A stretch of DNA of 64,000 bases from the NCBI RefSeq assembly GCF_004802635.2, contig NZ_CP046052.1:186001-250000 (forward strand). Reading direction: 5' to 3'. Positions within the stretch are counted from its first letter, which is position 1; every line of letters begins with the position of its first letter. The notes beneath the pieces are model-generated. The model had not been told where the DNA came from. It did no database searches and saw only the letters and a list, made by a program, of their open reading frames with translations. Shown piece by piece: positions 1 to 64,000 of this stretch. A program made the position numbers and the translations under genes. The DNA comes from Methylocystis heyeri. GTDB taxonomy: Bacteria > Pseudomonadota > Alphaproteobacteria > Rhizobiales > Beijerinckiaceae.

Positions 1-156
1 CTGTCACGAGCTTATCTGTGGCAAAATATGGGATACTGTGTCTTTTCCGTCACAGAAGACGATGCCGCCGCCGGCGCTTGATCGGCAGTGGGATTTACGG
101 CAGGCTCCGCTTCACTATGGTTGATGACGGCAACTAAGCAGATTTGAGCGCGCCGG

Positions 157-830
<674 letters not shown>

Positions 831-834
<4 letters not shown>

Positions 835-2234
835 AACGCCCTTCGCTTTCCTGGCGCATCGTCGGATATCTCATTCTCGCGCAGATCGTCGCCTTTGCGC
901 TGGCCTGGGCGGCGTCGACCGCCCTCGGCCTCGCGGGCGTCGAGATATTCAAGACCACCTGGGACGAACTGGCCGCGCCGCGCGCGAGCCGCCTCGTGAT
1001 CGATTCGCTCGTGCGCGATGCGGACGGCGCCGTTCGCATCGATCCCGTTCCCGAGTTGCGCGCCGAACTCGAACGGGCGCCGGGAATGAAATTCGCCGCC
1101 TTCGACCGGGAAGGCAAGACTTCGCTGCCCGGCTCGTCTCCCGAACTGGTGGCGGCTGCGCAGCGTGTCCTGGGGGTGAGCCCGACGCATACGCATCTCA
1201 TCCTTCCGGGCGATCCGGGGACGAGCCCTCTCGGGTTCATGGAGCCGCGATGGACGCCCTACGGCCGGTTCCATATCGCGGTCTACAGGCAAAAATTCCG
1301 CTGGGACGATATTTTTCACGCCATCGGCGCCGATCTGCAATGGCTCGCAATCTATCCCCTGGCCGCGATGTTCATGTCCGCGGGAACGGCCTGGTTCGCG
1401 ATGCGCAACGGCCTTACGCCCTTGCGCGCCGTGGTGCAGGAAGCCTCCGGCATCGATATGAATTCGCTCGACAGGCGCCTTTCGACAGCCGGCGTTCCAG
1501 AGGAGATCAACCCTCTTGTCGAGGCCATGAACGACGCGCTCGATCGGCTCTCCGCCGGGGCCGCGCGGCAGCGTCGCTTCATAGCCAATGCGGCGCATGA
1601 GCTGCGCACGCCCGTCGCAATCCTCAATGCGCGTCTCGACGCCCCGCAGGAGCCGAGCTTCAAGAGCGATCTCAAGCGCGATGCGCGACGGATCCGCAAC
1701 ATCGTCGAGCAACTGCTCGCGAGCTCGCGCCTCGGCGAACGTCCCAACGAACTCGACCGGCAAATCGATCTGGTCGCGCTCGTTCGCGCGGCCGTCGCCG
1801 ATTCTGCGCTGCTCGCGATCAAGAACAAGCGCCAGATCGCTTTCGAAACGGAAAGGCCTTCCGTATCCGTGTGCGGAAACCGGATCGCGCTCGAATCCGT
1901 GGTGGCGAATCTGATCGACAATGCTTTGCGGGCGGAGCCCGAGGGCGGAACGGTCGCCGTTCGCGTCGAAGCCGAGGCCGCCGTCGCAGTGGTCGATCAC
2001 GGCGAAGGCGTCGCGCCGGCCGACCGGGACATGATCTTCGAGCCTTTCTGGCGCAAGACCGAAGCCAAGCCGGGCACAGGCCTCGGCCTCGCCATTGCAA
2101 GAGAACTGGTGAGCCTCCACGGCGGCAGGATTTTCGTCGAAGACACGCTCGGGGGCGGCGCCACTTTCAAAATAGTCCTGCCGCCCGCGTTCGATGACGC
2201 ACAAAAGCTTGTCTCATCCACGAATGCGCCTTGA
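831..2234 (+). CDS. Membrane sensor histidine kinase (partner of the 157-834 regulator)
   Basis: A classical membrane histidine kinase. The frame stays open upstream of the first GTG (996) and encodes an obvious N-terminal membrane helix (around nt 855-945) right after the regulator stop. The only usable initiator there is CTG 831, which overlaps the stop (CTGA) and has GGAG about 9 nt upstream. With that start the protein is 467 residues. A second membrane helix lies around nt 1330-1400, followed by HAMP, the phospho-accepting His in NAAHELRTPVA (about residue 255), an N-box (NLIDNALRAEP) and G-boxes (DHGEGV, GTGLGLAIARELVSLHGG). Starting at GTG 996 would remove the first membrane helix, so I prefer the non-ATG start. 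The start is the uncertain part. Confidence 0.88.
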
Positions 2235-2282
2235 CGCCTGTAACAGCGCCGCATACGTTCATCGGCGAGCAGGAGTTCCGGC

Positions 2283-2666
2283 TTGATCTCTCATCGCGCA
2301 ACCAACGCATCAGGAAAGTGGATCGTCGTCACCGTCGTGACGGCGTGCTTTTTTGTTTGGCAGGCGTTGCTTGCAGGCGCGATGCCGGGAGGGATGAGCT
2401 ACGCAGGCGACGCCATCTGCGCACAGCAAAGCGATATCGGCTCCAAAGACACTCCTCCTGCTCCCGGAGCCCATCATCACGCTGCTTGCTGCCTTTTGCA
2501 TCCCGGCGTTCTGCTTCTTCCCGCGCCTCGTCCTGCGTCCGCCGTCAAGGCGGAGCGCATAGGGGAACTGCTGCCTTTGGCGACGGACCGCTCCGCTCGC
2601 CTCAGCGGCGGTGCGCCGGAACTCGGCCCTTTGTCGGCGCGCGCGCCGCCCCGTTTCTTTTCCTGA
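2283..2666 (+). CDS. Small secreted Cys/His-rich protein (DUF2946-like)
   Basis: A 127-residue protein beginning at TTG 2283. An N-terminal hydrophobic stretch (WIVVTVVTACFFVWQALLAG) looks like a signal peptide or membrane anchor. The middle carries a Cys/His cluster, AHHHAACCLLHPG, followed by a proline-rich tail. This pattern resembles DUF2946-type small proteins that occur near copper and two-component genes. It lies 48 nt after the sensor kinase on the same strand. Function is unknown, and metal binding is inferred only from the cluster. The start codon is uncertain. Confidence 0.5.
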   Translation: MISHRATNASGKWIVVTVVTACFFVWQALLAGAMPGGMSYAGDAICAQQSDIGSKDTPPAPGAHHHAACCLLHPGVLLLPAPRPASAVKAERIGELLPLATDRSARLSGGAPELGPLSARAPPRFFS

Positions 2667-2967
2667 TTTCATTACTGACGTTCATATCCGTCGCGTTCGT
2701 CGTTCGCGCCTTTCCATGCGAATAATTCGTCGAGCGTCGGAGGATCGCGCACCGAGCCGGAAACTTCGATTCCCATTCCGTCGCAAGAGCTTGTCGACCT
2801 TTTGCGATTGATGCGCTTTCGGAGCCTATGTCGGCGCCGGCGCTCGCGTGACCCCCGTGTAAAACCCGGCGCAGCCGTTTCTCTGCGACTGCTGCGCCGT
2901 CGATTTCGCCTCCCTGGTGAGAAACGGCTGCGTGCGCACTCTCCCAGCGCGCAAAGTCGTCAGACTT
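2667..2967 (+). other. Intergenic region with long inverted repeat; possible small RNA
   Basis: About 300 nt without a convincing gene. It contains a perfect 12-bp inverted repeat, GCAGCCGTTTCT (2871-2882) and AGAAACGGCTGC (2920-2931), enclosing 37 nt. A good intrinsic terminator on the plus strand follows immediately (2968-2998). Together these look like the 3' half of a small transcript. Short reading frames here have atypical composition, and I do not call them. No known RNA family (6S, SRP RNA, common riboswitches) was recognised. Confidence 0.3.
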
Positions 2968-2998
2968 CCCCGCTCGATCTTTTTCGAGCGGGGCTTTT
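2968..2998 (+). terminator. Intrinsic terminator, plus-strand orientation
   Basis: Perfect 9-bp stem CCCCGCTCG (2968-2976) / CGAGCGGGG (2985-2993) with an 8-nt loop, followed by CTTTT. The T-run orientation terminates plus-strand transcription from the 2283 gene or from an RNA in 2667-2967. The hairpin also sits just beyond the stop codon of the minus-strand kinase gene and could protect that transcript's end. Confidence 0.7.
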
Positions 2999-4334
2999 AT
3001 CCGGCGCGGGCGGAGCGCGCAGCTCGCGCGCCGATCTCTTCGAGCGTCGCCGTCACGTCGTCCATCAGGGGCCTGGCGCGTGAATCCGGCTGCACGCAGA
3101 GGGCCTCCAACTCCCGCAGTTTTTCCAGGCCGCCCGCATGTGGCGCGCATTGTTCCAGCAGTTCGCCGAGCAGCAGCCCCCAGGCCCGGACCTCGACTCG
3201 CCGCCATGCCTCGCCCTCCGGGCCATGTGGAAGCGCACAGGCGGCGCCGAAGTCGCTGAGCTTGGCCTTTCCGGTCTCGCCGTCCCACAGCGTATTATGG
3301 GCGTAAAGGTCGCCGTGCATTATGCCCCGCTCATGAAGATGGGCGGCGGCGGCGGCCGTACAGCGCGCGATTTCGAGCGCGGAATCGACGGATAGGCCGA
3401 GCGCCGGATCATAGACGTCGCGGCTGCAGCTCTCGAGGCTGGGCGGACCCGCCAGCACGCGCCAATGTGCGGGAAGCAGCGGCATGACCAGCGCCTCTGC
3501 GCCATCGGGGTGATCCGTGAGCCGCCCGAGCGTCCCGATCAGATTGGGATGATCGCCAGCGGCGAGGCACGCCGCCATCTCGCAGGAGGGTAGGCCGTCG
3601 CTCGTCATGGAGCCTTTGTATAGCTTCAGGGCGACGGCTTCGGCCTCGCAGCCGCCTGGCCTGCTCCAGCGCGCCGAGTGCACCCGGCCCGAAGCGCCTT
3701 CTCCGAGCAGCGCGTCGACTTCGAGCTGCGCCCAGGAAACGAACTGCGCGCCGACCGGCGCAACCGGGCGCTCGCAGGGATTTCCCGCCCAGGATATCCA
3801 CGCGAGACCGGGCAGCGTCGCGAGCCATGGCGGCAGGGTCTCGAAAGCGTTGGAGCTCAGCCTTATGAGTTCGAGGCTTGCAGCCCCCGCCATGCTCTCG
3901 GGAAGGTTCTGGAGCCGATTGCCGGCCAGCATCAGCTTTTGCAGAAGCGGCCGCTCGCCGAGAGATTCCGGAAGGCGCTCGATGCGGTTGTCGGTGAGCG
4001 TCAGCCAGCGCAACCGGGGCGGCAAGGCTTCTGCTGGAACCTCCCGCAATCCGGTGGCGCGAAAACCGATCTGGCTCAATGCCGCGCAGTCTCCCAGCGA
4101 CGAGGGGAGACGCTCGAAAGGATTTCCCGAGCAGAACAGCGCCCGCAGCCTGTGGAGACGCCCCATGTCGTCGGGAAGAGACGTCAGCCCGCCTCCGCTG
4201 AGGTCCAGGACCTCCAGCGTATCGGCGAGCGCGAAAATCTCGCGCGGGAATTCGCAGAGCCCGCCAAGGCGCAGGCGTCGCGCGCCGGCGAGATCGCCAC
4301 GGCGAAGAGAGTCGAGTTCGATGCTGCTGTCCAT
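2997..4334 (-). CDS. Leucine-rich-repeat protein kinase
   Basis: A 445-residue protein with two parts. Residues about 20-190 are leucine-rich repeats of the LxxLxLxxNxLxxLPxxL type (for example LTLTDNRIERLPESL and LMLAGNRLQNLPESM). Residues about 207-430 are a eukaryotic-type Ser/Thr kinase. The kinase has the glycine loop GEGASGRVHSA (211-221), lysine in VALKLYKG, catalytic loop HGDLYAHN, and DFG in LSDFGAA. The Arg of the usual HRD motif is Gly, as in several bacterial kinases. No signal peptide is seen, so it is probably cytoplasmic. The substrate is unknown. The gene stands alone, with convergent or unrelated neighbours. Confidence 0.88.
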   Translation of the reverse strand: MDSSIELDSLRRGDLAGARRLRLGGLCEFPREIFALADTLEVLDLSGGGLTSLPDDMGRLHRLRALFCSGNPFERLPSSLGDCAALSQIGFRATGLREVPAEALPPRLRWLTLTDNRIERLPESLGERPLLQKLMLAGNRLQNLPESMAGAASLELIRLSSNAFETLPPWLATLPGLAWISWAGNPCERPVAPVGAQFVSWAQLEVDALLGEGASGRVHSARWSRPGGCEAEAVALKLYKGSMTSDGLPSCEMAACLAAGDHPNLIGTLGRLTDHPDGAEALVMPLLPAHWRVLAGPPSLESCSRDVYDPALGLSVDSALEIARCTAAAAAHLHERGIMHGDLYAHNTLWDGETGKAKLSDFGAACALPHGPEGEAWRRVEVRAWGLLLGELLEQCAPHAGGLEKLRELEALCVQPDSRARPLMDDVTATLEEIGARAARSARAG

Positions 4335-4395
4335 GGCGCTGCTGTATGCAGCCCTGGGCCGAGGCGCAACGGAAAATGGAACGGTGTCTACCGGG

Positions 4396-4416
4396 CGGGA
4401 GGTTAGGGACCTCCCG
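4396..4416. terminator. Hairpin between two minus-strand genes
   Basis: Perfect 8-bp stem CGGGAGGT (4396-4403) / ACCTCCCG (4409-4416) with a 5-nt loop, lying just past the stop of the receptor-porin gene. There is no T-run on the minus strand, so it may be a Rho-assisted or transcript-stabilising hairpin rather than a true intrinsic terminator. Confidence 0.4.
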
Positions 4417-4442
4417 TCCGATCGCCGCCAGAGCGGGAAGCA

Positions 4443-7400
4443 TCAATATTTCGCGAGTTGCGGCGCCGCGCCCCAATCGAAATGATAGTTCAAGCCGGCG
4501 CGAACGACATGGCCGCCCGACCATCCTGCACTGGTGACGTTGGACACATAGAGGAGGGGGCGGCCCGCGACGGCCTGATTGACACCGCCGAGAAGGCCGT
4601 AAAAGCCCTGATTGCCGAGATCGCAATAGAGATATTCGAGCTTGGCGCTCCAATGCGGGTTTATCAGCCACTCTCCGCCGGCGCCGACGGTCCAGCCGAT
4701 CCGCAAGGAGTTGGCGTTCTCATAACCGCCATTCACGCCGAAGGACGCCGAATTCGAAAATTGCCAGATGGAGGCGGCGAGATGCGGCTCGCCATAGGCC
4801 AGTCCGCCGGTGGCGTAGGCGAGCAGGGCCGGCGTGACCAGATAGCCGAAGCGCCCGCGAGCCGTGCCGAGATAAGCGAGGCTTTTCGAGGCGGTCGTCG
4901 TCGTCGTGACGCTTGCGCGGGTGACGGCTTCGTTTGCGGCTCCGAGGGCTGAGCCGGAGGCGTGCGCCGTGGTTCCCTGGAAATCGGCTTCCAGGCCGGC
5001 GACGAGCTTGGGCCGGAACTGCCAATTGTAGCCGATCTGGCCGCCGCCGAGGAATCCCCCCTCGCTCAGAGGGACCACGCTGGCGGCGCTGGAGGCGCTC
5101 GCCCGCCCGAAATAGGTCGCGCTTCGTAGGATTTGGCCGCTCTTTGGATTCTTCGCTCCCGGATCATCGAACGCGTCTCCCGGAACATTATTGAGGCCGT
5201 TGTTGTCGCCGAAGAGTCCGCCGGCGTTCACGCCTGCATAAAAGCCCGTCCAGAAGGGGGCAGGGGACGGTTCCGCGGGAGCCGCCGCCTTGAAAGGCAG
5301 ATCGGCGACCGACTTGTCCGAGAAAGCGAGTTTGAGCTCCGAGCCCCAGACCGCGCCCCATGCCGGGTAGCCATAGATCGTCTCGTAGCGCTTGTTGGTG
5401 ATGTTGCGCCCATAGAAGGTGAGCTTGGCGTCGCCGCCCGAGATGGGGAAGTCGTAAGCGAGATTGGCGTCGACGGTGGCGTAATTGCCCACCTGATGAT
5501 AGGCGCCGTCGGCCGAGTTGAAATTGGACCAGAAGGCGGAAACATAATTCACCGCGACGGTGGCGGTGAATTTGTTCCAGGCCTGGGTGAGGGCGAAGTT
5601 CGCCATCGATCGGGGAATGGTCATCCCGTAGGGCGTGCTTGTCGAGCCGCTCCAGGCTTCGGTCAGCCGGGTATAGCTGGCGCGATAGGAAGTCTTACCG
5701 AGGGGGTTGTCGAGGAACACGCCGGTCGCCACCGCCTCGACGCCCTTGCGCACCGTGTTCGCCTGTGTCCACACCGGTGTCAGCTGGCCGTTGTAGGTGA
5801 TGTAGCGAGACGGCGTTTTGTCGTTGGCGATCTCGGTGTCGAAATAGGTCACCTGGGGCTTGAACCAGCTATAGAGCGGCAGGATGACGGCCGCTTCATA
5901 TTTATCCTGCAACTCGGGCAGCAGGGTCACGCCGTTGTCCGGGATGATGCCCGAGACGTCGCTCTGCTCGGTATGTGAATATCGGCCGCTGAAAGCGACT
6001 TCCCTCAACGGGTCGAATGCGCCGAGATCGAATTCCTTCAAGGGTTTTAGGGTCGCGCCCGCCGCGTAGTTGATCGCGAGCGGAAAGCCGCGGTTATAGA
6101 AGTATCTCGTGGATGAGCCAGAGGCCGCCTGATCGACGCCGATGTAATCATAGTGATCGTCGACCCGGAAGCTGCCGTCCAGAGTCAGGCGATCGGAAAA
6201 CAGCTTCTGCTCGAAATTGCCGTAGCCGCTGAGCGTATCCTCCTTGCGGGCGTAGCCGGCATAGGATGTTTGACCCGTCGGGTTCGACCAATTGATATAT
6301 TGTATGCCGAGCTGCGCGAGGGTTCCGTCCCAGGTGAAGCTGTGCCGCGCGTTGATCTGGCCGGTGTAGCTCTTCTCGTTGTTGACCGTGACGATCCCAT
6401 TGTTGAAGGCGGCGAGGACGTTGTTGTCCTGCGTCTTGGTGTAGGACAGGGTGATCAGGCTGACATTGTGCGCGTCCCAGTTCAAATTCGAGTTGGAGGT
6501 CAGAAAGGTGGCCTCCATCGGCGAATAGGACCACTTCTGTCCGATCAAGCTCGGCGTGTTCTGGCCGAAGGTCGCCTGTTGAAAGCCGTAACGCGTGCTC
6601 TCCTGGAACAGCGTCCAGTTGGTCTCGAGGATGCCGGCGGAAAAGCCGCCTTTGAGCAGGCCAGCGGTCGTGTCGTTCCAGGCATAGAAGTTCGGGGGGC
6701 CTTCATTGCTGCTTTTTTGAATGAAGCCCGAAATGAAAGTCGGGAGCGAGCCCGGCTGCTTATCGAAGACATAGCCGCCATAGGCGCTGCCCAGCACGCC
6801 GCCGTAGGTTTCGACCGCAGTCCTGAATTCCGCCTCGGTATTTTGCGGAATATGGGTGCGGATGACGACGAAGCCGCTGTTGAGCGCGCCGGAGGCCGAG
6901 CCGAAGTCGACGAGCGGCCCGAGCGTCAGCGCCGAGGGGTCGCGGACGATGTCGACCTGATCGACCTGTGACAATGGCAAGGTCTGCATCATCAGACCGG
7001 CGGTCTGCGCGCTCATATAGGCGCCGTCGACGACGAAGCCGAAATTCGAATCGCCGCGGAACTTGAGATTGTTGGGGAATTTTCGCCCCTGATAGGTGAC
7101 GAGGACGCTGGTCGCGTTCTGCAGAAGGCCGAAAATGTTTTGAGGATTGAGGTCCTCGATATCCTGGCGCGTGAAGGTCTCGGTATGAGGGCGGCTGCTC
7201 GGCGCGACGCGCGCCATATTGGCGACGTTGTCGGGCTGAAGATCGGGCCGCGCCTGCTGCGGCGTGAGGAGGCGCGGCGCTCCGTCGGAAGAATTCGAGG
7301 CGCCGTTTTCCGACGATCCGCCGACGTCTATTGCGGGCAGAGACTCTTGCCCTCGCGCGCTTCCTTGCAAAAGCGCAATGGCGGCGAGCGAACAGGCCCC

Positions 7401-7454
7401 CAGAAGGCGCGTTCTCGGTCTGCGCCGCATCGACGGCTGATCGTCCATACCCAT
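4443..7454 (-). CDS. TonB-dependent receptor fused to an Omp25/RopB-type 8-strand porin
   Basis: A 1003-residue outer-membrane protein. After a Sec signal peptide (about residues 9-36) comes a TonB-receptor plug (about 85-210, with LPLSQVDQVDIVRDPSA) and a large beta-barrel. The barrel ends in a typical final strand, SELKLAF, near residue 710. Normally such a protein stops there. Here the frame continues through a short linker (ADLPFKAAAPAEPSPAP) into a second complete barrel from about residue 731. That part has WTGFYAGVNAGG, GGGQIGYNWQF, GLEADFQG, a final-strand-like LNYHFDW, and the usual ...KLEYLYCDLG segment. It is the mature form of Omp25/31-family porins without its own signal peptide. 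GGAGG sits 5 nt before the ATG. It probably imports a metal chelate with the ABC system upstream. Confidence 0.9.
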   Translation of the reverse strand: MGMDDQPSMRRRPRTRLLGACSLAAIALLQGSARGQESLPAIDVGGSSENGASNSSDGAPRLLTPQQARPDLQPDNVANMARVAPSSRPHTETFTRQDIEDLNPQNIFGLLQNATSVLVTYQGRKFPNNLKFRGDSNFGFVVDGAYMSAQTAGLMMQTLPLSQVDQVDIVRDPSALTLGPLVDFGSASGALNSGFVVIRTHIPQNTEAEFRTAVETYGGVLGSAYGGYVFDKQPGSLPTFISGFIQKSSNEGPPNFYAWNDTTAGLLKGGFSAGILETNWTLFQESTRYGFQQATFGQNTPSLIGQKWSYSPMEATFLTSNSNLNWDAHNVSLITLSYTKTQDNNVLAAFNNGIVTVNNEKSYTGQINARHSFTWDGTLAQLGIQYINWSNPTGQTSYAGYARKEDTLSGYGNFEQKLFSDRLTLDGSFRVDDHYDYIGVDQAASGSSTRYFYNRGFPLAINYAAGATLKPLKEFDLGAFDPLREVAFSGRYSHTEQSDVSGIIPDNGVTLLPELQDKYEAAVILPLYSWFKPQVTYFDTEIANDKTPSRYITYNGQLTPVWTQANTVRKGVEAVATGVFLDNPLGKTSYRASYTRLTEAWSGSTSTPYGMTIPRSMANFALTQAWNKFTATVAVNYVSAFWSNFNSADGAYHQVGNYATVDANLAYDFPISGGDAKLTFYGRNITNKRYETIYGYPAWGAVWGSELKLAFSDKSVADLPFKAAAPAEPSPAPFWTGFYAGVNAGGLFGDNNGLNNVPGDAFDDPGAKNPKSGQILRSATYFGRASASSAASVVPLSEGGFLGGGQIGYNWQFRPKLVAGLEADFQGTTAHASGSALGAANEAVTRASVTTTTTASKSLAYLGTARGRFGYLVTPALLAYATGGLAYGEPHLAASIWQFSNSASFGVNGGYENANSLRIGWTVGAGGEWLINPHWSAKLEYLYCDLGNQGFYGLLGGVNQAVAGRPLLYVSNVTSAGWSGGHVVRAGLNYHFDWGAAPQLAKY

Positions 7455-7656
7455 CTATTCCTCCAACCGGCCCTGCGCACGAAGTCGTTCAGGCGAGTTC
7501 CGTCGGCCTGAATCAAACGCTGCGCGGGTAATGAAAATATAAAATATGTATATGGCGTCGATACACGGAGGAACAGTACAAAGCTTGTGCATTCGTTATA
7601 TAAAATAGACACATAGATATTTCGGACGCCAAACATCCGCATCCGGGGCGAGGGAA
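7455..7656 (-). promoter_or_regulatory. AT-rich leader of the receptor-porin gene
   Basis: Two hundred bases separate the ABC ATPase from the receptor gene. The part at about 7528-7620 is strikingly AT-rich compared with the surrounding DNA, with runs such as GAAAATATAAAATATG and TTATATAAAATAGA. This suggests a separate, probably metal-regulated promoter for the receptor. No exact Fur, Irr or RirA box was recognised. Confidence 0.4.
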
Positions 7657-8454
7657 TCAGGCCGATGCATGCGAAGCTGGAAAGAGTCGCCTGACGCCGC
7701 GTTCATCATTCACGGTCTCGACGCGTACGCCGTAGATCCGTTCGATCATCGCGCTGGTTACGACCTCCGGCGCCGGCCCGTCCGCCGTTATGCGCCCGCT
7801 TTCAAGTATTGCTACGCGGTCGGCGACGAGAAGGGCGTGTTCGGGATTATGGGTGCTCACCAGAATGCCGCAACCGTCGCGAGCGAGCGCCGAAAGCTGC
7901 GCCAGCATCTTATGCTGATAGCCGTAGTCCAGCCCTGTCATGGGTTCGTCCATGATCAGCATGCGCGCGCCCTGCGCCAGCGCGCGGGCGATGAGCGTCA
8001 ATTGCCTCTCGCCGCCCGAGATTTCCGTATAGCAGCGGTCGGCGAGATGGGTGATGCCGAGCTTTTCCAGAGCGGCGCCGACAGCTTGCCGGTCTTCCCG
8101 GCCTGGGGGCCGGAGCAAGCCGGATTGCGCGATGCGCCCCAAAGCCGCCACGTCCCGCACCCGATAAGGGAAAGGAGCGGCGTGGCTCTGCGGCACATAG
8201 GCGATCGAACGCGCCGTCTCCCGGCGCGAATAGCTCGCGAGTTTCCTTCCGTCGAGCTCGACGGCGCCGCGCTCCGGCTTCAGAAAACCGAGCAGTAGGC
8301 GGAAGAGAGTGCTTTTGCCGGCGCCGTTGGCGCCCAGCAGCGCGATGATTTCGCCTTCCCGCAGCGTGAGGCTCGCGCCCGAGAGAATGGGACGTTCGCC
8401 GCGGCTGAAAAAGAGGTCGCGGCCCTCCAGGCGACGGCGCGAGTCGCGCGTCAT
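7657..8454 (-). CDS. ABC transporter ATP-binding protein (FepC/BtuD type)
   Basis: A 265-residue ABC ATPase of the iron-siderophore/haem/cobalamin importer class. Visible motifs are Walker A GANGAGKST, Q-loop YVPQSH, signature ISGGERQ, Walker B MLIMDEP with D-loop TGLD, and switch His in STHNPEH. The ATG overlaps the permease stop (ATGA at 8451-8454), so translation is coupled. It would energise uptake through the 8451-9458 permease. The substrate cannot be fixed from the ATPase alone. Confidence 0.94.
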   Translation of the reverse strand: MTRDSRRRLEGRDLFFSRGERPILSGASLTLREGEIIALLGANGAGKSTLFRLLLGFLKPERGAVELDGRKLASYSRRETARSIAYVPQSHAAPFPYRVRDVAALGRIAQSGLLRPPGREDRQAVGAALEKLGITHLADRCYTEISGGERQLTLIARALAQGARMLIMDEPMTGLDYGYQHKMLAQLSALARDGCGILVSTHNPEHALLVADRVAILESGRITADGPAPEVVTSAMIERIYGVRVETVNDERGVRRLFPASHASA

Positions 8455-9458
8455 AGCCACTCCCGCCGCGCATGACGAAGCACTGCGACAAAGGCCGGAA
8501 TGCCGAAGAGTTCGGTGACGACGCCGATGGGAATCTCCGCGTGCGCAACGACCCGCGCAATGCAATCGGCGAGGATCATGAAGATGGCGCCGAGCATCGC
8601 GCTTGCGGGAAGCAGGCGGCTGTTGAGCGGCCCGAGCGCCAGCCGCGCGAAATGCGGCACGATGAGCCCAACCCAGCCGATCATGCCGGCCAGCGCCACG
8701 GACAGCGAGGAGATCAGGGTCGCGGCGGCGATCACGCCGTAGCGCACGCCTTCCACCGGAACCCCGAGAGAGCGCGCCTCGTCGTCGCCCATGGACATGG
8801 CGTCGAGCGCCCGGCCGAGCAGGACCAGACATGCGACGCCCATTAGTATTGGCCCTGCCGCAAGCGCGGCGTGGGGAAGGTTGACGCTGGAAAAGCTGCC
8901 CATGAGCCAGTAGACGATGGCCGGCAACTGATCGTTGGGGTCCGCCGTATATTTGACGATCGAGAGCATCGAAGTGAACAAGGCTCCCGAGATCATGCCG
9001 CCGAGCACGAGCATTACGGTCGAAGCCGAGCCGAACAGATTGGCGATGACCGCTCCGGCGCCGACCGCGGCGAGGCCCATGACGAAAGCCAGGATCTGCA
9101 CGAGCGCGCCGTTGCCGAACCAAAGAATGCCCAAAGCGGCGCCGAAGCTCGCCCCGCCGAGCACGCCCAGAATTCCCGGCGAGACGAGAGGATTGCGAAA
9201 CACAGCCTGAAACGCGGCGCCCGAGGTCGCGAGCGCCGCTCCTACGAGGCCCGCCGCGAGCACGCGCGGAAGGCGGATCTCGACGATGACATTGTGCAGC
9301 AGATCGTATCGTGCGGGCTCCATTGCCGTCCAGCCGAGCGCGGCCCAGCCGAAGTCCGCGAGATCTGAAAAATGCAGGGGGTAACGCCCGAGCGTAAGCG
9401 CGAAGCAGGCCGTCATGATGAGCGCCGGCGGCAGCGTGAGCAGCGAAACGCCCCGCAC
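8451..9458 (-). CDS. FecCD-family ABC transporter permease
   Basis: A 335-residue inner-membrane permease of the FecCD/BtuC family with many hydrophobic helices. Family signatures include LPRVLAAGLVGAALATSGAAFQAVFRNPLVSPGILG (quoted as LPRVLAAGLVGAAL and FRNPLVSPGILG), GMIGWVGLIVPHFARL and a C-terminal cytoplasmic loop. I place the start at GTG 9458, one base after the binding-protein stop. The frame is open further upstream, but that part overlaps the preceding gene and has no membrane character. It forms the channel for the binding protein and ATPase encoded on either side. Confidence 0.92.
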   Translation of the reverse strand: MRGVSLLTLPPALIMTACFALTLGRYPLHFSDLADFGWAALGWTAMEPARYDLLHNVIVEIRLPRVLAAGLVGAALATSGAAFQAVFRNPLVSPGILGVLGGASFGAALGILWFGNGALVQILAFVMGLAAVGAGAVIANLFGSASTVMLVLGGMISGALFTSMLSIVKYTADPNDQLPAIVYWLMGSFSSVNLPHAALAAGPILMGVACLVLLGRALDAMSMGDDEARSLGVPVEGVRYGVIAAATLISSLSVALAGMIGWVGLIVPHFARLALGPLNSRLLPASAMLGAIFMILADCIARVVAHAEIPIGVVTELFGIPAFVAVLRHARREWL

Positions 9459-9459
9459 T

Positions 9460-10482
9460 TTAATTGAAGAGCCTGGCGAAATCCGCGTCGTCGATCTCGA
9501 CGCCGAGGAACAGCCGGTAGAATTTCTTGGTCTCGTCCTTGAGGTCGAGGGGATAGCGAGTGGGATAGAAGGCGTTGGCGAGCCATTGGATTCCAAGAGC
9601 GCGCATGAAGCTCGGCGGGCGATCGAGCCAGTTGAACGGCGCGCGAGGAATGGCGAGAATGCGTCGCTCCTGGACCGCCTTCACATTGCGCCAGCCTTCG
9701 GTTCCAGTTACCGAAGACGCAAAGCCGTGATCCTGCGACAGGATCAGATCCGGGCGCAGCGCGATGATCTGCTCCAGGCCTATTTTTTCCATGCCCATAT
9801 GGGTCGCCTGCTCGCAATGATAGACATTGTCGGCTCCGGCGAGAATGATGGGCTCGGCGTGAAAGCTCTTGTCGCAATCGGTTGCGAGCCCGTCCGCGCT
9901 TTCCGCGTAATAGACCCGCAGCCGTTGCTGCGCCGGAATGTCGGCCACGGCTTTTTGCACGCGCGCCAGAGCGCCATCTATATAGGCCGCGAGCTCGTCG
10001 CCTTTCGCCTTGCGGTCGAACAGCTCCCCGAGAAACCGGAAGGATTGCGCATATTGAGCGAGCGTGTCGAGCTTTATGAAGACGACCGGCAGCTTGATTC
10101 GCGCAAAGCTTTCTTCAGTTTTGGAATTATCGCCGAGCCTGTCCGCCCAGGCGATCACGATGTCCGGATGCTGCGCCAGGATTTCCTCCGGATTGAGCTG
10201 GCGTCCGCCGCCGGACTGGCTGCCGAGCGCGGGCAGGTCGCGCGCTTCCTTGCGGATGAGGCGCTTGTCGTCTCCCTTCATCGGCGTGTTCAAGCCGATC
10301 AGCAGTTCAGGAGCCAGGGCGTAGAGCATCAGGGTCGGAGGCGGACCCGAGCCATAGACGCGTTCGATCTTCGCCGGAATGGTGACGCGGCGCCCGATCA
10401 TGTCGACGATTTCGCGGGTGTCGCCCGCAAGGGCGGGCGCGATCGCGGCGAGGCAGAAGATGAAAAAGGCGAGCAGTCGCAT
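9460..10482 (-). CDS. Periplasmic metal-chelate-binding protein (FecB/BtuF-like)
   Basis: A 340-residue periplasmic binding protein with a short signal peptide (MRLLAFFIFCLAAIAPALAG). It has the helical-backbone substrate-binding protein layout: DMIGRRVTIPAKIERVYG at the start of lobe 1, HPDIVIAW, and lobe 2 with LRPDLILSQDHG. It captures a siderophore, haem or cobalamin-like ligand for the FecCD permease. A TTG at 10488 (overlapping the previous stop as TTGA) is an alternative start two codons earlier. The ligand is unknown. Confidence 0.88.
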   Translation of the reverse strand: MRLLAFFIFCLAAIAPALAGDTREIVDMIGRRVTIPAKIERVYGSGPPPTLMLYALAPELLIGLNTPMKGDDKRLIRKEARDLPALGSQSGGGRQLNPEEILAQHPDIVIAWADRLGDNSKTEESFARIKLPVVFIKLDTLAQYAQSFRFLGELFDRKAKGDELAAYIDGALARVQKAVADIPAQQRLRVYYAESADGLATDCDKSFHAEPIILAGADNVYHCEQATHMGMEKIGLEQIIALRPDLILSQDHGFASSVTGTEGWRNVKAVQERRILAIPRAPFNWLDRPPSFMRALGIQWLANAFYPTRYPLDLKDETKKFYRLFLGVEIDDADFARLFN

Positions 10483-10484
10483 AA

Positions 10485-11498
10485 TCAAGACGCGATCTCC
10501 AGGGGCTTGGAAGCGGACAGGGCTTCGGCGATGCGCGGACGGATGATGGTCGCAAAGTCGTCGAGGCTGCGCAGCGCGTTGGCCTCGTTCGCGGTTGTCG
10601 GCTTCAGCAGCAGCGAGCCGATATTCACGCGCTCGTGAATGGCGAGGATCTTTTCGGCCACATCGTCGTAACTGCCGATCAGCGAACGCTCGAGCATCTC
10701 GGCAGGATCGAAGGCCGCCGCCGGACCCGGCCCGTTGGCGAGGAATATGCCGCGCATGCGCTCGGCGAAACGCTGAATGAACGGAACCGCCTCGTCGAGC
10801 GCCTGCTGGCGCGTCGGGGCCGCGTAGTAGAAGCGCGCCAGTGCAAGCCGCGGATCGGAGCCGGGGGCGGCCTGCCGATAGGCGTCGACCGACTGGGCCA
10901 CGCGCGCGAGCGGAAAGGGGGATGCGGCCATGATGCCGAAACCGTTCCGCGCTGCATATTCGATCGCGTCTGGCGTTGCGGTGGCGATCCAGGTCGGGAT
11001 GGGCTTTTGCAACGGCTTTGGGGTCAGCGTCACCCCGTCGGCCTGATAATGGGCGCCGGCGAAGCTGACGGTGTCCTCGTAAAGCAGGCGGTTGACGAGT
11101 TCCAGCGCTTCGATCGTCAGCTCCCGCGAGACGTCCTTGCTCGCGTTGAAGTGCCGGTTCTGCAGATCGAAAGGACCGCCCTTGGCGACTCCGAAATCAA
11201 AGCGCCCGTTCGAGAGCACGTCGATCGTGGCCACGTCTTCCGCGACCTGGATCGGATTGCGGAAAGGCAGCAGCACGGCGGCCGAACCGAGGCGGATGCG
11301 GCTTGTGACGCCGGCGAGATAGGCCAGTAGAGCCAGGATCGAGGGGCTCGCCGCGTCCGGGTTGAAATGGTGTTCCGCAACCCAGGCTTCTTCGAAACCC
11401 AAAGCCTCGGCGTGTAGAATCAGCCGGGTCTGGTCGTCGAAACACTGTTTGTAGTTCCGCGTGGGATTCTCGTAAGTGCAGAATATCCCGAAGCGCAT
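10485..11498 (-). CDS. Luciferase-like flavin-dependent monooxygenase
   Basis: A 337-residue LLM-class flavin-dependent oxidoreductase. It has the family N-terminus MRFGIF, EEAWVAEHHF, the strand GSAAVLLPFRNPIQVAEDVATIDVLSNGRFDFGVAKG (start GSAAVLLPFRNP), and the C-terminal GSYDDVAEKI. Such enzymes use FMNH2 and O2 to oxidise small organic substrates. It is the first gene of the minus-strand transport operon, and its stop overlaps the binding-protein start region. That context suggests it modifies or breaks down the imported chelate or its ligand, which is inference. The real substrate is unknown. Confidence 0.88.
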   Translation of the reverse strand: MRFGIFCTYENPTRNYKQCFDDQTRLILHAEALGFEEAWVAEHHFNPDAASPSILALLAYLAGVTSRIRLGSAAVLLPFRNPIQVAEDVATIDVLSNGRFDFGVAKGGPFDLQNRHFNASKDVSRELTIEALELVNRLLYEDTVSFAGAHYQADGVTLTPKPLQKPIPTWIATATPDAIEYAARNGFGIMAASPFPLARVAQSVDAYRQAAPGSDPRLALARFYYAAPTRQQALDEAVPFIQRFAERMRGIFLANGPGPAAAFDPAEMLERSLIGSYDDVAEKILAIHERVNIGSLLLKPTTANEANALRSLDDFATIIRPRIAEALSASKPLEIAS

Positions 11499-11610
11499 GA
11501 GACCTCCGCCAGCCGCCGGTTTCCTGCGGAGTCGAACGCCCCGGCGCCGATCCAGTCGATCGCGGCGCTCGACGCGGACTTCCCGCGTCTGGACAAACGA
11601 CTGTGCGACT

Positions 11611-11636
11611 CTGCATATATCCGCAGTATATAGCGG
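11611..11636 (-). promoter_or_regulatory. Overlapping palindromic operator candidate upstream of the monooxygenase operon
   Basis: Two overlapping 16-bp interrupted palindromes share a central half-site: CTGC-N8-GCAG (11611-11626) and CCGC-N8-GCGG (11621-11636), with AT-only or AT-rich spacers. They lie about 110-140 nt upstream of the monooxygenase start in an AT-rich pocket. This looks like a dimer-binding operator with three spaced half-sites. The regulator is not identifiable. Confidence 0.4.
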
Positions 11637-11761
11637 TAGCTAGAGGGAACAGCCTCCTTGCGCAAGCGCAAAAAACGGCCGCCGGCGCCCATCTTTTCAA
11701 CAAGTTGGGCTTGTCCAGGGACGCCTCGACGTTTTTCGAGCCCGACGCAGGCCTCGGCGCG

Positions 11762-12169
11762 CTAGCCTACGGGCGGGCCCTTGAGTTCGACGACATTTCC
11801 TTCCGGATCCGTGACATAGATTGAAGGCCCCGAGCCTTCGGCGCCGTAACGAACGGCGGTGTCGCCCGCGTCGACGCCATGGGCTTCGAGATGACGGCGG
11901 ATTGCGCCTTCGTCGAAGGGATCGATCCGAAAGCAGAAATGATCGAGATTACGTCCTTCCTTTCCCGGCGCGGCTCCTCCGGCGCTTCCGAGCGGCCCGT
12001 CGACGGGCACGAGGTCGAGAAGCGATCGGCCCGCTCTCAGCTGGGTGAGGCCGAGCGCTTCCTGTCGGCGCTCAATCACGCATCCCAGAACATCGCAGTA
12101 GAACTTCAGCATGGCGTCGAGGTTCACGACGCGAAGCACGAGATGGTCGAGTTCCCGGATCTGGATCAT
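11762..12169 (-). CDS. VOC-family (glyoxalase/dioxygenase fold) protein
   Basis: A 135-residue single-domain vicinal-oxygen-chelate protein. Likely metal ligands are the His of LDHLVLRV near the N-terminus, His in LDHFCFRI in the middle, and the Glu of PEGNVVELKG at the C-terminus. Family members include glyoxalase I, fosfomycin-resistance proteins and extradiol dioxygenases, and the sequence does not let me choose. It is separated by 263 nt from the monooxygenase gene downstream, so membership of that operon is doubtful. Confidence 0.85.
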   Translation of the reverse strand: MIQIRELDHLVLRVVNLDAMLKFYCDVLGCVIERRQEALGLTQLRAGRSLLDLVPVDGPLGSAGGAAPGKEGRNLDHFCFRIDPFDEGAIRRHLEAHGVDAGDTAVRYGAEGSGPSIYVTDPEGNVVELKGPPVG

Positions 12170-12307
12170 GCGACTGCTCCTCGGGGGCGATCAAGCTACG
12201 CGATTGAGCTTTTCGAGAGATGAGATAGCTCTTCTGAAATACGTAGCGGCGCGCCGGTCTGGGGCAGGAGGAAGTTGCGGCGGCTGCATGGCGGGTTCGT
12301 CCAGACG

Positions 12308-12340
12308 GACCGATTGCTTCGCTGCCGAAGCAAAGCGGTC
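12308..12340. terminator. Hairpin downstream of the SDR gene
   Basis: Interrupted stem GACCG...GCTTCG (12308-12321) pairing with CGAAGC...CGGTC (12326-12340), in the 198-nt gap between the SDR stop and the VOC start. No T-run follows on either strand, so termination is only suggested. Confidence 0.3.
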
Positions 12341-12367
12341 CCGTCCAATCGCAGCGCTCAGCTTACC

Positions 12368-13096
12368 TCACCAGGGCAGTTGTTGCGCCTCGCTTACGAA
12401 AATACCGCTGGGGCCCTCGTCATCGAGCAACGCAAAGTGGATTGCAATGACGGCGGCCTGTTCGGGCGTGCGCGTACCTGAAAAATTCGTCGCCTCGGTT
12501 GCGGTATAACCCGGGCAAACGGCGTTGACCTTAAACCCTTTGTCCTTCAGTTGGTCGGCGTAGCTTACGGTCAGCGAGTTTACCGCCGCCTTGGATGCTG
12601 CATAGGTGGGTAACTTTATTTCACTATAGGCCCAGTTCGGATCCGCGCGCATCCCGAACGAACTCAGTTCAGATGAGACATTGACGATACGCGGACGGGT
12701 GGATTTCGCCAGGAGCGGCGCCATCGCCTCGGTGAGGCGCAGAGTGCCGACGACGTTGACATCGAGCGTCTGCTGCATCCGTTCGATGACAGAAAGCGTC
12801 GGGTGATAATCAAGCCCGATGCCTGCGTTGTTGACCAAGCTGTCCAAGCGGCCGTATTCCTGCTCGATCAAGGCGGCAAGGGCGGAGACGCTGGCTTCGT
12901 CGGTCGTGTCCAGTTGCACTGGCGTGACCCGCAAGCCCTCGGCCTGCAAGGGGGCGCTCGCTGCCTTGCCTCGGTCGAGTTGGCGGCACCCGAGCAACAC
13001 ATGCACGCCCTTGTGGCGCGCGAGCCCAGCGGCAATGGCCAGCCCGATGCCGCGATTGGCGCCGCTGACCAAGGCGATAATCTCACTCGTTTCCAT
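12368..13096 (-). CDS. Short-chain dehydrogenase/reductase (SoxR-controlled candidate)
   Basis: A 242-residue classical SDR. It has the nucleotide-binding motif SGANRGIGLAIA (residues about 11-22), NNAG, the catalytic Ser region RIVNVSS, and YxxxK in YAASKAA. It resembles carbonyl-reductase-like SDRs, and the C-terminal segment SGIFVSEAQQLPW is typical of that group. It is divergent from soxR. A promoter with a 19-bp spacer containing a SoxR-type palindrome points toward it, which suggests induction by redox-active compounds and a role in reducing quinones or aldehydes. That role is inference from context. Confidence 0.9.
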   Translation of the reverse strand: METSEIIALVSGANRGIGLAIAAGLARHKGVHVLLGCRQLDRGKAASAPLQAEGLRVTPVQLDTTDEASVSALAALIEQEYGRLDSLVNNAGIGLDYHPTLSVIERMQQTLDVNVVGTLRLTEAMAPLLAKSTRPRIVNVSSELSSFGMRADPNWAYSEIKLPTYAASKAAVNSLTVSYADQLKDKGFKVNAVCPGYTATEATNFSGTRTPEQAAVIAIHFALLDDEGPSGIFVSEAQQLPW

Positions 13097-13164
13097 TACG
13101 TCCGTTCCTATAGCAAGCGTCTCGCCGGTCCGTCATGCGAACACGGCTGCCGACGCGGGAGATG

Positions 13165-13203
13165 CTTCGGCCGTGCTTGGCCGAAGGGCTTGCAAAGGCA
13201 AGC
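13165..13203 (-). promoter_or_regulatory. Two adjacent hairpins in the SDR 5' leader
   Basis: Two perfect stems lie between the SDR promoter and its start codon. CTTCGGCC (13165-13172) pairs with GGCCGAAG (13179-13186), and GCTTGC (13188-13193) pairs with GCAAGC (13198-13203). They would form at the very 5' end of the SDR transcript. They may stabilise the message or affect translation. No T-run follows. Confidence 0.4.
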
Positions 13204-13211
13204 GGACACCT

Positions 13212-13242
13212 CGTATAAAACCTCAAGCATGGTTGAGGTCAA
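13212..13242 (-). promoter_or_regulatory. SoxR box inside a 19-bp-spacer promoter
   Basis: At 13221-13238 lies CCTCAAGCATGGTTGAGG, an 18-bp palindrome with one mismatched pair. It closely matches the known SoxR operator CCTCAAGTTAACTTGAGG in both arms. On the minus strand it is framed by TTGACC (-35, 13242-13237) and TATACG (-10, 13217-13212) with a 19-nt spacer. That over-long spacer is the hallmark of MerR/SoxR-activated promoters. The site drives the SDR gene and lies at the start of soxR. Confidence 0.75.
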
Positions 13243-13255
13243 GGGATATTTCGCT

Positions 13256-13720
13256 GTGGACAGAAATGGGAAACCGCCCCAGCACATGACGGTGGGAGAA
13301 GTGGCGCAGCGGAGCGGCGTCGCGGTTTCGACTTTGCACTTCTACGAGGCCAAGGGACTCATCGCAGCGACTCGCAGCCGCGGCAATCAGCGGCGCTTTT
13401 CGAGAGACATTCTGCGGCGCATCGCCATTATCCGGGTGGCGCAGCACCTTGGAATTCCTTTGGCGGAAATCACTACCCTCCTGAAGCCGATACCGGCTGG
13501 AAAGCAGCCGACGGCGGCGGATGTCCGCGAGATGGTCGCCAATTGGCGGCAGTCTTTGCAGGCTCGCATCGACGGACTGACCCGATTGCGCGACCATCTG
13601 GATAGCTGCATCGGATGTGGATGCCTGTCGCTTGAGGATTGTCCACTACGTAATCCTTCAGACGAGCTAGGCGCCGCCAACGGCTCAGGGCCAGTGCTGC
13701 TGCAGCGCGATCAGGCATGA
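13256..13720 (+). CDS. soxR: Redox-sensing transcriptional activator SoxR
   Basis: A MerR-family regulator with helix-turn-helix TVGEVAQRSGVAVSTLHFYE, long dimerisation helix and the [2Fe-2S] motif CIGCGCLSLEDC (C-x2-C-x-C-x5-C), closely matching SoxR. The C-terminal PLRNPSDELG is also typical. Start choice: ATG 13229 lies inside the SoxR box. GTG 13256 has AAGGGA 9 nt upstream and gives 154 residues, the length of the E. coli protein. ATG 13286 is a third option. It senses redox-cycling compounds or nitric oxide through its cluster and probably activates the divergent SDR. Confidence 0.93.
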   Translation: MDRNGKPPQHMTVGEVAQRSGVAVSTLHFYEAKGLIAATRSRGNQRRFSRDILRRIAIIRVAQHLGIPLAEITTLLKPIPAGKQPTAADVREMVANWRQSLQARIDGLTRLRDHLDSCIGCGCLSLEDCPLRNPSDELGAANGSGPVLLQRDQA

Positions 13721-13836
13721 GTTGCAAGACTGGCGGCAATTGCAGCGGGAGAGAGAGAACATAGCGCGCTGCACGGGCTCTCCTGCGAAGCAAAATCGTA
13801 CGCCGGGGTTCTTGAGTTTTAGCCGGGCTGGCCGCG

Positions 13837-14136
13837 TCAGCGATGTTCTTTCTTTTCCTGTCCTACGCGCAAGGCGACATGGGCGAAAGAGACGCCGGAC
13901 CCTTGCGAGGACTCGCGAAGCGCCTGCCTCAGGAACCGGACAGGAAAACGAATGGCTTCGATGTTGGAGTCCCGCATTTCGGCCGGTCTGTTGGAGTCTT
14001 CGGTCAGCTTCGACTCGACCCTGGCCAGAAGCGCCTCGAGCTCCCTCTGCTGGAACAGTCCCTTCTCGCACATCGCCTCGAGCAGGGCGGCGAGGACGAC
14101 ATAGAAGCCCTCGAGCTGTAGATTTGCGGTGTTCAT
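13837..14136 (-). CDS. Hypothetical protein, 99 residues
   Basis: A short, soluble, charged protein beginning MNTANLQLEGFYVVLAALL, with predicted helical content and a C-terminal stretch EAIRFPVRFLRQALRESSQG. I do not recognise the family. The frame is open upstream of ATG 14136, but that part reads like non-coding shadow. It is convergent with soxR and divergent from the decarboxylase gene. Confidence 0.55.
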   Translation of the reverse strand: MNTANLQLEGFYVVLAALLEAMCEKGLFQQRELEALLARVESKLTEDSNRPAEMRDSNIEAIRFPVRFLRQALRESSQGSGVSFAHVALRVGQEKKEHR

Positions 14137-14426
14137 GCGCTTACGATCCTGGCTGCGGAGAGCCGCGCCCGGGGCCTTCGCGGGCGCCTGAGATGCGAGC
14201 GAGGCGGGGGCCACAGCAAGGTAAGTATGGCGTCGCGGCGCCGAGTCGAGCGAGCGGCGGTCCGCCCCCGCCCTGAAATTCATCTCCTTTCGCAAGGGGC
14301 CGCCGCTACTTGGTCTGCAGGCGGCGTTCGGTCGCATGGTTTTCGGCTTAATATCGACGGCCCGCCGCGGCAGAATGGCTTGCGGCGCCGGTTTTTCAGG
14401 CGGGTCAGAATTTGGAGAGGTCTGCT

Positions 14427-16061
14427 ATGACGGAAAGCATCAGCGCATATCTCGTAAGACGGCTCCAGGAAGAAGGGGTCAACCATGTCTTCGGCGTCCC
14501 CGGCGATTATTGTCTTACCCTGTTTTCCGAGTTCGAAAGGAGCCCCATTCAGATCATCAACACCTGCGACGAGCAGGGCGCTGGATTCGCCGCCGACGCC
14601 TATGCGCGCATCAACGGAATAGGGGCGTGCGTCGTCACTTATTGCGTCGGAGGGCTGAAGGCGGCCAATGCGGCGGCGCAGGCTTACGCCGAGCGCTCGC
14701 CTCTGATCATCATCAGCGGCGCGCCCGGTCGTCGCGAGCGGCTGCGCAACCCACTGCTGCACCACAAGGTCAAGGATTTCGACACCCAGATTCGGATTTT
14801 TCGGGAGCTCACGGTCGGCACGGCGTCGCTCGACGATCCGCTGAGCGCGGCGGATGAAATCGACCGCATGTTCGCCCTGGCGAAGCGCCACAGCCGCCCG
14901 GTGTATATAGAATTGCCACGCGACATGGCGCTCGCCGGCATCGCGCCTGCGACCTCGGGCCCGCTTCCGCCGGATTCGAGCGACGGCGAAGCGCTCGACG
15001 CTGCGGTCGAAGAGGCTGTCGCGCGGGTGTCGGAAGCCCGCCGGCCGGTTATTCTCGCCGGCGAGGAGCTTCATCGCTTTCATTTGCAGCAGCCGCTTGC
15101 GGCGCTGGTCGAGCGCAGCGGAATTCCGGTCGCGGCCACCATCCTGGGAAAGTCGGTTTTCCCGGAGTGCCATCCCTCCTATCTCGGAGTCTATGGCGGG
15201 GCTCTCAGCCTGGAGAGCGTGCAGCGCTATGTCGAGAGCAGCGACTGCCTGCTGCTGCTCGGCGCCATGATGACGGACGTGAACCTGGGCGTCTACACGG
15301 CCAGCATCAACAGGCGGACGTCGATCTATTCGGCGAAGGATCGGGTGTCGGTGGGCCTGCACACCTATGACGACGTCCGCATGGAGGACTTCATCGCCGC
15401 CCTTTCGAAACACGACTGGGAGAAGCGCCGTTTCGAGCCTTTCGATCATCCAAGGCATCCTGGCCCTTTCGTTCCCGCGGACCGGAAAATGACGGTCGCC
15501 GCCTTGTTTCATCACATCAACGCCTTCCTCGATAAGAATATGATCGTCATCGCCGATCCGGGCGACGCCCTGTTCGGAGCCTCCGATCTCTTCATCAGCG
15601 ACGGCGCCCACTTCCTGGCTCCGGCCTATTACGCTTCGCTCGGCTTCGCCGTTCCCGCCGCGATCGGCGTAAAGGCGGCGGCGCCGAAGCTCAGGCCGCT
15701 GGTGCTGGTCGGGGACGGCGCCTTCCAGATGACGGGCATAGAAATATCGACGGCGGCGCGTTTCGGCATGAATCCGATAGTGGTGGTTCTGGACAATGGC
15801 GGCTATGGCACCGAGCGTCCGATGCTGGACGGGGCCTTCAACGACATTTCGTCCTGGCGCTACGCGGAGCTTGCGAAAGCAATCCCGGGCGGCCGGGGCT
15901 TCGAGGTCGAGACCGAGCGGGAGATGGAGGCGGCGCTGATCGAGGCGCGCTCGAATGTTTCGGGCTGGTCGCTGATCCATGTTGCGCTCGACCGCGACGA
16001 CCGTTCTTCGGCTCTGAAGCGCTTTACCGCCAAGCTCGGCGAGCGGGCCCGGGGCGGGTAG
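14427..16061 (+). CDS. ThDP-dependent alpha-keto acid decarboxylase (pyruvate/indolepyruvate type)
   Basis: A 544-residue thiamine-diphosphate enzyme. The N-terminal pyrimidine-binding domain has the catalytic Glu in CDEQGAGFAADAYAR and a paired-His motif, LLHHKVKDFD, seen in pyruvate and indolepyruvate decarboxylases. The central domain is about residues 190-330. The C-terminal pyrophosphate domain has GDGAFQMTGIEISTA followed by LDNGGYG, where the usual Asn-Asn is Asp-Asn. It should convert a 2-keto acid to aldehyde plus CO2, but pyruvate versus aryl substrate is not decidable here. GGAGAGG lies 7 nt before ATG 14427. A TTG at 14412 is a weaker start. Confidence 0.9.
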   Translation: MTESISAYLVRRLQEEGVNHVFGVPGDYCLTLFSEFERSPIQIINTCDEQGAGFAADAYARINGIGACVVTYCVGGLKAANAAAQAYAERSPLIIISGAPGRRERLRNPLLHHKVKDFDTQIRIFRELTVGTASLDDPLSAADEIDRMFALAKRHSRPVYIELPRDMALAGIAPATSGPLPPDSSDGEALDAAVEEAVARVSEARRPVILAGEELHRFHLQQPLAALVERSGIPVAATILGKSVFPECHPSYLGVYGGALSLESVQRYVESSDCLLLLGAMMTDVNLGVYTASINRRTSIYSAKDRVSVGLHTYDDVRMEDFIAALSKHDWEKRRFEPFDHPRHPGPFVPADRKMTVAALFHHINAFLDKNMIVIADPGDALFGASDLFISDGAHFLAPAYYASLGFAVPAAIGVKAAAPKLRPLVLVGDGAFQMTGIEISTAARFGMNPIVVVLDNGGYGTERPMLDGAFNDISSWRYAELAKAIPGGRGFEVETEREMEAALIEARSNVSGWSLIHVALDRDDRSSALKRFTAKLGERARGG

Positions 16062-16090
16062 GCCGAGGAGATTCGGTTCATCTTGCACCA

Positions 16091-16114
16091 ACATGCGGGC
16101 CGAGGCCCGCATGT
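16091..16114. terminator. Hairpin after the decarboxylase gene
   Basis: ACATGCGGGCC (16091-16101) and GGCCCGCATGT (16104-16114) form a perfect 11-bp inverted repeat about 30 nt past the decarboxylase stop. The loop is minimal and there is no T-run, so it may be a Rho-type or stabilising 3' end. Confidence 0.45.
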
Positions 16115-16234
16115 CGGCCCACGGCTATGCCGTTGGACGCTTATATGCGCCTGTGTCAATGGCATGCGACCACAGAAGAAAGGTTCTCGGTCCCACAACG
16201 AGCTGGGGATGGCCGCATGTCTTTAAAGGTCGCA

Positions 16235-16351
16235 CTGGAGCGCGCCGTCGCGAAAGTAGACATGGTTTTGCTAAAGGCATGCGCTCCAACTTATGATCTG
16301 GAGCGATTTCTTATCGACCGGATGATGCCGCCCGGTCGGAAAACGCTCTAG
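16235..16351 (+). repeat. 117-bp dispersed element, copy A
   Basis: An intergenic element related to the copy at 41976-42092 (opposite strand), and of the same length. It begins CTGGAGCG and ends CGCTCTAG, which are imperfect terminal inverted repeats. The core GCGATTTCTTATCG (14 bp) is identical in both copies. The following hairpin here is CGACCGG (16315-16321) / CCGGTCG (16332-16338). In the other copy both arms differ but still pair. A 74-codon frame overlapping the element is not called as a gene. The remainder of 16062-16372 holds only the decarboxylase hairpin. Confidence 0.75.
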
Positions 16352-16372
16352 GCTTCAAAGCGTCGCCACGAT

Positions 16373-16813
16373 TTACTTGATCTGGATTTCGTCCCAGTTG
16401 CCGGAGTTGTCGAACACGTGGAAGAAGGCATACGATCCCCTCTGGCATACGTCGATCATCACGGGCTCCATTGAACTCGCCAGGATGCTGTTCACGGCCC
16501 AGAGCCAGACGAGTCCTTCCACCGTGTAGGCGATGGTGTAGGAAGTCGTGCCATTCCAGTAGTTCTGAAGGTTCCAGCAATGCACCCCATACCAGCCGGG
16601 AGACAGGGCGGAGGGGGTTACGTTGAATGGGGCGCCGCTGATCCCGCCGGTATATTTGTAGGAATGGCCTCCTGCTGGAACGTTTTGCAGTAGCGCAGCG
16701 AGTTCCTTCGACCCCGGCAAAGTGTTTGGCGCTACCTCGGCGCTTGCCAGGGTGGAGGAAAACGCGAGCGGGAGAATTGCCAGCATGGCTTTCGTGATAT
16801 GCCTCTGATTCAT
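16373..16813 (-). CDS. Secreted hypothetical protein, 146 residues
   Basis: A small exported protein with a clear Sec signal peptide (LAILPLAFSSTLASAEV, cleavage near residue 25). The mature part is rich in Trp, Tyr and Asn (for example GWYGVHCWNLQNYWNG) and has two cysteines that could form a disulfide. I do not recognise the family. Codon use and base composition are more AT-rich than the neighbours, and the upstream DNA is very AT-rich, which suggests recent acquisition. It stands alone. Confidence 0.7.
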   Translation of the reverse strand: MNQRHITKAMLAILPLAFSSTLASAEVAPNTLPGSKELAALLQNVPAGGHSYKYTGGISGAPFNVTPSALSPGWYGVHCWNLQNYWNGTTSYTIAYTVEGLVWLWAVNSILASSMEPVMIDVCQRGSYAFFHVFDNSGNWDEIQIK

Positions 16814-17210
16814 TTCTAACTCCCTCTGTTATTCCCAACGATAACGCTGGGTCTATTAGAAATGCAGGCAAATAAGCTGCTATCATGTTATCTTGTTATC
16901 TCCAAGGTGTTAAAAAACAACACGATTACAATGCATAGTAAGTGTCGGAGATTATTTAGTGTTTCGCTTTGCAGTAGGAGTTATTTATTTTCTCTGACAG
17001 TGCCAGCGAAATCATAGCTGCTAATCTATATGTGTGCTTATAAGATTTGCGGGTGGGGTTATGTTCAGGAGGCGAGGCGACGCCATGTAGTAAGATTGTT
17101 TCCTGTTGTGGTTAGTGTATTTCCAGTTGGCCGCCCGCTTCGGCTCGGTCGGCCGTCTGAATTTTCTCCTGTTCTAGGCGCCGAAGCACATTATGCTGCG
17201 TCTTATGGCT
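16814..17210. other. AT-rich intergenic stretch
   Basis: Roughly 400 nt between the secreted-protein gene (minus) and the hydrogenase operon (plus). The part at about 16840-17060 is far more AT-rich than the rest of the window. It includes short inverted motifs such as GTGTT-A6-AACAC, read around 16908-16922. No gene is supported. A short plus-strand frame at 17030-17293 looks like chance. Confidence 0.5.
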
Positions 17211-17225
17211 TGGCGCCCCGCTTGC
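17211..17225 (+). promoter_or_regulatory. Sigma54 (-24/-12) promoter of the hup/hyp operon
   Basis: TGGCGC-CCCGC-TTGC matches the sigma54 consensus TGGCAC-N5-TTGC, with the invariant GG (17212-17213) and GC (17224-17225) exactly 12 nt apart. Transcription would begin near 17237, about 30 nt before the first start codon. The activator would be the HupR encoded in the same operon. Confidence 0.75.
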
Positions 17226-17268
17226 TGCCGGGCGCCCAACGACAAAAGAGACATTGGGGGAGCCAAGG

Positions 17269-17706
17269 ATGTCGCCGCTTTTGCGCCGGTTGACCGAAAG
17301 GCTGGCGCTGCCGGTCGTCGACGAGTCTTCGCTGGACGATTTTCTCGACGCTGCGGCGGGAGAAGGGCTGCACGCTCTTCTGTTGCTTTCCGGCGACGGC
17401 GCCCAGCGCGCCGAGACAGCCGACGTGCTGGTGATTTTTCCCGAGCTGCTGGCGCATTTTTCCTCCAGCCTGCGCGGCGCCCTGGTCGCGCCGGAGGCGG
17501 AGGAAAAGCTTCGCTCGCGGCTGTTCGCCTTTGCCTCGCCCAGCCTCGTGGCGATGCGGGGGCGCGAGCCTCTCGGGGTGTTTCCCAAGGTTTACGACTG
17601 GGCGGATTACATCGGAAAAATCGAACGCCTGCTCGACCCGTCGACGCCTGCGCTGACCGGCGCGAGGCGACCGCAAACCGAAATCACCTTCAGCCGCGGA
17701 GCCTGA
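17269..17706 (+). CDS. hupG: Hydrogenase expression protein HupG (HyaE family)
   Basis: A 145-residue HyaE/HupG-family protein, a thioredoxin-fold chaperone without redox cysteines. It is thought to guard the Tat-exported hydrogenase small subunit. Typical features are the segment ADVLVIFPELLAHF and the conserved SLVAMRGREPLGVFPKVYDWADYI. I use ATG 17269, preceded by GGGGGAG at 7 nt. An in-frame TTG 15 nt upstream lies within that site. It is the first gene after the sigma54-type promoter at 17211. Confidence 0.87.
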   Translation: MSPLLRRLTERLALPVVDESSLDDFLDAAAGEGLHALLLLSGDGAQRAETADVLVIFPELLAHFSSSLRGALVAPEAEEKLRSRLFAFASPSLVAMRGREPLGVFPKVYDWADYIGKIERLLDPSTPALTGARRPQTEITFSRGA

Positions 17707-17710
17707 AACC

Positions 17711-18565
17711 ATGAAAGCGGGATTTTGGGTGGCGCCCGAGGGCGAAGACGCCGCCGTGACGCTCATGCCGATCGGCGTCGGGGACGATTTTTCAGCCCGC
17801 AAGGCCGGAGCGAGCGCCCTGGCCCATGCCGAGTCGGAGCAGTTGATCCGGCGCTGCGCGAGGGTCGGCGCCTTGCTGCCACAGCTGTCGGCCGCGCTTG
17901 CGGGCCAGAAAGCCGATCAGCCGGGCCAATTGTTCGATGTGACCGACTACAACGAGGAGGAACGCGAGCTGCTGACGCAAGCGCTCGGAGCGGGCGAGGT
18001 GAGCGGCGTCGTCTCCCTGCCCGACGGCGTGACGGCTCAGATCGTGGAAGCGACGATGGCGGGCCTCTGGAGGGTGCGCTTCACCGGCGGCGACGACAAG
18101 CTTGTCGGCGATTATCTCGAAATTGCAGCTATTCCGGAGGTGGTGAGGCGCGCCGCGGTCGTCAACGCCTATGACGTCGCCTTCGGCGAGGCGCCGGCCG
18201 GCGCGATGAACGTAATGCCGCTTCTCGCGGAGATACGGGAACGGGTCGCAAATTTCAGCGAAGGCGACCCTTCCCATGCCGTCAACTTCTCGCTTTTTCC
18301 CATGACGCCCGAAGACATGTCCTTTCTCCAGGACTCTCTCGGCGGGGGGCCGGTCAATCTCGTCTCTCGCGGTTACGGCAAGTGTCGCGTTCATGCGACG
18401 GCGACGCGGCATGTCTGGTCCGTCCAATATTTCAACGCGATGGACGAGATCATTCTCGACACGCTCGAAATCGGCGGCGTTCCCGTGGTCGCCCTTGCTG
18501 CTGACGAGGATTTCCTCGATTCCAGCGAAAGGCTGAGCGAAATCCACGAGGCCTATTTCAAATGA
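17711..18565 (+). CDS. hupH: Hydrogenase expression/formation protein HupH (HyaF family)
   Basis: A 284-residue HupH/HyaF-type accessory protein. The C-terminal domain carries the family block LLAEIRERV...SLFPMTPEDMSFLQDSLGGG and the ending GGVPVVALAADEDFLDSSERL. It contributes to maturation of the small subunit's iron-sulfur clusters, though its exact step is not established. It starts 4 nt after hupG and overlaps hupI by 4 nt (ATGA). Confidence 0.92.
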   Translation: MKAGFWVAPEGEDAAVTLMPIGVGDDFSARKAGASALAHAESEQLIRRCARVGALLPQLSAALAGQKADQPGQLFDVTDYNEEERELLTQALGAGEVSGVVSLPDGVTAQIVEATMAGLWRVRFTGGDDKLVGDYLEIAAIPEVVRRAAVVNAYDVAFGEAPAGAMNVMPLLAEIRERVANFSEGDPSHAVNFSLFPMTPEDMSFLQDSLGGGPVNLVSRGYGKCRVHATATRHVWSVQYFNAMDEIILDTLEIGGVPVVALAADEDFLDSSERLSEIHEAYFK

Positions 18566-18780
18566 GCTTCGAAAACTTCGACGCTCCCGCCGATCTCCCC
18601 GATGACGCCAAAATGGAATGCGGCGTATGCTGGCAGGTCTATGATCCCGCTGCCGGCGACGATGTCTGGCAGATCCCGCCCGGCACGCCCTTTTCGGCCT
18701 TGCCCGAGGATTGGCGTTGCCCATGCTGCGACGCGCCGCGCTCGAAATTCCTGAGGCTGGGCGATGACAAAAGCGTCTGA
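18562..18780 (+). CDS. hupI: Rubredoxin HupI
   Basis: A 72-residue rubredoxin with the two Fe-binding cysteine pairs MECGVCW and CPCCDAPRSKF (C-x2-C ... C-x2-C) and the conserved PEDWRCP loop. It is the hydrogenase-linked type (HupI), implicated in protecting or supplying electrons to the small-subunit clusters under oxygen. Start and stop overlap both neighbours. Confidence 0.95.
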   Translation: MSFENFDAPADLPDDAKMECGVCWQVYDPAAGDDVWQIPPGTPFSALPEDWRCPCCDAPRSKFLRLGDDKSV

Positions 18781-19264
18781 TTTCGAAAGTGCGGTTTGCG
18801 GCGCCGGGGAACGTCTCGCGAATTACTATCGGACTGCAAGCGACCGCATGAGGGAGTTGCCGGTTTTCAACTCGCGGCTGGATGTCGAGGCGGTGGGCTT
18901 TCGGCCGTTCGGCGAATATGCGTGCGGTGTTCTGGTTGCGCCCTGGTTCATGAATCTGACGATCTGCGGCGCCGGACGGGGCGCGCTTCCCCCGGTCTCC
19001 TCCGGCGAGGCGGCGCAATGGCGTTTTCCCGCCGGCTCGGCGAGCTTTGTTGCGGCGGATATCGAAGGATTCGGCCTGGTTCATAATTGTTCGCTGTTCT
19101 CTCCGATGGATGAATTCGCCGATCAGGCCGCCGCCCGCGCGACCGCGACGGCGGTTCTCGACGCCTTGTTCGAGGAAGCGCGGGTCCCGACGCCCGAAGC
19201 CTCGGGGCTCGATCGTCGGGCCATGCTGTTTGGGACGCGGCGGGATGCGAGGCCGTCGCCGTGA
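18764..19264 (+). CDS. hupJ: Hydrogenase assembly chaperone HupJ (HybE family)
   Basis: A 166-residue HybE/HupJ-type chaperone. The diagnostic core is VEAVGFRPFGEYACGVLVAPWFMNL, read here as GFRPFGEYACGVLVAPWFMN. It is followed by WRFPAGSASFVAADIEGFG and a C-terminal SLFSPMDEFADQ block. The family binds the hydrogenase precursor before Tat export. It overlaps hupI by 17 nt and hupK by 4 nt. Confidence 0.92.
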   Translation: MTKASDFESAVCGAGERLANYYRTASDRMRELPVFNSRLDVEAVGFRPFGEYACGVLVAPWFMNLTICGAGRGALPPVSSGEAAQWRFPAGSASFVAADIEGFGLVHNCSLFSPMDEFADQAAARATATAVLDALFEEARVPTPEASGLDRRAMLFGTRRDARPSP

Positions 19265-20343
19265 CGGCGCCGCTGTCGGTCGGAACCGCTATCGGCATCG
19301 AGGCGGAGCTGCTGGACGGCGGCCGCATTCGAGCGAATATTACGCCGCGCAAAACATTGGGCGCTTCGCGCCTGCTCGAGGGCGTTGCGGCAAGCGCCGC
19401 GCCGCGCCTGATCGAAACGCTGTTCACATTATGCGCGGCCTCCCAGCGCATCGCCTGCGAGGCCGCCCTGGCCGCCGCGCAATCGCTGACGATAAACGAC
19501 GCCGTACGGCGGCGGTGGGCGCGCGCGATCGACGCCGAGCGCGTCGCTGAACTGTTGCGCGCCAGCGTCATGGACTGGCCCGGCGCGGCGGACCGCCGCG
19601 CCTGCGGCTTACCGTTGCGCGAGGCGCTGAAGGCGGCTCGAAGCGCTTGCGCAGAGAGTTGTGACGAGGCCGCGATCCATGCCGCGCTCCGGCAATCGGC
19701 GCTCGCGCTCGGGGCGCCGCTGTGCGCCGATAGGCCGCCCGAGGGGTGGTTCGCTCTCCTTTGGCGCGACGTTGCGAGCCTCGCGGAGCCGGCGCCTTTT
19801 CCCGCAGAGGTGGATTTTCTGGCTGGCGGCGACGCCGAAAGGGTGCATCTCGCCTTGCGCAAGGGAGGCTCGGAATTCGTCAGCCGTCCTCATTTGCCCG
19901 GACGTGCTCCCGAAACCGGCGTGTTTGCGCGGCGTTTCGATCTGCTTCGCCGTGACGGCGATCTGCTCGCCGCAAGGCTTCAGGCTCGGCTGATCGACAT
20001 CGCCCAGGCGCTGGAGGCCTTGAACGAGCCCGAGGGGCGCGGCTCCGGGGTGGGCGTCGTCGCGATCAGATCCGAGGGGCCGGGCGAGGGTTTCGCCATG
20101 GTGGATTCTCCCCGCGGATTCCTGTGCCATCGCGTCGAGCTCGATTCTTATGGCGCAATAAAGAATTATGATATCCTTGCGCCCACGGAATGGAATTTTC
20201 ACCCGTCGGGCCCTTTTTCCGCCGCGCTCGCGGGCGCGAGATTCGGCCAGAGCGAACTCCACTGGCTCATCGGCGTCCACGCGGCCCTGTTCGACCCCTG
20301 CGCGCCATGCGCGATCCAAATTCGCGAGGCGCGTCATGCATGA
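19261..20343 (+). CDS. hupK: Hydrogenase expression protein HupK
   Basis: A 360-residue protein distantly related to hydrogenase large subunits and believed to act as an assembly scaffold for the Fe(CN)2CO unit. It keeps large-subunit-like C-terminal signatures, LAPTEWNFHPSGP and FDPCAPCAIQI (a DPCxxC motif), but has no N-terminal RxCGxC pair. It starts at GTG 19261 inside the hupJ stop and overlaps hypA by 8 nt. Confidence 0.9.
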   Translation: MTAPLSVGTAIGIEAELLDGGRIRANITPRKTLGASRLLEGVAASAAPRLIETLFTLCAASQRIACEAALAAAQSLTINDAVRRRWARAIDAERVAELLRASVMDWPGAADRRACGLPLREALKAARSACAESCDEAAIHAALRQSALALGAPLCADRPPEGWFALLWRDVASLAEPAPFPAEVDFLAGGDAERVHLALRKGGSEFVSRPHLPGRAPETGVFARRFDLLRRDGDLLAARLQARLIDIAQALEALNEPEGRGSGVGVVAIRSEGPGEGFAMVDSPRGFLCHRVELDSYGAIKNYDILAPTEWNFHPSGPFSAALAGARFGQSELHWLIGVHAALFDPCAPCAIQIREARHA

Positions 20344-20677
20344 GATGTCGCTGATGGAAGCCCTGGTCGATCTCGCGGAGGAAGAGGCGCGAAAGGCCGA
20401 CGCCAGCCGGATTTCCGTGGTGCGTCTCGCCGTGGGCGCGCTCAGCCACGTCGATCCGGAGTCCTTGCGCTTTTGCTTCGATGCGGTCGCGCGCGGTTCG
20501 ATGTGCGAAGGCGCGCAGTTCGATCTCGTCGCCGTTCCCGGCGCCGGCTGGTGCCTCGATTGCGGCAAGGAAGTCGCCATTGGCGAACGCTTCGGGCCCT
20601 GTCCGGATTGCAACGGGTTCCACGTCCAAATGACGCGCGGCGACGATTTTCGCCTGCTTGAACTGGAGGTCGTCTGA
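20336..20677 (+). CDS. hypA: Nickel chaperone HypA
   Basis: A 113-residue HypA starting [11 protein letters not shown], whose second-residue His is the nickel ligand. The structural zinc site is CLDCGKE ... CPDCN. HypA delivers Ni to the hydrogenase large subunit together with HypB. It overlaps the end of hupK, and its TGA shares a base with the hypB ATG (TGATG). Confidence 0.97.
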
Positions 20678-21594
20678 TGTGCACTGTCTGCGGATGCGGA
20701 ACCGGCACGGTCGAAAGCGCCGGCGCGGCCGAAAAGAAAGCCGCCCATGAGCATGGCCATCACCACGGCCACGGGCCGCACGACCATGGCCACAGCCATG
20801 ATCACGGCCACGCCCATACGCATCATCATCATCCGCACGATCACGATCATTCGCATCACGACCATGATGGCGAAGCGATTGATTACGGAGCAGGGCTCGC
20901 CGGCGTCCACGCGCCCGGCCTCAGCCAGGAGCGCATCGTCCGCATAGAGCGCGACATCCTTTCCAAGAACGACGCCTATGCGCGGGAGAACCGTCACCGC
21001 CTGTCGACCAACGGCAATTTCGCGCTCAATTTCGTCTCCAGCCCCGGCGCGGGAAAGACCAGCCTGCTCGTGCGGGCTATCGAGGATCTGAAGGCCGGCC
21101 ATGGGATCGTTGTGATCGAGGGCGATCAGCAAACCTCGAACGACGCGGAGCGTATCCGCGCGACCGGCGCGCGCGCCCTGCAAATCAATACCGGCAAGGG
21201 CTGCCACCTCGACGCACATATGGTCGGGCATGCGCTCGATGCGCTCGCGCCGGAGAAGAACGCGCTGGTCTTCATCGAGAATGTCGGCAACCTCGTGTGT
21301 CCCTCGGCTTTCGACCTCGGCGAGGCGCATAAGGTCGTGGTGCTGTCGGTGACGGAGGGCGAGGACAAGCCGCTCAAATATCCCGACATGTTCGCGGCGG
21401 CGGACCTCATGCTGCTCAACAAATCCGACCTCCTGCCCCATCTCGATTTCGACTGCGGCGCCTGCATGGCCGCTGCGCTGAGGGTCAATCCCAATCTGCA
21501 GATATTGACGGTCTCGGCGCGCACCGGAGAAGGGCTGCAGGCGTTCTACGCCTGGATCGAGACGCGGGCGGCGCGCATAGCGGTTCCGGAATAG
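20677..21594 (+). CDS. hypB: GTPase and nickel-binding protein HypB
   Basis: A 305-residue HypB. The N-terminus has the CTVCGCG motif, followed by a very His-rich segment (about residues 24-65, some 25 histidines) that can store nickel. The G domain has P-loop [10 protein letters not shown], switch [13 protein letters not shown], and NKSDLL. It hydrolyses GTP to drive Ni insertion into the hydrogenase large subunit. The long His tract indicates a combined storage and delivery role as in rhizobial HypB. Confidence 0.97.
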
Positions 21595-21600
21595 GCGAAG

Positions 21601-23886
21601 ATGGGCCGCGTCGTGGCAGTCCCTTCGCAGGCGTCGCAGCGGCTTCGCGTGCGGGTGCGCGGGGCGGTGCAGGGCGTGGGATTCAGGCCCTTCGTCTACG
21701 GCCTGGCTACGCGGATGGATTTGAGCGGCTTCGTCAGGAACGACGCGTCCGGGGTCCTGCTCGAAGCGCAGGGCGGCGACGTTCAGCGCTTTCTCGAACG
21801 GCTTTCTCGCGATGCGCCGCCTCTGGCGCGGATAGACGCGATCGAGGTCGAGGAATTGCCGCTCGGCGAGGATTTCGGTTTTCTCATTCTCGAATCTGTC
21901 GCCGGAAAGAGCCAAACCCGGATTACGCCAGACGCGGCCGTCTGCCGAAGTTGCCTCGACGAGCTGTTCGATCCCGCCAGTCGGTTTTACCTGTATCCTT
22001 TCGTCACCTGCACCCATTGCGGGCCGCGCTACGCCCTGAGCCGGCGCCTGCCTTATGATCGCGCGCAGACTTCCATGGCCCCCTTCGCGATGTGCCCGGA
22101 GTGCGCGCGCGATTATCGCGACCCGCGCAATCGGCGCTTTCACGCCGAGCCAATCGCCTGCCCGACCTGTGGCCCGCGGCTCTCGCATGCGCCGAAAGAA
22201 ATCGCCGCAGCCTTGATCTCGGGCTTGATCGTTGCGGTGAAGGGCGTCGGCGGTTTCCATCTGATGTGCGACGCGCGCAACGCCGGCGCGGTGGAGGAAT
22301 TGCGTCGGCGCAAGCAACGCGACGCCAAACCGTTCGCCGTCATGGTCGCCAATCCGGCTTCTGTCGGGAAGGCAGCGCGCGCTGCGCCGCAGGAGCTCGA
22401 CCTGCTCCAGAGCGTGACGCGCCCGATCGTGCTGATGGAAAGCGCGGGCGCGCTGCCTCGTGCGGTCGCGCCGGGGCTTGGGCGCATCGGCGTCATGCTC
22501 CCTTACACGCCTCTGCATCATCTGATTTTTCACGAGGCGGCGGGAGCGCCGAAGGACCAGGCCTGGAGGGACAGTCCGCAGGAGCTGATCCTGGTGGCGA
22601 CGAGCGCGAATCTCGGCGGCGATCCCTTGGTGAAGGACAACGACGAAGCGCAGGCGCAGCTCGCCTCCATCGCCGACCTGATCGTCACCCATGACCGAGA
22701 GATCGTGACACGGGTCGACGACTCGGTTTTGAGCTTGGTCGGCGGCGCGCCTGCGTTCCTGCGCCGCGCCAGGGGCTTCGCGCCCGAGCCGATCGAGCTC
22801 GCCTCGGACGGACCTTGCGTCATCGCCGCCGGCGCGCATCTCAAGGCGACCCTGACCGTCACGCGCGGGCGCGAGGCTTTCGTATCGCAGCATATCGGCG
22901 ATCTCTCGGGCGCCGCGACGACCCGCTTTTACCGCGAAACAGCGGCAAAACTGCTCGATCTGCTGGACGTTGCGCCCGAATATGTGGCCTGCGACCTTCA
23001 TCCCGATTATTATTCGACCCGCTGGGCGGAAGGGCAGGGCGCGCCGCTCATTCGCGTGCAGCACCACTGCGCCCATCTCGCCGGCGTGCTGGCGGAACAC
23101 CGCATCGAGGGGCCGGCGCTCGGCCTCGCGCTCGACGGGCATGGTTTCGGGGATGCGGGCCAATCGTGGGGAGGCGAACTGATGCGCTTTGAGGGCGCAA
23201 CATGGCGGCGTCTCGGCGGCCTCTCGCCTCTGCCGGCGCCGGGCGGCGACCATGCCGCGCGCGAGCCCTGGCGCATGGGCGTCGGGGCCCTGGCGAAGCT
23301 CGGCCGGCTGGACGCGGCGGAGCGGCTTTTCGCCGGGGAGCCGCGCGCAATCGAGATGAAGGGCCTTATCGAGAAAGGCTACGCGCCGCCGGTCACCAGC
23401 AGCATGGGGCGGCTTTTCGACGCCGCTGCGGCGCTGCTCGGCTTTTCATCCGGTCAGCGTTACGAGGCCCAGGCCGCAATGGAGATGGAGGCGTTGGCCG
23501 CCGTCCCCTGCGCGATGGAAGGCGGATTTGAAATGACCGAGGTCGAACTCGATTTCGGACCGCTTCTCGCCGCGCTCGCCGATCGGAAGTTTACGCCGCA
23601 GGAAGGGAGCGAGCTTTTCCACGGGACCATCGTCGAAGGCTGCGCCGCCTTCATCCTGCGGGCGGCCGAGGCGCAAAGGCTCGATATTGTGGCGCTCGGC
23701 GGCGGTTGCCTGATGAACCGAATTCTCGCCGAAGGGTTGACCCGGCGGCTGCAGGCTGCGGGTTTGCGGGTTTTGCTGGCGCGCCGGCTGCCTCCCAACG
23801 ACGGCGGAATTTCCTTCGGTCAGGCCGTTGTCGCGCGCAGCTTCGTTCAATCACGCACAGCCGAGGAACTTGCCTTATGTGTCTAG
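21601..23886 (+). CDS. hypF: Carbamoyltransferase HypF
   Basis: A 761-residue HypF. Domains in order are acylphosphatase-like (GAVQGVGFRPFVYGLA, about residues 20-105), two zinc fingers (CRSCLDELF...CTHCGPRY and CPECARDY...CPTCGPRL), a YrdC-like domain with KGVGGFHLMCDA, and a Kae1-like domain with HHCAHLAGVLAEH and LALDGHGFG. It activates carbamoyl phosphate and transfers the carbamoyl group to the HypE C-terminal Cys, giving the cyanide ligands. It is full length, 6 nt after hypB, and overlaps hypC by 10 nt. Confidence 0.97.
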   Translation: MGRVVAVPSQASQRLRVRVRGAVQGVGFRPFVYGLATRMDLSGFVRNDASGVLLEAQGGDVQRFLERLSRDAPPLARIDAIEVEELPLGEDFGFLILESVAGKSQTRITPDAAVCRSCLDELFDPASRFYLYPFVTCTHCGPRYALSRRLPYDRAQTSMAPFAMCPECARDYRDPRNRRFHAEPIACPTCGPRLSHAPKEIAAALISGLIVAVKGVGGFHLMCDARNAGAVEELRRRKQRDAKPFAVMVANPASVGKAARAAPQELDLLQSVTRPIVLMESAGALPRAVAPGLGRIGVMLPYTPLHHLIFHEAAGAPKDQAWRDSPQELILVATSANLGGDPLVKDNDEAQAQLASIADLIVTHDREIVTRVDDSVLSLVGGAPAFLRRARGFAPEPIELASDGPCVIAAGAHLKATLTVTRGREAFVSQHIGDLSGAATTRFYRETAAKLLDLLDVAPEYVACDLHPDYYSTRWAEGQGAPLIRVQHHCAHLAGVLAEHRIEGPALGLALDGHGFGDAGQSWGGELMRFEGATWRRLGGLSPLPAPGGDHAAREPWRMGVGALAKLGRLDAAERLFAGEPRAIEMKGLIEKGYAPPVTSSMGRLFDAAAALLGFSSGQRYEAQAAMEMEALAAVPCAMEGGFEMTEVELDFGPLLAALADRKFTPQEGSELFHGTIVEGCAAFILRAAEAQRLDIVALGGGCLMNRILAEGLTRRLQAAGLRVLLARRLPPNDGGISFGQAVVARSFVQSRTAEELALCV

Positions 23887-24107
23887 CGATCCCTGCAAAG
23901 GTGACCGAGCTTCTCGGAGACGATATGGCCCGCATCGATATGGACGGCGTATCGAAAGTGATCAATGTTGCGCTGGTCGAAGATTTGAGCCTGGGCGATT
24001 TCGTGGTGGTTCACGTCGGCTACGCTCTTTCCAGGATCGACCCGGAAGAAGCGGAGCTGACGCTGTCCCTGTTGCGCGAGGCCGCACTGGTAGGGAACGC
24101 CTCATGA
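23877..24107 (+). CDS. hypC: Hydrogenase maturation chaperone HypC
   Basis: A 76-residue HypC with the invariant N-terminus MCLAIPAKV. Cys2 binds the Fe(CN)2CO precursor with HypD and the large subunit. The remainder has the HypC beta-barrel pattern (FVVVHVGYALSRIDPEEA). The ATG lies inside the end of hypF, and the stop overlaps the hypD start. A paralogue, HupF, is encoded at 36347. Confidence 0.97.
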   Translation: MCLAIPAKVTELLGDDMARIDMDGVSKVINVALVEDLSLGDFVVVHVGYALSRIDPEEAELTLSLLREAALVGNAS

Positions 24108-25249
24108 AATATGTGGACGAATACCGCGATCCGGCCCTCGCAAAGGGGCTCGCCGCCGCGATCGCGGCCGAGGCGGAAGCGGGCAGGACATACCGTTTCA
24201 TGGAGTTTTGCGGCGGTCACACCCACGCCATTTCCCGTTATGGGGTCGAGGACATGCTCCCGGCCAATGTGAGGATGATCCACGGTCCAGGATGCCCCGT
24301 TTGCGTTCTCCCCGTGGGCCGCATCGACGACGCCATCAGGCTTGCCGCGAGGCCTGACGTGACGCTCTGCACCTACGCCGACCTGATGCGCGTGCCGGCC
24401 TCCAACGGGGCCAGCCTGCTCAAGGCGAGAGCCGCCGGCGCCGACATTCGCATGGTCTATTCGACGCTGGACGCGCTGCGCATCGCCCGCAGCGAGCCCC
24501 GGCGGGAGGTGGTGTTCTTCGCCATCGGCTTCGAAACCACTACGCCGCCCACCGCTCTCGCCGTCAGGCAGGCGAAAGCCGAGGGCTGCGCCAATTTCAG
24601 CGTCTTCTGCAATCACGTGCTGACGCCTGTCGCCATGCGCGCCATTCTGGCGGGAGAAGAAGAGGGCGTTCCGCCGCTCGACGGGATTGTGGGGCCTGCG
24701 CATGTGAGCACGGTGATCGGCTCCAGGCCCTATGAGTTCGTGGCGACGGAATATCATAAGCCGGTGGTGATCTCGGGCTTCGAGCCGCTCGATGTGATGC
24801 AGTCGATCCTGATGCTGGTGCACCAGCTCAATCAGAACCGCTGCGAAATCGAAAACCAATACGCCCGCGCGGTCGTGCCGCAAGGCAACGCAAGAGCGCT
24901 GGAAGCGATCGCCGAGGTTTTCGAACTGCGCGACAGTTTCGAGTGGCGCGGCCTCGGCGCGGTAGCAAAAAGCGCCTTGCGGCTGAGGGACGCCTTCGCC
25001 GCTTTCGACGCCGAGCGGCGCTTCGAAATAGAGACCAAAGCGGCGGCCGACAACCCCGCCTGTGAGTGCGGCGCCATTCTGCGCGGCGCCAAGCGTCCCA
25101 TGGACTGCAAGCTGTTCGGAACTCTCTGCACGCCAGAAACGCCGATGGGGTCCTGCATGGTGTCGTCGGAAGGCTCTTGCGCTGCGCATTACGCCTATGG
25201 GCGGTTCAGGGACCGCGCGCGGACTCAAAAAGAGGGCGTATTACAGTGA
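24104..25249 (+). CDS. hypD: Hydrogenase maturation protein HypD
   Basis: A 381-residue HypD. The conserved cysteine motifs are all present: MEFCGGHTHAISRYG, IHGPGCPVCVLP, and the C-terminal 4Fe-4S set including ACECGAILRGAKRPMDCKLFG and CMVSSEGSCAA. HypD with HypC holds the iron while the cyanide and CO ligands are added. Translationally coupled to hypC and hypE (ATGA and GTGA overlaps). Confidence 0.97.
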   Translation: MKYVDEYRDPALAKGLAAAIAAEAEAGRTYRFMEFCGGHTHAISRYGVEDMLPANVRMIHGPGCPVCVLPVGRIDDAIRLAARPDVTLCTYADLMRVPASNGASLLKARAAGADIRMVYSTLDALRIARSEPRREVVFFAIGFETTTPPTALAVRQAKAEGCANFSVFCNHVLTPVAMRAILAGEEEGVPPLDGIVGPAHVSTVIGSRPYEFVATEYHKPVVISGFEPLDVMQSILMLVHQLNQNRCEIENQYARAVVPQGNARALEAIAEVFELRDSFEWRGLGAVAKSALRLRDAFAAFDAERRFEIETKAAADNPACECGAILRGAKRPMDCKLFGTLCTPETPMGSCMVSSEGSCAAHYAYGRFRDRARTQKEGVLQ

Positions 25250-26295
25250 ATCGCGCAAAACCCATTCGCCGAAAGCTCGATATCAAAAACGGAAGAGTGG
25301 AGCTTTCCCACGGCTCGGGCGGGCGCGCCATGGCCCAGCTCATCAATGATATTTTTCACGCCGCCTTCGACAACGACTGGCTGCGCAGCAACAACGATCA
25401 GGCTTCGCTCGACGCATTGCCGGGCCGGCTCGTGATGACCACGGACGGCTATGTGGTTTCGCCGCTGTTTTTCCCGGGAGGGGACATCGGTTCTCTATCC
25501 GTCCACGGCACCATCAACGACATTGCGATGGGCGGCGCGACGCCCAAATATCTTTCCGCGAGCTTCATCATCGAGGAAGGCTTTCCCTTTGCGGACCTCG
25601 AGCGCATCGCGCAAAGCATGGGCGAAGCCTCGCGCGCCGCTGGCGTTCCCATCGTCACCGGCGACACCAAAGTGGTCGAGCGCGGCAAGGCCGACGGGGT
25701 TTTCATTTCCACTGCGGGAGTAGGCGTGCTCCCCGAAGAAATTTCGCTTTCGAGCGACAAGGCACGGCCGGGCGACGCGGTGCTGGTCTCTGGCTCCATG
25801 GGCGATCACGGCGTCGCCATCATGTCGCGCCGGGAGAATCTTCAGTTCGACGTGGAGATCCTTTCCGACTCCGCGCCGCTGCACGGCCTCGTCGCCGATA
25901 TGATCGCCGCGGCGGGAGGCTCCTTGAGGGTCATGCGCGATCCGACGCGGGGCGGTCTCGCCGCCGCGCTCAACGAGATCGCGCTTCAGTCGGATGTCGG
26001 CTTTGCGATCGAGGAGGCTCTCATTCCGGTAAAGCCTCAGGTCGCTGCGGCCTGCGAATTTCTGGGGCTCGATCCGCTCTATGTCGCCAATGAGGGCAAG
26101 CTGGTCGCAATCTGCGAAGCGCAGGCCGCGGAAACGCTGCTCGCGGCCATGCGCGCCCATCCTCTGGGAAAAAACGCGTCGATGATCGGGCATGTGGTCG
26201 AGGATGAAAACAATTTCGTCGAGATGAAAACCGGCTTTGGCGGCGGGCGCATCGTCGATTGGCTTTCGGGAGAGCAACTCCCGAGGATTTGCTGA
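25246..26295 (+). CDS. hypE: Hydrogenase maturation protein HypE
   Basis: A 349-residue HypE of the PurM/AIR-synthase fold. It has the ATP-binding segment SHGSGGRAMAQLI and the domain with MRDPTRGGLAAALNE. The C-terminus is the essential PRIC, whose terminal Cys is carbamoylated by HypF and dehydrated to thiocyanate. The frame is open upstream, but GTG 25246 overlaps the hypD stop and gives the family length. Confidence 0.96.
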   Translation: MNRAKPIRRKLDIKNGRVELSHGSGGRAMAQLINDIFHAAFDNDWLRSNNDQASLDALPGRLVMTTDGYVVSPLFFPGGDIGSLSVHGTINDIAMGGATPKYLSASFIIEEGFPFADLERIAQSMGEASRAAGVPIVTGDTKVVERGKADGVFISTAGVGVLPEEISLSSDKARPGDAVLVSGSMGDHGVAIMSRRENLQFDVEILSDSAPLHGLVADMIAAAGGSLRVMRDPTRGGLAAALNEIALQSDVGFAIEEALIPVKPQVAAACEFLGLDPLYVANEGKLVAICEAQAAETLLAAMRAHPLGKNASMIGHVVEDENNFVEMKTGFGGGRIVDWLSGEQLPRIC

Positions 26296-26299
26296 AGCC

Positions 26300-27784
26300 A
26301 TGCGCAGCGAAGCGAACGCTTTTCGGTCCGATGACGTCGTGAGCGTTTCCGCGACCGTTCTCGTCATAGACGACGAGCTTCGCTCGCGCGAGACCTTGCA
26401 GCGCGTGCTGTGCGACGAATTCGACGTCATCTGCGTCGCCAGCGCCAAAGAGGCCGAAGGCGTGCTCCAGGGCGAACTGGTCCAGGTCATCCTGTGCGAT
26501 CACAGAATGGCCGGCGAGAGCGGCGTCGATTTTCTGAAGCGCGCGCGCATGACCTGGCCCGATTCCATCCGCATGATCATCTCCGGCTATGCGGATTCGG
26601 AGGATATCATCGCCGGCGTCAACGAAGCCGGCATATATCAATACATCACCAAGCCCTGGCAGCCGGAAAAGCTGATTTCGAGCGTGCGCGCGGCGGCGCA
26701 GCTCTACCGCTATCAAAAAGAGGTCGGGGGCGCAGGAGCGGAAAACAAGCCCGCCTCCGAGGTGCTCGCCGAGAAAATCGAGACGCGCCGGCGCAAGGAG
26801 CAGCGGCTCTTCGAATTCGGCCGCATCATCCACCGTCCCGACAGTCCCGTCGCCTCTGTCGTCGCGCTGGCGCGCAGGGCGACGGAATATGACATTTCGG
26901 TGCTTATCACCGGCGCCTCCGGCACCGGCAAAGAGCTTCTGGCGCGCGCGATACATTATGGTTCGGAGCGCGCGGGCAGGCCTTTCGTGGTGCAGAACTG
27001 CGGGGCGCTGCCGGACGAACTGCTCGAAAGCGAGCTGTTCGGCTGCAAGAAGGGCGCTTACACCGGCGCCTATCAGGATCGCATCGGCCTCTTCGAACTC
27101 GCCAACGGAGGCTCGATCTTTCTCGACGAGATCGGCGAGACTTCGGCCGCCTTCCAGGTGCGCCTGCTGCGCGTGCTGCAGGAGGGCGAGATCCGCCCGC
27201 TCGGCGCCCTCAGATCGCGGAAAGTCAATGTTCGCCTGATCGCCGCAACCAACCGCAGCCTGGAGGAGGAAGTCGCCGCAGGGCGTTTCCGCGGCGATCT
27301 CTATTACCGCGTCGCCGCCTTTCCCATTCATCTGCCGCCGCTGTGCGAGCGGCCGCGCGACATAGAATTGATCGCGAACTGCATTCTTGTCGAGGTCAAC
27401 CGCAACTTCAGGCGCAATATCAAAGGTTTTTCACGGGAGGCGATCGACGGGCTGCTCAAATATGACTGGCCGGGAAACGTGCGGGAACTGCACAATGAAA
27501 TCCAGCGCATGGTGGCGCTTTCCGACACCGACGAGCCTTTGCCGGCGAGGCTGCTGTCCGCTCGCGTCCTGGCGCCCCGGCGCCCGGTCCAGAACGTCAC
27601 CGCAGGAAACACGCTGAAGGCGCGGGTGGAGGCGCTGGAGCGCGAGATGATCGAAGACGCGTTGCGACGGTTCGAGGGCAACATCAGCCGCGCCGCAGAG
27701 GAGTTGGGGCTGTCCCGCGTCGGGCTGCGCAACAAGATCGAGCGCTACAAGATCGAGCGGGATCTACGCGATGATGACGAATAG
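26300..27784 (+). CDS. hupR: Sigma54-dependent hydrogenase regulator HupR/HoxA
   Basis: A 494-residue NtrC-family activator. It has a receiver domain with Asp near residue 67 (ILCDHRMAGES) and conserved Lys in YITKPW. The AAA+ domain has Walker A GASGTGKE, ELFGCKKGAYTGA (a GAYTGA variant of the sigma54-contact loop) and GGSIFLDEIGE. A C-terminal Fis-type helix-turn-helix follows (NISRAAEELGLSRVGLRNKI). It should activate the two -24/-12 promoters at 17211 and 31731 in response to H2 sensed by HupUV through HupT. Start ATG 26300, 4 nt after hypE. Confidence 0.95.
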   Translation: MRSEANAFRSDDVVSVSATVLVIDDELRSRETLQRVLCDEFDVICVASAKEAEGVLQGELVQVILCDHRMAGESGVDFLKRARMTWPDSIRMIISGYADSEDIIAGVNEAGIYQYITKPWQPEKLISSVRAAAQLYRYQKEVGGAGAENKPASEVLAEKIETRRRKEQRLFEFGRIIHRPDSPVASVVALARRATEYDISVLITGASGTGKELLARAIHYGSERAGRPFVVQNCGALPDELLESELFGCKKGAYTGAYQDRIGLFELANGGSIFLDEIGETSAAFQVRLLRVLQEGEIRPLGALRSRKVNVRLIAATNRSLEEEVAAGRFRGDLYYRVAAFPIHLPPLCERPRDIELIANCILVEVNRNFRRNIKGFSREAIDGLLKYDWPGNVRELHNEIQRMVALSDTDEPLPARLLSARVLAPRRPVQNVTAGNTLKARVEALEREMIEDALRRFEGNISRAAEELGLSRVGLRNKIERYKIERDLRDDDE

Positions 27785-29150
27785 GAGTTCGAGACCCGGC
27801 AATATGCTCGAGCTTCTTTCCGGGAGCCTCGGGCTCCCCGACGACGCGCAGACCGAGAACATATGGCCGGAGGTCGTTCGCAAGGTCGACGAAGTCTATT
27901 CCGATCTCATTCGTTACGAAGCCGACCTCGAATCCAAGAACGCCGAGCTCGAAGAAGCGCAGCAGTTCATTTCCAGCGTGATCGCCTGCGTCTCGGACAT
28001 TCTGGTGGTTTCCGATGAAAAAGGCCTGATCGTCCAGGTCAACCCCGCGTTCCAGCGTTTGATCGGCCTCGACGAAGACAGTCTGCGCGGGGCGTCGCTG
28101 GCGGATTACATCCTTGCCGAGGACCGCTCCGTTTTGCGCAGGATCGCCCACGGCGGCGAAGGAAACGTGACCGAATGCGAGCTGCGCTTTCTTTGCGTCG
28201 ACGGCGTGGCCAGACTGATGGCGGTGAATTGCTCGGCCCGTTTCGACCATGCCGGCCGCCGGGTCGGAGCGGTGCTGACCGGCCGGCCGATAGGCGAACT
28301 GAGGCGCGCATATGAAGCGCTGCACAATGCGCACATCGAATTGCAGCAGGCCCAGCGCACCCTCATCGAACAGGAGAAGATGGCGAGCATAGGGCGTCTC
28401 GTCGCCGGCGTCGCCCATGAGCTGAACAACCCGATCAGCTTCATTTACGGCAATGTGCATGCGCTGGAGAAATACCGGCGTTCGCTTTCGGATTATTTTG
28501 CGCAGACCGGAGAGAAAACCCGCCAAAGCGAGGCTTGGCGGGCGCACCGGATCGACGCCATTCTGGCCGATCTGCCATCGCTGACGGAAGGAATGATGGA
28601 GGGGGCGGTCCGCATCAGCGAGATCGTCAGAAACCTGCGGCGCCTCTCGTTCAGCCGCCCGGCCGAGATCCAGCGGATCGATCTCGAGCGCATGGCCCGC
28701 ACGGCGGCGAACTGGGCCTCGCGCAGCAAGCACAGGCGCGCCGATATCCTGTTCGATTGCGAGCCCGGCGTCGTCGCCGAAGCGCATGAAGGGCAGATGC
28801 ATCAGGTTCTGGTCAATCTGATCGTCAATGCGTTCGACGCCGCCGAGAGCGTCGCCGAGCCGAGGATACGCGTCGCGATCCGGAATTTGGGCGGCGAGGC
28901 GGAGATCGTCGTGGAAGACAACGGGCACGGCTTCGCCGAAGGCGTCGCAGACAAGATTTTCGAGCCCTTTTTCACGACGAAAAGCGTAGGCGAGGGAACG
29001 GGACTCGGGCTCTGGGTCAGCTATTCGATCATAAAGGAACACGGCGGGTCCATCGTCGCCGCCAATCGCGCCGGCGGCGGAGCCGTGCTCACGGTGCGCC
29101 TGCCGATCGACGGCGCCCGCACGCCGGGCGGAGCCCAGGAGCGGATATGA
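27771..29150 (+). CDS. hupT: Hydrogen-signalling histidine kinase HupT/HoxJ
   Basis: A 459-residue soluble kinase with no membrane helices. An N-terminal segment and coiled coil (EADLESKNAELEEAQ) precede a PAS domain (about residues 68-185). The phosphoacceptor His lies in GVAHELNNPISF (about 216), and the ATPase domain has NLIVNAFDAAE, EDNGHGF and GTGLGLWVS. In characterised systems it interacts with the regulatory hydrogenase and controls phosphorylation of HupR/HoxA. It overlaps hupR by 14 nt and hupU by 4 nt. Confidence 0.95.
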   Translation: MMTNRSSRPGNMLELLSGSLGLPDDAQTENIWPEVVRKVDEVYSDLIRYEADLESKNAELEEAQQFISSVIACVSDILVVSDEKGLIVQVNPAFQRLIGLDEDSLRGASLADYILAEDRSVLRRIAHGGEGNVTECELRFLCVDGVARLMAVNCSARFDHAGRRVGAVLTGRPIGELRRAYEALHNAHIELQQAQRTLIEQEKMASIGRLVAGVAHELNNPISFIYGNVHALEKYRRSLSDYFAQTGEKTRQSEAWRAHRIDAILADLPSLTEGMMEGAVRISEIVRNLRRLSFSRPAEIQRIDLERMARTAANWASRSKHRRADILFDCEPGVVAEAHEGQMHQVLVNLIVNAFDAAESVAEPRIRVAIRNLGGEAEIVVEDNGHGFAEGVADKIFEPFFTTKSVGEGTGLGLWVSYSIIKEHGGSIVAANRAGGGAVLTVRLPIDGARTPGGAQERI

Positions 29151-30154
29151 GCCCGAACCCTTTCAACATCCTCTGGCTCCAGGCCGGCAGTTGCGGCGGT
29201 TGCACCATGTCGACCCTGGAATATGGCGAAAAGGGCTGGTTCCGCGAACTCGAATCCGCCGGTTTCCGGCTGCTTTGGCATCCGAGCGTCAGCGAAGAGA
29301 CCGGCGAAGAGGCGCGGCTCGCGCTGGAGCGGATCGAAAGCGGAGAGACGCCGCTTCACGCGCTGTGCATCGAGGGCGCGGTGCTGCGCGGGCCGGACGG
29401 GACGGGGCTTTTCAACCGCCTCGCGGGGACCGGCCGCTCGATGCTCGACTGGACGCAGAGCCTCGCCGCCAGGGCGGATTACTGCGTCGCGATCGGTTCC
29501 TGCGCCGCCTTCGGAGGCATGGCCGCCGCCGATCCCGATCCCACCGACGCGGCGGGCCTGCAGTTTCGTGAAAGCGACGCGGGGGGCGCTCTCGGCGCGG
29601 ATTATCGTTCGCGCCTCGGTCTGCCGGTCGTCAACATCGCCGGCTGCGCGCCTCACTCGGGCTGGATAATGGAGACGCTCTCGGCGCTCGCGCTCGGGGC
29701 GCTCGCGGCCGACGATCTCGATGCGCTGGGGAGGCCGAAATTCATTTTCGGCCACCTCGCGCATCATGGCTGCAGCCGCAACGAATTTTATGAATTCAAG
29801 GCCAGCGCCGAAGAACCTTCCCAGCGCGGCTGCCTGATGGAGCATCTGGGCTGCAAGGCGACGCAGGCGGCGGGCGACTGCAACCAGCGCGGCTGGAGCG
29901 GTTCCGGCTCCTGCACCAGGGGCGGCTACGCCTGCATCGCCTGCACCTCGCCCAATTTCGAGGATATTCGCGATTTCCACAATACGCCCAAGATCGGCGG
30001 CGTTCCGGTCGGGCTTCCCGCCGACATGCCGAAAGCGTGGTTCATGGTTCTGGCGGCGCTGTCTAAATCGGCCACCCCGCCGCGCGTGCGCGAAAATGCG
30101 ACGGCCGATCACATCGTCGCAATGCCGCGCTCTGAAAGAAAGCCGGTAGAATGA
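29147..30154 (+). CDS. hupU: Regulatory [NiFe]-hydrogenase small subunit HupU/HoxB
   Basis: A 335-residue small subunit of the H2-sensing hydrogenase. It lacks the Tat signal that the uptake enzyme has. It begins directly with the proximal-cluster motif LQAGSCGGCTMS and has GSCAAFGG, NIAGCAPHSGW, and the medial/distal cluster cysteines (HHGCSRN, CKATQAAGDCNQRG, GYACIACT). It works in the cytoplasm with HupV as sensor for HupT. Confidence 0.96.
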   Translation: MSPNPFNILWLQAGSCGGCTMSTLEYGEKGWFRELESAGFRLLWHPSVSEETGEEARLALERIESGETPLHALCIEGAVLRGPDGTGLFNRLAGTGRSMLDWTQSLAARADYCVAIGSCAAFGGMAAADPDPTDAAGLQFRESDAGGALGADYRSRLGLPVVNIAGCAPHSGWIMETLSALALGALAADDLDALGRPKFIFGHLAHHGCSRNEFYEFKASAEEPSQRGCLMEHLGCKATQAAGDCNQRGWSGSGSCTRGGYACIACTSPNFEDIRDFHNTPKIGGVPVGLPADMPKAWFMVLAALSKSATPPRVRENATADHIVAMPRSERKPVE

Positions 30155-31602
30155 GCCGTCTTCTCGTCGGCCCGTTCAACCGCGTCGAGGGCGATCTCGA
30201 ATTGTCGCTCGACATCCAGGACGACGCCGTTGTCGCGGCCAGGGTTGCAACGACGCTTTATCGCGGATTCGAACAGATCCTGCCGGGCCGCCCCGCCATG
30301 GACGCGCTCGCCGTCGCGCCTCGCATATGCGGCATCTGTTCGGTGTCGCAATCGATGGCCGCAGCGGCGGCGCTGCGCGCGCTGCATCAGGCGGAGCCCG
30401 CGCATAATGGCGTGGTCGCGGCCAATCTAGCCCATGCCGCCGAGAACCTCGCCGATCATCTGACGCATTTCTATATTTTCTTCATGCCGGACTTCGCTCG
30501 CGCACAATATGCGCCGGCGGGTTGGCATGGGGCGGCGGAGCGCCGCTTCAAGGCGGTAGAAGGTTCGGCCGCAAACGAAGTTCTGCCGGCGCGTCGGCGT
30601 CTCCTCGAAATCATGGGCCTGCTCGCCGGCAAATGGCCCCATAGTCTGGCCTTTCAGCCGGGCGGAACCACATGCAGCGTCGATCTCGGCCAGAAGATCC
30701 GGCTCATAGCCATACTGCGCGACTTTCGCCGCTTTCTGGAGGAAGTCTTCTTCGCGGCGCCCCTCGAATCGGTTTTGGAAATGGGAACGGTCGAGGATCT
30801 GGACAGCTACGCCGAAGGGCCTGGGGCGGGCGGCGATTTCGCCGCTTTCTGGCGCATTGCGCGCGCTCTCGATCTCGAGAATCTGGGGCGCGCCGCCAAT
30901 GTGCTGATGAGCTATGGCGCCTATCGCGGGGCGCAGGGTTCTCTGCTTGGCGCAGGCCTGTTCGATCCCGTCTCGGGGTCGCCCGAGCCGTTTGATCCCG
31001 CCGCGATCCGCGAAGATGTTTCGCACGCTTTCATGCGTGAGGGCCCCGAGGATCCCATGCTCGCGAGAACGGAGCCCGATATCGCGAAGGCGGAGGCCTA
31101 TTCCTTCGCCAAGGCGCCGCGCCTCGGGGGGCGTCCGGCCGAGGTCGGGGCGATCGCCCGCCTCGCCGTCCACGGACACGCCTTGACGCGCGTCCTGCTG
31201 GCGCGGTCGCAGGGCTCCAATGTCGCCGCGCGCATAGTCGCCCGTTCGATGGAGATTGCGATCGTGACGCGCGCGGCGGAGGAATGGGCGAGGTCCCTGT
31301 CCCTCGATCAGCCCTTTTGCGCCTCGGCTCCGCTGCGCGACGAAGGGCAGGGCGTGGGGCTCATCGAAGCGGCGCGCGGATCGCTCGGCCACTGGATGAG
31401 CGTTTCCCGGAGCAAGATCCGCCGCTATCAGATCATCGCGCCCACGGGCTGGAATTTCTCGCCCCGGGATGAGCAGGGGGTTCCCGGGCCCCTGGAGCAG
31501 GCTCTCGAGGGCGCCCCGCTCCAGGGGTTCGGCGCCCGCGCCGCCTCTGTCCAGCATATCGTGAGGTCTTTCGATCCCTGCATGGTCTGTACGGCTCATT
31601 GA
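30151..31602 (+). CDS. hupV: Regulatory [NiFe]-hydrogenase large subunit HupV/HoxC
   Basis: A 483-residue large subunit with both Ni-binding cysteine pairs, RICGICSVSQ (N-terminal) and FDPCMVCTAH (C-terminal). The protein ends at that His. The cleavable C-terminal extension present on the uptake enzyme is absent, as expected for regulatory hydrogenases that mature without a protease. It is the last gene of the 17211 operon, and 220 nt of non-coding DNA follow. Confidence 0.96.
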   Translation: MSRLLVGPFNRVEGDLELSLDIQDDAVVAARVATTLYRGFEQILPGRPAMDALAVAPRICGICSVSQSMAAAAALRALHQAEPAHNGVVAANLAHAAENLADHLTHFYIFFMPDFARAQYAPAGWHGAAERRFKAVEGSAANEVLPARRRLLEIMGLLAGKWPHSLAFQPGGTTCSVDLGQKIRLIAILRDFRRFLEEVFFAAPLESVLEMGTVEDLDSYAEGPGAGGDFAAFWRIARALDLENLGRAANVLMSYGAYRGAQGSLLGAGLFDPVSGSPEPFDPAAIREDVSHAFMREGPEDPMLARTEPDIAKAEAYSFAKAPRLGGRPAEVGAIARLAVHGHALTRVLLARSQGSNVAARIVARSMEIAIVTRAAEEWARSLSLDQPFCASAPLRDEGQGVGLIEAARGSLGHWMSVSRSKIRRYQIIAPTGWNFSPRDEQGVPGPLEQALEGAPLQGFGARAASVQHIVRSFDPCMVCTAH

Positions 31603-31730
31603 AACCGGTCGGTGTGGCAACGCTATTTCCACGGCCTGAAAACGACCTAGCCGGGCCGGAGCCGGCCGCAGCCGCGCGGCGCTGGCGAAACAAGTTAATT
31701 TTCCTTGGCTTTTCTTAGAATCGGCTGAGC

Positions 31731-31745
31731 TGGCCCAAGCCTTGC
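31731..31745 (+). promoter_or_regulatory. Sigma54 (-24/-12) promoter of hupSLCD
   Basis: TGGCCC-AAGCC-TTGC, with invariant GG (31732-31733) and GC (31744-31745) 12 nt apart, lies about 80 nt upstream of the hupS start. The preceding 31690-31725 is AT-rich with an interrupted CAAG...CTTG repeat, suitable for DNA bending or activator binding. This is the expected target of HupR. Confidence 0.8.
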
Positions 31746-31823
31746 TATTCGAGCCTCAACGATATGAGGCGCGCGGCGCAGACCGCGGCCCGCCGTTGGG
31801 GAAGCCATCAGGAGGAGCGGGTA

Positions 31824-32900
31824 ATGGCCGCTGTCGAAACCTTTTACGACGTCATTCGCCGTCAGGGCGTGACGCGTCGGAGCTTTACGAAATTCTGCAG
31901 CCTCACGGCCGCCAGTCTGGGTCTCGGCTCCACGGGCGCCGCCCGAATTGCAAATGCGCTGGAGACCAATGAGCGCACGCCGGTCATCTGGATGCATGGG
32001 CTGGAATGCACCTGCTGCTCGGAAAGCTTCATCCGCTCGGCGCATCCGCTGGTCAAAGACGTCGTGCTGTCGATGATCTCGCTCGATTACGACGACACCA
32101 TCATGGCGGCGGCCGGGCATCAGGCCGAAGCCATCCTGGAAGAGACCAAGCAGAAATATAAGGGCAAATACATTCTCGCGGTCGAGGGCAATCCGCCGCT
32201 CAACGAAGACGGCATGTTCTGCATCGACGGCGGCAGGCCCTTCGTCGAAAAGCTCAAATGGATGGCCGAGGACGCCATGGCCGTCATCGCCTGGGGCGCT
32301 TGCGCGTCCTGGGGCTGCGTGCAGGCGGCCAAGCCCAATCCGACCCGGGCCACGCCGATCGACAAGGTGATTTACGACAAGCCGATCATCAAGGTGCCGG
32401 GCTGCCCCCCGATCGCCGAGGTCATGACCGGCGTCGTCACCTATATCACCACTTTCGGCCGCTTGCCGGAACTCGACCGGCAGGGCCGGCCGAAGATGTT
32501 CTACTCCCAGCGCATACACGACAAATGCTATCGCCGCCCGCATTTCGACGCCGGCCAGTTCGTCGAGCAATGGGACGACGAGAGCGCGCGCAAGGGCCAT
32601 TGCCTCTACAAAATGGGCTGCAAGGGCCCGACCACCTATAACGCCTGCTCCACTGTTCGCTGGAACGGCGGCGTATCATTCCCGATCCAGTCGGGTCATG
32701 GCTGCATCGGTTGTTCGGAAGAGGGCTTCTGGGACAAGGGGCCGTTCTATGAGCGGCTGACCAATATCCATCAGTTCGGCGTCGAGAAGACCGCAGACGA
32801 AATCGGCATGGCCGCCGCGGGCGCCGTCGGCGTCGCGGTCGCGGCCCATGCCGCAGCGACCGCAGTCAAGCGCATCATGTCGAAAGACCAGGATCACTGA
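31824..32900 (+). CDS. hupS: Uptake [NiFe]-hydrogenase small subunit HupS
   Basis: A 358-residue small subunit with a twin-arginine signal (RRSFTKFCS near residues 16-24) for Tat export with HupL. Cluster ligands are visible in [45 protein letters not shown] and [14 protein letters not shown]. The C-terminal hydrophobic segment ([19 protein letters not shown]) is the usual membrane anchor. I use ATG 31824, with GGAGGAG 6 nt upstream. A longer frame upstream lacks support. Transcription is expected from the sigma54-type promoter at 31731. Confidence 0.97.
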
Positions 32901-32934
32901 CAATCGCTCGGCCTGACGCCGCCCATTCAGGACA

Positions 32935-34779
32935 ATGAAAATGACGCAGCAGAGCACTTCACAGGATCAAGCGGCTCCGGCCGCCGGCGCGGGCGTCCAG
33001 ACGCCCAACGGCTTCAAGCTCGACAACAGCGGCAAGCGCATCGTGGTGGACCCCGTAACGCGCATCGAAGGTCACTTGCGCGTCGAGGTGAACGTCGATT
33101 CCGACAATGTCATCCGCAACGCGGTTTCGACCGGGACCATGTGGCGTGGCATCGAAGTCATCCTCAAGAATCGCGACCCGCGCGACGCCTGGGCCTTCAC
33201 GGAACGGATATGCGGCGTCTGCACCGGCACGCATGCGCTCACTTCGGTGCGCGCAGTGGAAGACGCGCTGGGCATCACGATCCCGGACAACGCCAACTCC
33301 ATCCGCAACATCATGCAGCTCACGCTGCAGACGCACGACCATCTCGTGCATTTCTATCATCTGCACGCGCTGGACTGGGTGGATGTGGTCTCGGCGCTTT
33401 CCGCCGATCCCAAGGAGACCTCGGCGCTGGCGCAGTCCATTTCCAGCTGGCCGCTGTCGTCGCCCGGCTATTTCAAGGACCTGCAGACCCGCCTGAAGAA
33501 ATTCGTCGAATCGGGCCAGCTCGGTCCCTTCAAGAACGGCTATTGGGGCAGCAAGGCCTATAGACTGCCGCCGGAAGCCAATCTGATGGCGGTCGCGCAT
33601 TATCTGGAGGCGCTCGACTTCCAGAAGGAGATCGTGAAGATCCACACGATCTTCGGCGGCAAGAATCCCCATCCCAACTGGCTGGTCGGCGGCGTGCCCT
33701 GCGCGATCAACATCGACGGGACCGGCGCGGTCGGCGCGATCAACATCGAGCGGCTCAATCTGGTCAAGAGCATCATCGACCAGACCATCGAGTTCATAGA
33801 CAAGGTCTATATTCCCGACGTGATGGCGATAGGGTCCTTCTACAAGGACTGGCTCTACGGCGGCGGCCTTTCCGGCAAATCGGTGCTGTCCTATGGCGAC
33901 GTGCCCGAGCGCGCCAACGACTATAGCGACAAGAGCCTGCTTCTGCCGCGCGGAGCCATCATCAACGGAAACCTCAGCGAGGTTCATCCCGTCGATCACC
34001 GCGATTCTCACGAGATCCAGGAATTCGTCACCCACTCCTGGTACAAATACGGCGACGAGACCAAGGGGCTGCATCCCTGGGACGGCGTCACCGATCCGCA
34101 TTTCGAGCTGGGGCCCAACGCCAAAGGCACCAAGACCAACATCGTCGAGCTCGACGAAAGCGGCAAATATTCCTGGATCAAGGCGCCGCGCTGGCGCGGC
34201 CATGCGATGGAAGTCGGCCCGCTCGCCCGCTGGGTCATCGGCTATGCGCAGGGCAAGCCGGAGTTCAAGGAGCCGGTCGAAAAGGTTCTGCACGACCTCG
34301 GCTTGCCGGTGTCGGCGCTGTTCTCGACCCTCGGCCGCACCGCCGCCCGCGCGCTCGAGGCGCAATGGGCCGCCTATCAGGAGCGCCATTTCTTCGAAAA
34401 GCTGATGGCCAACATCAAGGCCGGCGACCTGTCGACCGCGAATGTCGACAAATGGGAGCCGCAGCACTGGCCCAAGGAGACCAAGGGCGTCGGCTTCACC
34501 GAGGCGCCTCGCGGCGCGCTGGCCCACTGGATCAAGATCAAGGACGGCAAGATCGACAATTACCAGTGCGTCGTGCCGACGACCTGGAACGGCTCGCCGC
34601 GCGATCCGGCCGGCAACATCGGCGCCTTCGAGGCTTCGCTGATGGATACGCCGATGGTCGATCCCGCCCAGCCGCTCGAAATCCTGCGGACCCTGCATTC
34701 GTTCGATCCCTGTCTCGCCTGCTCGACCCATGTCATGAGCGAGGATGGACAGGAAATGACGCGAGTGCAGGTGCGCTAG
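32935..34779 (+). CDS. hupL: Uptake [NiFe]-hydrogenase large subunit HupL
   Basis: A 614-residue catalytic subunit that oxidises H2 at its Ni-Fe centre. The first cysteine pair is in [12 protein letters not shown], the second in [10 protein letters not shown]. The tail after that His ([15 protein letters not shown]) is the extension removed by HupD after nickel insertion. Other family blocks are [13 protein letters not shown] and [12 protein letters not shown]. It starts 34 nt after hupS. ATG 32941 is an alternative two codons later. Confidence 0.98.
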
Positions 34780-34794
34780 GGGAGGGAGGGCGTC

Positions 34795-35517
34795 ATGACC
34801 GACATTTCACGCATTGTCGAGGTCGCCGATCCGCATGGCGAGAAGACCATCGCTCGTCCGACCGTCTATGTCTATGAAGCGCCCGTGCGCCTGTGGCATT
34901 GGATCAACGCCCTGGCTATCGTCGTGCTCGCGGTGACCGGCTATCTGATTGCTTCGCCCCCGCCGACGGTGACGGGCGAAGCTTCCCAGCATTTCATAAT
35001 GGGCTACATCCGCTTCGCTCATTTCAGCGCAGGCCAGATCATGGCGGTCGGCTTTTTGCTGCGCCTCTACTGGGCTTTTGTCGGAAACGAACACGCCAAG
35101 CAAATCTTCTTCGTGCCCGTTTGGCGCGCATCGTTCTGGAGCGAACTGGCCCATGAAATCCGGTGGTACGCCTTCCTGGAAAAACAGCCGCTGAAATATG
35201 TCGGCCACAATCCGCTGGCCCAGACTGCGATGTTCTCCATGTTCACCGTCGCCGGCCTGTTCATGATCGTGACGGGCTTCGCCCTGTATTCCGAGGGCGA
35301 GGGCCGCGACAGCTGGCAGTACAAATTGTTCGGCTGGGTGTTCTCGATCTGGCCGAATTCGCAGGACGTCCACACCTGGCACCACCTCGGAATGTGGGTG
35401 ATCGTCACTTTCGTGATCGTCCATATCTACGCTGCGGTGCGCGAGGACATCATGTCGCGCCAGAGCATCATCTCCTCGATGATCTCTGGCGAACGCCACT
35501 TCAAAGGCGGGAACTGA
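34795..35517 (+). CDS. hupC: Hydrogenase b-type cytochrome subunit HupC
   Basis: A 240-residue di-haem cytochrome b with four membrane helices. It anchors HupSL and passes electrons to quinone. Haem-ligand histidines fall in RLWHWINALAI, RFAHFSAGQI, TWHHLGMW and IVHIYAAV. A strong purine-rich ribosome binding site (GGGGAGGGAGG) precedes ATG 34795, 15 nt after hupL. Confidence 0.96.
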   Translation: MTDISRIVEVADPHGEKTIARPTVYVYEAPVRLWHWINALAIVVLAVTGYLIASPPPTVTGEASQHFIMGYIRFAHFSAGQIMAVGFLLRLYWAFVGNEHAKQIFFVPVWRASFWSELAHEIRWYAFLEKQPLKYVGHNPLAQTAMFSMFTVAGLFMIVTGFALYSEGEGRDSWQYKLFGWVFSIWPNSQDVHTWHHLGMWVIVTFVIVHIYAAVREDIMSRQSIISSMISGERHFKGGN

Positions 35518-35520
35518 CTA

Positions 35521-36111
35521 GTGGCGCGTCGCTCGCTCATCCTCGGGATCGGCAATATTCTCTGGGGCGACGAAGGCTTCGGCGTGCGTGCGGTGGAGGA
35601 GTTCCACCGCCGCTACGACGTAACGGGCGATGTCACGGTGCTCGACGGAGGCACGCAGGGGCTCTATCTCGTGCAGTTCGTGCGCGAGGCGGACGACCTC
35701 ATCGTTTTCGACGCCATCGACTACGGCCTGACGCCGGGCACGCTGAAAATCGTGCGTGACGAGGAAGTTCCCAAATTTACCGGCTCGAAGAAAATGAGCC
35801 TGCATCAGACGGGCTTCCAGGAAGTGCTGAGCGCCGCCGATCTGCTTGGCGATTATCCGCAGCGTCTGGCGCTGATCGGCTGCCAGCCGCTCGACCTCGA
35901 AAACTGGGGCGGTCCGTTGACGGCGCCGGTGCGCGGCGCCATCGACCTCGCGGTCGAGGCGGCGAGCGGTTTGCTGAACGAGTGGGGTTTCGCCTGTGCG
36001 CCGAGGGTCCAGCCTCTCTCGCCGCGGGAGGGGCTGCTCCGCCACGACATCGATCGGCTGGGATATGAACGCAGCCTGGACAGCGACGCCGCTATCGAAC
36101 GAAGAGGCTGA
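35521..36111 (+). CDS. hupD: Hydrogenase maturation protease HupD
   Basis: A 196-residue endopeptidase of the HyaD/HupD family that removes the C-terminal tail of HupL once nickel is bound. The nickel-recognition residues are present: Glu in WGDEGFGVRAVEEF, Asp in VFDAIDYG and His in MSLHQTGFQEVL. It starts at GTG 35521, 3 nt after hupC. The C-terminus is slightly extended and charged. Confidence 0.95.
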   Translation: MARRSLILGIGNILWGDEGFGVRAVEEFHRRYDVTGDVTVLDGGTQGLYLVQFVREADDLIVFDAIDYGLTPGTLKIVRDEEVPKFTGSKKMSLHQTGFQEVLSAADLLGDYPQRLALIGCQPLDLENWGGPLTAPVRGAIDLAVEAASGLLNEWGFACAPRVQPLSPREGLLRHDIDRLGYERSLDSDAAIERRG

Positions 36112-36150
36112 TGAAACGGGCGTAGGGCGCTATGAAGGGAAGAACCTGGG

Positions 36151-36293
36151 AACGTGGTGCTCCCCATCCCTCCCCCTTGCGGGGAGGGCGTAGCGCGTAG
36201 CGCGACGGGTGGGGGATAAATGCAGCAATTGCAACAGAAAGCCACCCCACCCCGCCGCTTCGCGGCGACCCTCCCCCTCTAGGGGAGGGTTAA
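36151..36293. repeat. Alphaproteobacterial GC-rich intergenic repeat, hydrogenase cluster
   Basis: Two facing hairpin arms. CCCTCCCCCTTGCGGGGAGGG sits near 36167-36187 (21-nt arm, quoted in part as CTCCCC / GGGGAG). The second arm, CCCTCCCCCTCTAGGGGAGGG, is near 36271-36291 (quoted as CCTCCCC / GGGGAGG). They are separated by GGGTGGGG and CCACCCC segments. This is the layout of a common REP-like element in alphaproteobacteria. It interrupts the hup operon between hupD and hupF. Confidence 0.75.
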
Positions 36294-36346
36294 GAGCGCC
36301 GTCTGCCTGAGCTAGACGCCTTTGCTATTTGGGGGTCATCCAATAA

Positions 36347-36643
36347 ATGTGCATCGGCGTCCCGATGAAGGTGCTCGAGAGCGACGAGTTTTCGGCCCTG
36401 TGCGAGAGCGAGGGAGAGAGGCTGAGGGTTTCGACGCTGCTGGTCGGCCCGCAGCCGCCCGGTGCGCATGTGCTCGTGCATCTGGGCAGCGCCGTCCGGG
36501 TGCTCGACGATCATGAGGCGGCGCTGATAAGCTCGGCGCTTGCGGGCCTCGGCGCCGCCATGGGCGGGCAGGGCTTCGAGAGGCATTTCGCGGATCTCAT
36601 CGATCGCGAGCCGCAGTTGCCGGACCATCTGAAGCGAAACTGA
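36347..36643 (+). CDS. hupF: HypC-like hydrogenase chaperone HupF
   Basis: A 98-residue HupF, the HypC paralogue dedicated to the uptake hydrogenase, starting MCIGVPMKVLE with the essential Cys2. It is longer than HypC at the C-terminus (GGQGFERHFADLIDREPQLPDHL), which is typical of HupF. It is thought to stabilise HupL during maturation, especially with oxygen present. It is separated from hupD by 235 nt containing a repeat element, so it may be transcribed separately or by read-through. Confidence 0.92.
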   Translation: MCIGVPMKVLESDEFSALCESEGERLRVSTLLVGPQPPGAHVLVHLGSAVRVLDDHEAALISSALAGLGAAMGGQGFERHFADLIDREPQLPDHLKRN

Positions 36644-36843
36644 AGGCGCTCCCGCGCGAATGAACGGCATCGCGTCGTCCTCGCGAGGAGACCCGCGACG
36701 CGGCGATCCTGGGTGTTGGGGGTTGAGGATCGCCTTCCGCTTCGCTCGTGGCCGTGATGGGGCCTGATCGACCAGCCTCGGATTGTCGCAGGCTTGGGCG
36801 TGTCCTGTCCGGAACTTCCGGGGGCCATGCTGGTTGATCCCTG

Positions 36844-37397
36844 ATGGGCCCCATCATCGTCATTGCAGCTTCGTCGGGCGGCTTCGATCCGCTGAAAAGC
36901 CTCGTCGCGGCTATTTCTCGCGACTGCGGAGCCTCCGTATTCATCGTCCTTCACATCGGAAACACCCCAGCGATCTGGCGACCATCCTTTCCCGGTCGAG
37001 CGGGCTCGAAGTGTCTTTCGCCGAAGACGGCGAAGCCATCTCGCCAAATCACGTCTATGTAGCTCCGCCGGATCGTCACATGGTTATCGAGCCCGGGCGG
37101 GTTCATCTGCACCCCGGACCCAAGGTCCACTACACCAGGCCGGCCGCCGATCCGCTGTTCATCTCCGCCGCCGAGGCTTATGGGGAGCGGGTCATCGGCG
37201 TGGTTCTCAGCGGGGGCGACAAGGATGGCGCCGAGGGCCTGAAATCCATCAAAGCCCACGGCGGGCGAACCATCGTCCAGACGCCGGAGGAAGCCCTCGA
37301 TCCGTCGATGCCTCTGACGGCGCTGATCACGGACACGCCGGACTTCTGCCTGTCACTAGAACAAATCGTAAAAATCATGGAATTGTGCGGGCCGTAA
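36844..37397 (+). pseudogene. CheB-type methylesterase gene split by a frameshift
   Basis: A stand-alone CheB catalytic domain read in two frames. The first, from ATG 36844, gives PIIVIAASSGGFDPLKSLV (nucleophile Ser) and SVFIVLHIGN (catalytic His), then loses homology at about 36963. The next frame continues HPSDLATILSRSSGLEV, NHVYVAPPDRHMV, RPAADPLFISAAEAYG, and VVLSGGDKDGAEGL with the catalytic Asp. One missing base around 36963-36966 explains it. All catalytic residues are present if the frame is restored. It is either a real pseudogene or a sequencing error. No receiver domain is encoded. Confidence 0.8.
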
Positions 37398-37648
37398 CGG
37401 GGACGGCGGAAAAACCAGAATAGCCATTGTGTTATCTCCCCGATCCGACGCCCGAGAACGTGCTGCAGTCCAAACTTTAGATTGGAGCTAAATGCGCCCC
37501 TTGGGGTCGCCCCAGGTCTCGGACGACCGGCCCGAAGGGAAGGTCCTTGTGCTACCCAGTTGAATTTTCCCTTTTTCGGCGAAGTACTTATATTGGGGGT
37601 GAAAGCCAGTTCGACATTTCGCCCCGCCATCGCCCCAGGAGCGCCGTT

Positions 37649-40600
37649 TTGACCGATCCCGCCGATCACGCTTTCCATACCCCGGTATGCGCGCTCGGGG
37701 GCTCGGCGGGAAGCGTCGCCGCGCTTCAGAGTTTCTTTTCCAGGATCGAGGACGATCTTGGCCTCGCCTATGTCGTCATCGTGCATCTGGCCCCGGATCA
37801 GCCCAGCGCGCTGGGGGAAATTCTGGCGACGCGCACCCGGATGCCGGTGGAAACCGTCACAAATCAGATTCGTCTTCAGCCCAATCGCATCTACATCATT
37901 TCGCCAAACCGCGAGCTGGTGATCCAAGGCGATGATCTTGCGGTGCGGCCTTTCACCGAACCGCGCGGCCGGCGTTCTCCGATAGACGTATTCTTCCGTT
38001 CAATCGCTACCGCGAGGGGCGAAGGCGTGGCTGTCGTGCTCAGCGGCTCCGGTTCCGACGGAGCGCTGGGCGTCCGAGCCATAAAGGAGGCCGGAGGGGT
38101 TATTTTTGTTCAAGACCCTGAAGAAGCCGAATATCCCATGATGCCGCAGAGCGCCATCGAGACGGGCGCCGTCGATTTCGTTGCTCCGATCGAGAGTCTG
38201 GTGAAGCACATCGCCGACGTTGCGCGCAGCAAGGAAGCCATGCGCAGCATGGAAGGAGAGGAAACGGAACGAGAGCTACGCCAGATCATCGCTCATCTTC
38301 GGCGGCGCACGGGGCATGACTTTTCCAATTACAAGCGCCCGACCATCCTGCGCCGCCTTTCGAGGCGTATGCAGGTGACACAGCAGATAAACCTCGGCGC
38401 CTATACTCGTTTTCTCCAGGCCAATGCAGACGAGGCGAAGGAACTCTTCAGCGATCTGCTGATCTCGGTCACGTCGTTTTTTCGGGACAAGGCCGCATTC
38501 GCCGCGCTCGCCGAGAAGGCGATTTCGCCGCTTTTCGATCAGCTCAACGGAGACGCGCCGATCCGCGTCTGGGTGGTGGGGTGCGCGAGCGGCGAAGAGG
38601 CCTATAGCATTGGGATGCTGCTTCTGGAGGAGGCGAGCCGGCGCGGCGTGCATCCCTCCATTCAGATTTTCGCCAGCGACATCGACGAGGCCGCGCTCGC
38701 CACGGCGCGCGAGGGGCGCTATCCGAAGGCGATCGAATCCGACCTGACGGAAGAGCGGCTGCGCCGCTTCTTCATCGAGGACGGCGTGAATTACCGGGTG
38801 AGGAAAGAACTCCGCGACCTCGTGCTCTTTTCGCTGCACAGCGCGCTGAAGGACCCGCCTTTCATCAGGCTCGATCTGATTTCCTGCCGCAATCTGCTGA
38901 TCTATCTGCAGCGCGAGCTTCAGCGACAATTATGCAGCCTGTTCCATTATGCCCTCAAGCCGGGCGGCTTTCTTTTTCTCGGATCGGCTGAAGCGGTCGA
39001 CGCTACCTCTTTTTTCCGGCCGCTCGATCGCGAGGCCCGGATTTTCGCGCCTGTCTTTCAGGCGGACAAGGTTCCGCCGCTTCTGCCTGAGCTCATGACG
39101 GACCACCGGTTTCAGCAATTTGTTCCCAAGGGCGTCGTTTCGTCCGGACAGGTCGTCGCAGTCGGCCATGCGCATTCTTTGGCGCTTGAGCACCACGCGC
39201 CGCCCAGCGTCCTTGTGGATAGCGCACACCGTATCCTCCATCTCTCCCCTAACGCAGGGTTCTTCTTCAGGCCGACGGAAGGACCATACAGCCCCGAACT
39301 GACCTCCCAGGTGCGGCCGGAACTGCGCGTGGATCTGAAGCTCGCCTTGCAGCGCGCCTTCGATACCGGCGAATCCACCCTGACCATGCCTATTCCCGTG
39401 GGCTTCAACGGAGGCCGCAGGCTGGTGTCCTTGAATGTCTCGCCAGTGGCGGCGAAGGAAGGCGAAGGCCTGGCGCAGGCGATCGTTCTCTTCCTCGACG
39501 CAGGCAAGACGCCGGCGGCCGGCGAGCCGCCCAGGGACGAGGACATAAACCAGGAGGAGGTGGCGCGCTTGCGCAAGGAGCTTGCCGTCGCCCAGGAGCG
39601 CGTCAGCGCCAGCAGCAAGGAGCATGAGCTGGCGACGCAGGAGTTGCGCGCGGTAAACGAAGAACTGCAGTCGATCAACGAAGAGTATCGCTCCACCGCC
39701 GAGGAGCTCGAGACCAGCAAGGAAGAGCTTCAGTCGATGAACGAGGAGCTTCAGACCGTCAACAGCGAGCTCAAGAGCAAGCTGGAGACGATCTCCTCCG
39801 CGCATAACGACCTGCAAAACCTGATGGCGACGAACGAAATCGGCACGTTGTTTCTGGATGCAGACCTGAAAATCAAATTATTCACCCCGGCGGTCACCAA
39901 TTATTTCAACATCACCACCGCCGACATTGGCCGCGTCATAACCGATTTCACCAACCGGCTGGCCTATGCCGATCTGGAGGCGGACGTCGCCTCGGTGCTC
40001 AAGACCTTGCTGCCGATCGAGCGCGAGCTTTCGACCAACAGCGGCCGCTGGCTCTCCATGGGGCTGCGCCCTTATAAGACGATGGACGGCCGCATCGAGG
40101 GCGTCGTCATGTCGCTCACCGACATCACCAACCGCAAGACCGCCGAGCAAGGGCTGAGCAAGGAACTGCAGACGATGCAGCGCCTCCAGCTCTTGAGCAC
40201 CAAGATCGCCGAAAGCGAAGAGCTGAGCGGGCCGCTCGCCGCCGTGCTGGACGCGCTCATCGCGCTCATCGACTCCGATTTCGGCGTCATCCAATTATAC
40301 GACGAGAAGACCAAAAAGCTGCAGATCCTGGTGCAGCGCGGGTTCGAAGAACGGTTCCTGCAGTATTTCGCGACGGTCGACGCCGCGTCGGGCTCCGTCT
40401 GCGGCCTCGCCTTGCGCGCCTTGCATCAGGTTATCGTCTCCGACATAGAAAAGGAGCCCGCCGTCGCGGCCATGCGTGAAGAAGCGCGGGTTGCGGGCTA
40501 TCGGGCGGTGGTGTCCACGCCGCTGGTCGCGACCGGCGGCAAGCTGGTCGGCATGATATCCGCGCATTTCCGGGCGCCGCATGAGCTGTCGAAACGCGAC

Positions 40601-41383
40601 TTGCGCCTGATCGACATTTGCGCGCGGCAGGCCGCCGATTCCATCCATGTGTATCAATTGCAGCAGGCGCTGCGGAACGCCAACCAGCGCAAGAACGAAT
40701 TTCTGGCGATCGTCGCGCATGAATTGCGCAATCCGCTGGCGTCGATCGGCAGCTCCCTCGCGGTGCTGAAACGGATCGGCTCCATGGAAGGGGACGCCAA
40801 GCGGGCGCGCGAGATCATCGAGAGGCAGATCCAGCATCTCACGCGCCTCGCCGGCGACCTGCTGGATATCTCGCGCATCACGCGCGGGACGGTCGAACTG
40901 CGGCTGCAGACCGTCGACCTCAACGAGGTCGTGCGCCACGCGCTCGAGACCTGCGAACCGCTGGTAAAAACCAATGGCCACAAGCTCCAGACTTCGTTTT
41001 TTCCGATGAAGCTGTCGGTCACCGGCGATCCTGTCCGCCTGGCCCAGGTCTTCGGCAATCTTCTCGACAACGCCGCCAAATACACGCCGAAAGGCGGGAA
41101 AATCGAGGTTTCGACCGGCGTGGACGGCGATTTCGCGGTGGCGAGCGTCTGCGACAACGGCGTCGGCATCCCGGCCGAAACGCTGCCGCGGATATTCGAC
41201 CTCTTCGTTCATCTCCCGCAGGAAGAAGCCGCGAAGCAGTCCGGGATAGGCGTGGGACTGGCGCTCGCCCGCAGTCTCGTCGCCCTTCACAAGGGAACGA
41301 TCGCGGCCTCCAGCGACGGCCTCGGCAAGGGAAGCAAATTCACCGTTCGGCTCCCCCTGGTGAAAGAGGCTGCTCCCGATTGA
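37649..41383 (+). CDS. CheB-CheR-PAS-GAF hybrid histidine kinase
   Basis: A giant signalling protein of about 1244 residues. Domains in order are CheB methylesterase (GGSAGSVAALQSF, VIVHLAPDQPS, VVLSGSGSDGALG), CheR methyltransferase (LLISVTSFFRDKAAF, VVGCASGEEAYSIGM, DLISCRNLLIYL), a PAS-like region, and a coiled coil (ELETSKEELQSMNEELQ). A PAS domain, GAF domain, HisKA (FLAIVAHELRNPLASI) and HATPase (NLLDNAAKYTP, DNGVGIPAET) follow. There is no receiver or membrane helix. I choose TTG 37649, preceded by AGGAG. An in-frame GTG 37547 would add 34 unconvincing residues. It probably links reversible methylation-type signalling to a phosphorelay whose partner is not nearby. Confidence 0.9.
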   Translation: MTDPADHAFHTPVCALGGSAGSVAALQSFFSRIEDDLGLAYVVIVHLAPDQPSALGEILATRTRMPVETVTNQIRLQPNRIYIISPNRELVIQGDDLAVRPFTEPRGRRSPIDVFFRSIATARGEGVAVVLSGSGSDGALGVRAIKEAGGVIFVQDPEEAEYPMMPQSAIETGAVDFVAPIESLVKHIADVARSKEAMRSMEGEETERELRQIIAHLRRRTGHDFSNYKRPTILRRLSRRMQVTQQINLGAYTRFLQANADEAKELFSDLLISVTSFFRDKAAFAALAEKAISPLFDQLNGDAPIRVWVVGCASGEEAYSIGMLLLEEASRRGVHPSIQIFASDIDEAALATAREGRYPKAIESDLTEERLRRFFIEDGVNYRVRKELRDLVLFSLHSALKDPPFIRLDLISCRNLLIYLQRELQRQLCSLFHYALKPGGFLFLGSAEAVDATSFFRPLDREARIFAPVFQADKVPPLLPELMTDHRFQQFVPKGVVSSGQVVAVGHAHSLALEHHAPPSVLVDSAHRILHLSPNAGFFFRPTEGPYSPELTSQVRPELRVDLKLALQRAFDTGESTLTMPIPVGFNGGRRLVSLNVSPVAAKEGEGLAQAIVLFLDAGKTPAAGEPPRDEDINQEEVARLRKELAVAQERVSASSKEHELATQELRAVNEELQSINEEYRSTAEELETSKEELQSMNEELQTVNSELKSKLETISSAHNDLQNLMATNEIGTLFLDADLKIKLFTPAVTNYFNITTADIGRVITDFTNRLAYADLEADVASVLKTLLPIERELSTNSGRWLSMGLRPYKTMDGRIEGVVMSLTDITNRKTAEQGLSKELQTMQRLQLLSTKIAESEELSGPLAAVLDALIALIDSDFGVIQLYDEKTKKLQILVQRGFEERFLQYFATVDAASGSVCGLALRALHQVIVSDIEKEPAVAAMREEARVAGYRAVVSTPLVATGGKLVGMISAHFRAPHELSKRDLRLIDICARQAADSIHVYQLQQALRNANQRKNEFLAIVAHELRNPLASIGSSLAVLKRIGSMEGDAKRAREIIERQIQHLTRLAGDLLDISRITRGTVELRLQTVDLNEVVRHALETCEPLVKTNGHKLQTSFFPMKLSVTGDPVRLAQVFGNLLDNAAKYTPKGGKIEVSTGVDGDFAVASVCDNGVGIPAETLPRIFDLFVHLPQEEAAKQSGIGVGLALARSLVALHKGTIAASSDGLGKGSKFTVRLPLVKEAAPD

Positions 41384-41412
41384 CGAAGGGCCGAGGGGCT
41401 TCTCCGCAGCGT

Positions 41413-41441
41413 GTTCGGGCGCGAGCCTGTGCGGCCCGAAC
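41413..41441. terminator. Hairpin between convergent genes
   Basis: Perfect 8-bp stem GTTCGGGC (41413-41420) / GCCCGAAC (41434-41441) in the 76-nt gap between the convergent hybrid kinase and secreted-protein genes. No T-run on either side, so it may act as a stabilising 3' structure for both transcripts. Confidence 0.4.
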
Positions 41442-41459
41442 CGCGGCGGAGGCAGTTGG

Positions 41460-41903
41460 TCACTTCAAGCCGATCACCACGCCGTCCGCGCCCAGAGACA
41501 GGGCCAGGCCGCGACGCTGCGTCTTCAGGCGCATGACGACCCCCTTGTCGTTCTGGAGCCAAAGCGCACCTTTGCCATTGTCTCCGAGCGCCCATCCCCT
41601 GCGGATCTGGATATAGGCTCCCGGGAAATCTTCGAGGCGCTGGAGGCCGTAGACTTCGCCCGAAGCCTTGAGCTCCGAGGCTCCGATGCCCCCGACGCCG
41701 AGGCCTCCGACCGTAATCGGATAGGTCTTGCCGCGGTAGCTCAGGCTCCCGCCGCCGAGCGCTCCCGAACCGATGAAGGCGACCTGCAACTGCTTGATGG
41801 AGACGCGGCCCGACGGGGCGCTATTGGGACGCTCCTGGGCCAGCGCCGGTTGAGCGAGCAGAAAACAGGCCGCGACGGCCATTGCGATACGCTTGAAGAT
41901 CAT
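41460..41903 (-). CDS. Secreted hypothetical protein, 147 residues
   Basis: A periplasmic or outer-surface protein with a signal peptide (IAMAVAACFLLAQPALAQ). The mature part is glycine-rich and likely all-beta, with QVAFIGSGALGGGSLSYRG, TVGGLGVGGIGAS and a C-terminal GLALSLGADGVVIGL. I do not recognise a named family. I place the start at ATG 41903, where the signal peptide begins. The open frame upstream overlaps the dispersed element and looks spurious. It probably forms a single-gene transcript. Confidence 0.75.
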   Translation of the reverse strand: MIFKRIAMAVAACFLLAQPALAQERPNSAPSGRVSIKQLQVAFIGSGALGGGSLSYRGKTYPITVGGLGVGGIGASELKASGEVYGLQRLEDFPGAYIQIRRGWALGDNGKGALWLQNDKGVVMRLKTQRRGLALSLGADGVVIGLK

Positions 41904-41975
41904 AACGCCCCCCTTGCAGATGGTTCCTTGCAGCCCGGCTCGGCATGCGCTCGAAAAGCGCCGGCTCCGGACTCC

Positions 41976-42092
41976 CTGGCGCGCCTTCCGCTCGAATGGA
42001 ATCGTTCGAGCGATAAGAAATCGCGCAAAATCAATATGTTGGAGTGCATTCTTGTCGCAAAAGTCTGCCAAATTTTGCGGAATGCGCTCTAG
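41976..42092 (-). repeat. 117-bp dispersed element, copy B
   Basis: The minus-strand counterpart of 16235-16351 and also 117 bp long. Read on the minus strand it begins CTAGAGCG and ends CGCGCCAG. It shares ACTCCAAC-like and GCGATTTCTTATCG blocks with copy A. Its hairpin is CGCTCGAA (41989-41996) / TTCGAGCG (42005-42012), occupying the place of the differently sequenced hairpin in copy A. It lies between the 41460 secreted-protein gene and the transglutaminase-like gene. Confidence 0.75.
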
Positions 42093-42162
42093 ATCCTGAT
42101 GTTTCGGCTCGACGACCGGCGCGCCCGTGGTTTCTCAACTTTAGATCATGACGTCGGCGTAG

Positions 42163-42750
42163 CTACAAGGGGCGAAGCCGGACGTCCGGCAGATTGCGGT
42201 AAACGGCTTCATCGCTTTCGGCGCTTTCGAGCACGCTTAGGACATCGGCGAGGGGCGCCGCCCATACGCCGGGCAGATCCCGCTCGCCCGGATCGTTGAG
42301 CGAATAGGCGAGACGCTCGCGCGGGGGATCGAAACGCGCGTCGATCCCCGGCTTGTTTCCCCTGGCGTCGAGCCTCACCCAGCCATGGTTTTTGAGAAAG
42401 GCGGCGTTCAGCCCGTGAAGGCAATAGGGCGGGCCGGCATCCCCCATGCAGAGCCATTGGTAGCACAGGCCCGCCGGAATCCGGTTGGCACGCAGCAGCG
42501 CGGCGAGAAGATGGCTCTTGGCGTAACAGAAGCCCGTGCGCTCGAGAAGAACTTCCGAGGCCTTGCAGGTGGGGCGTCCCTCGCGCCTGACATCCCAGCT
42601 ATGGGCGATCTCGTCTCGCACGAAGGCGAAAGCCCGGCGAACCAACGCGGTTTCGTCGCCGACGCCTTCGGCGAGGCGCGCGGCCGTCTCCGCCACCGCG
42701 GGATGGTCGAAGTCGATATATCGGCTTTGGGAAAGAAACAGGTTTTGCAT
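42163..42750 (-). CDS. Transglutaminase-like family protein
   Basis: A 195-residue cytoplasmic protein with a bacterial transglutaminase-like (papain-fold) core. The catalytic Cys lies in LLERTGFCYAKSHLLAALLRA, His in PYCLHGLNAAFL and Asp in GWVRLDARGNK. Members may be proteases, cyclases or amidases, and the substrate is unknown. ATG 42750 removes an upstream tail that overlaps the diguanylate cyclase end. It lies 37 nt downstream of that gene, possibly in the same transcript. Confidence 0.85.
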   Translation of the reverse strand: MQNLFLSQSRYIDFDHPAVAETAARLAEGVGDETALVRRAFAFVRDEIAHSWDVRREGRPTCKASEVLLERTGFCYAKSHLLAALLRANRIPAGLCYQWLCMGDAGPPYCLHGLNAAFLKNHGWVRLDARGNKPGIDARFDPPRERLAYSLNDPGERDLPGVWAAPLADVLSVLESAESDEAVYRNLPDVRLRPL

Positions 42751-42787
42751 GAGATGAGCCCGTCGCGCGCCGTTCGAGCGATGGTTT

Positions 42788-44092
42788 TCAAGGGTCCGCA
42801 TCGGCCGTGACGACCTGGTTTCGGCCGTTTCCCTTGGCGCGATAGAGGGCCTCGTCCGCAGCCTCGATCAGATCGATGGGAAACCGCCTTTGGCCCCCGG
42901 CGGTCGCTGCGCCGAAACTGGCGGAAACCGTGCGCGGCGCCCCGCCGAGATCGAAGGCGGATTCGCAAATGGCCTGACGGAAGCGTTCCGCCGCCTTGTT
43001 CAGCCCGTCCGGCGTCACGTTTTTCATCACGATCAGGAACTCCTCGCCGCCATAGCGTCCGAGCTGGTCCTCTTCCCGCAGAACGCCGGTCAGGCGGCGG
43101 GTGAACTCCTTCAGCGCGGCGTCGCCGGCGGTGTGCCCCAGCGTGTCGTTGATCGCCTTGAAGTGATCGATGTCCGCCATGATCACTCCGGTCGTTCTGC
43201 CGCTTTTGCCGACCTCCTGGAGCGCGTGTTCCAGCGTCGTCCAGATGGCGCCGCGATTGAGCACTCCCGTCAGCGCGTCATGGCTCGCCGCCTGCTCGAG
43301 CTTTTGGCTTTCCCGCACCAGCTCGACATTGCGGTCGAGCACCTGTTCGTAGATGCGGCTTTTCTCGATGACGATGGAGACCTGACTGGCGATCTGCCGA
43401 AAAACAGCCTGATGGACGTCCTGATAGGTGTTCTTCTGTCCGCTGGTGAAGAAAAGAAACCCGATCGGGCGTCCCTCGACGAGGAGCGGGCAGGTCAGGT
43501 TGGAGCGACCGCCCTCGGCGACGATCTGGCGCGTGGAGGCGGATTTGGGCTTTGAGCCCAGATAGGCCTCGAGATCGTTTATTATGCGCGGCTCGCCGGT
43601 TTTCAGCATATTTTCCAGGCTGCTGTTCTTCATGGGGCAGGCGAAGCCCGTCCCGACGACGACCGGGCCCAGGTTGGAACGCGCCCAATGCGAGGTGAGC
43701 GTCTGACCGTCGGCCGAAAGGAACGCGCATCCAATGCGGTCATAGGGGATGACTCCGGCGAATCCGTCGAATATTCGATTGAGCACGTCCTCGATCAGGA
43801 CGCCCTGTTCGACGAGTTGCACCAGATTGAAAAGCTGGCGCGTCTCACGTTCGCGGCGGCCGAGCATATCGGCGAGGAGCTGGAGTTCGCAGCCGAGTTT
43901 CGCGAGCGGATCGGCTCCGTCCAAGGGCAGGGAAGGGACAGGCCTTCCGTTCCGCAATTCCCTGATCCATCTTGCGTATTTCTCAACGGAGTCCTCGCGA
44001 TCCGCGTCTTCCGGCTGATCCGTGCCGCCTGCCGTCGTAGACACCCGCGCCTCGCCTGTTTGAATTGCGCCAGGAAAGCTCGCGCCGGGCAT
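42788..44092 (-). CDS. GAF-GGDEF diguanylate cyclase
   Basis: A 434-residue protein that should make cyclic di-GMP. After a variable N-terminus (about 1-90) comes a GAF domain (about 90-255, with [15 protein letters not shown]). A GGDEF domain follows, starting at [19 protein letters not shown] and having the active-site GGEEF ([10 protein letters not shown]). The inhibitory I-site RxxD (REED) lies five residues before it, so product feedback is likely. No membrane helices. The signal bound by the GAF domain is unknown. Confidence 0.93.
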
Positions 44093-44206
44093 ATATGCCG
44101 AGCGCCAGCAAAATCAAAGAACGGCGCAGTCTTAGCGGACAAGGGTTGACGAGCCTTGAACGATCCTGGATCCCGGGCGGCGGCCTCTGATCCGCCTCCA
44201 GATCCG

Positions 44207-45124
44207 TCATCGCAGGGAAAACAGGGCGAAAACCGGCCGGGCTCCGCTCTCCGGCCGAATGACCACGGTCGCGGTGCGGCCGGCCACGAGACGAATATCC
44301 GGGTTGTCGCGGTCGAGGGCGATCCGGACCGGGATGCGCTGCGCGAGCCGGACCCAGTTGAACGTGGGATTCACATTGGCCATGAGATTGGCCCCGCTGG
44401 TTCTCTCGCGATCCTCGATGCCCCCGGCTATGCTTTCGACATGGCCATGAAGGTCCTGGCTTTCCCCCATGAGATGCACGGCGGCGCGGTCGCCGATCTG
44501 AATCATCGGTAGCTTGGTTTCCTCGAAATAGCCGTCGACGTGAAGGCTGTCCTCGTCGACCAGAGCGGCGACGCCCTTGCCGGCGGTCACATAGGTCCCC
44601 GGCCGCAGCTCGAAGTTCGTCATCTGGCCGTTGACCGAGGCGCGCACCTCGGAACGCTCCAGATTGAGGCGCGCAGTGTCCCTTTCGACGATGGCCTGCT
44701 CATAAGCCGCGCGGGCCTGAGCCTGCTGGCCGCCCACATTTTCCAGCTGCTGCTTGGAAACCGCGATATTGTTCTTTGCGTCGAGGGCGCGATAACGCAC
44801 GAGATCCTTGGAGGCGACATCGAGCGTGGCGGCCCGTCCGGCGAGCGTCGCTTCCGCATGTTTCAGCGCGAGCTCGAAGCGATCCCTGTCGATGCGAAAG
44901 AGTATATCGCCTTTTTTCACCCTCTGATTGTCTGCGACCAGCACCTGCGTGACGAGTCCAGAGACGTCGGGCGCGACAGAAACCACTTCCGCGCGCACGC
45001 GCCCGTCGCGCGTCCAGGGTTCGTTTTCGTAATAGTTCCAGAGGCCCCAGCCGAAATAGGCGGCCGCGGCGGTCGCGGCCGCGGTGGAGGCGAGACCAAG
45101 AAAGCGCGCGATTATCGTCCTCAT
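44207..45124 (-). CDS. HlyD-family periplasmic efflux adaptor (AaeA-like)
   Basis: A 305-residue membrane-fusion protein. It has an N-terminal membrane helix (AATAAAAYFGWGLWNYYEN), a lipoyl half-motif (RVRAEVVSVAPDVSGLV), an alpha-hairpin and the beta-barrel domain with GTYVTAGKGVAALVD. It would join the FUSC pump to the periplasm for export of aromatic acids or similar anions. ATG 45124 overlaps the DUF1656 stop (ATGA). It is the last gene of the pump operon. Confidence 0.92.
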   Translation of the reverse strand: MRTIIARFLGLASTAAATAAAAYFGWGLWNYYENEPWTRDGRVRAEVVSVAPDVSGLVTQVLVADNQRVKKGDILFRIDRDRFELALKHAEATLAGRAATLDVASKDLVRYRALDAKNNIAVSKQQLENVGGQQAQARAAYEQAIVERDTARLNLERSEVRASVNGQMTNFELRPGTYVTAGKGVAALVDEDSLHVDGYFEETKLPMIQIGDRAAVHLMGESQDLHGHVESIAGGIEDRERTSGANLMANVNPTFNWVRLAQRIPVRIALDRDNPDIRLVAGRTATVVIRPESGARPVFALFSLR

Positions 45125-45330
45125 AGCGAGGCTCCCGAGAAATAATGAAGGGTGACGGCGAGCAGGCAGACGAAGACGGCCGCGTTGAACAGGCCGCGGC
45201 TCCACACGAAGCGATAGAGACCCGCAAAGCCGAGCGACAGCCTGACCGCCGAAGCGAGGGCGTAGGCGACGGGCGCGCATATGAGCAGCGCCGGCGCATA
45301 GAGTCCGAAGAAGCTAATTTCCGGATACAA
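45121..45330 (-). CDS. DUF1656 small membrane protein (AaeX-like)
   Basis: A 69-residue protein with two membrane helices, typical of the DUF1656 proteins found between FUSC pumps and their HlyD adaptors. It begins MYPEISFFGLYAPALLICA. Its role in the complex is not established. It overlaps the pump gene by 17 nt and the adaptor by 4 nt. Confidence 0.92.
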   Translation of the reverse strand: MYPEISFFGLYAPALLICAPVAYALASAVRLSLGFAGLYRFVWSRGLFNAAVFVCLLAVTLHYFSGASL

Positions 45331-47323
45331 TGTTTCTCTCCAGGGAGTTGAGCAGCGCCGGGGCGGCTTCGGGGAAAAGGCAGCGGCGCAGGCTGGAAAG
45401 CGCGAGAAGCGCAGGCCTGTCGTCGTCGTCGTCGGGCCGCAACGCCGCGATGGCGCGGTTCAGGGCCTCCAGCGACTTCACGCCGGGCGAGACATGGCGC
45501 CGATAATTTCGCTGCAGGCGCAGCAAGGCGGCGTCGAGCCGGCGCCGGCGCCTGTCGGTGAGGGGCGCCCGCGCCCTGCGCGCTTCGACCATGTTCAGGC
45601 CGGCCCGCAACTGCCGCATGGCTTCGGGCAGTTCCTCGTCGGTCCCTTCCACGATGGGCGCCAGCAGCGACAGGCGGTCGAACATCAGCCCCATGACATG
45701 GGCGTCGTCGCGGCGGTTTCCGACGTCGGCGACCACGGCCAGGCTGCGCTCATTGGCGTGAAGAAACTGCTCCGCCCGCCGTTTGGCTCCGGCCCGGCGC
45801 AAGATGGCGGTCGTGACGGTCGCCAGCGTCATGCCTGCGACTATGGCGAAGCCGGTGTTCAGGAAAGCCTCGGCGTCGACGTCATAGGCCCGCTGCAGCG
45901 CCATGGTGGTGGGCATGATGATGCCGAGCGCCACGCCGATGACGAAGGTCCTCGGCTCCGCGATCAGCAGTCCGAAGAGGAGCAGGGCCGGAGCCAGAGC
46001 TAGCGCCAGCGTCTCGAAACTGTGCACATTGGGCAGAACGGCGAAGACATAGACGCCGGAAACCGCGACCCCGACGGCGCTCCAGAAGGCGAATTTCGCC
46101 ATGGGAGGCGCGGGATCGTCCTGCGTGGCGAAGAGGCTGGCGGCTACGGCGGCCATCATCGCCGCCGCCGCGCCGTCCGGCCAGCTCGTCAGAATCCAAT
46201 AGGAACAGCACAGGACGAGAGCGATGAAGAGCGTGGCCGCGGCGCCCAGCGCGCGACCATGTTCTTCGTAACGAACCCTGTCGGCGCTCGCCTCCATGCG
46301 GAAGTTCAGCCGCGGGCTTTCGGACGCAGCCTCGCCGGCGAGGGCGCGTGCGAGCGCGTCCTGATCCGATATCAGCGCCATGAGATCGCGCAATCGCATG
46401 GCGAGACTGAGCTCGGCCAGGACCCGCCAGGAAAGGATGGGGCCGAATTCGGCGACGAAGGCGTCGGCTGCGTGCAGCGTCGAGGCGTAGGCGTCGGCCT
46501 CCTTGCTGGCGAGCGCACGCTCCGCTTCTTCGATCAAGGACGCCATCTTTGGAGACGGACCGCCGAGAGCCTCGACTTCCGCCATGAGGTCGCCGATCGC
46601 GGAAATCTCCGGCAAGGTCATCAGCACGCGGGGAACGAGCCGCTGCACCAGGGGAAGGATGTCCCGCTCCGAGGTAGTCTCGAAGGGCAGATGCGCGGCG
46701 ACGTTTTCGATTTTCGCGGTGTCGGCGGCGAGCCGCAGCCAGTGCGCCTGCCTCGCGTCGGGGTCGACGCGGCGCGCGGCGTCCTGCGCGGCCGTCCTTG
46801 CGTCCTCGAGCCAAAGCGCGACGTTTTCCGCCACGACCGGGCCGACGCTGCGGGGAAAGACGAGACTCGAGATCAGGCTGGCGCAGAAAATCCCGACGAG
46901 GATTTCCTCCGTGCGCGAAAGCGCGAGGTCGAATATCTGGGCGGGCGACTCCACCGCGGGGAAGCCGATGATCGCGGTGGTGTATCCCGCCAGCATGAAG
47001 GCGTATCCGCGCGGGCTTCGATCCAGGATCGAAAAATAAAGGCAGAGAGCGCACCACAGCGCGACGGCCAGGACCAGAACCGGCGGCGCGTTGACGAGGT
47101 TGGGAATCAGGACCACGGCCATGGCGGCCCCGGCGAGAGTGCCGATGACTCGAAAAAAGGCCTTCGAGCGGGTTGCGCCGGTCAGCGGCTGCGACGCGAT
47201 ATAGACCGTCGCAAGCGCCCAATAGGGCCTCGGCAGGTCGAGCCAGAAAGCGATCGCCAGCGCAAGCATGCCGGCCAGAAACGCCTTGAAGGAGAAAAGC
47301 CAATGCTCGATGCGTGGCGGCAC
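45314..47323 (-). CDS. FUSC-family efflux pump (AaeB-like)
   Basis: An inner-membrane pump of the FUSC/AaeB family, about 669 residues. It has two blocks of roughly six helices separated by a cytoplasmic domain. The first helices read KAFLAGMLALAIAFWLDL and YWALATVYIASQPLTG. It should expel aromatic carboxylic acids or related compounds with the DUF1656 and HlyD partners. An ATG at 47404 lies inside the operator and upstream of the likely transcription start. GTG 47323, with GAGG 8 nt upstream, is therefore the better start. Confidence 0.9.
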   Translation of the reverse strand: MPPRIEHWLFSFKAFLAGMLALAIAFWLDLPRPYWALATVYIASQPLTGATRSKAFFRVIGTLAGAAMAVVLIPNLVNAPPVLVLAVALWCALCLYFSILDRSPRGYAFMLAGYTTAIIGFPAVESPAQIFDLALSRTEEILVGIFCASLISSLVFPRSVGPVVAENVALWLEDARTAAQDAARRVDPDARQAHWLRLAADTAKIENVAAHLPFETTSERDILPLVQRLVPRVLMTLPEISAIGDLMAEVEALGGPSPKMASLIEEAERALASKEADAYASTLHAADAFVAEFGPILSWRVLAELSLAMRLRDLMALISDQDALARALAGEAASESPRLNFRMEASADRVRYEEHGRALGAAATLFIALVLCCSYWILTSWPDGAAAAMMAAVAASLFATQDDPAPPMAKFAFWSAVGVAVSGVYVFAVLPNVHSFETLALALAPALLLFGLLIAEPRTFVIGVALGIIMPTTMALQRAYDVDAEAFLNTGFAIVAGMTLATVTTAILRRAGAKRRAEQFLHANERSLAVVADVGNRRDDAHVMGLMFDRLSLLAPIVEGTDEELPEAMRQLRAGLNMVEARRARAPLTDRRRRRLDAALLRLQRNYRRHVSPGVKSLEALNRAIAALRPDDDDDRPALLALSSLRRCLFPEAAPALLNSLERNIVSGN

Positions 47324-47385
47324 TGCTGAAACCTCGAAAGGGGGGAGGCTGCGGCGGACCGTGTCCTCCGCCTGTTGATTTTTTA

Positions 47386-47414
47386 AAAATGACCACGTAG
47401 TCATTTTATGTCAA
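47386..47414 (-). promoter_or_regulatory. TetR operator within the efflux-pump promoter
   Basis: A 22-bp near-perfect palindrome at 47386-47407 has arms AAAATGAC and GTCATTTT around a CACGTA centre. On the minus strand a consensus -35 TTGACA (47414-47409) stands right beside it, and the -10-like CATTTT falls at 47391-47386 after 17 nt. The palindrome therefore covers the spacer and -10 region. A TetR protein bound there would block the pump promoter. Confidence 0.7.
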
Positions 47415-47430
47415 GGGAGAAAGCGCAATT

Positions 47431-48096
47431 ATGAAAACGGCAGGGGAAACGGCCGGCGAAACCGGCGAAACCGCGCCTCGGCGACAAAGAACGAGAGCGC
47501 CGAGCCCGGAAAAGACCGCCCAGACCAGGCGGGCGATCATCTCCGCCGCGCTCGCCGAGTTCCTGGAGAGAGGTTTCGCCAACGCCACCATGGATGCGGT
47601 GGCGAGGCGCGCCGGCGTCGCCAAGGGCACTCCCTATCGTTACTTCCCCACCAAGGAGGCCTTGTTCGAGGGCGTGGTGAGGCAGGAAATCGCCGGGGCG
47701 CTCGTCGACGTGAACTCCGCAAACCGAGCCCCAGGCGAGTATGTAGGAGCCTTTTTGAGACGAACCATGCTGCCGGCGATGCGGGTGGTGGAGACGCAGG
47801 GCCGGGGCGCCATCGCGCGACTGGTGCTGACGGAAGGCGTGCGATTTCCGGTTCTGGTGGAAATCTATCGGCGGGAAATGTTCGATCCTTTGCTGAATCA
47901 GCTAAAAGAGCTGGTGCGCAAAGCGCGGGAAGAAGGCGAACTCAAATCCGATACCGTCGTGGAGCATCCGGAGCTGCTGATTGCGCCGATCTGGTATGGG
48001 ATCATCCACAATGGTCTTCTTGACCGCTCGCAACCGCTCGACATCGGCGATCTGTTCGAGGCCCATCTCGATCTTTTATTCGGCCGGCGAGCATAG
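47431..48096 (+). CDS. TetR-family repressor of the efflux operon
   Basis: A 221-residue TetR regulator. The N-terminal helix-turn-helix is in AALAEFLERGFANATMDAVARRAGVAKGT, core ATMDAVARRAGVAKGTPYRY. The C-terminal ligand domain is of the AcrR/C-terminal TetR type. It is divergent from the FUSC pump. The palindrome between them (47386-47407) is its probable operator, released when an exported compound binds. It is followed 17 nt later by an ion-transporter gene on the same strand. Confidence 0.92.
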   Translation: MKTAGETAGETGETAPRRQRTRAPSPEKTAQTRRAIISAALAEFLERGFANATMDAVARRAGVAKGTPYRYFPTKEALFEGVVRQEIAGALVDVNSANRAPGEYVGAFLRRTMLPAMRVVETQGRGAIARLVLTEGVRFPVLVEIYRREMFDPLLNQLKELVRKAREEGELKSDTVVEHPELLIAPIWYGIIHNGLLDRSQPLDIGDLFEAHLDLLFGRRA

Positions 48097-48113
48097 CGGA
48101 GACGATTGAAAAA

Positions 48114-49547
48114 ATGGCGTCTCCGGGCGTTGAATCTCCTTTCGGCGAAAAGACCCATGACGACAGGGGCGGCCTCGTCTCTGCGCTGGGCGCGGCCGCG
48201 ATCGTCGCCTTCTGCGCAATTGCAGCGACGGGCGCGCTGACGCTGATCGGCAAGCTGGCTCTGTGGGCCGCCGAGGCCCTGCGCAGTCCGCAATTTCAAA
48301 TCTTCGAAAGAATCCTCTCGCGCGACAACGGGGCCGCGCCGGCCGCAGTAGCGGTTTTCGTCGCGACCTATGTCGTCGTCGCCATCGGCAAGCTTCCCGG
48401 TTTTCATCTCGATCGCGCCGGGGCGGCGCTGCTCGGCGCCAGCCTGATGGTGGCGTTCAATGTCCTTTCGCTCGATGAGGCCTATCGCGCCATCGATCTC
48501 GACGCGCTGACGCTGCTGCTCGGCATGATGATCGTCGTCGCCAACTTGCGCCTTTCCGGCTTCTTCCGGCTCGCCAGCAATTTCTTCGTCGCGCGCGCGC
48601 GGCGCCCGCTCATGCTGCTGCTCGCCATCATCGCGATTTCCGGCTGCTTTTCGGCCTTTCTCGTCAACGACACGATCTGCCTCGTGATGACGCCGCTGAC
48701 GCTCGATCTCGTCCGCAGGCTCAAACGCAATGCGACGCCTTATCTGCTCGCGATTGCGATGGCCTCCAATATCGGCAGCGTCGCGACCATAACCGGCAAT
48801 CCCCAGAACATGATCATCGGGAGTTTTTCAAACATCTCTTATGGCGCCTTCGCCGCGGCGCTGTGGCCGGTGGCGGCGATCGGCCTCATCGTGACCGCGG
48901 TCGTGATCGCCCTCGCTTATCCGCGCGAGTTCCTGACCCGCGAAACCCTGCTGCGGCCGCCGGTCCGCCCGGTACGCAACCATCGTGCGCTGGCGATAAA
49001 ATCGGTTCTGGTGACATTCGTCATGATGGCGCTGTTCTTCGCCGGTCAGCCTGTCGCCAAGGTCGCGATCGTCGGCGGCGCGGCGCTTCTCTTTACGCGG
49101 AGCGTGAAGGCTGAAAAGGTCTATCGCGAGATCGACTGGCCTCTGCTGCTCATGTTCGCGGGGCTGTTCATCGTCGTCGCCGGATTGGAGAAGGCGGCGC
49201 TGACGCCGCAGGCGGTCGCGACGCTCGGCCGCTTCGACATCGACAGCGTTCCGCTGCTTTCGGCCGTCACCGCCGGTCTTTCCAACCTCGTCAGCAATGT
49301 GCCGGCGGTTCTGGTGCTGAAGCCGTTTCTCGCCCATGCCGCCGATCCGCAACGCGCCTGGCTCGTCGTCGCGATGGCGTCCACGCTGGCGGGCAATTTC
49401 ACGCTGGTAGGCTCGGTCGCCAATCTGATCGTCGCACAACGGGCTCAGGCGGAAGGGATAGTTTTGAGCTTCTGGACCTATTTCAAGGTCGGCGCGCCTT
49501 TGACGCTTCTGACCATAGCCTTGGGGGTGTGGCAGCTGGGGAGCTGA
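48114..49547 (+). CDS. SLC13/ArsB-superfamily ion transporter
   Basis: A 477-residue inner-membrane transporter with about 11-12 helices, of the ion-transporter superfamily (DASS/CitM/ArsB). Two repeat signatures are seen: CFSAFLVNDTICLVMTPL with GNPQNMIIGSFS in the first half, and GLSNLVSNVPAVLVLKPF with LAGNFTLVGSVANLIV in the second half. The substrate could be a dicarboxylate, sulfate, arsenite or Na+/H+. It may be co-transcribed with the TetR gene, but whether TetR controls it is unknown. Confidence 0.88.
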   Translation: MASPGVESPFGEKTHDDRGGLVSALGAAAIVAFCAIAATGALTLIGKLALWAAEALRSPQFQIFERILSRDNGAAPAAVAVFVATYVVVAIGKLPGFHLDRAGAALLGASLMVAFNVLSLDEAYRAIDLDALTLLLGMMIVVANLRLSGFFRLASNFFVARARRPLMLLLAIIAISGCFSAFLVNDTICLVMTPLTLDLVRRLKRNATPYLLAIAMASNIGSVATITGNPQNMIIGSFSNISYGAFAAALWPVAAIGLIVTAVVIALAYPREFLTRETLLRPPVRPVRNHRALAIKSVLVTFVMMALFFAGQPVAKVAIVGGAALLFTRSVKAEKVYREIDWPLLLMFAGLFIVVAGLEKAALTPQAVATLGRFDIDSVPLLSAVTAGLSNLVSNVPAVLVLKPFLAHAADPQRAWLVVAMASTLAGNFTLVGSVANLIVAQRAQAEGIVLSFWTYFKVGAPLTLLTIALGVWQLGS

Positions 49548-49563
49548 GTTTTTTCCGGGGAAT

Positions 49564-49643
49564 GTCATCGCGAGCGTAGCGAAGCGATCCAGAGCCGACG
49601 CAATCCCTCTGGATTGCCGCGTCGCTACGCTCCTCGCAATGAC
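49564..49643. repeat. Dispersed inverted-repeat element (GTCAT...ATGAC type)
   Basis: An 80-nt imperfect inverted repeat: GTCATCGCGAGCGTAGCG at the left and CGCTACGCTCCTCGCAATGAC at the right, quoted in part as GCTACGCTCCTCGCAATGAC. The inner arms are GATCCAGAG and CTCTGGATT. This is a well-known type of intergenic repeat in alphaproteobacteria. It lies between two convergent genes and may act as a bidirectional terminator. Confidence 0.75.
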
Positions 49644-49674
49644 GGCGCGAAGCCGCTTCATTCCGGCTCCCGTA

Positions 49675-51834
49675 TTACTGGGCTTTGGCCTTTTGCAATA
49701 ACTCCTCCAGCCGGTTTCCCCCGGCGCGATGATGCAGCATTTGTTCGACGCGCTCGGCGATAAGGCCCGCTGCGCGAACCGGCGGCGTCCCCAGCTCATA
49801 GATGTTGGAGAGAACCGTATATTCGTAGCGGCTCGCATTGGCGCCGCGCTCCCCGCCCGACAGCCGACAGGCCAGATAGGCGGACAGGCTCCTCGACGAT
49901 GCGGCGTCGCCGCCCGGCCGCTCGCCGATCAGCATGACGACGATCCTCGGCTTTAAGGCTTCGCCGATGGCCTCGGCGAGCTTGACGCGCCCATTGGGCG
50001 CGAGCAGCGGCGTTCCCACGCTGGCGCCGAGACGCGACAGCGAGTCGATCAAAGCGGGCAACAGCGCCGGGATGTTGTGATGAACCGCCTCGGCGCTCAA
50101 ACCGTCCGAAACCACGATTTGCACGTCGCAGCCGTCAGGCGTCAGCGTGTGCAAGGAGTCGATGTCGAGAAAGGCCCCGAGTTTCGGATCGCCCAGATGC
50201 TGGGATTTCGTTTCGGCCCGGGTCCGAACCGGCCGCATCGGCATTGGCCCGAGCTTTTCCGCCGACAGTTCCGCATAGATCGCTTCCCGCGCCACGGCGA
50301 TATTGGCGCGGGTTTTTCTCGATACGGCATTGGAAGGCCTGGGGCCGGCGTTGTCCCACCCGTAGGCGGCCGGCAGCTTTTTTCGCAGTTGCTCCAATTC
50401 GCAGAAAATGCCTGGATTGCCCCAGTTCGGACCCCTTCGGAGCCGCCCCTTGTCGTCCCGGTCGAATATGCCGCGCTCGATCGCCCATGAGGTGAATTCG
50501 GGCGCCGGCTCGCGCGCGAAAATCTCGCGCAAGGTCTGATCGTCGTGCGACGAGGTATCGAAATAGGCGAGCATCCGATCGACGCTAAGATAGACGTCCA
50601 TGAAATAATTGGCGCCTGCCGCGGTCAGGAGTTCCGTCGCGATCTGCTGGCCTTCCGGCGTGATTTCGGAGTGCAGCGTGTAGCACGGGGCCATGCCCAT
50701 CGGCAGCCCGAGCAGCTTGCCCATAAAATGGTCCTGCAGGTTCGACAGGATCATCTCCATATTGCTGCGATGGGTCTCGGGGCCAATGAAGCCGGTGACA
50801 TTGTTGACCATGAAGGGGTCGTAACGCCGCGCCAGCGTATAGCAGAGCGCCTCTGCGGTCGTCATGTCGATCCCGTCGTGCTTGCCATAGCTCAATTCGC
50901 TGCCCTGGCCGGTTTCGAAATACATGAACTGCCTGGCGACGCCTTTCAGCGCGCCGCTTTCCGCCATGGCGCGATAGCAGCGATCCAGAAGTTCTATGTC
51001 GCAGTCGAATTCCTCGGTGAGCGTGCGCTGCGTGCCGGCGAGGCTCTGAAACATGATTTCGACAGGCGCGTTATTCTCGAGACAGGCGAGTTGGGTGCGG
51101 ATGTGGGAGAGAACGCAGATTTGCGTGGGGGCGCCGGCTTCGCGTCGCAGCCGGTCGATGTGACGGAGCAGGGCGCTGGTGTTCTCGATCGTATCGAGCG
51201 CCGGGTTTATCCCGATCAAAGCATCTCCGGCGCCGAGGCTCAATCCGGCATAGACGAGCAGGCTTATCGCGGCGAGGTCATCGGTCGCATGGTTGGGCTG
51301 CAGGCGCGAAGACAGCCGGCCCGGCAGGCCGATCGTGGTTCGGGCGGTCGTCGACGTCGCGATCTTCCGGCTCGCGTAAACCAGCTCGTGCACATCCATG
51401 ATCTTGGCGATCCCCGCGACCATGACGGCGGTGAGGCCGCGCCCGAACCGTGCGATCTCCTCCTCGGCGCCGCCGAGAATGAAATCCTTGGCCGCGCCGA
51501 CGGTCATTCTGGCGTTGCGCCCGAAGACCTCCAGATCGATGTCGTAGCTGACCTGCATGATATCGTCGACGCGGCCGTCGTCGTTTGTGAGCGGCGCGTC
51601 GTAGATCTCCTGGAGCGTCAGAGCGGAAAGAATTGCGCGCGCCGCCTCGCGTTCGATTTCGCTTTTCGCGGCAAGGCCCGCCAAGCGGTCGCCCGCCTTG
51701 TCGAAATCGGCGGCGCCGAGGAGGCGTTTGAGGCCCGTGAACGCAAACGGCCTGTCGAAGAGCGCAATCTCATAGCTTTTGTCCGGCTTGGCGGGCGGCA
51801 CATAAATATCCGAAAGCGCCTTGAGAGCCGGCAT
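49675..51834 (-). CDS. Ethanolamine ammonia-lyase EutB-EutC fusion
   Basis: A 719-residue single-chain ethanolamine ammonia-lyase. Residues about 1-465 match EutB (TTIGLPGRLSSRLQPNHATDDL, FETGQGSELSYGKH, DHFMGKLLGLPMG). Residues about 480-719 match EutC (TRAETKSQHLGDPKLGAFL, DVQIVVSDGLSAEAVHHN, VVMLIGERPGGD, LSNIYELGTPP). In E. coli these are separate proteins. It converts ethanolamine to acetaldehyde and ammonia using adenosylcobalamin. No reactivase EutA, aldehyde dehydrogenase or microcompartment shell gene is nearby. ATG 51834 gives the family N-terminus. Confidence 0.93.
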   Translation of the reverse strand: MPALKALSDIYVPPAKPDKSYEIALFDRPFAFTGLKRLLGAADFDKAGDRLAGLAAKSEIEREAARAILSALTLQEIYDAPLTNDDGRVDDIMQVSYDIDLEVFGRNARMTVGAAKDFILGGAEEEIARFGRGLTAVMVAGIAKIMDVHELVYASRKIATSTTARTTIGLPGRLSSRLQPNHATDDLAAISLLVYAGLSLGAGDALIGINPALDTIENTSALLRHIDRLRREAGAPTQICVLSHIRTQLACLENNAPVEIMFQSLAGTQRTLTEEFDCDIELLDRCYRAMAESGALKGVARQFMYFETGQGSELSYGKHDGIDMTTAEALCYTLARRYDPFMVNNVTGFIGPETHRSNMEMILSNLQDHFMGKLLGLPMGMAPCYTLHSEITPEGQQIATELLTAAGANYFMDVYLSVDRMLAYFDTSSHDDQTLREIFAREPAPEFTSWAIERGIFDRDDKGRLRRGPNWGNPGIFCELEQLRKKLPAAYGWDNAGPRPSNAVSRKTRANIAVAREAIYAELSAEKLGPMPMRPVRTRAETKSQHLGDPKLGAFLDIDSLHTLTPDGCDVQIVVSDGLSAEAVHHNIPALLPALIDSLSRLGASVGTPLLAPNGRVKLAEAIGEALKPRIVVMLIGERPGGDAASSRSLSAYLACRLSGGERGANASRYEYTVLSNIYELGTPPVRAAGLIAERVEQMLHHRAGGNRLEELLQKAKAQ

Positions 51835-52025
51835 GGCGGTTTCCGTTATTTTTTCAGAGCAAGGCTTCTGCCTGGTGAGCCAATTAGAGCGCTCGCGCGG
51901 CTTTGGAACGCCCGCCTGCGAGTGGGGCGTCAGCCACGCGGCGGCGATGCGGTCGCGCGCGGCGGTTTCGCATCGGGCCTGCGCCATATATGGCGCCTCG
52001 TATCCCACGCATTTGGAGAGAGGCC

Positions 52026-52643
52026 ATGCTCAAGCTCTATTATTATCCCGGCGCCTGTTCCCTGGCGCCTCATCTTCTTCTCGAATGGATCGGCGCGCCC
52101 TATGAACTGACCCGCGTGAAACTGGGTGATCCGGCCTATAACGCCATCAACCCGGCCGGAGCGGTGCCGGCGCTCGACACCGGCGAGGGGTGGATCCTGA
52201 CCCAGGCAGGAGCCGTTCTCCAATACCTGGCGCGCCGCTTTCCCGAGGCCAAACTGGGCGGCGACGGCTCGCCGCGGGAAGAGGCCGAACTCGATCGCTG
52301 GTCGCATTTCATTACCGGCGATTTGCACCCGGCTTTTTTTCCGCTGTTCTCGCCGCAGCGTTACACGACATCGCAGGACAAAGCCGCGCAGGAGGCGGTG
52401 AAATCTGCGGCGCAATTGCTGGCCGCTAAAAAGCTCGATCTCATCGAGGCGCATCTTGCGGGAAAGGATAACATGTTCGGCGAGCGCCTCAGTTTCCTGG
52501 ACGCCTATGTCGTGCCGATGTTTCGCTGGGCTCAGGCGATGTTGCCTGAAAAGCTCGACCGCCATCCGAACTGCAAGACATTGCTGGAGCGCTTGCAGGC
52601 CGATCCGGCGGCAAAGAAGGCGCTTGCCGACGAAGGGCTGTAA
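52026..52643 (+). CDS. Glutathione S-transferase
   Basis: A 205-residue cytosolic glutathione transferase of the beta-type bacterial group. The N-terminal thioredoxin-fold domain has LYYYPGACSLAPHLLLEW and the cis-Pro segment PAGAVPALDTGEG. The C-terminal domain is all-helical, with FLDAYVVPMFRW. ATG 52026 follows GGAGAG by about 5 nt. It is divergent from the ethanolamine ammonia-lyase gene and could detoxify reactive aldehydes or epoxides, which is inference. Confidence 0.92.
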   Translation: MLKLYYYPGACSLAPHLLLEWIGAPYELTRVKLGDPAYNAINPAGAVPALDTGEGWILTQAGAVLQYLARRFPEAKLGGDGSPREEAELDRWSHFITGDLHPAFFPLFSPQRYTTSQDKAAQEAVKSAAQLLAAKKLDLIEAHLAGKDNMFGERLSFLDAYVVPMFRWAQAMLPEKLDRHPNCKTLLERLQADPAAKKALADEGL

Positions 52644-52665
52644 ATGGAGCCGTCATCGGTGGGGA

Positions 52666-52700
52666 AGCCGGGCGGCGATGCGCCCGGCTCAGTTTGTTTA
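52666..52700 (+). terminator. Intrinsic terminator of the glutathione transferase gene
   Basis: Perfect 9-bp stem AGCCGGGCG (52666-52674) / CGCCCGGCT (52681-52689) with a 6-nt loop, followed by CAGTTTGTTT. It lies 23 nt after the stop codon. Confidence 0.7.
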
Positions 52701-52715
52701 CAAACTCCTGATGCG

Positions 52716-52831
52716 GCCTCGTCTTTCGAGACGCGAGCAACGCTCGCTTCTCAAGATGAGGCCCAAGGCGCCGCAAAAAGAGGTCCTTCGTGCTGAGGAG
52801 CCTGCGAAGCAGGCGTCTCGAAGCACGAACG
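52716..52831. repeat. Dispersed alphaproteobacterial repeat (CCTCGTC...GATGAGG type)
   Basis: Two adjoining inverted-repeat units. The first is CCTCGTCTTTCGAGACGC facing GCTTCTCAAGATGAGG (52716-52761). The second is CCTTCGTGCTGAGGAGCC facing GGCGTCTCGAAGCACGAACGG (52784-52831), quoted in part as CGTCTCGAAGCACGAACGG. This is a common intergenic family in alphaproteobacteria. It fills much of the gap between the glutathione transferase and the 52886 membrane-protein gene. Confidence 0.7.
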
Positions 52832-52885
52832 GCTATCTCGCGATTACGCCGGCAATCCGAACCCGGCCGCTCCTGGCGTTTGGCG

Positions 52886-53275
52886 TCAACCAATCGCGTG
52901 CATCGCCAGGGCATAGGCGATCCAGACGAAGCCGACCGAGGAAACGACGAAGCTCAAGGCAGTGTAGACCCGCCACAGCGGCTTGTCCCAGAAATTGGTG
53001 TCGAACGCGGCGATGGTGAAGACGGTGGGATTGGAGAAGCCTCCGACCGCGACGCACCAGCAGGCGATCACCGGCAACTCAACGCCGGAGCCGTAAAACC
53101 CCACGCCGAACAAGGCCATCAGCGCATAGTCGACATGGGCGCGGATCATGGTCTTGTAATCGATGACGAAACGATCCACGGCGTCGATCTTGAACCATTT
53201 TGCGAATGTCATCAGCCATGCCGTCGTGATCAGCGCGAAAATGCAGGCGGCAGAACCGATCAACAGGATCTTCAT
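52886..53275 (-). CDS. Four-helix membrane protein of unknown function
   Basis: A 129-residue integral membrane protein (start MKILLIGSA, ATG 53275; an ATG at 53290 is also possible). Four hydrophobic helices are predicted. The first is ILLIGSAACIFALITTAWLM, and the second contains RAHVDYALMALFGVGFYG. The Arg-Ala-His motif and small four-helix size recall styrene-oxide-isomerase-like and related small haem-binding membrane proteins, but the match is weak. It stands alone between a repeat and the MoxY-like kinase gene. Confidence 0.6.
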   Translation of the reverse strand: MKILLIGSAACIFALITTAWLMTFAKWFKIDAVDRFVIDYKTMIRAHVDYALMALFGVGFYGSGVELPVIACWCVAVGGFSNPTVFTIAAFDTNFWDKPLWRVYTALSFVVSSVGFVWIAYALAMHAIG

Positions 53276-53463
53276 TGTATTTGTCCCCATCCTCTGGATT
53301 GATGAGGCGATTCAATTTCATGGGGCGCGGTTTGACGCCCTGGCAATTGGCCCGCCCGCCTTTGGGCAATTTGCCCATCCGCGGGGCGATCGACCCTGTT
53401 ATTCCTTGAGCCGGCTGAGGCGGCGCTCTAAAATCGCGGTCTTCGCCTTCCCGGAGCCTGCGC

Positions 53464-54858
53464 ATGCAATTGATCGTTCGCCTCATCTTCCAGCTCTTTG
53501 GCGTCGTTCTGCTGTGCCTTCTCATCACCGCCGGCGCGGTGATGAGCAATGTCCATCGCTCGATCGGGGAGGAGACTGCGGCATCGAGCGAGCGCGTCGC
53601 TCATGGGCTGGCCAATCTGTTCTGGCGCGAAATTCTCTGGCGCGAAAGCCTGCGCGGCGACCGTCTGCTCCTGCCGTCGCCCGATTGGGAGACGCTCGAG
53701 ACGCTCAAGCTGGTCTCTCCCGGCGTTTGCGTGACCTTCAGCCCCGGGGAGGAGCGTGGGGTTCAGACTTTGTGCAGCCAGACCGAGGGCGTCGGAACCC
53801 CGGCTCCCGCCTGGTTCGCAAAAGCCTATGACAGCTTCTTCGGCCCGCAATCTTCGGTATCGACGCCGGTCTCGGCGAAGGAGCCCGGCGCGGTCGTGGT
53901 CGCGACCGCGGAACCCGCAGCTGCGGTGCGGCAGGCATGGCGGCAGGTCTCAATCATCCTGACCTTCGCCGTGTCGATGGCGTTCGGCATTTGCATCCTC
54001 GCCGCGGCGATGATCGCCCATGCGCTGGCGCCCACGGAACAGGTCGTCGCCGGGCTGCGACGGCTGGCCGACGGCGACTACCGCCACCGGGTTCACATCC
54101 GTTCGAAGGGCGAATTCGGACTGATCGCCGGCGCCGTGAATGATCTCGCGGCAAGGCTGGCGCAGGCCAGCGGCGAGCGCGTCTCGCTCACCAAGCGGCT
54201 CTTCGAGGTCCAGGAGGAGGAGCGGCGCGCGCTGGCGCGCGACCTGCACGATGAATTCGGCCAATGCCTGACCGCGACGGTCGCCTTCGCCTCCTCCATC
54301 AAAGCGAGGGCGAGCGACCGGCCCGATCTCGTAAAAGACGCCGAGGCCGTCATCCGCACTGCGAAGCGCATGATGACGACATTGCGCGAGGCGCTGGCGC
54401 GGCTGCGGTCGCAGGATCTGGACGAGGTCGGGTTGGAAGCGAGCCTCATCCAACTCGTTTCGGGATGGAACGCCGAGACGACTCCCTCCGCCACGGTCCA
54501 CCTCGATCTCCTGGGCGATCTCGACGGCGTGCCCCAAACTGTTTCGACCAATGTCTACCGCATCGCCCAGGAATGTCTGACCAACGCCATGCGGCACGGG
54601 AGACCGAGCGACGTTCGTCTGCGAGTCGAACGCCTTGCGGCCGACGGCGATTTCATCGCTCTGATGGTGGAAGACGACGGCGGCGGCGATCCGTCCCGGC
54701 TCGCCAATGCGCCGGGACACGGCATTCTCGGCGTCCGGGAACGCGTGGCGGCCTTCGGCGGCAGCATGTGGATCGCGCCTTCCGCGCGGGGCGTGCGGGT
54801 TTCGGCCCGCATTCCGCTGACGCAAGCCGGCGTCCAAACGACTCGCATCGCAGCATGA
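53464..54858 (+). CDS. MoxY-like membrane sensor histidine kinase (NarL-system type)
   Basis: A 464-residue membrane kinase. Helix 1 is LFGVVLLCLLITAGAVM, followed by a periplasmic domain of the LapD/MoxY N-terminal type (about 30-155). Helix 2 is IILTFAVSMAFGICILAAAM, then HAMP. The HisKA_3 motif RRALARDLHDEFGQCLTATV carries the phosphorylated His. The HATPase has RIAQECLTNAMRHG and GHGILGVRERV. Such kinases control methanol-oxidation genes in some methylotrophs. It is paired with the overlapping LuxR-type regulator. Confidence 0.9.
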   Translation: MQLIVRLIFQLFGVVLLCLLITAGAVMSNVHRSIGEETAASSERVAHGLANLFWREILWRESLRGDRLLLPSPDWETLETLKLVSPGVCVTFSPGEERGVQTLCSQTEGVGTPAPAWFAKAYDSFFGPQSSVSTPVSAKEPGAVVVATAEPAAAVRQAWRQVSIILTFAVSMAFGICILAAAMIAHALAPTEQVVAGLRRLADGDYRHRVHIRSKGEFGLIAGAVNDLAARLAQASGERVSLTKRLFEVQEEERRALARDLHDEFGQCLTATVAFASSIKARASDRPDLVKDAEAVIRTAKRMMTTLREALARLRSQDLDEVGLEASLIQLVSGWNAETTPSATVHLDLLGDLDGVPQTVSTNVYRIAQECLTNAMRHGRPSDVRLRVERLAADGDFIALMVEDDGGGDPSRLANAPGHGILGVRERVAAFGGSMWIAPSARGVRVSARIPLTQAGVQTTRIAA

Positions 54859-55514
54859 GCAAGCTTTCGATCCTGCTCGTCGACGATCACCCCGTCGTTC
54901 GGGAGGGATACCGCCGCTTGCTCGAAAGCCAGCCGGGTTACGAGATCGTCGCGGAGGCCGACGATGCGATGACGGCCTATCAAGCCTATAAAAAGGCCCA
55001 GCCCGATGTCGTCATCATGGATCTCTCGCTTCCCGGCGCCGGGGGGCTCGAGGCGGTCCGGCATATCAAGCAGTGGGACAAGCACGCGAGGATCCTGGTC
55101 TTCACCATGCACGCCAATACCGCTTTCGCTTTGAAAGCCTTCGAGGCGGGGGCCATGGGCTATATCACCAAGAGCAGCGACGCGAGCGAGCTGATCCGCG
55201 CCGTGGCGATCGTCGCGCGCGGCGGGCGGGCGCTGAGCGACGACATCGCCCATGCGGTCGCCGCGGAACGCCTCGCCTCGGGGCGATTGCCGACCGACGA
55301 ATTGAGCCCTCGCGAAACCGAGATTTTGAGGCTGGTGGCCTCGGGCCGCACGACGGAGGAGATCGCCGATCTTCTCAATTTGAGCTCGAAAACGGTGCAG
55401 AACTATCACTACCAGATCAAATCGAAGATCGGCGCAAGGACCGACGCGCATCTGGTTTGGCTGGCGATGGCGGCCGGGCTCGTGAGCGCCAATGGGCCGG
55501 TTGAGCGAGCGTGA
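54855..55514 (+). CDS. NarL/LuxR-family response regulator (MoxX-like)
   Basis: A 219-residue response regulator. The receiver has DDHPVVREGYRRLLE, phosphoacceptor Asp in VVIMDLSLPG and Lys in YITKSS. The C-terminal LuxR helix-turn-helix reads LSPRETEILRLVASGRTTEEIADLL. It overlaps the kinase stop (ATGA), so the two are coupled. The likely target is the haem-motif propeller gene 215 nt downstream, by position only. Confidence 0.94.
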   Translation: MSKLSILLVDDHPVVREGYRRLLESQPGYEIVAEADDAMTAYQAYKKAQPDVVIMDLSLPGAGGLEAVRHIKQWDKHARILVFTMHANTAFALKAFEAGAMGYITKSSDASELIRAVAIVARGGRALSDDIAHAVAAERLASGRLPTDELSPRETEILRLVASGRTTEEIADLLNLSSKTVQNYHYQIKSKIGARTDAHLVWLAMAAGLVSANGPVERA

Positions 55515-55729
55515 GCAGTAGTTCGATGAACTCGCCGCGCCGGCGCCCGCCAAAAGCGCCGTTGCAATCAGTCTATAAAATAGATAGTATTAGACGATAA
55601 ATTGATCTGAACTTGGCCTCTGGGCGCAAGGCTTCTTCTCTCTGGCCTTGGGCGGGGCGAGGAACCTTTTGCGGATCAGACCAATTCGCCAGTTGAGATA
55701 AATCCGAAAACCCCGGGAAACATATTGCG
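55515..55729 (+). promoter_or_regulatory. AT-rich promoter region of the haem-propeller gene
   Basis: The stretch 55572-55606 is AT-rich against a GC-rich background and contains TCTA-TAAAA-TAGA, an interrupted 4-bp palindrome, followed by TAGTATTAGAC. This is a plausible regulator-binding and promoter site for the 55730 gene. No consensus -35/-10 pair is convincing. Confidence 0.4.
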
Positions 55730-57964
55730 ATGAGCCTAAGAAAACCGGCTTTGGCGGCCTCCGCGGTCGCGCTTCTTGCTTCTCTCGGCGCCCCCGCCGA
55801 GGCGGTTTCGCAACCAGCGGGCTCCGCGCCGGGCGCGCTCGAAATCGACGCGGACGATATCGCCGGCGTCGTCGCCAGTCCCGCGGGAGCGGAGGCGGGC
55901 GTCTGGGTCATAGCCGAGACCACGGATCTTGGAACGCGATACGCCAAGATCGTCGTGACCGACGGGGAAGGGCGGTTCCTGATCCCCGACCTTCCCAAGG
56001 CGAAATACCGGCTATGGGTCCGCGGCTATGGGCTCGTCGACTCGCCGAAGATCGATGCGGCGCCGGGGCAGGAAGTGAAGCTTGCCGCCGCCATCGCCCC
56101 AAATCTCGCCGCGGCGTCGCAATACTACCCCCCGATCTATTGGCTCTCTCTGCTCAAGGTTCCGGGGCGCGAGAAATTTCCAGGCACAGGCCTTTCCGGC
56201 AATGGCGTGCCCGAGAGTTTCAAATCGCAGGAACAATGGCTCGACGGGGTCAAGAACAACGGCTGCGGCGTCTGCCATCAGCTCGGCAATCTGGCGACGC
56301 GCACTGTTTCCCCGGCGCTGGGCCATTTCAGCTCTTCGGTAGAGGCGTGGCGTCGCCGCCTGCAATCCGGGCAGGGCGGCACGGCGATGATCAACGCCAT
56401 CTCCCGTCTGGACAGCGCCGATGGCGGGCAACTGGCGCTTTTTGCCGATTGGACTGATCGCATCGCCGCGGGCGAGCTTCCGCATGAATCGCCTCCGCGC
56501 CCTGTGGGCGTCGAGCGCAATCTCGTCGTCACCGTGCGCGACATCGCCGACGCCAGACATTATCTCCATGACATTGCGCTGACCGATAGGCGCAGCCCCA
56601 CGGTCAACCCCAACGGCCGGATTGTCGGGGCGACCGAACTCGGCAGCGACGACGTGCCCGCGCTCGATCCGGTCAAGAACACCAGGGCGCTCATCCCCGC
56701 GCAATTGCGCGATGCGGATGCGCCGAGCTCGCTTCTCGCCAATCCGGTGATTGCGCCGTCTCCCTATTTCGGCGACAGCGTGCTCTGGAACAGCCGGTTC
56801 AACGCCCATACGCCGACGATGGACGCGGAAGGCAGGATCTATTTCGCCGCGCAGACGCGCTCGCCGAAAAACACGCCCTCCTATTGCTCCAAGGACTCGA
56901 CGCTCCGCTCGGCGCAGCTTTTTCCGCTCGCCGCCAAGCCCGAGGGTTTTGCAGCCAACGCCCGGCAGGTGTCGGTCTATGATCCCAAGACCGGAAAATG
57001 GTCCTTCATCGACACTTGTTTCGGCTCGCATCATCTGGCTTTCGCGGCGGACGCCATCGACACGCTGTTCCTGAGCGACCCTTCTTCGCCGATTCTCGGC
57101 TGGGTTTACGCCAAGACATTTTGGAAGACCGGCGACGCCGCGAGGGCGCAGGGCTGGACGCCGCTGATCGTGGACACCAATGGCGACGGCAAACGCAGCG
57201 CGGAATATAACGAGCCCGGCAAGCCGGCGGACCCCGCCAAGGACACGCATGTTCCTTTTGGACTTTACAGCGTTTCATGGAGCCCCGCCGATGGCTCGGT
57301 GTGGGGTTCCAATCTCACGTTTCCCGGCTATGCGGTTCGCATCGCGCTCGGCGCCAATCCGGCCGAGACCGCGCTGACCGAGGTCTATAAAATCCCCGCG
57401 CCGGGCTATGGCATTCGCGGCGCCGATGTGGACAGCAAAGGCGTGTTCTGGGCCGCGCTCGGCAGCGGGCATCTCGCCAGTTTCGACCGGCGCAAATGCA
57501 AAGGGCCGCTGAACGGCCGGGACGCCGACAAGGGCGAAAAATGCCCCGAGGGCTGGAGCTTCTATCCTCTGCCTGGACCGGGTTTCGCCGGCGCGCCGGG
57601 CTCTGCGGAGACGCCCTATTACGCATGGGTCGATCAACATAATATTCTGGGGCTGGGCGCGGACGTTCCTTTCGCGACCGGCAATCAATCGGATTCCCTG
57701 CATGCTCTGGTGAAAGGCCAGATCGTGGAGCTGCGCGTGCCTTACCCGATGGGATTTTATGCCAAAGGCATAGACGGACGCATCGACGATTCCATGGCGG
57801 GCTGGAAGGGAAGGGGGCTATGGGCGGTTTCGGGAAACCGGACACCCTTCCATATCGAAGCCGTCGGCGCGGCGACGCCGGGCGCACCGGGCAAAACGCC
57901 CGAAAGCTACTCAGGCCCGCTGGTCGTCAATTTCCAGCTTCGGCCCGACCCGCTCGCCCACTGA
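55730..57964 (+). CDS. Secreted haem-motif beta-propeller protein with carboxypeptidase-regulatory-like domain
   Basis: A 744-residue exported protein. A signal peptide (ALAASAVALLASLGAPAEA) is followed by a carboxypeptidase-regulatory-like Ig domain (about 45-110). A c-type haem motif, CGVCH, lies near residue 179. A long region with repeats of the lyase/Vgb propeller kind follows (for example RGADVDSKGVFWAALGSGHLASFDR). It may be a periplasmic mono-haem protein or enzyme of unknown substrate. It follows the MoxYX-like pair and is convergent with the Rrf2 gene. Confidence 0.8.
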   Translation: MSLRKPALAASAVALLASLGAPAEAVSQPAGSAPGALEIDADDIAGVVASPAGAEAGVWVIAETTDLGTRYAKIVVTDGEGRFLIPDLPKAKYRLWVRGYGLVDSPKIDAAPGQEVKLAAAIAPNLAAASQYYPPIYWLSLLKVPGREKFPGTGLSGNGVPESFKSQEQWLDGVKNNGCGVCHQLGNLATRTVSPALGHFSSSVEAWRRRLQSGQGGTAMINAISRLDSADGGQLALFADWTDRIAAGELPHESPPRPVGVERNLVVTVRDIADARHYLHDIALTDRRSPTVNPNGRIVGATELGSDDVPALDPVKNTRALIPAQLRDADAPSSLLANPVIAPSPYFGDSVLWNSRFNAHTPTMDAEGRIYFAAQTRSPKNTPSYCSKDSTLRSAQLFPLAAKPEGFAANARQVSVYDPKTGKWSFIDTCFGSHHLAFAADAIDTLFLSDPSSPILGWVYAKTFWKTGDAARAQGWTPLIVDTNGDGKRSAEYNEPGKPADPAKDTHVPFGLYSVSWSPADGSVWGSNLTFPGYAVRIALGANPAETALTEVYKIPAPGYGIRGADVDSKGVFWAALGSGHLASFDRRKCKGPLNGRDADKGEKCPEGWSFYPLPGPGFAGAPGSAETPYYAWVDQHNILGLGADVPFATGNQSDSLHALVKGQIVELRVPYPMGFYAKGIDGRIDDSMAGWKGRGLWAVSGNRTPFHIEAVGAATPGAPGKTPESYSGPLVVNFQLRPDPLAH

Positions 57965-57986
57965 GATCGGCCCTGGTGGGGGCGCA

Positions 57987-58421
57987 TCACCGCAGCAGCA
58001 CATTCTCCCTGTGGCCCCGGTTGCGCAGGGAGGCGATGCTGGTGCGGTCCAATATCAGCGCGATGGAATCCCGCACGTCGAGCATGATGTCGCGGATGGC
58101 GCAGGCGTCCTCGTCCGGGCAATCGGCGCATCGCTGGTAGGCGGTCTTGCTGGCGCAGGGGATCGGGGCCAAGGGGCCGTCGAGAATGCGGATGATCTGG
58201 CCCACGGTGATTTTTTCGGGCGGCCTCGCCAGAAGATAGCCGCCGCCCTTACCCTTGCGGCTGTTCAAAATGCCCGCATTGCGCAGCTCGACCAAAATGG
58301 CGTCGAGAAATTTCCTCGGAATGTTGTTGTCCTTGGCGATGTCGCCGGCCAGACACTGGCCCTCGGCCCCGGCCAGATGCATCAGCGCTTTCAACCCGTA
58401 TTTGGCTTTGTTCGAAAGCAT
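57987..58421 (-). CDS. Rrf2-family transcriptional regulator
   Basis: A 144-residue Rrf2 protein beginning MLSNKAKYGLKALMHLA, with the winged helix IPRKFLDAILVELRNAGILNSRKGKGGGY (core ILVELRNAGILNSRKGKGG). Four cysteines lie in CASKTAYQRCADCPDEDAC (C-x8-C-x2-C-x5-C), enough to hold an Fe-S cluster as in IscR, NsrR or RirA, although the spacing differs from IscR. It would sense iron, cluster status or NO. It faces the exbD side and is convergent with the propeller gene. Its targets are unknown. Confidence 0.9.
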   Translation of the reverse strand: MLSNKAKYGLKALMHLAGAEGQCLAGDIAKDNNIPRKFLDAILVELRNAGILNSRKGKGGGYLLARPPEKITVGQIIRILDGPLAPIPCASKTAYQRCADCPDEDACAIRDIMLDVRDSIALILDRTSIASLRNRGHRENVLLR

Positions 58422-58815
58422 AATTTTGGAGGCTCCCCACGCCAGCGCGCTTTGTGACGCCGGCAAGACGCGCCGCCATTCTAAATGCTAACCGGGGACA
58501 AGTCATATGGGAAAGGTGGGTTTATCAGGGCGATAGGCTGCCGGGCGCCTCCCATGCAGAGGCATATTCTTTTACAAATATATGTTTTTGAGGACATTTT
58601 TTGCCGCCGGGCTCGTCCCGGAAGGTTCTTTTTCTCTGCTCCGCTCGCCTCCTGCAGGGGCCGGAAAGGAAAAGACCATGCGCGAACGAATCGCGCGACG
58701 GCGCCGTTCCGGCGCAAGACGCGCCTCTTTCAGGGACCGGGCCGGGAAGGAGCGAGCGGCGAGTGGGGAGAGAATTCGCCTGCGCGCCCGATCTCTAAAG
58801 CCCGGTCCCCTTCGC
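58422..58815. other. 394-nt intergenic region between Rrf2 and exbD
   Basis: No gene is supported. An AT-rich patch at about 58560-58605 (GCATATTCTTTTACAAATAT) may be a promoter for the Rrf2 gene or an untranslated leader. A 10-bp inverted repeat, GGGACCGGGC (58733-58742) / GCCCGGTCCC (58800-58809), lies just beyond the exbD stop and could end the minus-strand transcript as a long stem. Confidence 0.45.
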
Positions 58816-59268
58816 TTACCGGCCCGGGGAGGAGGCCGATTTCCCACCGGCGGACTCGGAAACCAGCGCCACCTTGACGTATCCGGCCGCGTTGATCACG
58901 CCCATCGCCTCGGCGACCCTTCCGTAGGGAACCGCCTTGTCGGCGCGGACATGCACGCGCCTGTCCTTGTTGTTGTCGCTGTTTTCCTTGAGCACCGCGA
59001 GCAGGCCATCCGTGTTGCCGGCCTCGCGCTTGTCGACGAAATAGCCTCCGGCGGCGTCGATGCTCACGACGATGGGCGGTTGCTGGTCGTTGAGCTGCTT
59101 GGCCTGGGTTTTGGGCAGATCGACGGGAACTCCGGCGGTCATCAGCGGCGCCGCCACCATGAAGACGATCAGGAGCACCAGCATCACATCGACGAGCGGG
59201 GTCACGTTGATGTCGGCGATGGGCTGAGCGTCGAATTCGGAATCGTGTTTACGCAGCGCGAAGGCCAT
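58816..59268 (-). CDS. exbD: ExbD-type energy-transduction protein
   Basis: A 150-residue ExbD/TolR protein. It has a cytoplasmic N-terminus, one membrane helix with the proton-carrying Asp (INVTPLVDVMLVLLIVFMVA) and a periplasmic domain. With ExbB it uses the proton gradient to energise TonB. ATG 59268 follows GAGGAG and overlaps the exbB end by 20 nt. It is the last gene of the receptor-TonB-ExbB-ExbD operon. Confidence 0.95.
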   Translation of the reverse strand: MAFALRKHDSEFDAQPIADINVTPLVDVMLVLLIVFMVAAPLMTAGVPVDLPKTQAKQLNDQQPPIVVSIDAAGGYFVDKREAGNTDGLLAVLKENSDNNKDRRVHVRADKAVPYGRVAEAMGVINAAGYVKVALVSESAGGKSASSPGR

Positions 59269-59989
59269 TGCGATCTCCTCTCTTTGCAAGCTGGCGCGAC
59301 AGTTCGACTTCAAACACGCCGGTGAAGGCGGTGAGGCGCTTGCCATAGGCGCTGATGTCGGTGCTGATGCGATTGTAGAAAATCACCGCGGGAATGGCCG
59401 CGACGAGGCCGAGGGCGGTCGCGAACAGGGCTTCCGCAATGCCCGGCGCCACGACGGCGAGGCTGGTGTTGTTGGAGGCGGCGATGCCCTGGAAGGAATT
59501 CATGATGCCCCAGACGGTGCCGAAAAGACCGACGAAGGGAGCGACGGCGCCGATGGTGGCGAGGCCGGGAAGACGCGATTGCAGATGATCGAGCGCGCTG
59601 GAGCTCGCGAGCTGCGCCACCCGATGCACGCGCTCCTGAAGGGAATCCCGCTGCCCCTCCGACTGAACGAACTCGCGCGAGCGGTCATATTCCTCGACCA
59701 TGGCCTTGTAGACCTGCGCCAGCGGATCGCTCGCGGGGGCCTCGGCGAAGCTTTCCGCAACAGTTGAGACGGGAAGGCTGTGTTGCACGCTGTCGACCAG
59801 CTTCGCGGCCCGGCGATGAAGCACGGCGAGACGAACCAGCTTCTCGGCGATCACCGCCCAGCCCCAGGCCGAGGCCAGGATCAGGAGAATGATGACCGTT
59901 CTGACTATGGCGTCGGCCTGTAGAAACAGCTCGACGGGCGTCAGCGTGTGGGCGAGGGCCGCCGAGGCGGTGTTGGCTGCGTCACTCAT
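59249..59989 (-). CDS. exbB: ExbB-type proton channel protein
   Basis: A 246-residue MotA/TolQ/ExbB protein with three membrane helices. Diagnostic segments are LATIGAVAPFVGLFGTVWGIMNSFQ and APGIAEALFATALGLVAAIPAVIFYN, cores FVGLFGTVWGIMNSF and PGIAEALFATALGLVAAIP. It partners ExbD in driving TonB. It lies 30 nt after tonB. Confidence 0.95.
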   Translation of the reverse strand: MSDAANTASAALAHTLTPVELFLQADAIVRTVIILLILASAWGWAVIAEKLVRLAVLHRRAAKLVDSVQHSLPVSTVAESFAEAPASDPLAQVYKAMVEEYDRSREFVQSEGQRDSLQERVHRVAQLASSSALDHLQSRLPGLATIGAVAPFVGLFGTVWGIMNSFQGIAASNNTSLAVVAPGIAEALFATALGLVAAIPAVIFYNRISTDISAYGKRLTAFTGVFEVELSRQLAKRGDRNGLRAA

Positions 59990-60019
59990 GAGATTTTAGC
60001 CTTTCTGTTGTGGCGCCCA

Positions 60020-60787
60020 TCAAGGGCTGAAAGTGAGGGATCCGGACAGCGACACCGCTTTTCCGGGAGCCGGCACGGAGCCGCATCTCGAGCCGAGCCG
60101 GTTGGCCACGGCGTCGAAGGCCCCATTGCCCGAAGGCGAGATGGCGTAGGAGGTGAGGGAGCCCGAGGCGCTGAAAGTGGCGTGGTAGGAGATGTGGGCC
60201 GTGCGCGGCGCCTGGGATTCGGGATAGGCGTTGGCCGCAGCGCGTTGCATGCAGGCGTGGAAATGATTGGCTATCGCCGAAGGCGTTGCGCCGGGCGGGG
60301 CCGCCGGAGCCCTGACCGCCGGAACGGCGCTGGCCGCAGCCGCGTGAGGCTTGGCTGTCGCGCTGTGTTGCTGCGCCTGGGGCTGGGGCCGCTCCACGTG
60401 CTTTTCCGGCGGTTTCTGCGGCTTGGGCTTTTCAACCGGCTTAGGCTCCTCGATCGGCGCAATCGGATCGAGCGCCGGGGGCGGCGGAGGCTCGGGAAGC
60501 GTCATTTCCTCGGGCGGAGGAACGATGTCCTCCTGCGGCGGCTCCTCGACCGGCATAGGCGCCAGTTCGACGACCTGCTGCTCCTCGATCGGTGTTTCGT
60601 TCGTCTTGAACCCGATCGTCACCACCGCTCCGAGGACGGCGAGATAGGCCGCGGCGGCGCCGATCCTCGCCACGTAATTCGGGCGGTGTTCGCCGTTCTT
60701 TAAGAGCGACTGCGCCCCCGAGGGGGATGCATCGTCTTCGTGCTCGCTGTATGGCGCCTGGAAATCGGAGGCGGCGGCTAAGGACAT
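60020..60787 (-). CDS. tonB: TonB energy transducer
   Basis: A 255-residue TonB. One N-terminal membrane helix (AAAAYLAVLGAVVTIGF) precedes a proline/glutamate-rich periplasmic spacer (about 75-150, PPPPPALDPIAPIEEPKP type). The C-terminal domain (about 170-255) contacts receptors, though it lacks the commonest YP motif of enteric TonB. It spans the periplasm to power the receptor encoded just upstream, and possibly the receptor-porin fusion too. GGAAAGG precedes the ATG. Confidence 0.9.
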   Translation of the reverse strand: MSLAAASDFQAPYSEHEDDASPSGAQSLLKNGEHRPNYVARIGAAAAYLAVLGAVVTIGFKTNETPIEEQQVVELAPMPVEEPPQEDIVPPPEEMTLPEPPPPPALDPIAPIEEPKPVEKPKPQKPPEKHVERPQPQAQQHSATAKPHAAAASAVPAVRAPAAPPGATPSAIANHFHACMQRAAANAYPESQAPRTAHISYHATFSASGSLTSYAISPSGNGAFDAVANRLGSRCGSVPAPGKAVSLSGSLTFSP

Positions 60788-60899
60788 TGCGGATGCGCCT
60801 TTCCTATGAAACGAAGTGCAGCCACGATAACATCATAAATCCTATAGACGCAATGTGATTATGAAGCGGGTGCAATATTTTTTGTGTCTGGAACAGCGC

Positions 60900-60929
60900 T
60901 GCGGGCCCGAGTGGTGACTCGGACCCGCA
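60900..60929 (-). terminator. Strong hairpin between the receptor and tonB genes
   Basis: A 13-bp stem with one G-T pair: TGCGGGCCCGAGT (60900-60912) and ACTCGGACCCGCA (60917-60929), loop of 4. It lies 30 nt after the receptor stop. No T-run follows on the minus strand, so it more likely stabilises the receptor message and lowers read-through into tonB than terminates fully. Confidence 0.55.
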
Positions 60930-60958
60930 AGCAGGGTGGGAACGGAAGCCTGGCCCGC

Positions 60959-63502
60959 TCAGTAGAGTTTCACACGCAGAGTCGCGCCGATCCACCGGAA
61001 CGCGCTGTCGCCGAAGGTGACTGTCTGCGCGGCGGTGTTGCCGCTGACCTGCCCGATCGTCTGATTGGTGACATATCGGGTGTCGAACAGATTCTTGGCC
61101 CAGACTGTGACGCTGTATTTCTCGTCGTCGGTTTTTAGGCCCAGCCCGAAGTTGAAGATCGCATAGGATGGCTGGAATACCGGATAGATCGAAAGAGGTT
61201 CGGAAAGCTGAGTCTTATAGCGCCAGGCCATATTGCCATAGGTGAAGGCCGTCACCGGAACGTCAGCCCAGGCGCCTAGATTGCCGAAGGCTCTGCCGAG
61301 CGGCTGCTCGTAATTGGCCCCGACGTTGAGAGAATAGGGAGCGACGGGGTTGTTTCCCGAGAGGCCGGCAGTGATTCTCTGGCCCGAGAGATCAACGGAA
61401 AGCGGCGAAGAGACGCCGTTTACATTGGCGGAAGTTGGCCAGGTCCAATCGGGCGGGGGGGCCGCATTCTTGAAGTTGACGTAGCGGGCGTCGGTGAGAG
61501 CGCCGGAGAAGGTGATCCACAGCCGTTCGATCGGGCTCCAGCGACCGTCGAACTCGAATCCTTTCAGCCGCACATGACCGATATTGCCGAGATAGGTCTT
61601 GCGGAGAGGAACGCCCGTCACGTCCACGATGGACGTGTTGACCAGAATGGATTGGAAGTCGTAGATGTCGTTCCAGTAGAAATTGCCGTTGAGTATGAGC
61701 TTGTTGTCGAGCCAGTTGGTCTTGACGCCGAACTCGTAATCCCAGGAGGTTTCCGGCTTGGTGATGAGCGGCTGGAAGCCCTTGAAGTTTCCCTTGGTGT
61801 CGAACAGCGGCAGGTCGTTGGTGTTGATCGCGCCGGATTTCTCGCCGCGCGCGGCCGATCCGTAAACCAGGATATTCTCGTTGTATTTGTAGGACGGATT
61901 GATCAGGCCGGAAAGCGAGTTATGCGTGACTTTCTGGCCGCCGGTATCAAAGAAGGTGGCGCCATAGGCCGCTTGCGTAGCGGCGTAGGAACCCGGCAGC
62001 AACGCGCCGCTCACCCAGCCGAAATCGGAGCCCTCTCTGATCTCGAAAGTGTCGCGCAGACCTCCCGTGAGCGCCCACTGATCGTCATAGTGATAGGTCG
62101 CCTGGCCGAACTCCGCTAGGCTGAAAGTGCGGGCCTTGCCGTCGCTGTGCTGCTGCGTCCCGTCGAGAAGCAGCGGGTTGGCCTTGAAGTTGTTCAGATA
62201 CCACTGAGCGCCCTGATAGCCGTAGTCGGTATGGTCGTAGGAGGTGATGTTCTCGTAGAGAGAATATATGCCGGTCTGCCAGTCGATCTTCTGATCTTTG
62301 GGCGAAGCGAACCGCACCTCCTGCGAATACTGATCGACCTGGACGTCGAAGGCGTTGCTGCTGATCTGGGTGAGGTCGTTGCCCAGAGAGTTGTTGGGGT
62401 GCAGGATGAACTCACGCCACGCCGAGACCGAGGTCAGCGTGTTGTCGCCGATCTGGACATTGGCCTCGTTGGAGACGCCGGTGGTGCGCTGGTCGAGATT
62501 GCCGAGCCGAGTCAATGCCGGAGAATAGGGGCTGTTGACGAAATAGGGCCAGCGCAATCTGTTCCAGAGATTCTGGGCGTAAGTGGTGTTTAGCCTTCCA
62601 TTGGCATAGACCGGAAAAGAGTCGCCGATCACGCCGCTGTAGTTGTTGTATTCGTCCGAGCGCAGGCGATCGAAGATCAGGCGATCGGTAAAGTTGTCGC
62701 CCGTATACAGCAGCTGTCCACGCGCGCCCCAACGATTGTTGTTGAGCAGGCCCGCGCCCGTCACGGCGTCATTCAGCACGCCGTCGCTCTTGTCGAGATA
62801 GAATGTCACGCGATAGGCGAGCTTGTCGTCGAGGATCGGACCCGTGGCGTTGAGCTTCTCGATGATTCGGCTGCGGCTGGCGAAAGAAGTTTCGAAAGTC
62901 GCGGCCGGCGTGAAGGACGGCAGCTGCGTATGAATGACCACGGCGCCGACGGTGGTGTTCTTGCCGAGCAATGTGCCCTGCGGGCCGCGCGCGACCTCGA
63001 AAGATTGCAGATCGACGAAGTCCGCCCACTGGAAGCCGACGTGGGTATAGAACACATTATCGACGATGAGGCCGACGGCGGATTCCGAGCCGTCCGCACC
63101 GCCGGATATGCCGGAAATGCCCCGGATCGACATCGCCGTGGTGCGCGGATTGGTGATCGAGGGCACAAAATTCGGAACCTTCTGTCCGAACTCCTGCATG
63201 CGCTCGATTTGCTCGCGTTCCGCGGTCTTGGCGCCGACGACGCTCACGGGGAGGGGGACGTCCTGAGCCTTCTCCTCGCGCAATCTCGAAGTGACTTTGA
63301 CTTCTTCGACCTCGGCGCTCGCGGGAGCGGAAGCGCCTGTGCTCTGTTGTGTAGCGGCGGGCGGATTGTTCTGAGCGGGCGCAGATTGGGCGAAAGCCTC
63401 CTCGAAAGGGGCGCCTAGCGCAACGCTTCCAACCAGAGCGAAAGGCGCCAGCCTTGCGCCCGTCAAAAGCCGGGCTCGCAGCGCTGCCGTAGACCGAAGC
63501 AT
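60959..63502 (-). CDS. TonB-dependent outer-membrane receptor
   Basis: An 847-residue TonB-dependent receptor. The signal peptide ends near residue 39, followed by a low-complexity Ala/Pro/Gln/Thr linker and a TonB-box-like EVEEVKVTSRLREE. The plug domain (about 80-200) has SIRGISG and FEVARGPQGTLLGKNTTVGAV. A 22-strand barrel follows, with the expected last strand FRWIGATLRVKLY. The plug style is that of IroN/FyuA- and Pfam-type receptors for siderophores, cobalamin or other substrates. AGGAG lies 8 nt before the ATG. The substrate is unknown. Confidence 0.94.
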   Translation of the reverse strand: MLRSTAALRARLLTGARLAPFALVGSVALGAPFEEAFAQSAPAQNNPPAATQQSTGASAPASAEVEEVKVTSRLREEKAQDVPLPVSVVGAKTAEREQIERMQEFGQKVPNFVPSITNPRTTAMSIRGISGISGGADGSESAVGLIVDNVFYTHVGFQWADFVDLQSFEVARGPQGTLLGKNTTVGAVVIHTQLPSFTPAATFETSFASRSRIIEKLNATGPILDDKLAYRVTFYLDKSDGVLNDAVTGAGLLNNNRWGARGQLLYTGDNFTDRLIFDRLRSDEYNNYSGVIGDSFPVYANGRLNTTYAQNLWNRLRWPYFVNSPYSPALTRLGNLDQRTTGVSNEANVQIGDNTLTSVSAWREFILHPNNSLGNDLTQISSNAFDVQVDQYSQEVRFASPKDQKIDWQTGIYSLYENITSYDHTDYGYQGAQWYLNNFKANPLLLDGTQQHSDGKARTFSLAEFGQATYHYDDQWALTGGLRDTFEIREGSDFGWVSGALLPGSYAATQAAYGATFFDTGGQKVTHNSLSGLINPSYKYNENILVYGSAARGEKSGAINTNDLPLFDTKGNFKGFQPLITKPETSWDYEFGVKTNWLDNKLILNGNFYWNDIYDFQSILVNTSIVDVTGVPLRKTYLGNIGHVRLKGFEFDGRWSPIERLWITFSGALTDARYVNFKNAAPPPDWTWPTSANVNGVSSPLSVDLSGQRITAGLSGNNPVAPYSLNVGANYEQPLGRAFGNLGAWADVPVTAFTYGNMAWRYKTQLSEPLSIYPVFQPSYAIFNFGLGLKTDDEKYSVTVWAKNLFDTRYVTNQTIGQVSGNTAAQTVTFGDSAFRWIGATLRVKLY

Positions 63503-63737
63503 ACCTTAACTCCTGTTTATTAGTATTTCTACCAACTAAGTAGATATTAATGCGGGCGTCAAGCGCCGTTATGGGAATCCAGTTCAAAAATCCGCAGGTG
63601 TGCTCTTTGTGCACAGCGCCGGATTCCGTGCCGATTTAGGCTGGGTCGGAAGGGCTTTTTCCTGGTGGGACAGATGTCGCGAAGCCGCGGGCTGCTTCAA
63701 TAAATCTATATATATGATCGGAAGAATGACGCAAAAA
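63503..63737 (-). promoter_or_regulatory. Upstream region of the TonB receptor operon
   Basis: About 230 nt of non-coding DNA before the receptor. Near 63519-63550 is an AT-rich stretch with TTAGT-N10-ACTAA (63519-63538) and an overlapping TCTA-N9-TAGA. This is a plausible iron- or metal-responsive operator. It does not match a Fur, Irr or RirA consensus well enough to name. A second AT-run (ATAAATCTATATATATGATC) lies at about 63701-63720. Confidence 0.4.
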
Positions 63738-63768
63738 GCGCGCTCGAGCCATGACGGCCAGAGCGCGC
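63733..63768 (-). terminator. Intrinsic terminator on the minus strand
   Basis: Perfect 8-bp stem GCGCGCTC (63738-63745) / GAGCGCGC (63761-63768). On the minus strand it is followed at once by TTTTT (the A-run at 63733-63737). It lies about 60 nt beyond the stop of the 63830-63991 gene and separates it from the receptor operon. Confidence 0.75.
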
Positions 63769-63829
63769 CGAAAAGGTTGCGAGCGAAGAAATTTCACCCG
63801 TTAATCATAACTGAAGAAGGCACGACGCC

Positions 63830-63991
63830 TTACAGATTGGCGACGTCCAAATCAGGCGTCGGGGCGAACTGAAGAAGCAGAGCGAAAAGCGCCGATACGG
63901 CGAGGAAAATTCCGATGGCGCGTAGGCCTCGCGAGCTTCTGATCGCTTCTTGCGGCGCAACGAGGCGGGCTGATTTACGACCCGTCACCAT
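63830..63991 (-). CDS. Small single-helix membrane protein (possibly 5'-partial)
   Basis: A 53-codon frame reading MVTGRKSARLVAPQEAIRSS, then a single membrane helix (AIGIFLAVSALFALLLQFA) and a short periplasmic tail ending in TPDLDVANL. The positive N-terminus and one helix are typical of small inner-membrane proteins. A clear minus-strand intrinsic terminator follows it. The frame stays open toward the window end and no ribosome binding site is visible, so the real start may lie outside. Family not recognised. Confidence 0.45.
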   Translation of the reverse strand: MVTGRKSARLVAPQEAIRSSRGLRAIGIFLAVSALFALLLQFAPTPDLDVANL

Positions 63992-64000
63992 AGCGGCGAT

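Follow-up and report, generated by a model that had tools for sequence, protein, structure and literature searches.

BAM is usually described as recognizing a last-strand signal that lies at or near the C-terminus of a chain. In the multi-barrel outer-membrane proteins treated by Solan and colleagues, combinations with 8-strand barrels reportedly prevail and are said to arise by lineage-specific fusion. As far as the available accounts describe them, these proteins contain, like the protein described here, at least two complete barrels per chain (Solan et al. 2021, doi 10.1073/pnas.2104059118, cited in PMC9603273; described in PMC11494523 and PMC8592465). The best-studied multi-barrel protein is GfcD/YjbH of Escherichia coli, for which polysaccharide export has been proposed and for which limited proteolysis fits two domains (PMC8592465, PMC11494523). 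GfcD/YjbH resembles our protein in having two predicted barrels per chain; by contrast, its barrels have 12 and 13 strands, a periplasmic domain lies between them, and there is no receptor plug. A second point of comparison is provided by the free Omp25/Omp31 proteins of Hyphomicrobiales, which belong to the same 8-strand family (PF13505) as the fused copy described here but come with a signal peptide of their own and, in most cases, an Ala-Asp start of the mature protein, both of which the fused copy lacks at its own end, the motif being internal. Free Omp25 of Brucella and related proteins of Agrobacterium are attached to peptidoglycan via this N-terminal Ala-Asp (PMC10787603, PMC12729407). 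Literature searches, with the contents of Solan et al. 2021 outside their scope, found no description of a receptor-Omp25 fusion. Multi-barrel proteins as such are known; the present case adds a host that is a receptor, a fusion that is conserved while sister receptors are unfused, and evidence that a single lineage of bacteria has reused one Omp25 module repeatedly.

The window analyzed here (64,000 nucleotides of Methylocystis heyeri, contig NZ_CP046052.1, positions 186,001 to 250,000) contains, on its minus strand, a single uninterrupted frame of 1003 amino acids (4443-7454) that the initial annotation described as a TonB-dependent receptor fused to a complete Omp25-type porin barrel. The ORF check, Pfam and the AlphaFold2 model agree on two complete barrels in one frame, an arrangement that is kept in an orthologue from another genus, and the protein fits the multi-barrel outer-membrane protein kind, with both barrels being predicted. 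In order along the chain, and all on the minus strand, sequence and hydropathy predict a signal peptide (approximately residues 1-35, ...ACSLAAIALLQGSARG; 7350-7454), near the mature N-terminus the segment ESLPAIDVGG is TonB-box-like as judged by eye only, and Pfam identifies a TonB plug domain (Plug, PF07715; residues 91-179; 6918-7184; E 1.1e-9, 39.2 bits versus a cut-off of 23.9). AlphaFold2 and Foldseek place the receptor barrel, with approximately 22 predicted strands, at residues ~194-711 (5322-6875); PF00593 gave no score on the protein in the Pfam search. The Omp25-like 8-strand barrel (residues 734-1003; 4446-5255), supported by Pfam, models and Foldseek, is matched by OMP_b-brl (PF13505; residues 723-948; E 1.8e-8, 35.2 bits versus a curated cut-off of 28.7), and its terminal strand and β-signal, VRAGLNYHF (residues 984-992; 4479-4505), is followed by a short ...AKY tail. 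An 8-strand Omp25-like barrel is thus predicted as first proposed, but "porin" was a loose word for it; 8-strand barrels of the Omp25/OmpA type are not classical porins.

The full-chain AlphaFold2 model, computed from a 44-row alignment, consists of a receptor barrel (approximately 22 strands to residue 712), a disordered linker (low confidence over residues 714-728) and an 8-strand barrel (eight long strands over residues 737-991); its confidence is moderate (mean pLDDT 70.6, pTM 0.58) because just seven rows cover the receptor. Modeled alone, the small barrel was again an 8-strand barrel, with a mean pLDDT of 92.4. Foldseek matched the receptor model to BtuB, PirA and PfeA (E about 1e-18) and found OmpA as the PDB fold nearest to the small barrel, but with low TM-scores (0.37/0.57); PDB sequence searches with either half found nothing.

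SELKLAF (residues 705-711; nucleotides 5342-5322), which had been read as a normal terminal strand of the receptor half, indeed falls where five unfused homologues stop (...KVAF, ...VISF and ...SVKY, each followed by a stop codon), and appears to be the receptor's former C-terminal β-signal. The frame continues into a linker (residues 712-733; 5256-5321) that contains V-ADLP-FKAAAPAEPSPAP and of which the segment V-ADLP-FKAAAP resembles the mature starts of free Omp25 copies of the same genome (e.g., A-ADLPSRKAPP); the proposal that the linker derives from an Omp25 mature N-terminus consequently holds, with ADLPFK (residues 717-722; 5289-5306) as an internal relic of the free Ala-Asp start. 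An internal start that would yield a separately exported small barrel was considered and rejected as unlikely, because no Met codon occurs past residue 690 of the frame and hydropathy around the junction identified no hydrophobic or signal-peptide-like stretch. The linker is flexible and Ala/Pro-rich, which would suit a transport precursor that a periplasmic cut separates into two barrels; however, it carries no known processing signal and is poorly conserved between the window protein and the orthologue (41% identity over 17 codons), and we consider processing of this kind most improbable. The small barrel might instead act as a peptidoglycan anchor by which the receptor is held at the cell wall, given that Omp25-type proteins are linked by L,D-transpeptidases via the N-terminal Ala-Asp (PMC10787603, PMC12729407) and that, by a loose pattern, an Ala-Asp-type motif is present in 92 of the 103 Omp25 ORFs whose N-terminal end is free. 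In the fusions, however, the reported attachment point is gone, and such a role would be hard to keep because the start of the Omp25 part lies within the chain; of the motif, the window protein retains a relic and the orthologue (VPLP) has lost it, leaving the anchor with a low probability.

The orthologue, from a genome of another genus in the same family (G161), carries the same in-frame fusion in 1002 amino acids; compared with the window protein, its receptor is 69% and its small barrel 57% identical. Pairwise NG86 estimates of dN/dS, which are rough given the high dS, were 0.219/0.874 for the receptor and 0.307/1.074 (~0.29) for the Omp25 half, and these comparisons indicate that both halves are clearly constrained by purifying selection. 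As the same fusion is found under purifying selection in a second genus, an assembly error, a frameshift or a decaying gene can be ruled out, and the earlier concern about an assembly artefact is thereby removed. The Omp25 half of the orthologue had no Pfam match; it matches the Omp25 profile built in this analysis (3.5e-75). In the search for homologues, the window receptor family was found in 5 of 199 genomes of the bacterial family and was fused in two of them (the window genome and G161), with two more, unfused, members among 397 genomes of the order; no further members were found among 385 genomes of the class, and the receptor family is absent from another 38 genomes of the genus.

Judged by its gene neighborhood, the window receptor is an ordinary TonB-dependent one that belongs to a FecCD-type operon for the uptake of metal chelates. 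On the minus strand are encoded an ABC-transporter ATPase (FecE/HmuV-like; 7657-9123, with the true start inside this over-long ORF), a FecCD-type permease (8451-9596), a periplasmic metal-chelate binding protein (Peripla_BP_2; 9460-10488) and, in the same gene row, an LLM-class flavin monooxygenase (10485-11498). Unfused receptors in two genomes (G100 and G270) have the same LLM, binding-protein and FecCD neighbors, and those in two others (G003 and G045) are accompanied by the binding protein alone; as unfused receptors share these operon neighbors, the add-on barrel is evidently not needed for such operons. The LLM-class monooxygenase is conserved next to unfused receptors as well; the chelator may be what it acts on. 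The gene immediately downstream of the receptor (2997-4334, minus strand) encodes a 445-amino-acid fusion of leucine-rich repeats and a protein-kinase domain.

Fusion of Omp25 to another barrel recurs well beyond this locus, also in methane-oxidizing relatives. The Omp25 family has approximately 20 copies in the window genome, where eight chains, the window protein included, join Omp25 to another barrel. These comprise a second, unrelated receptor followed by Omp25 (L097; L097:3653-6931, minus strand, 1092 amino acids), two copies of an unassigned barrel followed by Omp25 (L098 and L102), Omp25-Omp25 (L099), Omp25 followed by an unassigned barrel (L103), Omp25-OprB (L100) and Omp25-BBP2 (L101), so that the module occurs in both orders, first or last. 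Receptors of the L097 family are common in the bacterial family, most of them without a fusion, but are joined to Omp25 in the congeners G576, G586 and G151 (L144, L145 and L122); with its many unfused relatives, this receptor family represents a good source of fused/unfused pairs. The L098-type barrel is likewise mostly unfused; it is fused in the window genome and, to judge from the length of the frame and an Omp25 match next to it, also in G161. The combination of a receptor followed by OMP_b-brl also recurs in relatives. A Methylocystis bryophila plasmid protein annotated as a TonB-dependent siderophore receptor (WP_102938231.1; L136:660-5543, plus strand) consists, as in the window, of a receptor and then Omp25-type barrels, but differs in its siderophore receptor family, its three Omp25 copies and its length of 1627 amino acids. 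An Ancylobacter polymorphus plasmid protein annotated as a TonB-dependent receptor (WP_244451181.1) shares Plug, receptor barrel and one C-terminal OMP_b-brl (Omp25) domain with the window protein; unlike the latter, it has an STN domain, is haem-receptor-like, and adjoins genes for a sigma factor and FecR as well as fhuF and fhuB. An alginate exporter is joined to one Omp25 on a plasmid of Methylosinus trichosporium OB3b, and the three plasmid proteins carry generic annotation only; an alginate exporter with Omp25 is also found in G592. Finally, in G576 a single 1567-amino-acid frame (L143:1199-5899, plus strand) contains POTRA_2, ShlB, a barrel stretch without assignment and two copies of Omp25, and this TpsB-type (two-partner-secretion) chain probably holds four barrels.

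A few Omp25 records call for separate mention. One copy (L009, G000:C1:3368138-3368986) has one in-frame TAG within the match and is possibly damaged. Two records with Omp25-type genes bear the titles Bacillus subtilis SK6B4 (L043) and Frankia sp. RB7 (L074); they are probably mislabelled or contaminated, because such hosts should have no such outer membrane. A metagenome bin of Legionellaceae holds an Omp25 resembling those of Methylocystis (L038), which reflects either transfer or a binning error.

This diversity of hosts bears directly on what the small barrel does. The initial annotation had raised the possibility of a specificity lid, or accessory pore, in which the loops of the small barrel help to determine which substrates the receptor accepts, and the physical linkage to the receptor is compatible with this, as are the long loops that the Omp25 half is expected to expose outside the cell. 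Against it, the module is also present on functionally unrelated transporters, exporters included, so that the substrates of its hosts are unrelated, and some receptors that lack the fusion have operon neighbors of the same kinds; we regard a lid as quite improbable. As Omp25 is found on receptors, exporters and a TpsB-type protein, its simplest role is generic and hardly substrate-specific, and we deduce from the diversity of hosts that a generic partner role for the small barrel is the most likely one.

With regard to origin, a quick tree built from 108 Omp25 domains requires the fused label to change 11 times, and supported branches force at least four of these changes; the Omp25 domains of the window and G161 form a strongly supported sister pair. 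Under a better model with fewer rows, the window, G161 and L097 domains group without support (72), and a constraint that keeps the domain of L097 with that of L122 is weakly rejected (p-AU 0.029); long branches weaken these domain trees. A single origin of all fusions was rejected on the basis of the forced label changes and the weak rejection of a joint L097 and L122 origin. The domain phylogenies suggest that several independent Omp25 fusions are likely, and that the window, G161 and L097 fusions may share one origin. The suggestion that the window protein was born by fusion of two adjacent genes was not borne out, as no Omp25 gene adjoins unfused receptors at seven loci; instead, the presence of the module on many unrelated hosts points to a copy inserted from the large Omp25 family.

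The same pattern could arise if the approximately 20 Omp25 copies often recombine in frame onto barrel genes and the extra barrel is harmless and does nothing special, i.e., if the fusions are near-neutral. The large size of the family, the many independent fusions to unrelated hosts in both orders, and the mostly unfused state of same-family receptors are in keeping with such a process; by contrast, the Omp25 half has retained 57% identity across two genera at a dN/dS of about 0.29, and fusions of the L097 type are present in other species of the genus (L144 and L145). A near-neutral origin strikes us as rather doubtful, and a fusion that began in this way may afterwards have been held by structural dependence.

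We hold it somewhat better than evenly probable that the gene product is secreted as one chain carrying two barrels of the outer membrane, of which the small one is a generic membrane-embedded partner. An Omp25-family copy would have been joined in frame behind the last strand of the receptor, losing its own signal peptide. Receptor and small barrel would then fold side by side in the outer membrane, tied by a flexible periplasmic linker of approximately 20 residues, an arrangement that is expected because the receptor ends, and the Omp25 barrel begins, on the periplasmic side. BAM would use an internal β-signal (SELKLAF) as well as a near-terminal one (GLNYHF), and the small barrel would serve packing, clustering or contact with the surface or LPS rather than substrate recognition. 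The frame, the domains, the conservation of the fusion, purifying selection and the recurrence on unrelated hosts are direct observations, whereas the barrels and the linker are model predictions; that both barrels would be inserted in the membrane, how BAM would handle them and what the small one does are points that we infer. A broader proposal, which we put forward only tentatively, is that Omp25 of Methylocystaceae is a promiscuous membrane-embedded module, repeatedly fused to receptors, exporters and a TpsB transporter of the Omp85 superfamily, with up to four barrels per chain, that would confer a shared property such as clustering or outer-membrane placement and escape the peptidoglycan attachment of free Omp25, with BAM routinely assembling chains that have internal β-signals.

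Tandem barrels raise the question of how BAM treats an internal β-signal, and this question is testable, as natural chains of two to four barrels and closely related unfused receptors represent ready-made pairs for tests of internal signals. That one small barrel has been repeatedly added to many transporters suggests a shared, as yet unexplained, function of Omp25-type proteins.
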